A stretch of 25,293 bases of DNA from a virus, in IMG/VR virus record IMGVR_UViG_3300045020_000158, positions 64,001 to 89,293 of that record; one strand, given 5' to 3'. Below the pieces are notes generated by a model. That model saw only the letters and a program-made list of their open reading frames with translations. It ran no database searches and had not been told where the DNA came from. The position numbers and the translations under genes were made by a program. Position 1 is the stretch's first letter; every line of letters begins with the position of its first letter. Shown here in pieces: positions 1 through 25,293 of the stretch.

Positions 1-1122
1 CAGATCCGCATCATACCGCAGAGTCGTGACAGGACTCGTGTTCTGATCCTTCAGAAGATTCTTTGCTTCCTTGGCTTGAAGCGTCAATTGTGGCGACGGA
101 ACTTTGCCGAATGTTGGACATAATTCCAGCGCCAACAGTTTTTTCAATGCCCGGTTATAGCCCTGCGGCAAATTGACCAACTGCGTAAGCGATGTGAACT
201 GCGACAGGATCAGATCGGTGTACAGGAATACCTGTCCTGCGATGCTTGGATTCGGATAGACCCAGAGCGTGCCCAGCGGGAAGGTCGGCTGATAAGATGC
301 CAGATATGGCCACGGACCTGGGACGTTCTTGAGTCCGATTTCGTTGTAACGCTCAAATGAGACGAGCTCAAACCAGTAGTCGAGTCCTGTCGCCGCCGAA
401 GTCGTGACGCGCGTGAAGCTGCGCCGGATGCGCGCCGGACGCTGAAATGCGAAGTCACCCGGCGTCGTGTAGGTGATCTGATCGCCCGTCGTCAGCGTCT
501 GACCGGCTGGATTCGACATGGTGACGGTGCTGGTATTGACGTTCGCCGCTGTCGAGGGCGCTCCGGTCAATGCGGGTGTCCAACTGACGCTGCTGTAGCC
601 ATTGGTAAGGGTGCCAGAGCGGAATTCGCCGTCGCTGAAGGAGACCAGATACAGGCCGCTGGGGCCAGCCCAGGGCACGGTGATGACGCCGCTGGTGCCC
701 GTAGGCGCAGCCGTAAAGGTAATCGCGACTGGCGTCGGGTTTGAGCTGAGGGCCGTCACCGTCGTACCACTCGGGATTGAGGCCAATTGGTCCGTCAACG
801 TCGCGCCAATCGACAGAGCGCTTGGAATTGAGGCGCCCGTGATGACATTGTTGTTCTGCGTCGTATATCCAATGAATGGAAGGGCCGCGGTCGGATTGCC
901 GATGGTGTACTGATACTGACCGGGCGTCCATTGAACGATGTTCTCGTTCTGGGTGTAGATGAACGCCTGGTCAATCGAGAGGGAATCCAGAAGGTCATTC
1001 AGGATCTGCATGCAGACCGAGGCGATCTGCGCATTCAACGGCTGGCCCGGCGAATAGGCATTGATGTTGAGCAGAGCCCCCAGAATGATATCGGAGGCAG
1101 TGCTCGTGACGTTGCCGGTCAT
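1..1122 (-). CDS. P22 gp4-like head-completion (DNA stabilisation/portal adaptor) protein, 3' end outside window
   Basis: An uninterrupted frame of 374 codons runs from ATG at 1122 to the window edge without a stop. The N-terminal part resembles gp4 of P22-like phages, which binds under the portal ring and closes the packaged head: helical LGALLNINAY, then QILNDLLDSLSIDQAFIYTQ, then QYQYTIG. After about residue 225 the gp4 pattern resumes (DFAFQRPARIRRSFTR, WFELVSFERYNEIGLKN, YQPTFPLGTLWVYPNP, TSLTQLVNLPQGYNRALKKL, ELCPTFGKVPSPQL). About 130 residues between these blocks (roughly 80-225) are beta-rich, Gly/Thr/Ser-rich and look inserted (SFSDGEFRSGTLTNGYSSVSW). The start overlaps the methyltransferase stop as ATGA, so the two are probably translationally coupled. 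Family assignment rests on motif recognition only. Confidence 0.82.
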   Translation of the reverse strand, partial: MTGNVTSTASDIILGALLNINAYSPGQPLNAQIASVCMQILNDLLDSLSIDQAFIYTQNENIVQWTPGQYQYTIGNPTAALPFIGYTTQNNNVITGASIPSALSIGATLTDQLASIPSGTTVTALSSNPTPVAITFTAAPTGTSGVITVPWAGPSGLYLVSFSDGEFRSGTLTNGYSSVSWTPALTGAPSTAANVNTSTVTMSNPAGQTLTTGDQITYTTPGDFAFQRPARIRRSFTRVTTSAATGLDYWFELVSFERYNEIGLKNVPGPWPYLASYQPTFPLGTLWVYPNPSIAGQVFLYTDLILSQFTSLTQLVNLPQGYNRALKKLLALELCPTFGKVPSPQLTLQAKEAKNLLKDQNTSPVTTLRYDADL

Positions 1123-1715
1123 GGGGCTTTGGGGGGTTCCTTGGTGGCGACGCAGGTGGCGATCACGTCGAGAATTGCGTCTTTGTAGTTGGTCATGGCG
1201 AACTGTTGGTATTCAGTGTTGCGCACACTTAGGTCCTGTCGCATCGTATAACCCCATGTGCAATTCCAGTTGCAATCATAGCCCGTTGAGTTCCATTTGA
1301 TGTCGGTGTGCGGAGCGTTCTGCAGGCGCCAGAGGCGGTCCAGATAGTAGAACGCCATTTCGCTGAAGGCTTCCCGATGAGTCGGATCACCATAGTAACG
1401 GTTCGATGCCCAGTGCGGAAAAATCAATGTCATTTTTCCGAACGGCTTCATTACACGGAAGGCTTCGTTGAAAAAATGCGTACGCTCCCATTTGCCTTCG
1501 AAGTTGGTCAGGTGCTCAAGAAAGTGGGATGCGAACAGTTCATCGACGCTATTGTCAGCCCATGGCCATGTTTCGGAACCTACGTCACAGACGACATCGA
1601 CGTTATCGAATTTGATGCGATCTACGTCGGTCCAGCCGTCGCCTTTTTTCGTCGGGCCGGAGCCCAAGTTCAGTTTCAGAATTGTGGACTCATTTGGTTT
1701 CACTACTGCGTTCAT
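1119..1715 (-). CDS. SAM-dependent methyltransferase (class I, phage type)
   Basis: This 198-residue protein has the class I motif I LNLGSG near residue 15, an acidic strand end (WTDVDRIKFDNVDVVCDV) and the motif DNSVDELFASHFLEHL, typical of Methyltransf_11-type enzymes where a conserved E-H-L segment follows strand beta4. It should transfer a methyl group from S-adenosylmethionine. The acceptor is unknown, but two glycosyltransferases lie in the same cluster, so a sugar or virion-surface glycan is a reasonable guess. The ATG directly follows the TAA of the endonuclease gene (TAAATG) and the stop overlaps the next start. Enzyme class is well supported; substrate is not. Confidence 0.85.
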   Translation of the reverse strand: MNAVVKPNESTILKLNLGSGPTKKGDGWTDVDRIKFDNVDVVCDVGSETWPWADNSVDELFASHFLEHLTNFEGKWERTHFFNEAFRVMKPFGKMTLIFPHWASNRYYGDPTHREAFSEMAFYYLDRLWRLQNAPHTDIKWNSTGYDCNWNCTWGYTMRQDLSVRNTEYQQFAMTNYKDAILDVIATCVATKEPPKAP

Positions 1716-2650
1716 TTAATCTTCCGCTGGTATTAATGGTATTTGGACATCATCGTCCTTAAACTTTTTCTTAGATTCGAAATAGCAGGCACGAGAGCAA
1801 TTTTTAGGACTTTTTGATTCGGCAACCCATTTCGGCACGTGAAAAATCTTTCCGCAATTGCCACAAGTCAAATCCACGCCTGGGTTGGTCTTTTTTCTAG
1901 CCTCGGCATTTTTTAAAATGCGCTGAGCTTTCTTCACCGGATCAGCCCAAGCTGCCTTAATTCCAGCAACCTGCTTCTCTACAAACTCTTCAGAGCGCTT
2001 TCCATAGAGTTTGCCTCGCTTTGAATCACCGATCTTTTTTCGCCATTCCGGGTTGGCGGCGCGTTCAGCGGCAAAATGCTTCATAGCCTTTTTCATTTCA
2101 GGAGTAGCCATCGCAGCTTTAACTCCAGCCGATATCTTTTCTCTATGTTCTACGCTCCCACTTCGAGAGCGTTTTTCATAATTTCTATGTTCCCACGGCG
2201 CACGCCCATTTATTCGACGTGATTCAAATAATTCTTTGCGAGTCAGGGCTGCCTTTTTAGATTGTTCTCGTAGTCTATTGCGCTCAATTTCTACTGAGAA
2301 TCTTTTTTTCTGACTCTCAGACATTCGTGCTCTGGTTTCATCGGTTATCTGTCGACCAATGATTCCCTCGCCGCCATCCGTCATGTTGTATCCATGTGGA
2401 TATTTAGTACCGAATGCGATAATCGCCTTCTTCTCAAGATCGCATAGATAATCCCATTTATTGGCGATCACGAGAGTTTTTACGATGAAATTCTCAGGTT
2501 TATATTTTCTCAGAGCCGAATAGATAACTCCGTTTTCGCGCCGTCCCAAAGCGTGTTCAACATGCTTCGCAAAACGTTTTCTGCAGTTTTTGTAGTGATC
2601 CCTACATAGCTCTTTCCACTCGATGACGTTAATTGATAGAGACAGCCCAT
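1716..2650 (-). CDS. GIY-YIG homing endonuclease (SegA-like), frameshifted near the N-terminus
   Basis: The long frame starts near 2549, but an upstream ATG at 2650 behind an AGGA ribosome-binding site encodes MGCLYQLTSSSGKSYVGIT, a GIY-YIG signature strand pair (CLY...YVG). That frame stays GIY-YIG-like to about 2579 (TKTAE). The continuation KRFAKHVEHALG and then NFIVKTL...YNMTDGGEG lies in a second frame. One extra A in the A4 run at 2577-2580 would join them. Downstream are NUMOD3-like helices (DETRARMSESQKKRF, EHREKISAGVKAAM) and a C-terminal Cys pair region (CGNCGKIFHV...CSRAC) like a zinc finger. The gene is visibly more AT-rich than its neighbours and sits freestanding between a glycosyltransferase and a methyltransferase, as expected for a selfish insertion. 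The frameshift may be decay or a sequencing error. Confidence 0.8.
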
Positions 2651-2673
2651 TTTTATTCCTATTTTATGTGTAA

Positions 2674-3414
2674 TTACCAGACATGGTCTGGAGGTCCGAA
2701 ATCACCTCGGAAATCCAGGTGCCCGGATTTTACACTACAATCGACTGCAGCTCTATAACCATATTTTCTTGCGTCGCTCCAAAAATGGAGGTCTTGCGTT
2801 GAGATGCCGCCCTCAGTTTGTGTTTTAAACCAAGGTTTGCGTAAGCGCTCATCTTTAAACATGGAAAGGCGAAACAAACACATTCCCATGCCAAGTCCAC
2901 AAACTTCAACCAAACCACCGTTAGGATCTGGAAGTTGGGGCATGAAGTTAGGTTCCGGAATGGAAGGAGAACCCCAGCCCTGAAAACATCCGCCCGGTCC
3001 CTTACAAAAATACGAGGCGCTCAACGCGGAATACTCCGGATGCTCCTCCATGCGTTCCAACAGTTTCAACAATCCGTCGGATGGAACCAGATTGTCGTGT
3101 TCGAGCGTGAGAATATATTCCCATTGGCTTAAATCCGGGTTCGCCAAGATTTGTTCGATGGCAGTTGAATAAGCAACTCCAACTTCCATTCCCTGAGCAA
3201 GAATCCTAACAACTCCGTTGTTGGGTGGAAAAGCCAGATTCCAATGAGATAAGGCAACCTTAGCCGGAATCAAATCTGCTGCGGGCAGGATAACTACAAT
3301 TCTCTGCCGGCGCCAGGAACCTCCTTTTAAAAGGCGCGCGCGCGTAGCATTGAGATCTTTATTGTGCTCTCCACAAAAATCATCCTGCACAATCAAAGCC
3401 GGTTTATTCGCCAT
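2674..3414 (-). CDS. GT-A-type glycosyltransferase, phage-encoded
   Basis: The 246-residue protein has the layout of GT2-like nucleotide-sugar transferases found in phage structural clusters: IVVILPAADLIP, then a stretch VGVAYSTAIEQIL, then YILTLEHDNLVPSDGLLKLLERM. There EHDN occupies the place of the metal-binding DxD motif. It continues with ALSASYFCKGPGG and GLGMGMCLFRLSMF, and STQDLHFWSDARKYGYRAAVDCS at the acceptor end. It has no signal peptide or membrane segment. It probably decorates a virion protein or a cell-surface glycan; donor and acceptor are not visible. A second GT-A-type enzyme lies at 15235-15942. The GIY-YIG endonuclease gene starts only 23 bases after this stop. Confidence 0.75.
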   Translation of the reverse strand: MANKPALIVQDDFCGEHNKDLNATRARLLKGGSWRRQRIVVILPAADLIPAKVALSHWNLAFPPNNGVVRILAQGMEVGVAYSTAIEQILANPDLSQWEYILTLEHDNLVPSDGLLKLLERMEEHPEYSALSASYFCKGPGGCFQGWGSPSIPEPNFMPQLPDPNGGLVEVCGLGMGMCLFRLSMFKDERLRKPWFKTQTEGGISTQDLHFWSDARKYGYRAAVDCSVKSGHLDFRGDFGPPDHVW

Positions 3415-3433
3415 AGTGACTCACAAATATCAA

Positions 3434-4114
3434 TTATTGAACCCACGCAATCGTTGCGGTGTTGGCCGCCGCAATCAGCGCAAATGCCATGACTCCAGTT
3501 TCATTAGCTGTGCCGGCCGTGCCCGGTGCCATGGTCGGTATAGTTCCTCCTGCGCTCGCGTTATATCCTGCAGCCCAAGCTCCGATGCTACCGTTGGTGC
3601 TGGTCAGGGATGCCGGAATCGTAAAGCCACCCGTACCCGCTACAGGCTGCGTATTGGCCGCAGAAGTCGTATCCGTGAGCGCCAACATATAAACTAAGTC
3701 GCCCGCATTACCAACGCTACCACCCGGTGTTAGTGTTTGCCCCACAGTAGGATTCGTCACCAGTTGACTGATAGCTGCTGCTCGCAGAGCCGGAAGCGTG
3801 TCCTCAATGAGGATAGCGACGTAGTCACCCGTGCCGGTGTAGTTCACCGTAAGAGTATGCGTACCCGACGCAACACTACCCGTGGCAATCGCGCAAACCA
3901 GAGCGGTACCACCCGCCGTTAGCGCGAGAACCGGACCAGAAATGGTCCAGATCGTCCCAGCACTGTCAGTGATCGAGGTAATGCCCGGTGTCGTCGTGAT
4001 GTTGAAAAACAGAAATGCGAACAGGCCATGGAGCGCCGTCACCCCGGTCAATGACGGTCCCGAAGTGCCACTGGTATAGAAAGTCCCGAAGTCAACACTC
4101 TGAACGTAACTCAC
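3434..4114 (-). CDS. Small beta-rich phage surface protein, paralogue of 7322-8056 and 8079-8768
   Basis: I chose the GTG at 4114 because it overlaps the preceding stop as GTGA and gives MSYVQSVDFGTFYTSG; the frame is open further upstream inside the previous gene, but that extension is not plausible. The 226-residue product is rich in Gly, Thr, Ser and Ala and predicted all-beta. It contains LTGVTALHGLFAF, ITDSAGTIWTISG and SGTHTLTVNYTG, the pattern of Ig-like or carbohydrate-binding sandwiches common in environmental phage tails. It ends in ATIAWVQ, matching the C-termini of two other proteins here (ATLAWIK, ASIAWVV). No function can be assigned; attachment to the virion surface or a host glycan is inferred from context. 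Confidence 0.75.
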   Translation of the reverse strand: MSYVQSVDFGTFYTSGTSGPSLTGVTALHGLFAFLFFNITTTPGITSITDSAGTIWTISGPVLALTAGGTALVCAIATGSVASGTHTLTVNYTGTGDYVAILIEDTLPALRAAAISQLVTNPTVGQTLTPGGSVGNAGDLVYMLALTDTTSAANTQPVAGTGGFTIPASLTSTNGSIGAWAAGYNASAGGTIPTMAPGTAGTANETGVMAFALIAAANTATIAWVQ

Positions 4115-5310
4115 GTGAACTGACCCAGTAGCGTTGTAACGTTGCTCGAATTCGTCGCATACAAATACTTTCCGGCCAAAGACTGGTAGAAAACGCCACC
4201 GTGCAGGCGGAATTGCACGGAGCCATTGGTCCACCAACTGGGGCTTTCGATCGTGCACATTGCTTTGCGTGTGCTGCCGGCATAAGTCGCCGAATCGAGT
4301 ATCTCAATACGTGCCGCTGCGCCGACATTTCCCGAACTCGGACCTGCGAGGTAATACTCACTCTGCACCACATAGCAATTGTTATCAACGCTCCAGTTAG
4401 GATCGGTACCGCTCGTATATTGCACAAATCCTGGTAACGTACAGATCTGATAGCCGTTATAGGCGGAACTGCTGGTCACCAGAATCACATTGTTGCTATA
4501 GGCTCCGATCGTCTGGGCGGTCCCATCCCAGACGCCGGTCCAGAGAATATTACCTGTACCGGCGCCTTGGGCTGCATTGATCTGCACCCATTTGCAGTTG
4601 CAGATTGGAACACCGGTTTTAGGATATGGCGTTGAATTCCAAACCCACTCGGTCGCAGTCCCAACGGGTAGATTGCTGGCCAATCCGGGCGCATTGTTGG
4701 ACAACCATTCCCATTGATTCGAGATGGTTTGATTATCCACCGCATTATAAATATCGGTGTCATTGAATCCACCTCCGCCGGTCTTGTCGCAATACCACCA
4801 AGACAGCTTGACCTGTGGAGTGCCCGAAGTTGAAATCGATGTGTAGTTGCAACCCGATGGAAAATAGACAATCTCGGAAACAAATACCTCGGCCATCTGG
4901 GAAGGTGCCGTCACCACGATGCCGCCCCAGCCGCCTCCAGAGCTCACTGTGCCGATGCGGGAATCATTGGACGTGATCATGCCCTGTCCATATGGAAGTC
5001 CTGAGCCACTCACGCAATATGGATAACCGTTGCCATTCGGGACCCACGTGCCACCGGATACCAAGAAATCCGGTCCATTGGCGACAAGACTACCAGGTGT
5101 CTCATTGGCAAAATTCTTATAGGCGATCAACTGAGGCCCGATTGCACCGAAACTGCTGCCACTGATGGTCATCAGTTGGCCTTCGCCGATTCCTGAAGGT
5201 GCGGACAATGAGAAGCCGGACTGCGGAGTGAACCCGATACCGGAGGCGTAGAGATTGCCGGCAGCTCCTGCGATATGCGCACCCACCATGTAAAGGCTGG
5301 GAACGCTCAA
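4111..5310 (-). CDS. Virion-associated adhesin or polysaccharide-lyase-like protein with shared N-terminal anchor
   Basis: The 399-residue protein starts with TTG (MSVPSLYMVGAHIAGAAG). Its first 20 residues closely match the start of the GH5-like protein at 8768-11206. Residues about 30-55 (GEGQLMTISGSSFGAIGPQL) resemble an IPT/TIG-type Ig fold. The rest looks like a jelly-roll: WGGIVVTAPSQMAEVFVSEIVYFPSG, VKLSWWYCDK, ARIEILDSATYAGST, FRLHGGVF and GKYLYATNSS, as in concanavalin-like lectin or polysaccharide-lyase domains. Aromatic residues (WWYCD, WEWLSNN, WVWNSTPY) would suit sugar binding. No catalytic motif is certain. It ends four bases inside the next gene (GTGA), so the two are probably made together. 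Confidence 0.75.
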   Translation of the reverse strand: MSVPSLYMVGAHIAGAAGNLYASGIGFTPQSGFSLSAPSGIGEGQLMTISGSSFGAIGPQLIAYKNFANETPGSLVANGPDFLVSGGTWVPNGNGYPYCVSGSGLPYGQGMITSNDSRIGTVSSGGGWGGIVVTAPSQMAEVFVSEIVYFPSGCNYTSISTSGTPQVKLSWWYCDKTGGGGFNDTDIYNAVDNQTISNQWEWLSNNAPGLASNLPVGTATEWVWNSTPYPKTGVPICNCKWVQINAAQGAGTGNILWTGVWDGTAQTIGAYSNNVILVTSSSAYNGYQICTLPGFVQYTSGTDPNWSVDNNCYVVQSEYYLAGPSSGNVGAAARIEILDSATYAGSTRKAMCTIESPSWWTNGSVQFRLHGGVFYQSLAGKYLYATNSSNVTTLLGQFT

Positions 5311-5317
5311 ATGCAGA

Positions 5318-7321
5318 TCATCCCAGCACGGCCAACATCAATTGGTAGCCGGTGAACACGCCGCTACGCGCCGCGACGTCAGTCAACACCAGGGTCGCCT
5401 GGGCCGTTGTCGTAATATAGAACGGCTGCGCAGGCGTATAGCTTAGATATGCCGCCGCGCCCGCATTGGAGCCCGATAGCTGCGGTACGGTCATGGTGAT
5501 TGGTCCGACAGTCTGAGAATTGTTGACCGTCCATGAGCTTCCGGAACCACCCGTAATGGTCGTTCCGGACGTTATCCCGGTACCAATGATCAACTGTCCG
5601 ATGGCGAGCGTCCCTGTCACGCCGGAAGTGGTGAGCGCAGTGCCCGAAATCGTGCCCGTAAAGGTCACCGTGGGACTGCTTAATACGGTCGGCGTACCTT
5701 CAGAATCCTGCAATGTATAGCCATAAACGGCAGAATTACCGTTCGCTGCCTTCAGAAACTGCCAACCCAAAAATAAACAGGGTATGGGCAACTTGTACGT
5801 CAATGTGCCGCCGCTGATTGGCCCATCAGAATTTGGTCCCACCATATTGACATACCACGGATAGAGCTTCGCTCCGCAAGTCAATTGCCAGTTGAAATCG
5901 CAATCGACAATCTCGTGATATCCTTGCGTGCTCGCATTGTTCTGATTTTTGCAGCCTCTGAAACGGATCAGCGGCACGCCACCGGAATTAGTGCCGCTCG
6001 TGACAATGAATCCGGCCGCATTGTTGTTCTGGAGAAGCGTGCAATCGTCATATGTGATACTGGACTGGAAGTTATAATCATTCGATGTGTAGTTGTAGAC
6101 GTGTTGTCCAGGAATATCGGATTCGCGAAATGAAATGATCGCGCCCGATGTATTAGAGGACGTGACCGATACATATTGTTGAGTGGCCGGTCTGTTGTTG
6201 ACCTGGGAACTGCCGTCGTAGTTTTTTATTGAAATGTTGCCGATTGGCCACTGCGTCTGCAAAAGCAGAGATTCGTTAGATGAATGTTCGACCCGCAGTC
6301 CGTTGACGCGGAAACTGCATACTCCTTCGGCGTGCGTCGCCCCCATGAGATTGAACAGATAGGTATTGGTCGTCGGCGCGTGATTGCTGACATCACAGTC
6401 ATCAATCGAGAACTGACCACCGTAATAGGCAATGATCCAGGCACCGTTGGCAGCATCCCAGAACTTGCAGTGGGACCACCAGTGATTGACGAACTGATCG
6501 CTGCCGACAACGGCTGTGGAAGTGCCATTCGTATTGGGTGTCACAGCAGATCCGCCGGCAGTCGCTGAGACTACAATCGAAGTCGCGCTCGCCGAGATGA
6601 TGTAATAGGTTGTCGCGGACGAAATATTCCCCACCGTGGTCGAAAAGGTAATCGATGAGCCCAACACGAAACCCAGCGCGGAATTGATCAGCGCGATCGT
6701 TGGATTGCTGGCTGTGAATGTCGCAGTCTGACTCTGCGGAATATGTAGCCACGCCGTTACGGGCGCATCGACCGTGCAGGATTCCCAACGCCATTCACTG
6801 TTGTTATTACCGCCGGCAAGCAACGCGATATACTGCCAGCTACCCTCCCAGGAGACATTTCGGAAACGATAATCCTGGATATTCGATAATCCACCCTGCT
6901 CCAGCGAATGGATGAAATCCGAATTCGCATCCGTGCAGTAAAAGGTCATATCCTCGAAAGTCGGATTGAGCCAATATTTATTGATGCACATCGGGCCACT
7001 GACCGAAGGCACGTAATGAATACGTGTCAGATCGATGCCTGCGCCGCGCCATTTGATACCGATCCCCTTGATGGCAAGACCGGCATTGCCCATGAAGGCG
7101 CCGCTCGTATTGATATAGAAATCGCCGGGACCTAAGGTCAAAGTCAAATTGCCGGTGTCACTGCTGAATCCTGATGGAGCGCTCAATGCCGTCACCGCCG
7201 CAGCCTCAAAAGCTGCAAAGGCTACTGCATCCAATGCTCCTGTGGTATCGCCAGAGGGCACAAGCCAGCTCGTGGCATTCGTACCATACATGCCACCGGG
7301 CAACAGGACAGCCAGAGTCAT
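5318..7321 (-). CDS. Beta-helix tail spike / putative depolymerase (pectate-lyase-3-like)
   Basis: The 667-residue protein opens with MTLAVLLPGGMYGTNAT and SGDTTGALDAVAFAAF, resembling the GDDTxAIQxAI entry of phage tail spikes. GPGDFYINTSG and KGIGIKWRGAGIDLTRIHY then resemble the first coils of a right-handed beta-helix. Repeated short rungs follow (LSNIQDYRFRNVSWEG, HWWSHCKFWDAANG, FSIDDCDVSNH, ITYDDCTLLQNNN). Two stretches look inserted into the helix: about residues 200-270 (FTASNPTIALINSALGF) and about 545-605 (FTGTISGTALTTSG...), the latter a common phage beta-module. Spikes of this kind bind or cleave capsular or O-antigen polysaccharide. I cannot identify catalytic acids, so enzymatic activity is unproven. 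Its ATG follows the preceding TAG directly. Confidence 0.75.
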   Translation of the reverse strand: MTLAVLLPGGMYGTNATSWLVPSGDTTGALDAVAFAAFEAAAVTALSAPSGFSSDTGNLTLTLGPGDFYINTSGAFMGNAGLAIKGIGIKWRGAGIDLTRIHYVPSVSGPMCINKYWLNPTFEDMTFYCTDANSDFIHSLEQGGLSNIQDYRFRNVSWEGSWQYIALLAGGNNNSEWRWESCTVDAPVTAWLHIPQSQTATFTASNPTIALINSALGFVLGSSITFSTTVGNISSATTYYIISASATSIVVSATAGGSAVTPNTNGTSTAVVGSDQFVNHWWSHCKFWDAANGAWIIAYYGGQFSIDDCDVSNHAPTTNTYLFNLMGATHAEGVCSFRVNGLRVEHSSNESLLLQTQWPIGNISIKNYDGSSQVNNRPATQQYVSVTSSNTSGAIISFRESDIPGQHVYNYTSNDYNFQSSITYDDCTLLQNNNAAGFIVTSGTNSGGVPLIRFRGCKNQNNASTQGYHEIVDCDFNWQLTCGAKLYPWYVNMVGPNSDGPISGGTLTYKLPIPCLFLGWQFLKAANGNSAVYGYTLQDSEGTPTVLSSPTVTFTGTISGTALTTSGVTGTLAIGQLIIGTGITSGTTITGGSGSSWTVNNSQTVGPITMTVPQLSGSNAGAAAYLSYTPAQPFYITTTAQATLVLTDVAARSGVFTGYQLMLAVLG

Positions 7322-8056
7322 CTATTTAATCCATGCCAGAGTTGCCGTGGAAGAGGGCAATCCCTGTGCCTTGAAGGCCATGGTGAAAGCTGCCCAATTG
7401 TGGGTGTTGGTCGTTGAGCCATAGAGAAATGTATCGTTATAGGAACCTGCAGCCTGATTGACGAGAGCGCTCATGGCACCGGGATACGCCGAAGTTGTGC
7501 CGGTGCCGTCTGTAAACGACTGCAGAATATTGTTCCAACCGGCCGTGTCCGTGACAGTATCTCCAGAGGATGTTGTGCCATCCTGTGTGGCCATGATCGC
7601 TGCCAGCAAAAACGCGTCGGCACTTGAAGCCACCGCGGTCGGAGACGGAATTGACGTACCGATCGCTGTATCTCCATTTGTCGGCATCGCGAAATTATCC
7701 AGAACGGCATGATTGCCAGCGAATCCTTCAATCTCACAGAAAAATGCCTGCCCCGTGCCGAAACTCGAGGTATTGACCGTCACAACATGCGTATTGCCCC
7801 CCGCACCATTCACGCAAGCATATGCCGTGAGCGTTTTGCCACCGAAACCGAAAGTTTCACTCGTGCCGATCTGGTTATAAATGTTCCCTGTCGCGACTCC
7901 GCCGACTGTATCGGAAATACCCGTGAAGGTTCCGGTGGTGGATAAAATCACCACAAACGTACTCAAGCTCGTCTGCGTATTGACACTTGGCAATGTCAAC
8001 GTTTCAGTGAAGTTATTCCAGATCAGCGTATTGGCGCCGAGAGTCAGATTCGGCAT
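7322..8056 (-). CDS. Small beta-rich phage surface protein (paralogous family)
   Basis: This 244-residue Gly/Thr/Ser-rich protein begins MPNLTLGANTLIWNNF and ends SSTATLAWIK, the same C-terminal signature seen at 3434 (ATIAWVQ) and 8079 (ASIAWVV). It shares the alternation of beta strands with loops such as TLTAYACVNGAGGNTHVVTV and DAFLLAAIMATQ, typical of a beta-sandwich of the type found in adhesins. No signal peptide or membrane segment is visible. It lies directly upstream of the beta-helix spike (TAG immediately followed by ATG) and downstream of a paralogue, so the pair may have arisen by duplication. The function is unknown; a host-surface binding role is inferred. Confidence 0.72.
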   Translation of the reverse strand: MPNLTLGANTLIWNNFTETLTLPSVNTQTSLSTFVVILSTTGTFTGISDTVGGVATGNIYNQIGTSETFGFGGKTLTAYACVNGAGGNTHVVTVNTSSFGTGQAFFCEIEGFAGNHAVLDNFAMPTNGDTAIGTSIPSPTAVASSADAFLLAAIMATQDGTTSSGDTVTDTAGWNNILQSFTDGTGTTSAYPGAMSALVNQAAGSYNDTFLYGSTTNTHNWAAFTMAFKAQGLPSSTATLAWIK

Positions 8057-8078
8057 GGCCGTTCAACTGTTTCGCGAT

Positions 8079-8768
8079 TCAGACGACCCATGCGATGGAA
8101 GCTGTCGCGCCCGGTGCAGTGTAGGTAAATCCGGCAACTGCTGTGGCGCTCTGATTAGAAGGTGTCCAGGCCCACGCGCAGGTCAACGCTGAAGCACTCG
8201 TGATGATCTGCGCATTCGCCTCGCAAACTTCGTAGGTTGCACCGTTCTGTTGGACAACCCAACAGCTATGGCTTGCCGAGTCGCTCAGGGAACCCAGTGA
8301 TTGGAAGCCAGTCGTCGTGCAGTGCATGGCGTCGTTCGATGCACTGCCAGTCTCACCACAGATCGCGATAACCACTTCGCTCGATGATCCGGGAGTATAA
8401 CTTGCACTCGTCGCCGTGGCGGCAGCGCCGTTAAATCCGGTGACTCCTGTTCCTCCAGTACCCGTGATGCCATTCCATTCGCTGATGCCAGCCGTAGAAG
8501 CATCTGGCGTAGTGGCCCATGTCAACGTATGGGTACCTGCATTGGCATTAAGCAAGTAGGCAATTGCAATCGACTGATTCTGTCCATTTCCAGACACCCG
8601 CAGCGTCCAGGTCTGGCCTGAAGAATCGGTTGGGGCTGCGAGCGTGAGGGCGTCATACACGTGATACGTGCTGATCAATGTGTTGCCGGCCGTCACTCCG
8701 GTAATCGTCGGCTGATTGGTGCCGGAAGTTACCGAGTTCGTAGCACCATTCTGAACAAAACCTGTCAT
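8079..8768 (-). CDS. Small beta-rich phage surface protein (paralogous family)
   Basis: The 229-residue product starts MTGFVQNGATNSVTSGT and contains PTITGVTAGNTLI, TDSSGQTWTLRV and NAGTHTLTWATTPDAS. These correspond one by one to segments of the protein at 3434-4114 (LTGVTALHGLF, TDSAGTIWTIS, SGTHTLTVNYTG). This is the pattern of an Ig-like or carbohydrate-binding sandwich found in many environmental phage tail proteins. The C-terminus ASIAWVV matches its paralogues. The start overlaps the stop of the GH5-like gene as TGATG, which suggests coupled synthesis with that enzyme. Several Cys residues (AICGETGS, HCTTTGF, HSCWVV, YEVCEAN) are present; whether they pair is unknown. Confidence 0.75.
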   Translation of the reverse strand: MTGFVQNGATNSVTSGTNQPTITGVTAGNTLISTYHVYDALTLAAPTDSSGQTWTLRVSGNGQNQSIAIAYLLNANAGTHTLTWATTPDASTAGISEWNGITGTGGTGVTGFNGAAATATSASYTPGSSSEVVIAICGETGSASNDAMHCTTTGFQSLGSLSDSASHSCWVVQQNGATYEVCEANAQIITSASALTCAWAWTPSNQSATAVAGFTYTAPGATASIAWVV

Positions 8769-11206
8769 CAGTTAAACACCGCTACGGTGGTCAGATAATC
8801 CGGAGTCTGACCTCCCGTTGCAGGTTCCTGTGGAGACCAGGTCACCAGTTGCGCGCCGGAAGATACGTACGAACACTGCCCGCGCGCACTGTAATTGTTG
8901 CCATTGGTGTTGAACAACCACATCGACCCCAGATCGAATGATGCGCCGGATAGGGAGTCGTTGACCATCGGGAAGATCGTCCCGGCCACTGACTGCGATC
9001 CCGTCGTGGTGCTTGCGAAGGAAACCGAGCCTGCAGAGGATGCAGTCACGGTATATGTGCCGTTGTACCCGGCAGGTGTGACACCCGCAATAATCACTGT
9101 AGCGCCAACGGGGACGGTGAGACCGCCTCCGAAGGTCACGGTGGCCGTCGTGCCGGTCCCTGAAGCGGCCGTAGTCGCGATAGCCTGAGGCGCCCCTGGC
9201 AACGGGACTGTTGTCGGCGCATAGCTCACATCGTCGAACGTTACCGAAATCATCAGTCCCGCCGCTGAGGGCGAGATCCCGAGGCTGACAACATTCGTTC
9301 CGGGCGCGACGCTCGAGGAAATTGAGATCGCGTGGCCCACCACAGGCGAAGTGGGTGCATTCAGGTAAGCAACTTCGAAAATCGTGAATGACACCCAGTC
9401 CTCCGAGGTCGGAGAACTCGGCGCCATGTTGATCGTATATGATCCGGCGGCGACGTTCGCGCGGTACCAGTGCCCCATGGACTGCGTGCCCTGAATGCCG
9501 TTGTTTTTGCTGACCAGATCATCGATGCGATCCAGCTGGGTATAGACATTTGCCCCGCCTGAATCCGTGCAGCCCATGCTGGGATAAGTCGAAGCAAAGT
9601 TAGGCCACATGCCGACAACATAGATTGTCGAGCCCGCAAGCACAGATTTCGAAAAAGTCGCATTCCACGTCGAACTGTTGACCGAGTTGTGGGCAGTGTT
9701 CTGAAACTGAGCGGATTGGCGTACGTAGCGCGCCGGGCCTGTCTGGTGGGCAGTAAGCCAGTTATACATCTCCTGACCTTCACCCAGGATCGGGGTCGGA
9801 GCAGCTTGCGTCCCCGTCGTCATGTAGTTGTTTGTCGTCGAGCTGCTGGACTGAGGGTTGTTCCATTGCCACGCAATGTAGTGGGCACCAAAGGCATCAG
9901 CCCAATGCTGCATGAACGACATATGCGGCTCGCCGCTGTTGGACCCCGAACCCCCCTGGCCACCGTCTTCCGTGATAATAACCGGCAATCCCGCTGTCAG
10001 GACAGCCTGAGCCCATTGGGTCGATAAGTACGTTCCGCCGCCACTATCGGCGCCGATCTTGCCGTATACGTCGCCGTTGGAATAGTTGTAGGTTCCATTC
10101 GGATAGGGATGCCATCCCACGCAGACTTGTGGGGTTCCCAATGTATCGGTTGGGGTGTACTGGGCGTAATTCTCGATCGACTGCGTAAACGACGGTCCAT
10201 TCGCGATGATGACATTCTGCGCACCGGTCGTGCGAATCGCATTGAGCATCTGCTGATAGCCCGCGATGCCGACGCCGCCGGTGGGGGCCACACTGTAGGC
10301 GCCTATGGCCCAGTGATAAGTAGCGACCGTACCACCGTTCAACATCAAGCCATAGAGTGTCGAGCCGGATGCATAGTCATCCATGTATGGCTCGTTGAAC
10401 AACTCAAACAGAATACCGGCGTTACTGATGCTACCATAGTTCGCAACGCCGCTTCCGGTCCCCGCGCCGGTGGCTGTGAATACTGTTCCGGCATTGTTGT
10501 TGGCCGCGCCCACTGCCGTCCAGTTCGTACTGCCCGGTGTCAGAATCGTATAAACGGTGCCCGAAGAAAGCGCAGTCGCCGCAGTCGTGCTCGAGGTTTG
10601 TGGTGTCGCCTGAGTCCCGAAATAATTGGCGATAGAGGTCCAGAATGTAATGTCAGTGCTGGAATTGGCGAACTCCGGCTGACCATTTGCCAGAATGTAC
10701 TGCGTCGAGCCGCCGAGCGTGACCTGCGGGGCGCTCCAGTGTAGATCCAGAATGACATAGCATCCGACCTGCTGGGCCTGAGCGATGCCGTCGATGACAG
10801 TCTGCTTGTAGTCGCCTTGTGGGTCGGCGAGGACATTCGTCCCCGAAAAACTGGTCGCCGGATTCGCATCCGCAGTCTGACACGTCAAGCCCAACCACGA
10901 TGCCACATTCAACGGCATACGGATGCAATTGGGTTTCCATGTCTGGTAAACGCCCCAGGCCGGCTCTACGCCACCCCATTCATTGACGTTGCTGAATCCT
11001 TGGACGCCGACAAACTCCAGAGCGGACATATCGGCGCCGCGGAGCTGGATCTGGCTGCCGCTCGACCCATAAGCGGCATTGATGAGCGTATTGCCCGAGA
11101 CCGAAACTGCGAGTCCGCTGCCACTGCTGCCACTGCTGGTCGCGAAAACCTTGCCGCTCGCGCCGACAAGGTGCGATCCGATCATGTAGATACTGGGGAC
11201 ACTCAC
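8768..11206 (-). CDS. GH5-like glycoside hydrolase (cellulase-type barrel) on a phage surface protein
   Basis: The 812-residue protein starts with GTG, and its first 20 residues match the anchor of the protein at 4111-5310. Residues about 50-480 look like a GH5 (beta/alpha)8 barrel with the expected residues in order: Arg96 (CIRMP), His156 (DLHW), Asn271-Glu272 (LFELFNEPY, acid/base), His366 and Tyr368 (WHPY), Glu413 (VIITEDGG, nucleophile) and Trp near 447 (AWQW). GH5 enzymes hydrolyse beta-1,4-linked glucans, mannans and related polymers; the substrate here is unknown. A Gly/Thr-rich module (about 205-255, TNWTAVGAANNNAGTVFTAT) is inserted just before the acid/base strand. C-terminal beta-sandwich modules follow (500-665 and 680-745). 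It is probably a virion depolymerase for host exopolysaccharide. Confidence 0.85.
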   Translation of the reverse strand: MSVPSIYMIGSHLVGASGKVFATSSGSSGSGLAVSVSGNTLINAAYGSSGSQIQLRGADMSALEFVGVQGFSNVNEWGGVEPAWGVYQTWKPNCIRMPLNVASWLGLTCQTADANPATSFSGTNVLADPQGDYKQTVIDGIAQAQQVGCYVILDLHWSAPQVTLGGSTQYILANGQPEFANSSTDITFWTSIANYFGTQATPQTSSTTAATALSSGTVYTILTPGSTNWTAVGAANNNAGTVFTATGAGTGSGVANYGSISNAGILFELFNEPYMDDYASGSTLYGLMLNGGTVATYHWAIGAYSVAPTGGVGIAGYQQMLNAIRTTGAQNVIIANGPSFTQSIENYAQYTPTDTLGTPQVCVGWHPYPNGTYNYSNGDVYGKIGADSGGGTYLSTQWAQAVLTAGLPVIITEDGGQGGSGSNSGEPHMSFMQHWADAFGAHYIAWQWNNPQSSSSTTNNYMTTGTQAAPTPILGEGQEMYNWLTAHQTGPARYVRQSAQFQNTAHNSVNSSTWNATFSKSVLAGSTIYVVGMWPNFASTYPSMGCTDSGGANVYTQLDRIDDLVSKNNGIQGTQSMGHWYRANVAAGSYTINMAPSSPTSEDWVSFTIFEVAYLNAPTSPVVGHAISISSSVAPGTNVVSLGISPSAAGLMISVTFDDVSYAPTTVPLPGAPQAIATTAASGTGTTATVTFGGGLTVPVGATVIIAGVTPAGYNGTYTVTASSAGSVSFASTTTGSQSVAGTIFPMVNDSLSGASFDLGSMWLFNTNGNNYSARGQCSYVSSGAQLVTWSPQEPATGGQTPDYLTTVAVFN

Positions 11207-11208
11207 GC

Positions 11209-14199
11209 CTAGGCCGTAACGTTATACAGGTTCACGAACGGTGCAATATTGCCAATCGATCCGCTGATCTGGGATAGGCCGATGGAGGCTGGAAGCGCCG
11301 CCGATGTAGCGCTGTAATAACCGCCGCCCAGAATGACCTGGTTTGAGCCAGCCGTGTTGGAGCCCAGAATACCGTTATAGGTCAATGCGCCTTCGGATGC
11401 GACCACATTGTTGAATGTGGCGTAGTTGAATCCGGAGGAAGCGGTGTTCGACATCAGCGCGAGCCAATAATTTCCCGGAGTCATCGAAGCTGCAAGTGGC
11501 AACGTGAGCCCCTTGATACCCGAATAGATCGAGGCCGAGTTGTTCGAGGTATTGGTCAGCCCGTAGCTTTGCGAGCCTGATGTTGCAAGCGACAGGGTCG
11601 AGGCATTGAGCGTGTAGAGTCCGGCATACACTGAAATGGTATTGCCGTAGCTCGAATTGGTCACGGAGAAGCTGCCCGAGATGAACTCGCGCAGTGCCGA
11701 CACCGACAGATTCGCATCGATCACCATCTGCTGAAGCACGACACTGCCCGCGCCGAGCACGGTCGTCAGTGGTAATCCGTTCAGAATGCCGTTATCCCAG
11801 TATGACAAAGTGCCATAGTTCGGCGCACCGATACTGATGGTGCTGCCGTTGACCGAAATGGAAACCTGGCCGGTGCCGCTGATGCTGGAAGTCGCCGGCG
11901 CCGAAACTTGAATGGAGCCGTTAGTGTATCCCATGGTCATTGCACCCAGGGCATTGAACGACATCGCGCTTTGATTGATCGTGGTGGAACTGTTCTGGGT
12001 CGTATTTCCCAGCGCGTACAAACCAACCGTGGAAATCTGATTGGCACCCGATACCGTAATCGTCTGGGCAGCGCCGGCCGCCGTGCCGACACTCAGAGTA
12101 ATATTGTTGCCGCCGGCAAGGATCACCTGGCCCGAATAGGTTCCGGTATTTCCTGAAGTGTTGCCGATGTTGGACACCCCCACGGACGAGGGCGGCGCCG
12201 AAATCTGGATGCTGCTATTGGAATAACCGATCGTGATTTCGCCCAATCCATTGAAACTCAGTGCGCTCTGATTCAACGTGGTCGAGCTGTTCTGCGTGGT
12301 GTTACCGAGTGCGTAGAGCCCTACGGTCGAGTTGGCAGCCGCTGCACTGGCGGTGATGGTCGAACCGTTCAGCCCGAATGAGACGCCGTTGGAATTGCTG
12401 AAAACTACAGAGCCGAGGTTTCCGGAAGTCGTGCCGGCAGAGAAGTTGACCGAGCCTGCTCCAGCACCGCCGCCCGAGATCGTGACCGCATTACCATTCT
12501 GCGAAAGCGTGATGTTGTTACCGCCCGCGAGCGTCCAGGTGCCCGTACTGATCAGTGCCAGCGTACCAGTCGTATTGCCGGCCAGTGTCGCATCAAATCC
12601 ACCACCACCTGCCCCGCCTGAGATGGTAATGGTCATCGATCCGTTGGCCGCAGTCGATCCCGACAGAGTGATATTGTTACCGCCGGCCAGGACCAGCTGG
12701 CCCGAGGCCAATCCCGTGGTGCCGGCCGTATTGCCCAATGTCGACATACCTGCGGACAGTTGAGTCAGTCCTGTGGTATTGGGCGCCGAAATGACATAGC
12801 TGTTGGAACTCCAGCCGCCGGAAAGAATGCCGGCCAGAGAGATATTGAGCGATGACTGCGCAAATGTGCTGCTGCTCGACTGGCCGGTCGTATTGCCCGC
12901 AAAGTAAACTGCACCGGTTGACGCACCAGAACCGCCCGCGGCAGCCGAAATCGCAAGGTTCAGCCCCGCGCTGTTCAGCGTCATCGACGCGCTCGCGTTC
13001 GTCCCGGCGAACGTCGTGCCGGTCCCGGCGAACTGCGTGCTGTTGTAACTCGCGGTCACGGTCGAACCGTTCATTCCGAACGACAGACCATTGGAATTCG
13101 ATAGAACGATGTTGCCCGAGGTCTGAGAGCTGCCCGCCGCAGAGAGTCCTATTCCGCTTTCGACAGGGCTTGAGAGCGACAATGCCAGACCCGCGCTGTT
13201 CAGCGTCATGGAACCCGACAGGTTGGCACCGTTGAACGTGGTGCCCAATCCCGGCGCGTTCACGCTACCTGTGATGGTGCCATTATTCAGCCCGAATGAG
13301 AGATTGTTCGAATTGCTAAAGGTGACGCCACCGAAAGCGCCCGTCGTGGTACCGGCTGAGATCGAAAGATTGGCAGCGGCGGCGGTATTGGCCGAGATCG
13401 TGACGCTGTTGCCGTTCTGGCTGAGCGTGACGTTGTTACCGCCGGCCAGGAACATCGTGCCGGTACTGATCAGTGCCAAGGCCCCTGAAGTATTGCCGCC
13501 CAGCGATGCATTGATGCCGCCAACCGCCGCAGAGGCCGTCACGGTGCTGCCGTTCATGCCGAACGAGACACCATTGGCATTCGAGAATACGATATTGCCC
13601 GCAGTCTGCGAGCTGCCATTGGCGCTGATGCCGACGCCGCTGACGGTCGGACTCGAGAGAGACAGGGCGAGTCCTGCGCTGTTCAGTCCGATCGTGCCGG
13701 AAACGTTCGTGCCGGTGTAGGTGGTGCCTGTTCCAGCGCCATTGAAGCTTGCCGTGACACCGCCACCGGTCGTCGATCCGAAGCTGATGCCGTTCGAATT
13801 GATGAAATTGACGGTGCCGCTGGTATAGGTCGTATTCGGCAGTTGGATCGCACCGATGCCCGCAGCGGCACCTGGCGTGACAGTCGCGGTGATGACCCCG
13901 GCGGTGTTCATCCCGAACGTCACGCCGTTGGCGTTCGCGAACGAGACCGTGCCGGAGCTCACCGAATTGGTGCCGGCCTCAATGGTCAGCGAACCGTGAC
14001 CGATCGGTACCCACGTGTAGACGCCATTGATGACTTCGATGACACAGAGGCCTTCATCAGAAGTCAGCGCGAGAAAGCCCGGCGCAAAACTCGCAGCCGG
14101 CGGCAGCGTCGCAAACGTGTAGATCACGTTACTGCCGACGACGATGCTTTCCTGCTGACTGTTCGGCGTCAGCTGTACATTCGGTCCCGGATTCGGCAT
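11209..14199 (-). CDS. Large repetitive phage tail-fibre-like protein
   Basis: This 996-residue protein starts at an ATG behind GAGG. It is extremely rich in Gly, Ser, Thr, Asn and Ala. After a short N-terminal segment (residues 1-70, including LTPNSQQESIVVGSNVIYTF and LALTSDEGLCVIEVINGVY) it consists of related beta repeats: SNSNGVSFGMNGSTVTAS, LAGGNNITLSQNGNAVTIS, SAGLALSLSSP and LYALGNTTQNSSTT. The last 200 or so residues are non-repetitive (SYWDNGILNGLPLTTV, YAGLYTLNASTLSLAT, GNYWLALMSNTASSGF) and look like a globular tip or trimerisation domain. The design suits a long fibrous homotrimer. No enzymatic motif is seen. A fibre with receptor-binding C-terminus is inferred; attachment could be to the tail or to the capsid. 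Confidence 0.78.
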   Translation of the reverse strand: MPNPGPNVQLTPNSQQESIVVGSNVIYTFATLPPAASFAPGFLALTSDEGLCVIEVINGVYTWVPIGHGSLTIEAGTNSVSSGTVSFANANGVTFGMNTAGVITATVTPGAAAGIGAIQLPNTTYTSGTVNFINSNGISFGSTTGGGVTASFNGAGTGTTYTGTNVSGTIGLNSAGLALSLSSPTVSGVGISANGSSQTAGNIVFSNANGVSFGMNGSTVTASAAVGGINASLGGNTSGALALISTGTMFLAGGNNVTLSQNGNSVTISANTAAAANLSISAGTTTGAFGGVTFSNSNNLSFGLNNGTITGSVNAPGLGTTFNGANLSGSMTLNSAGLALSLSSPVESGIGLSAAGSSQTSGNIVLSNSNGLSFGMNGSTVTASYNSTQFAGTGTTFAGTNASASMTLNSAGLNLAISAAAGGSGASTGAVYFAGNTTGQSSSSTFAQSSLNISLAGILSGGWSSNSYVISAPNTTGLTQLSAGMSTLGNTAGTTGLASGQLVLAGGNNITLSGSTAANGSMTITISGGAGGGGFDATLAGNTTGTLALISTGTWTLAGGNNITLSQNGNAVTISGGGAGAGSVNFSAGTTSGNLGSVVFSNSNGVSFGLNGSTITASAAAANSTVGLYALGNTTQNSSTTLNQSALSFNGLGEITIGYSNSSIQISAPPSSVGVSNIGNTSGNTGTYSGQVILAGGNNITLSVGTAAGAAQTITVSGANQISTVGLYALGNTTQNSSTTINQSAMSFNALGAMTMGYTNGSIQVSAPATSSISGTGQVSISVNGSTISIGAPNYGTLSYWDNGILNGLPLTTVLGAGSVVLQQMVIDANLSVSALREFISGSFSVTNSSYGNTISVYAGLYTLNASTLSLATSGSQSYGLTNTSNNSASIYSGIKGLTLPLAASMTPGNYWLALMSNTASSGFNYATFNNVVASEGALTYNGILGSNTAGSNQVILGGGYYSATSAALPASIGLSQISGSIGNIAPFVNLYNVTA
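11898..12331 (-). repeat. Tandem 297-bp (99-codon) repeat inside the fibre gene
   Basis: Two diverged copies lie exactly 297 bases apart: 11898-12034 is clearly similar to 12195-12331. They encode units beginning TVGLYALGNTTQNSSTT and followed by SISAP-type ends (QISAP, QVSAP). The first unit runs 99 residues to the start of the second. The rest of the gene carries further, more diverged copies of shorter motifs (SFGMNGSTVTAS, LAGGNNITLS). Such repeats can recombine and change fibre length. Confidence 0.7.
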
Positions 14200-14218
14200 T
14201 TACGCAGTCCTCATCAGT

Positions 14219-14497
14219 TCAATAGGGATCATCGTGGGGAGCAGGCTTTTGAGGCTTGAGGACTCGCGGTGCCTCCCGACCGGGTTCGATTTTTCCAGGC
14301 TGTGCAGCGGTTGCGCGTGGCATCAGGCCACGAGGGGCAGACTCGATGCACGCTGCCCCGAAGGCCTCAGGCATGCGCTCGTGGTGCGTATACTGCGAAG
14401 CGGGACCTCCCGTGGCGATGTCCGGCACCCGTTCCACGGGTTGGTGCGGAGTTCCTTCTTCCGCATTGGTGTTCTCCCAGCTCGGATGGCCGCCCAT
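14219..14497 (-). CDS. Small hydrophilic Pro-rich protein of unknown function
   Basis: The 92-residue product (MGGHPSWENTNAEEGTPHQP...) is rich in Pro, Glu, Arg and Ala, with no hydrophobic segment and probably little fixed structure. Its ATG overlaps the stop of the gene before it as TGATG, which supports it as a real translated frame. It ends 20 bases before the start of the fibre gene, on the same strand. I do not recognise a family. Disordered small proteins of this kind in phage structural clusters sometimes act as linkers or assembly factors, but there is no direct sign of that here. The opposite strand carries longer overlapping frames that are less consistent with the gene layout. Confidence 0.55.
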   Translation of the reverse strand: MGGHPSWENTNAEEGTPHQPVERVPDIATGGPASQYTHHERMPEAFGAACIESAPRGLMPRATAAQPGKIEPGREAPRVLKPQKPAPHDDPY

Positions 14498-14871
14498 CAG
14501 ACGCCTGCCCCGCGGGTGAAGATCACCGCCGTATTGGTGCCGGGCGCGGTCCCCAGGATCACACTCACCGCAGCGACCTCACTATTGACCGTCACGGTGC
14601 GACATACCCCAGGAGCGACGGGAAAGCTCGCCGCGACCGTTGCCGCCACTTCCTCGGTGGTATTGCGCGAGAAGTTCACATAGGCCCAGGCGGTCGTCGT
14701 GTTGGCAATCTGGATCTGATTGAGATCGCTGTTGCCGGTGGTATTGCCCGGCAGCACGCCCGAAGTCGCCGATGCATTCGTCGCCGTCACTGTCGTGCTG
14801 GCAATCAGAGAGCCTGCGCCGGAACCGGAATTGGGACCGTAGAGCGGTTGGAAAGGGCGCTGGTCGTACAT
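14497..14871 (-). CDS. Small structural-type protein of unknown function
   Basis: The 124-residue product starts MYDQRPFQPLYGPNSGSGAG and is predicted to be mostly beta: SLIASTTVTATNAS, NQIQIANTTTAWAYVNFS, CRTVTVNSEVAAVSVILG and NTAVIFTRGAGV. This looks like a single small beta-sandwich of the kind seen in capsid decoration or tail-accessory proteins. It has no signal peptide. Three bases separate its start from the preceding stop, and its own stop overlaps the next start. The role is inferred only from size, fold pattern and position. Confidence 0.68.
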   Translation of the reverse strand: MYDQRPFQPLYGPNSGSGAGSLIASTTVTATNASATSGVLPGNTTGNSDLNQIQIANTTTAWAYVNFSRNTTEEVAATVAASFPVAPGVCRTVTVNSEVAAVSVILGTAPGTNTAVIFTRGAGV

Positions 14872-14874
14872 GGT

Positions 14875-15222
14875 TCAGGCACTGATGCCGGATGGAGCCG
14901 AGCCGGTTTCGGGATATGTTTCACAGCGCGCGACAAATACCGTGTAGACGGTACTGGCCGTGGGCGTGATGGTCGCAGCCGTGAGATTCCCGAAGGTGAT
15001 ACCCAGCGTACTGTCTGCGGTCACCCTGGCATTGGTAATGGCAAGTCCGGACTGTGCGGCCCCGGAATTGCTGACACTCACATAATCACCGATGTGAAGT
15101 CCCTTGACGGTAAAAGTCTGTTCAGCGGATACGTTAGGGGCCACGGAAGCAGGGCTCAGCGTGGTGTTGAGAACCATGACGAGGCCAACATTGCCAATGG
15201 CCGGAGTTGCGGGACCACCCAT
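14875..15222 (-). CDS. Small phage structural protein, probable decoration type
   Basis: A strong AGGAG sits nine bases before the ATG. The 115-residue product (MGGPATPAIGNVGLVMVLNTT) has the pattern PNVSAEQTFTVKGLHIGDYVSVSNSG, then GLAITNARVTADSTLGITFGNLT, then STVYTVFVARCE. This recurs in short proteins next to coat and head genes of environmental phages. The strand alternation fits a small beta-sandwich. I infer a capsid-surface or head-tail accessory role; no enzymatic residues are visible. Confidence 0.7.
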   Translation of the reverse strand: MGGPATPAIGNVGLVMVLNTTLSPASVAPNVSAEQTFTVKGLHIGDYVSVSNSGAAQSGLAITNARVTADSTLGITFGNLTAATITPTASTVYTVFVARCETYPETGSAPSGISA

Positions 15223-15234
15223 TTTGAAAGTCTC

Positions 15235-15942
15235 CTAAGATGCGATTGAGAGGGGGACAGATTCGGGCTCTGGAAGCTGCCTTGCCTGCAACATTCCGGT
15301 TTTCACACCATACTCGAGGAAGTTACCTTCCCAGAATTTCTGGCCGCGATGCGTGAAACGCACATCGGCATCGATCCAGACGGACTCACCCAATGCCGTC
15401 CATTGACGGCAGAAGAAAATGTCTTCGCCCGTAAAATGCTTGTTCATGTAGCCGGTCTGGAAGTATGGCTTACCGCTATCCATCGTATGATAGTCGGCGT
15501 ATTCGGGATAGGCCTTGTCGAGTTTGTCAAAGACTGAGCGTTTGATCCGCATGAAGGCGGTCGGCGCCTCCAGCGTTTCGATCAGACCATTCTCGACTTT
15601 CCCGGTCAGCGCACGATCGTGATAGGGATCTTTGTCCCAGCGCTTCGGCACGAGACCTGCGACGACTTCCTGCGGATACTCTAGGAATTTCTTCGTCGCA
15701 TGGAAGTCCCAACCCACATCGGAGTCGATGAAGAACAGATCCGTGCAATCGGTCTCATGCAGGAAATGATGCACGAGCTGATTGCGTGCGAGATCAATGA
15801 AGCACATGCCGGCGACGAAGCGCGCCTGGACATGGATTTTATGCTGGGAAAGATAAAGCGCCGTCGACATCATCGAGGACTGATATTCGGCGCAGAAACT
15901 GAAATCGAAGGTCGGGGTGGCGAACAATACACGGGGAGTCAT
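15235..15942 (-). CDS. Phage GT-A-type glycosyltransferase
   Basis: The 235-residue protein starts MTPRVLFATPTFDFSFCAEY and carries the GT-A hallmarks of phage glycosyltransferases: DLARNQLVHHFL, then DLFFIDSDVGWD with the DSD metal-binding motif, then EVVAGLVPKRWDKDPYH and APTAFMRIKRSVFDKL. The acceptor end is FTGEDIFFCRQWTALGESVWIDADVRFTHRG. The GED motif is the usual catalytic-base region. It is cytosolic, with no membrane segment. It probably modifies a virion protein during assembly, or a host glycan; the sequence does not reveal the sugar. Its ATG overlaps the previous stop as ATGA, so expression is linked to the small proteins before it. Confidence 0.8.
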   Translation of the reverse strand: MTPRVLFATPTFDFSFCAEYQSSMMSTALYLSQHKIHVQARFVAGMCFIDLARNQLVHHFLHETDCTDLFFIDSDVGWDFHATKKFLEYPQEVVAGLVPKRWDKDPYHDRALTGKVENGLIETLEAPTAFMRIKRSVFDKLDKAYPEYADYHTMDSGKPYFQTGYMNKHFTGEDIFFCRQWTALGESVWIDADVRFTHRGQKFWEGNFLEYGVKTGMLQARQLPEPESVPLSIAS

Positions 15943-16328
15943 TGTTTTGCCTCGGAGGCTTTTTTGAGGGAGAGCGTCATGGGGCGCGACGAGGAGCCCT
16001 GAGATTGGATCACCTCCTTCGGGTCGAAAATCGGCGTGACAGTAGCCATTTCGGCGCGATTGATCGATGCCAGCACGGCCAGATCATCCGGATGGTATTC
16101 ACAGAAAGCACCGATCGGACGTGGGCGTCCTCGCTGCCACAACGGCACGGTGATGCGACGGTCCGGCTGGCCATTGCGATCCAGGTAACTGATATTGACG
16201 GTGCCATCGGCATTCACGTGTGTGATCGTGGCGGCCGAGGGCTGATTGGCGAGATCATAGGGTGCACCGTCGGGAGTTGCGCGTGTCGGCCAGTACCAGA
16301 GACGTTTGCCGACTGTGGGTTGGATCAT
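15939..16328 (-). CDS. Hypothetical phage protein, 129 residues
   Basis: The protein starts MIQPTVGKRLWYWPTRATPDG and contains QPSAATITHVNADGTVNISYLDRNGQPDRRITVPLWQ-type beta strands followed by CEYHPDDLAVL. The first half resembles a small SH3-like barrel often seen in phage accessory proteins. The C-terminal part is charged and probably helical (MTLSLKKASEAKQ). It lies between a structural-type protein and a glycosyltransferase, with a one-base gap on one side and an ATGA overlap on the other. No function can be named. Confidence 0.7.
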   Translation of the reverse strand: MIQPTVGKRLWYWPTRATPDGAPYDLANQPSAATITHVNADGTVNISYLDRNGQPDRRITVPLWQRGRPRPIGAFCEYHPDDLAVLASINRAEMATVTPIFDPKEVIQSQGSSSRPMTLSLKKASEAKQ

Positions 16329-16329
16329 T

Positions 16330-16704
16330 TCAACTGTTTTCCACTTCGCCCCAAGAATACCAAGTATTGTCAGCTACCTTTGTGAACACGGCTTGCATGA
16401 ACTCAACTCCGTTATCGATTCCAGTTGCGTTGATGTTTCCACCAGATTCTGGATATGCATACACAGTAATGTCGGATCGAGTCAAATGAAGCTCTATGAT
16501 GTCACCAATGCTCGCAGAATTCGGCAGGATTACACCCAAGCCGCCAGCGCTGGCAGTTACGAGGACGATGGTCCAACCTGAATAGGTCGAAAACGTTGTT
16601 GCGCCACTTTGTCCGCCAGAGGCCGCTGTAACATCAATGACCGTTTTGCCGCTCGCATTGTAAGTTACAGAGGGCGTGCCGCCGGGGCTCGTGATAGTTG
16701 TCAT
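16330..16704 (-). CDS. Hypothetical structural-type protein, 124 residues
   Basis: The product (MTTITSPGGTPSVTYNASGK) is beta-rich: VIDVTAASGGQSG, WTIVLVTASAGGLGVILPNSASIGDIIELHL, DITVYAYPESGGNINA, then FMQAVFTKVADNTWYSWGEV. The ending resembles short phage proteins that close with a strand and a Trp-rich tail. An intrinsic terminator hairpin lies just upstream of its start (16715-16742), so it may be made from read-through or from its own promoter. The role is unknown; a minor virion protein is likely from context. Confidence 0.7.
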   Translation of the reverse strand: MTTITSPGGTPSVTYNASGKTVIDVTAASGGQSGATTFSTYSGWTIVLVTASAGGLGVILPNSASIGDIIELHLTRSDITVYAYPESGGNINATGIDNGVEFMQAVFTKVADNTWYSWGEVENS

Positions 16705-16714
16705 TGTTTACATC

Positions 16715-16742
16715 CAAAAAGGAGGGGCTCTAAACACCCCTC
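16715..16742 (-). terminator. Rho-independent terminator (minus-strand direction)
   Basis: Read on the minus strand, GAGGGG (16742-16737) and CCCCTC (16727-16722) pair as a six-base stem with a nine-base loop. C and then TTTTT follow. It lies between the stop at 16788 and the start at 16704 and should reduce transcription into the genes beyond. Confidence 0.75.
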
Positions 16743-16787
16743 AATGTGTGTCACCACAGGGAAAATCAGACGGTGAGAAATGCTTAC

Positions 16788-17255
16788 TTACGAGCAATCA
16801 TAGCCATAAATATAGCAATCAAACGTCGCAGCAGCTCCCGCCAAAGTGGTTCCAATGTTGACGTACATGGTGCTGCCTGTCTGCAGGGTATTACTCGCCT
16901 GCACCGTCATGTACTTCACATAGGTCGTAGCATTCAAGCTTGTCAGAGGTGCTGCAGCTACGATGGTCGTCCCCCCGTTATTAGTCGCCGCGTTCACCGA
17001 GAAGTACGCATTGGTTACGGCCGTGGTGCTGGCATTGGCCGTCAGCACCGCCTCCACCACCCACTTGGTTGAGTTGATCACGGGAATTGGCGTGTCGCCG
17101 ACTGCATTGGCGTTCACGCCGCGGGCCTGTCCCAGAAGTCGAAGCGCATTCGATCCCTGGTAGTTCCCGCCGTAGGTCTGATCGTTGACAGGCGTCAGTA
17201 CGGCAACTGAATTCGCGTTGCTCGCGACTGATGGGCCTGGATTGGTATCTGCCAT
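16788..17255 (-). CDS. Probable capsid decoration / minor structural protein
   Basis: The 155-residue product starts MADTNPGPSVASNANSVAVL and is beta-rich. Segments such as KWVVEAVLTANASTTAVTNAYFSV, YVKYMTVQASNTLQTGSTMYV and FDCYIYGYDCS are typical of a small sandwich in phage head-decoration or accessory proteins. It is the first structural-type gene after the coat gene and the HNH gene. An AGGAG sits 10 bases before its ATG, and a terminator-like hairpin sits just before that (17271-17298). Another terminator follows it, so it looks like its own small, perhaps highly expressed, transcription unit. The decoration role is inferred from position and size. Confidence 0.72.
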   Translation of the reverse strand: MADTNPGPSVASNANSVAVLTPVNDQTYGGNYQGSNALRLLGQARGVNANAVGDTPIPVINSTKWVVEAVLTANASTTAVTNAYFSVNAATNNGGTTIVAAAPLTSLNATTYVKYMTVQASNTLQTGSTMYVNIGTTLAGAAATFDCYIYGYDCS

Positions 17256-17270
17256 GGAAAATTAGCTCCT

Positions 17271-17298
17271 AAATGAAAAGGGCGCCGTGTGGCGCCCT
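17271..17298 (-). terminator. Intrinsic terminator abutting a ribosome-binding site
   Basis: On the minus strand an eight-base perfect stem (AGGGCGCC / GGCGCCCT, loop ACAC) is followed by TTTCATTT and immediately by AGGAG, the ribosome-binding site of the gene starting at 17255. The same hairpin-CCTTTTCATTT-GGAG arrangement recurs at 25245-25275. Confidence 0.82.
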
Positions 17299-17342
17299 CA
17301 AGGTGGTTGGTTGATCGGCCCTGTCAGGCCCGGACGAGAACA

Positions 17343-18122
17343 TCAGTCGGTAACGTGCTTCCAGACTTTGCGTCTGCGGATGTTGGAAACGAGAACGTTG
17401 GAGATTCCATACTTCTGAGCCAGAAGGACTCCTTGCTCAGTGCTTTTACGAATCTCTCTCACGATTTCCTCGGTGATCTTAGTGCCCATTCCTCTTCTGT
17501 GCGGTCCGCCAGGAGAGTTCTTGGCAATATGATCAACCTGAACATGCGCCCATGATTCCCGATTTTTGATGCTCGTTATGGTCGTGGCAGCAACGCCATA
17601 TGACGCGGCGATTTCCGCATAAGGGCGAGGATCAATGAGAATAGCTTTCGCCTGATTCTCAGTAAGTTTCGCTCTATGCGACATTTCGCCGCGCTGCTCT
17701 GTCCTGCGCCGACCTTTTCTCACCATATCATCGTAATTTTCCCGCAACGTGCCCATCCATAAATGGGCTGGATTCACGCATCGTGGATTATCACAAGAAT
17801 GGCAAATGAACATTCCTTTCGGGATTCTAGATTGCGTGTAGAACGCCCAAGAGAATCGGTGAGCCCGGTGATACATTACACCGGCGACCTCGCCTTGAAA
17901 GACGCCGTAATTATCCTTTTCCACGGCGCCTATCCATTCCCAACACTCGCCCACTTCCTTGTACTGCATCTTGAATCGCTGCTCCGCCGATAGACCCCTC
18001 ATTATGTGATTTTTAGTCGCGAACGGGGAGCCATATCGGCGATTGCGGCGCCAATGCTTGTTGCACATTCCCATGCAACGAGCCGGAAGATCACAACCCT
18101 TACACTGGCAGCTTTCCGCCAT
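17343..18122 (-). CDS. Freestanding HNH homing endonuclease downstream of the coat gene
   Basis: I start at ATG 18122 (MAESCQCKGCDLPARCMG) rather than at the GTG at 18209, because homology begins there and the upstream part lies in a hairpin. The 259-residue protein has an N-terminal Cys cluster (C5, C7, C10, C16, C20), then the HNH_3 pattern: C60-WEWIGA, YG, HRAHRFSW, IPKGMFICHSCDNPRCVNPAHLWMGT (H108, C110, C115, H120), then ENYDDMVRKGR. Two helix-turn-helix-like modules follow (YAEIAASYGVAATTI and LLAQKYGISNVLVSNI), the usual DNA-recognition tail. It sits outside coat intron B, after coat exon 3. It probably cuts intronless or HEG-less coat genes in related phages. The frame is intact. Confidence 0.9.
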   Translation of the reverse strand: MAESCQCKGCDLPARCMGMCNKHWRRNRRYGSPFATKNHIMRGLSAEQRFKMQYKEVGECWEWIGAVEKDNYGVFQGEVAGVMYHRAHRFSWAFYTQSRIPKGMFICHSCDNPRCVNPAHLWMGTLRENYDDMVRKGRRRTEQRGEMSHRAKLTENQAKAILIDPRPYAEIAASYGVAATTITSIKNRESWAHVQVDHIAKNSPGGPHRRGMGTKITEEIVREIRKSTEQGVLLAQKYGISNVLVSNIRRRKVWKHVTD

Positions 18123-18123
18123 A

Positions 18124-18190
18124 CCAACACCAATCAGGTAGCTATCTACTCTCGGCCGAGAGAAGCATAGTTTACGCTGATTGGTGTTGG
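18124..18190 (-). promoter_or_regulatory. Long hairpin directly before the HNH start codon
   Basis: Arms of 14 perfectly complementary bases (18124-18137 and 18177-18190) enclose a second perfect 14-base palindrome at 18149-18162 plus further pairing (18142-18145 with 18167-18170). The 3' arm on the mRNA ends one base before the HNH ATG and contains its only SD-like sequence (GGTGTTGG), so folding would hide it. No U-tract follows, so it is not an ordinary terminator. Confidence 0.7.
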
Positions 18191-18215
18191 ATGAGCAACG
18201 ATTTGGCACAGTATA

Positions 18216-18277
18216 TCAGCCGAAGATGCGAATACCAAGTGAACGATAAAGGCTTGCAGGCCCGTAAAGTACATCGC
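18216..18277 (-). CDS. Coat protein exon 3 (C-terminal 19 residues plus split Cys codon)
   Basis: These 62 bases give GC + 19 codons + TGA. Joined to the final T of exon 2 they read C-DVLYGPASLYRSLGIRIFG, the conserved tail of P22-like coat proteins. The exon is too short and lacks a start, so it is invisible to ordinary gene callers. Exon 3 bases 18277-18274 (GCGA) can pair with intron bases 18541-18538 (TTGC) as a P10 helix. Confidence 0.9.
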
Positions 18278-20101
18278 CATTTAATGTTAACCAAACTCAT
18301 GTTTGGTCAGCCTTGCGGCTGCTCTGGATTTCGCCAGAGATCAGACTATATCTTGGTCCTTTCGGACCGCTCCCGTTTCGGCCTCGTGGCCTACTCTCTT
18401 GCGAGATAGTCGTTGAAGGTTTCTGCATCGCTGCAGACTTCCCTGCTGATTGTCCAATCCTAGGGATTGTCACCCTCTCGGGTACCCTAGGCTCTAAGGA
18501 GTTTCCAGCAATTAGAGAGCTTTAAACTCGGCTTAATGCAACTTTAACCGAGTCGGTTCTGAGTCGTTATTGATGGTAAATTGCGTCACCATCCGGATCG
18601 ACATCCCCACATCCTCGTCGTCATAAGCCCGCGCCGCAAACTCCACGCCCCGAGGCAGTGGCAGATCCGCGAAGGCCAACGCAAACGCGTACTTGTGGAA
18701 CACCAACCCCTGCGGACTCGCCGTGCTGGCGTACGCCGTTCCACCATTGACCGTAATAGTCGTACCGGTGCCGGTCGGGGCTGCCGTGCAGTTCTGGAAC
18801 TGGCCGGCGCTGATGATCGCGTCGCCAATCGTGAGCTGCAGGTTGCCCGAGCTGTCACTGGTATACACACCGGTCAGCGGGTTGAACGTACCGTTCGTCA
18901 AACTCGCCGGTCCGTAGTAGATGCCCGTCGTCGCGGCACCGTTCGGGGGAGTGATAAAGCCACCGGGCGGCAGAATCACGAACTGCTTCAGCGTGCGTCC
19001 ATACTGCTGACGGCTTTGTGGGTTCACCGGATAGATTCCGCTGAACTGGATCACATCGCCGACCTTAACCACACCGGTTGAGCCGGTCCAACCGGTCGTC
19101 AGGATCGTGCCGCTGGCCGCCCACCCGCTGGTGAGGAGTGCCGTACCGGTCGGTGTCGCAGACACCGTGGGCGTACCGCCCTGAACACCGGTCGTGAACG
19201 ACATGATGTTCTGATCCTCCCACCAGTCCAATCCGGCGAACTCCTTCGCCACCATGCCGCGCTCGTTGAACTCCGAGATGCGCGCCTGGGGATTGAACAG
19301 GCCCTTGATGGCATCCGTTGCCGCTGACATGCTGATCGGGTCCAGCACGCAGTTTTTCTCGCCTTCGGCCGGGCAGGCCTCGGACGCCAGCACCGCACGT
19401 GCATCGGAGAAAATCTTGTAGCTGGCAGGCTGGATGCCCGCGGTGCCCAAGGAATTCGCCGTGTTGAGCGTGCAGAACTGTGCAGTGTCGGAATCAACGC
19501 GGTTCGCCACGGTCGCGACCTGGGGTTTCAGAATGCGCTGCTTGAACATGTCCATGGACAGCGCCAGGTCCTGCGTCGTGAACTGCACATCGACGTGGAA
19601 CTGGTAGTTGAGCACCACCGGGACGTACTGCTCGAACGTGTCTTCCACGTTCAGAGGCGGACCATACGTACCGATGTAGCGGGGCGGACGCCGGACGTTA
19701 ACTGTGTTCGAGGTGTTCAGTCAGCTCATGCTGACCCGTCTTGCGACTGCTGTAAGTTTCCCTACAGTCCAGATCATATCTTGCCTCTTTCGAGGCCCCA
19801 CCGTTTCGAGCCCGTTGACTCTACTTCCTTTCGGAATGATCGTTGAGCGTTCCGTCTTGCGACGGCTTCGTTGCTGATTACCCAATCCTGACGATTGTCA
19901 CCTTGCGGTACGTCAGGCTCTAAGGGCGTTCCAGGCAGTTAGATGGATTTTGAATCGGCCGATTCAACCGATTTTGGCGCCGGTCTGGGCGAACTCGTTA
20001 CTGTATTGGCGGTCTACACGATTTGCGATAACGAGTTCGTTTTCAAGCACCACTAACGCCTCGTTAGTGATGTATGAAATTGTCAGAAGTTGTTGAACCA
20101 A
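18216..20101 (-). CDS. Major coat protein, P22 gp5-like (HK97 fold), split by two group I introns: join of 20101-19967, 19708-18547, 18277-18216
   Basis: The spliced product is 452 residues, close to the 430 of P22 coat. Exon 1 starts with TTG at 20101, six bases after AGGAG, and encodes MVQQLLTISYITNEALVVLE...DRQYSNEFAQTGAKIG, the classic N-arm of P22-like coats (LLTxxMITxEALRVLxxxL...INRxYDDxFAxxGAKIGD). Exon 2 continues NTVNVRRPPRYIGTYGPPLNVEDT and runs through the core, including FHKYAFALAFADLPLP and MSIRMVTQFTINNDSEPTR. Exon 3 ends CDVLYGPASLYRSLGIRIFG, matching the conserved C-terminus (PTRLDVLYGxxxLYPELAVRIxG). Both junctions restore frame and motif exactly. Unspliced RNA hits TGA right after exon 1 and TAA five codons into intron B. 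The scaffold gene lies upstream, as in P22. Confidence 0.93.
18278..18546 (-). ncRNA. Group I intron B in the coat gene (269 nt, no ORF)
   Basis: P1: exon ACTCGGT (18553-18547) pairs with the guide GCCGAGT (18532-18526), with the U-G wobble at the splice site. P3: GCTCTC (18520-18515) with GGGAGC (18374-18369). P4: TGCTG with CAGCA. P7: GACTAT (18411-18406) with ATAGTC (18349-18344), preceded by AAGAT. Hairpins P7.1/7.2, P8 (GGTCC-GAAA-GGACC), P9, P9.1 and P9.2 are all visible. The last base is G, as required. Core strings AATTGCTGG..TTAGAGCC and GACAATCAGCAG are typical of phage group IA introns. Confidence 0.92.
18547..19708 (-). CDS. Coat protein exon 2 (387 codons plus one base)
   Basis: It begins AAC-ACA-GTT after intron A and ends CGG-T before intron B. 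It encodes the HK97-fold core of the coat protein with a Gly/Thr-rich insertion region around QGGTPTVSATPTGTALLTSG. Read alone it would look like a 371-residue protein starting at the GTG at 19648 and ending LKLH in intron B. That would lack both conserved termini, so the isolated frame misrepresents the protein. Confidence 0.9.
19709..19966 (-). ncRNA. Group I intron A in the coat gene (258 nt, no ORF)
   Basis: P1: exon AATCGGT (19973-19967) pairs with GCCGATT (19959-19953), with the U-G wobble at the splice site. P3: TCCATC (19947-19942) with GGTGGG (19802-19797). P7: GATCAT (19841-19836) with ATGATC (19777-19772). P7.1 (TTCC-GAAA-GGAA), P8 (GCCTC-GAAA-GAGGC), P9 and P9.2 (GTCAGC-ATGA-GCTGAC) are present. 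Core strings TTAGAGCCTGA and GTAATCAGCA match intron B. The first three intron bases are TGA, a stop in the exon frame. An alternative in-frame 3' site after 19718 would add NTS; the site after 19709 fits the family better. Confidence 0.92.
19967..20101 (-). CDS. Coat protein exon 1 (45 codons, TTG start)
   Basis: AGGAG at 20112-20108 stands six bases before TTG 20101. The encoded residues include SYITNEALVVLENELVIANR and NEFAQTGAKIG, the N-arm of the P22 coat family, and stop exactly at the intron A splice site. Confidence 0.88.
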
Positions 20102-20115
20102 GTAAAGCTCCTAAG

Positions 20116-20638
20116 TTAGATGTTAACTAAGTGAGCTGAATGATTTACGTGGCCGTTTAGGATCAAAGAAATCAAAGGACGGCTAACACCAAACCAGTCA
20201 GCTATCTGCTGTTGAGTGCAGCCAGAAGCGCGAAGATCACAGATTCTCTCGCCGTCCGTAGCGTTGAGTTTCTGCCATCTCGTGCCTTGACGCCATGCAT
20301 GGCGTCCCTTAGATACCATATCTCGGGAGTTATCCATTGCCGTACCGAGGAACAAATGGTCAGGATTAATGCAACGAGGAACATCGCATTTGTGTAAAAC
20401 CATTTTGTCAGAGGGAAGATCGCCATTTGCAAGAACCCATGCAACACGATGGGCATATCTCATATATTGCCCCTTGCTGAGTAGGATTTGACCATATCCC
20501 CTATCATTAACCGTTCCATTCCAAATAATGCACCCGTTTTCATTAGGGGGGGCCGTATTTGGTATGAAAGCGCTTAATGCAACGATCTGGAATATCCGAC
20601 CGCTTAAGAATGCGGGCGAATCGATTGCGATTAGTCAC
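20116..20638 (-). CDS. Freestanding HNH homing endonuclease upstream of the coat gene, frameshifted
   Basis: GTG at 20638, eight bases after GGAG, begins MTNRNRFARILKRSDIPDRCIKRFHTKYGPP. The frame then hits TAA right after a run of seven C (20552-20546). Dropping one C continues NENGCIIWNGTVNDRGYGQILL, then MRYAHRVAWVLANGDLP, KMVLHKCDVPRCINPDHLFLGT and NSRDMVSKGRHAW, a complete HNH_3 domain. A C-terminal helix-turn-helix follows (CTQQQIADWFGVSRPLISLI). Length is about 173 residues when joined. The intact-frame remainder from 20463 lacks the CxxW start of the domain. It is more AT-rich than the scaffold and coat genes. The shift may be decay, slippage on the C-run or a sequencing error. Confidence 0.82.
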
Positions 20639-20679
20639 TAAGGTGGCTCCAGTTGGATCTTGGAATGCCTCATTTTAAC

Positions 20680-21894
20680 CTACCGCCGCTTACTCCGCGC
20701 CTTCTCCCTCTCATAAGCCCGCAGCTGTTTGAAATCCATCTTCGACGGATCTGTCACCACGGTCCCGGAGCCTTGCGCAGAAATCGGCGTGATCGGTGGA
20801 GGCGCTCCACCACGCTCGGGTGCTTTCGGTGCAGGAGCCGGCGGCACGACTGCGACAGGCGCAGGCGCAACCGCTGGAGCTGCGGGAGCCGGCGGCGGGA
20901 TCGGCGTGGGAGCCGGGGTAACCGCTGCAGGCTTCTCGAAAGTCAATTCGAGCTTGCCTATCTCGGCTAAAGCCTTGACAGGCGAGAGTTGTCGGATCTT
21001 GTCCGTGAAATCTGGGTGATTCGCCATGTGATAGGTGATATCAGCCCCGTAATCGCTCTCGGTGATGAACTGGAGCACCGCATCAGGAACCAAAACATCG
21101 GTCGCACCCACAACTTCCAGGAAATCGGGGTATTTGATCTGAGCTTTTTCAAGTCGGGCCTTGAATTTGGCTTCGACTTCGGCACGCTCCGCTGCCTGTT
21201 TTTCTTGCGCGATTTTGGCGCGCTCCTGCTCAGCCGCGTGCGTGGCTTTCGCATCTGCAAACTGGTCTTTCGCGTCGATGAATTTACTCCAATCGACGAC
21301 GCCCTCTGGGGAGGTGAATTCCTTGATGTCGGGCGCTTTCGGCGGTTCGGGCGCAGCCGGCGCGGCCAGTGCAGGTTTCTGAGCCTTCGCAGCCTGCAAT
21401 TCGCGCTCGAGCTCCGCGGCGCGGGCCTCAGCCAGCCGGGCACGCTCGAATTGGTTCTTTGCGAACGCCTCAGCGTCCTTAGCTTCTTCTTCCGCCGTCT
21501 TCCGCAGCGCCTCTTCCTGCTTCGCGATCTTATGCCGCTTGCCCACCAGGCGCCGCACGCGCTCCGTCTCATCCGGCGCGGTCAGAATCCACTCTTTGTC
21601 GGATTCGGAGATGCCGTGGTAGGGGTCCGGCAGGTCATCGGGGTCAACCAGAGGGGCTGGCGGCGCAACGGCCGCGGGAGCCTCTGGCGCGGGCGCAGGC
21701 GGTACTTCCGGCGGTGTGCCGGCAGTCGCGTCGGACTGCACGGGAGGCGCTGGCGGCGGCGCTACAACCACCACAGTCTCGACCGGCGTTGCGCCCGGTA
21801 GTGACTTATCGCCCTTCACGTGGTTTTTGACCTCGGTGACGGCGCCGGTTTCAATGAAATCTTGCAACCCAGTCGAAGTCACAACCTTACCCAT
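20680..21894 (-). CDS. Scaffold-type head assembly protein
   Basis: I place the start at ATG 21894 (MGKVVTSTGLQDFIETGAVTEVKNH); an upstream ATG at 21927 adds 11 residues that overlap the previous gene. The 404-residue protein has Pro/Ala-rich low-complexity stretches near both ends (VVVAPPPAPPVQ, APTPIPPPAPAAP) around a long charged coiled-coil, about residues 115-255 (RHKIAKQEEALRKTAEEEAK, ERARLAEARAAELERELQAA, AEQERAKIAQEKQAAERAEV). It ends in a basic tail (REKARSKRR). A helical body with a basic C-terminus between portal and coat is the layout of P22 gp8, whose basic tail binds the coat. Scaffold chains leave the prohead before packaging. Sequence similarity to gp8 itself is not obvious. 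Confidence 0.8.
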   Translation of the reverse strand: MGKVVTSTGLQDFIETGAVTEVKNHVKGDKSLPGATPVETVVVVAPPPAPPVQSDATAGTPPEVPPAPAPEAPAAVAPPAPLVDPDDLPDPYHGISESDKEWILTAPDETERVRRLVGKRHKIAKQEEALRKTAEEEAKDAEAFAKNQFERARLAEARAAELERELQAAKAQKPALAAPAAPEPPKAPDIKEFTSPEGVVDWSKFIDAKDQFADAKATHAAEQERAKIAQEKQAAERAEVEAKFKARLEKAQIKYPDFLEVVGATDVLVPDAVLQFITESDYGADITYHMANHPDFTDKIRQLSPVKALAEIGKLELTFEKPAAVTPAPTPIPPPAPAAPAVAPAPVAVVPPAPAPKAPERGGAPPPITPISAQGSGTVVTDPSKMDFKQLRAYEREKARSKRR

Positions 21895-22072
21895 GGACGC
21901 TATCTCGCGGCATGTCGGCCAATGCACGTCCTACGCATCGTTGACACGGACCGTCACCATTGGCTTTTGCCACCTCACCGAACGTCACACCAATGCCGAG
22001 ATATTTCTTGATCGTCACGATGAAACGACGACCAAGATTCATGGAAAACCGATTCCCATTAGACAATTTCAT
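21887..22072 (-). CDS. Small protein between portal and scaffold, unknown function
   Basis: The 61-residue product (MKLSNGNRFSMNLGRRFIVT) has a basic first half, a middle KKYLGIGVTFGEVAKANGDG and a Cys pair PCQRCVGRALADM. Similar small phage proteins with a GxG...CxxC arrangement occur next to head genes. Its start lies 29 bases after the preceding stop and the end overlaps the scaffold start by eight bases, consistent with the packed layout. The ribosome-binding site is weak (GAG at five bases). It may bind a metal through the Cys pair, but one pair alone is not enough to say so. Confidence 0.5.
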   Translation of the reverse strand: MKLSNGNRFSMNLGRRFIVTIKKYLGIGVTFGEVAKANGDGPCQRCVGRALADMPRDSVHG

Positions 22073-22101
22073 TCAAACTCGCTCTCGGCCAATGGCCGCA
22101 A

Positions 22102-22254
22102 TTATTCTAAAATTTCCACCTGCCACTTTTTCGAATGGCAGTATTCTTTAATCTGACTCAGTGTCCAGCCCTTCATATAATTTATAATCGGAGCACAACG
22201 ACCGCCGCGGACAATTCCTGCGACGAAATGCGGGGCCGAAATGCGCAGCATCAT
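22102..22254 (-). CDS. 50-residue phage protein after the portal gene
   Basis: The ATG overlaps the portal stop as ATGA. The product begins MMLRISAPHFVAGIVRGGRC and continues APIINYMKGWTLSQIKEYCH, ending KKWQVEILE. Very short proteins with the pattern ISAPHFVAG...RxAPIxxYMxGW...Y/Cxx(K/R)GW recur in phage genomes and have no established function. Coupled translation with the portal suggests a head or packaging role, but this is only context. Confidence 0.72.
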   Translation of the reverse strand: MMLRISAPHFVAGIVRGGRCAPIINYMKGWTLSQIKEYCHSKKWQVEILE

Positions 22255-24392
22255 GCTTTCTCTGCCTTCTCAGCCGCTCGCGCTGTTTCCCGCGCCAGAT
22301 TCAATTCATGCCCGGCCTGCGCATGCGTATCCAGCAGTTTGCCGCCGACACTGATTTCGGTCTCCGCAATACCAGCCTGTGCGCCGATATGTGCTTTGGT
22401 CAATTCCGTGTGCGACTTCAGCGCCGCATCGTTCGCCTTGACCTGCGTCTGCTGATCGATCTTGTATTTTTCCAAGGCGATCCAGTTATTCTCAATGTTG
22501 GTCTTGAGTTTGATTTCCTGCTCAAGCCCTTGAATCTTCTGCGTGGCCTGTTGCAATTGTTGCTGCATGGCCGTAACGATGCCCTGCGCCTGCTTCGGCA
22601 GCGACTTGATCGCCTTGTCGAGTCCTTGCGGCGTAAGCGGCGCGAGGCGATCGGCGAGGTCAGATGCACCGGGCCAGTCCATGTTGCGCACCACGAGATC
22701 GGCACCAACTTTCACGACGGGCTCAGCCAACGGCGTGCGCATGAGATCCAACATCGCATCGACGGACTCAAGACGCTTTGTCTCATATCCAGGTCCGGTA
22801 TCCATCACCACATCATAGCGGCCGACCGTCAGGTCATTCTTGATCTTTATGATGCTCGGGTCCGTCGACTGTGCCTGCGCTTCCTCGTCAGGTTGATTGA
22901 TGCCGACCACTTCCGGCACACCATCCTCGCCAATGATGCGTTGCATGCGCGCTTCGCTGTAGTAGTACGGAATCAGGTCGAGAAGGATACGGCCCGTATG
23001 GCAGATCGACTTGGTCTGATTGTCGTAATACTGAAAGTGACCGATATCGGAGAGTGCTTGTCGCGCGCGCAGGGCTTTGCCAGAGACGACCTGACCGGGC
23101 GCGTCCTGGCCTGGCTCGTGGGGCATCCCGGCGAGGATCATCAGATCTTTCAGCGCAGATTCCGCGGCAGCAACAAATCCGGCCGGAATCGCAACAGGCT
23201 CAACGCGCTGCGGAGGTGGCAACGGCGTCTTGCTACCATCCGGTTGTTCAATAAAATCCGGTGTGTAGGTCAGCTTGGAATAGGGAACTTGATTGGCATC
23301 ATTCCATTCCGGATGACCATCAAACTGGTTGGTTGTTCCAACCCACGGCGCACGCGGAGCCAGCGCGATAACTTCTGTCTCACAAGTACGCCAATAATCA
23401 TATGCTCTTTGCGTATCAATCAAATCGCGCACCATTCCCTTGCGCTTGATCTGACCATTGATATCCATCACGTTACCTTCGCAACGCACGACAGGAATCC
23501 ATTTCCCCGGCAAATTCACCGACTCCACAACGGTTGATCCATTCAACCGATGCCATTCCAACTGCCGCCGATAAGAAGGACGCCGGATCGGATTGCCGCG
23601 CAAATTCGTCGCGACCTGATCGCCTTCCTTCATGTCGTTTTCAAAGACGTTCCGACCATCCGTCAGTTTGACCAGCCACGCTTTCTTTTTGACGATACGA
23701 AAATATTCCGCGAGCCGGATTTCCTCCTTGTCCATCCAATCCAGAGCCATGTCCCCTTGGCCGCCTTCGCGCCATTCCGTCTCCACTTCATCCGGATACT
23801 TGCGCTCAAACTCCGAGCGCTTCATTTTCTCCGTAATGATGCACCACTCGGCATCCTCGCCGGCCGGCAGAATGGATGCCGGATCCATGTAGACCGTGAA
23901 GGGATTGCGGATGGGCGCAATCTTCAGCTCCTGCTCGAAACTGTCTTCCGAGATATACTCCGACAGCACGCGCCAATAACCCCAGCCCATCTTGACCGCG
24001 GACTCACCGCCGATGTCATAGGCCGTCGCGCCTTCTGAGCGCTGCTCGATATGCCGGATCAGTCCGCCGATCTTCTGTGCGATATCCACATCCGCGCCGT
24101 CGCTGACCGGATGCACCTTGATGCGCGGCCGCTGCATGCGCATGTTGTTCACCACACGCTTGACCATCGCGCGCGTGTGATTGATGGTCAATGTCGGACG
24201 GCGAGAGACCTTGCGTTGATTGTAGATATCCGTGGGCCATTGCTGGCCATCTTCGAATTCGAGATCGATGACCGCGGCCTGGCGGTTGGCGCCTTCGGAC
24301 TGTTCGCCGATCGACAGGCGTTCGTTGGCTTCTCTGAAAATTTCGTCGTTGGTCGTTGCGGGCTGATGAGATTCAGCCGGGATTACGGGCAA
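22251..24392 (-). CDS. Portal protein, P22 gp1-like
   Basis: TTG at 24392 follows GGAG by nine bases. The 713-residue length is close to P22 portal (725). Typical segments are DLEFEDGQQWPTDIYNQRK, PTLTINHTRAMVKRVVNNM and RPRIKVHPV near the N-terminus, YDIGGESAVKMGWGYWRVL and IRNPFTVYMDPAS, then GKWIPVVRCEG and KGMVRDLIDTQRAYDYWRT. In the last third come GKALRARQALSDIGHFQYYDN and YDVVMDTGPGYETKRLES. The C-terminal 120 residues are helical and charged (QQLQQATQKIQGLEQEIKLK), like the barrel of P22-type portals. Twelve copies should form the DNA entry ring. The large terminase is expected upstream, outside the window. Confidence 0.9.
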   Translation of the reverse strand: MPVIPAESHQPATTNDEIFREANERLSIGEQSEGANRQAAVIDLEFEDGQQWPTDIYNQRKVSRRPTLTINHTRAMVKRVVNNMRMQRPRIKVHPVSDGADVDIAQKIGGLIRHIEQRSEGATAYDIGGESAVKMGWGYWRVLSEYISEDSFEQELKIAPIRNPFTVYMDPASILPAGEDAEWCIITEKMKRSEFERKYPDEVETEWREGGQGDMALDWMDKEEIRLAEYFRIVKKKAWLVKLTDGRNVFENDMKEGDQVATNLRGNPIRRPSYRRQLEWHRLNGSTVVESVNLPGKWIPVVRCEGNVMDINGQIKRKGMVRDLIDTQRAYDYWRTCETEVIALAPRAPWVGTTNQFDGHPEWNDANQVPYSKLTYTPDFIEQPDGSKTPLPPPQRVEPVAIPAGFVAAAESALKDLMILAGMPHEPGQDAPGQVVSGKALRARQALSDIGHFQYYDNQTKSICHTGRILLDLIPYYYSEARMQRIIGEDGVPEVVGINQPDEEAQAQSTDPSIIKIKNDLTVGRYDVVMDTGPGYETKRLESVDAMLDLMRTPLAEPVVKVGADLVVRNMDWPGASDLADRLAPLTPQGLDKAIKSLPKQAQGIVTAMQQQLQQATQKIQGLEQEIKLKTNIENNWIALEKYKIDQQTQVKANDAALKSHTELTKAHIGAQAGIAETEISVGGKLLDTHAQAGHELNLARETARAAEKAEKA

Positions 24393-24543
24393 CTGAAGAC
24401 GCTCCGAACTGGGGTATCTGATATTTGATTTGGTCGAAACATTTTTCGCAGAAAGGGCCGCGTTTATCGCCGTTAGGCATCACTACGAGTGTATGACGTT
24501 GAATCGAAAGATCCGATTCACACATCCGGCATTTTTGACTCAT
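24373..24543 (-). CDS. Small zinc-ribbon protein
   Basis: I start at ATG 24543, which overlaps the previous stop as ATGA, giving MSQKCRMCESDLS. The 56-residue product has two CxxC pairs (CRMC and CEKC in GPFCEKCFDQI), a typical four-Cys zinc ribbon. It overlaps the first 20 bases of the portal gene in another frame. Such small ribbons are common in phage packaging regions; partner and role are unknown. Confidence 0.7.
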   Translation of the reverse strand: MSQKCRMCESDLSIQRHTLVVMPNGDKRGPFCEKCFDQIKYQIPQFGASSVARNPG

Positions 24544-24791
24544 GCCAGCCACCAATTATTCGGCCGCGGCGACCGACCCGTGGGACTCCCCTCGTAGAAC
24601 TGCGGGAAATACCACGGCGGTACCTGCTGACTCAAACTGACCCCAACGTGATCGCCCGGTACAAACGTGATGTTGTACGGAATCGCCGCGCCACCGCCGT
24701 TGATCAGGCAGGCACCATCCGCGGTCCAATCCGTCGAATCCGCTGTGATCAGCATGTTGTCGGCGGTGGGAATAGCGAGTGGAGTATTCAA
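24540..24791 (-). CDS. Small phage protein of unknown function (about 83 residues)
   Basis: The likely start is TTG at 24791, overlapping the previous stop as TTGA; an ATG at 24851 lies inside the previous gene. The product reads MNTPLAIPTADNMLITADST, then ACLINGGGAAIPYNITFVPGDHVGVSL, then WYFPQFYEGSPTGRSP, ending NNWWLA. It is beta-rich with a Trp-rich end. No family is recognised. The tight overlap with both neighbours supports translation. Confidence 0.62.
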   Translation of the reverse strand: MNTPLAIPTADNMLITADSTDWTADGACLINGGGAAIPYNITFVPGDHVGVSLSQQVPPWYFPQFYEGSPTGRSPRPNNWWLA

Positions 24792-25060
24792 GTCGCGAGC
24801 AATCCAGCCTGCTGCAGAATCAGAATAATCTGCGCAAGCGCCTCGCCGCACTGTGCTGTGGTGGCAGCGGAGCCGGAGAAATTCTGCAGAACGCCTGCAT
24901 TAGTCGGCGTGCCCCAGCCTGCCGAGGGAGATTGCGCGAGCGTACCCAAGGCATTCAACACTGCGAAGTTGGAATTGCATTTCTGAAATGCGGACTGCAA
25001 CGGATCGCCCGTCGCATCGTTCGGAAAAGCGCCAACATTGATGACTTGAAGGCCCGTCAT
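24788..25060 (-). CDS. Small phage protein of the NVGxxPNDxTGDPLxxAFxKxNxNF type
   Basis: The 90-residue product begins MTGLQVINVGAFPNDATGDP and continues LQSAFQKCNSNFAVLNALG. This motif is widespread at the N-termini of phage tail-associated and structural proteins (VVNVGTTPNDGTGDPLRTAFxKINxNFAEL). Here it is followed only by a short Ala/Gln-rich helix (CGEALAQIILILQQAGL), so it may be a stand-alone version. The start overlaps the preceding stop as ATGA. The motif is often part of trimeric fibre stalks; its role ahead of the portal is unclear. Confidence 0.75.
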   Translation of the reverse strand: MTGLQVINVGAFPNDATGDPLQSAFQKCNSNFAVLNALGTLAQSPSAGWGTPTNAGVLQNFSGSAATTAQCGEALAQIILILQQAGLLAT

Positions 25061-25233
25061 TTAGGTGCGCAACCTTCGCGATACTTCCATTCGATTGATT
25101 CGCGTACGTGCTTGCAGCTTCGGCATTCGATCGTACCGTCGTGATTCAGGAAAAAAAGCTGGCTGCCGCAGGTACATTCGAAGACCCACTCCGGGCGCCT
25201 GATCTGGAAATCATGCTCCACTACGTCGCCCAA
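25057..25233 (-). CDS. Small zinc-ribbon protein, 58 residues
   Basis: TTG at 25233 follows GGAG by six bases. The product reads MGDVVEHDFQIRRPEWVFEC, then TCGSQLFFLNHDGTIECRSC, ending KYREGCAPK. The CxC and CxxC pairs form a plausible zinc ribbon. The frame is open upstream, but that stretch is a terminator hairpin, so the TTG start is preferred. It heads the packed run leading to the portal gene; no specific function is known. Confidence 0.68.
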   Translation of the reverse strand: MGDVVEHDFQIRRPEWVFECTCGSQLFFLNHDGTIECRSCKHVRESIEWKYREGCAPK

Positions 25234-25244
25234 AGAGGTCTCCC

Positions 25245-25275
25245 AAATGAAAAGGCCAACCCGAAGGCTGGCCTT
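25245..25275 (-). terminator. Intrinsic terminator abutting a ribosome-binding site
   Basis: On the minus strand AAGGCCA (25275-25269) pairs with TGGCCTT (25258-25252) and is followed by TTCATTT, then GGGAG, the ribosome-binding site of the next gene. It probably ends the upstream (packaging or early) unit. The final 18 bases of the window show no separate feature. Confidence 0.78.
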
Positions 25276-25293
25276 GTGAATAATCGCCCGATA

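Follow-up and report, generated by a model that had tools for sequence, protein, structure and literature searches.

Capsid genes with introns have been published for mycobacteriophage LittleE and lactococcal phage Tuc2009 (PMC3706429), MCP genes interrupted by as many as four introns for crAss-like phages (PMC7886860), and genes with three introns for Twort orf142 and the Bastillevirinae (PMC11878797 and its reference 34). Multi-intron capsid genes as such are already known; a P22-like coat gene as the host has not been found reported. We analyzed a stretch of 25,293 nucleotides (the window), corresponding to bases 64001–89293 of an 89,293-base IMG/VR virus record, which is a metagenome contig. 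The phage, described as soil-type, carries its shell protein gene in three pieces. The original prediction placed two group I introns in this P22-like coat gene and suggested that such a double insertion may be undescribed. This holds for P22-type coats, for which we found no earlier report of introns in the searchable literature (subscription papers lie mostly outside it), but not for the kind of arrangement, since introns in capsid genes are published (PMC7886860, PMC3706429).

The MCP gene of the crAss-like Zeta phage OLRF01000054 resembles the window gene in its division into five fragments by four segments, three of them with group I intron domains, and Delta-group crAss-like MCPs also carry group I introns (PMC7886860). 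Unlike the window gene, the OLRF01000054 MCP belongs to another capsid family and phage order, and its introns were found via endonuclease domains, whereas the two window introns contain no ORF and are placed to the base. The capsid intron of LittleE and the tail intron of BAKA likewise split a late virion gene, with exons that end in U and introns that end in G; their splicing was shown by RT-PCR and N-terminal sequencing, and the BAKA intron, at 265 nt, has no endonuclease (PMC3706429). These genes differ from the window gene in having one intron each, and in host and capsid lineage. Two or three introns per gene, with small internal exons, occur in Twort orf142 (tail tube) and in Bastillevirinae DNA polymerase and TerL genes, although the target genes are others (PMC11878797). 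The phiNIT1 rNDPL intron, for which splicing is reported (PMC11878797), is also related to the window in sequence: the ribonucleotide reductase intron of this phage is 69% identical to the downstream window intron, intron C (E=5e-4). Intron C is similarly related to the portal intron of Pseudomonas phage vB_PsyM_KIL1 (NC_030934), with 86% identity over half of C's length. The KIL1 intron too lies in a virion gene of a proteobacterial phage, annotated there as a joined CDS, but it is a single intron, in a portal gene and in another phage lineage.

It has been asked why phage group I introns colonize only DNA and nucleotide metabolism genes (PMC11878797). The coat genes described here contradict such a restriction, their target being an essential late gene whose product each virion needs in hundreds of copies.

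The coat gene and its spliced product

The minus strand of the window encodes, in this order, a P22-like portal protein (24392–22251; P22_portal, 471 bits), a scaffold-like protein (21927–20680; 22.9 bits, slightly under the Pfam cut-off of 25) and a P22-like coat protein (20101–18219). The coat gene is interrupted twice, leaving three exons:

19967..20101, minus strand: coat exon 1, 135 nt, codons 1–45, ends AAA ATC GGT^; hmm 8–41
19709..19966, minus strand: intron B (group I), 258 nt without an ORF; the 5' site follows the U of GGU and the final base is G
18547..19708, minus strand: coat exon 2, 1162 nt, codons 46–432 and the first base of 433; hmm 42–406
18278..18546, minus strand: intron C (group I), 269 nt without an ORF; the 5' site follows the U of CGGU and the final base is G
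18219..18277, minus strand: coat exon 3, 59 nt, completes C433, then DVLYGPASLYRSLGIRIFG

The start codon is TTG at 20101, with AGGAG upstream, and the stop codon TGA (18218–18216) lies next to exon 3. We enumerated candidate junctions and kept those that restore the frame, have U at the exon end and have G at the intron end; the junctions with all three properties are 19967/19708 and 18547/18277. Joining the exons gives a coat protein of 452 aa that matches Pfam P22_CoatProtein (PF11651) with 122.9 bits (E=2e-35); on the unspliced gene the same profile gives three ordered matches (hmm 8–41, 42–292 and 316–406). Profile A1 matches the solved P22 gene 5 protein (E=8.6e-14), and the only cellular relative of the coat found was on one metagenome-assembled contig. 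The junctions and outer coordinates agree with the original prediction, whose range from 18216 adds the 3-nt stop codon, and the junctions restore both the frame and the family motifs that it had named (AKIG/NTVNVRRPPRY and PTR/CDVLYG).

No second coat gene was found elsewhere in the 89-kb record in a search with the P22_CoatProtein profile; an intact copy there is what the original prediction had named as evidence against it. A functional capsid would require splicing of both introns. It is very improbable that the insertions stay unspliced, with the fragments translated separately as a split coat or the gene dead. A GTG start inside exon 2 (19648) would suit separate translation. Against this, exon 3 (about 20 aa) has no in-frame start of its own, and its product matches the C-terminus of intronless relatives, whose coat is one continuous protein; in addition, the insertions covary in their folds as group I RNA (see below). 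The intron B frame stops immediately (GGT TGA), so an unspliced mRNA yields 45 residues. We consider it highly probable that the coat precursor carries two group I ribozymes and is spliced to the 452-aa coat, and that both introns are copies of mobile introns that lack an endonuclease of their own.

Group I identity of introns B and C

That one P22-like coat gene carries two group I introns is borne out by Rfam matches, by covariation and by the spliced 452-aa coat. The covariance search with Rfam Intron_gpI (RF00028) that had been proposed as a check matched both introns. Intron C scored 70 bits (E=4.1e-16), above the gathering threshold of 50; the 30.7 bits of intron B (E=3.5e-5) fall short of that threshold. 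Neither intron contains an endonuclease ORF. The following elements were located:

19954..19959, minus strand: intron B internal guide sequence GCCGAU, pairs with exon AUCGGU (19972–19967), U·G at the splice site
18527..18532, minus strand: intron C internal guide sequence GCCGAG, pairs with exon CUCGGU (18552–18547), U·G at the splice site
19837..19841, minus strand: intron B P7 5' strand GAUCA, pairs with UGAUC (19776–19772)
18407..18411, minus strand: intron C P7 5' strand GACUA, pairs with UAGUC (18348–18344)
18538..18542, minus strand: intron C P10 strand GUUGC, read from the sequence, against 3' exon GCGAU (18277–18273), five pairs including G·U

P1 at both 5' sites comprises six Watson–Crick pairs plus the U·G, and each site follows the U of that pair, as had been predicted together with the final G of both introns. 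A P1 this long was found in 0.23–0.27% of random 41-mers of the window (53/20000 for B, 46/20000 for C). The P7 helices, which contain the guanosine site, covary: intron C has GACUA/UAGUC and intron B has GAUCA/UGAUC, a difference of two compensatory changes. We extended the comparison to ten related introns, namely window introns B and C, introns of two close relatives (L009 and L072) and six from other IMG/VR contigs, and counted the P3–P9 structure. Standard pairs filled 96.9% of the cells in this alignment, with compensatory change in 33 of the 49 pairs. None of 500 shuffles was as good, and only 33–45% of cells were paired when partners were slid by 1–3 columns. P3 and P7 were paired in 100% of cells and P8 in 93%, with compensatory changes in each helix. 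These data show the identity of the introns, and comparison with relatives shows their boundaries. Group I subgroups are distinguished by, among other features, additional helices between P7 and P3 (P7.1/P7.2; PMC3984707), and IA2 accounts for over half of viral group I introns (PMC11835236); we infer that the window introns belong to IA.

One precursor transcript would contain the three exons and the two group I ribozymes. Each guide sequence would pair with the upstream exon end to form P1 with its U·G, the P3–P8 core would fold, and two guanosine-started transesterifications would remove each intron, joining codon 45 to codon 46 and restoring codon 433 to give the 452-aa P22-like coat. Judged from the sequence features, splicing probably happens, and it is likely to be autocatalytic and guanosine-dependent.

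Intron B has an extra C in P4 and an altered J4/5, and inspection of the sequence found no P10 between it and the 3' exon AACACAG; if the 3' site instead lay after ...GACUG, three residues (NTS) would be added. L072 has the GUUGC of the window P10 in its intron C too; its intron B shows an undamaged P4 and a short P10 (UGUU/AACA). Together with the score of 30.7 bits, as against 70 for intron C, these features could mean that intron B is decaying, the genome being defective or B being spliced only with help, and only C fully active. We regard this as unlikely, given that P3, P5, P6, P7, P8 and P9 of intron B lie within an alignment paired at 93–100% per helix with compensatory changes, that the coat frames are otherwise undamaged, and that the record has no spare coat gene. 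We favor the reading in which both introns are spliced.

Intron content and movement among close relatives

We searched IMG/VR with the spliced coat and kept the 80 best-scoring loci. Most of them hold one uninterrupted coat frame, mostly 70–86% identical to the window coat end to end. Introns were found in the window's own clade in 7 of these 80 contigs (five distinct), a frequency that is biased because split genes score lower. L009 and L010, which are identical here and come from two metagenomes, encode a coat 98% identical to that of the window and have one intron, at a further site, A (CAGU^, codon 33), with none at site B or C. L072, from a third metagenome (coat 97% identical), has introns at A, B and C; those at B and C are homologues of the window introns at identical sites, and the 38 nt that separate sites A and B form a micro-exon. 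The intron C of L072 holds an HNH gene (4139–4576), and the contig ends inside this intron. L065 and L076, which are identical, have at site A an intron of 694 nt that contains an HNH gene (L065 4305–4998). Introns of a second lineage, described below, occur in L070 (202 nt, site A) and in L086 (codon 430). A break at codon 62 of L075 was rejected as an intron and is a frameshift.

Presence or absence at sites A, B and C differs among the window, L009 and L072, whose coats are 97–98% identical, and intronless relatives. Sites A and C each have both HEG-bearing introns (with HNH genes in L065 and L072, respectively) and HEG-less ones. The comparison thus shows presence/absence polymorphism, with HNH genes inside homologous introns. 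That neighboring phages use a third site, and that one of them has all three introns together, could not be seen in the original prediction. The variation among sister phages, and the origin of the record as a metagenome contig, could also be taken to indicate an assembly chimera or a sequencing artefact that merged intron-bearing and intronless strains. We consider such an origin extremely improbable: homologous introns that follow the same boundary rules sit at defined sites in L009/L010 (two metagenomes) and L072 (a third), and the junctions are exact to the nucleotide.

If introns B and C are real copies of mobile introns, as we favor, they would home between phages of the group, with cutting supplied by introns of relatives or by the HNH genes that flank the coat:

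20116..20463, minus strand: HNH_3 endonuclease ORF between scaffold and coat, Pfam HNH_3 E=4.3e-15
17343..18209, minus strand: free-standing HNH gene directly 3' of the coat, Pfam HNH_3 E=2e-6

The N-terminal part of the upstream HNH gene (from about 20638) is encoded in a different frame, with the break at a C7 run; this may be a sequencing error, a pseudogene or slippage. The upstream gene is absent from L009, and the downstream gene is present there even though L009 has no intron C. In collaborative homing, a free-standing endonuclease cuts the insertion site of a neighboring ORF-less intron (PMC3984707, PMC2814812). By analogy, we hypothesize that the flanking HNH genes drive homing of the window introns. 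Elsewhere in the window, an ORF at 1716–2549 has a NUMOD3 motif (E=9e-5) and is probably another free-standing homing endonuclease gene. Outside the window, the phage encodes a Ro60-like protein (G000:C1:20298–21950; TROVE E=1.5e-35, Ro60 vWA E=1.9e-44), which one would not expect a P22-like phage to carry.

Window intron B is 90% identical to the L009 site-A intron over a 183-nt core (81.5% over the whole length) and 83% identical to the L072 site-B intron over 225 nt (77.5% over the whole length); a small tree pairs it with the L009 site-A intron (81% bootstrap). Ahead of its guide sequence, which fits site B, intron B keeps UGAAU, complementary to the site-A 3' exon AUUCA. These features are suggestive, not proof, of an origin of intron B by ectopic transfer of a site-A intron, whether by reverse splicing or by recombination between neighboring introns. 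Such a transfer would account for the missing P10 and the low score of intron B. For ectopic transfer by reverse splicing, PMC3984707 cites circumstantial evidence only, the best of it from rDNA.

Fifteen coat sites and a second intron lineage

A scan of IMG/VR with core strings of each lineage gave 37 stretches for that of the window introns and at least 120 (loci L192–L311) for the second (core string TCTCTGATTGACTTGGAA). The coat profile was placed on these stretches and the junctions were then solved, giving seamless coat proteins for L209, L222, L234, L241, L254, L268, L269, L285, L303, L308 and others. The coat gene of L234 has three introns; those of L269, L271, L276, L285 and L311 have two. 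Junction choice was adjusted by hand for the codon-204 intron of L271/L311 and the codon-51 intron of L196/L267/L276. Among the matches listed, and including the window clade, 15 sites were mapped in P22-like coats, after window residues 22, 32, 36, 38, 45, 51, 73, 85, 103, 108, 204, 390, 423, 430 and 432; introns of the two lineages occupy them. U and G served to pick these junctions, so the two letters are not independent evidence there, whereas the gap-free coat junctions are. The sites sit at conserved residues (mean entropy of the residues around them 0.71 vs 1.06 at random positions, P=6.5e-4); conserved insertion positions are usual for group I introns (PMC2814812).

Introns of the second lineage are compact (about 200–270 nt), with P3 directly after P7 and without P7.1/P7.2. 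They too covary, with 92.4% of cells paired and compensatory change in 29 of 44 pairs. The one copy tested, L086, had no match to Rfam RF00028 even at E=10, and blastn found the lineage in just 4 of 50,697 phage records. In MW202674.1 (16569–18084; L089), a compact group I intron follows GTGGAT and divides a single coat gene; in the deposited "complete genome" the same locus is annotated as two P22 coat proteins plus one hypothetical protein. Coats of this sort are broken up by ordinary gene callers, and annotations report truncated or double coat genes, as at this locus. Downstream exons of the second lineage match inner parts of phrog_1357, phrog_1328, phrog_9953 and phrog_14242 (major-head) and of a portal. 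Profile matches that start internally in this way suggest that the lineage, which is abundant in IMG/VR, often interrupts major-head and portal genes too, and possibly tape-measure genes. No further intron of either lineage was found in the window's record.

The pattern across relatives is more interesting than the window alone. With 15 mapped sites among the matches listed, up to three introns per gene, and sister phages that differ in content, these coat genes offer a natural system in which to study homing, ectopic transfer through reverse splicing, and what splicing costs the phage in capsid supply. We regard it as quite possible, though short of probable, that group I introns favor capsid genes as a habitat and invade them again and again, with two lineages, one of them missed by Rfam, hopping between conserved coat sites and unrelated capsid families; window intron B would then be an ectopically moved site-A intron, hence the site-A-like P10 strand UGAAU beside a site-B guide.

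Freshwater-type coats with the codon-51 intron have an extra insert of 32–34 nt between codons FAV and GGKIGNTVNVR. It occurs in L196 (reverse complement, around offset 1080), L267 (1128–1172, plus strand) and L276 (reverse complement, around offset 8329), and also in L202, L208, L229 and L401–L405, with three distinct haplotypes only. Programmed ribosome hopping over the insert in L196/L267/L276 was rejected, there being no matching landing codon in the right frame. The insert begins after U, has G as its last base, places GCC opposite GGU and contains a small hairpin, and its strand CUCCU/CACCU pairs with the 3' exon AGGAG/AGGUG in a compensatory manner. It looks like a group I intron minus its catalytic core, and is perhaps removed by the ribozyme of the neighboring intron.
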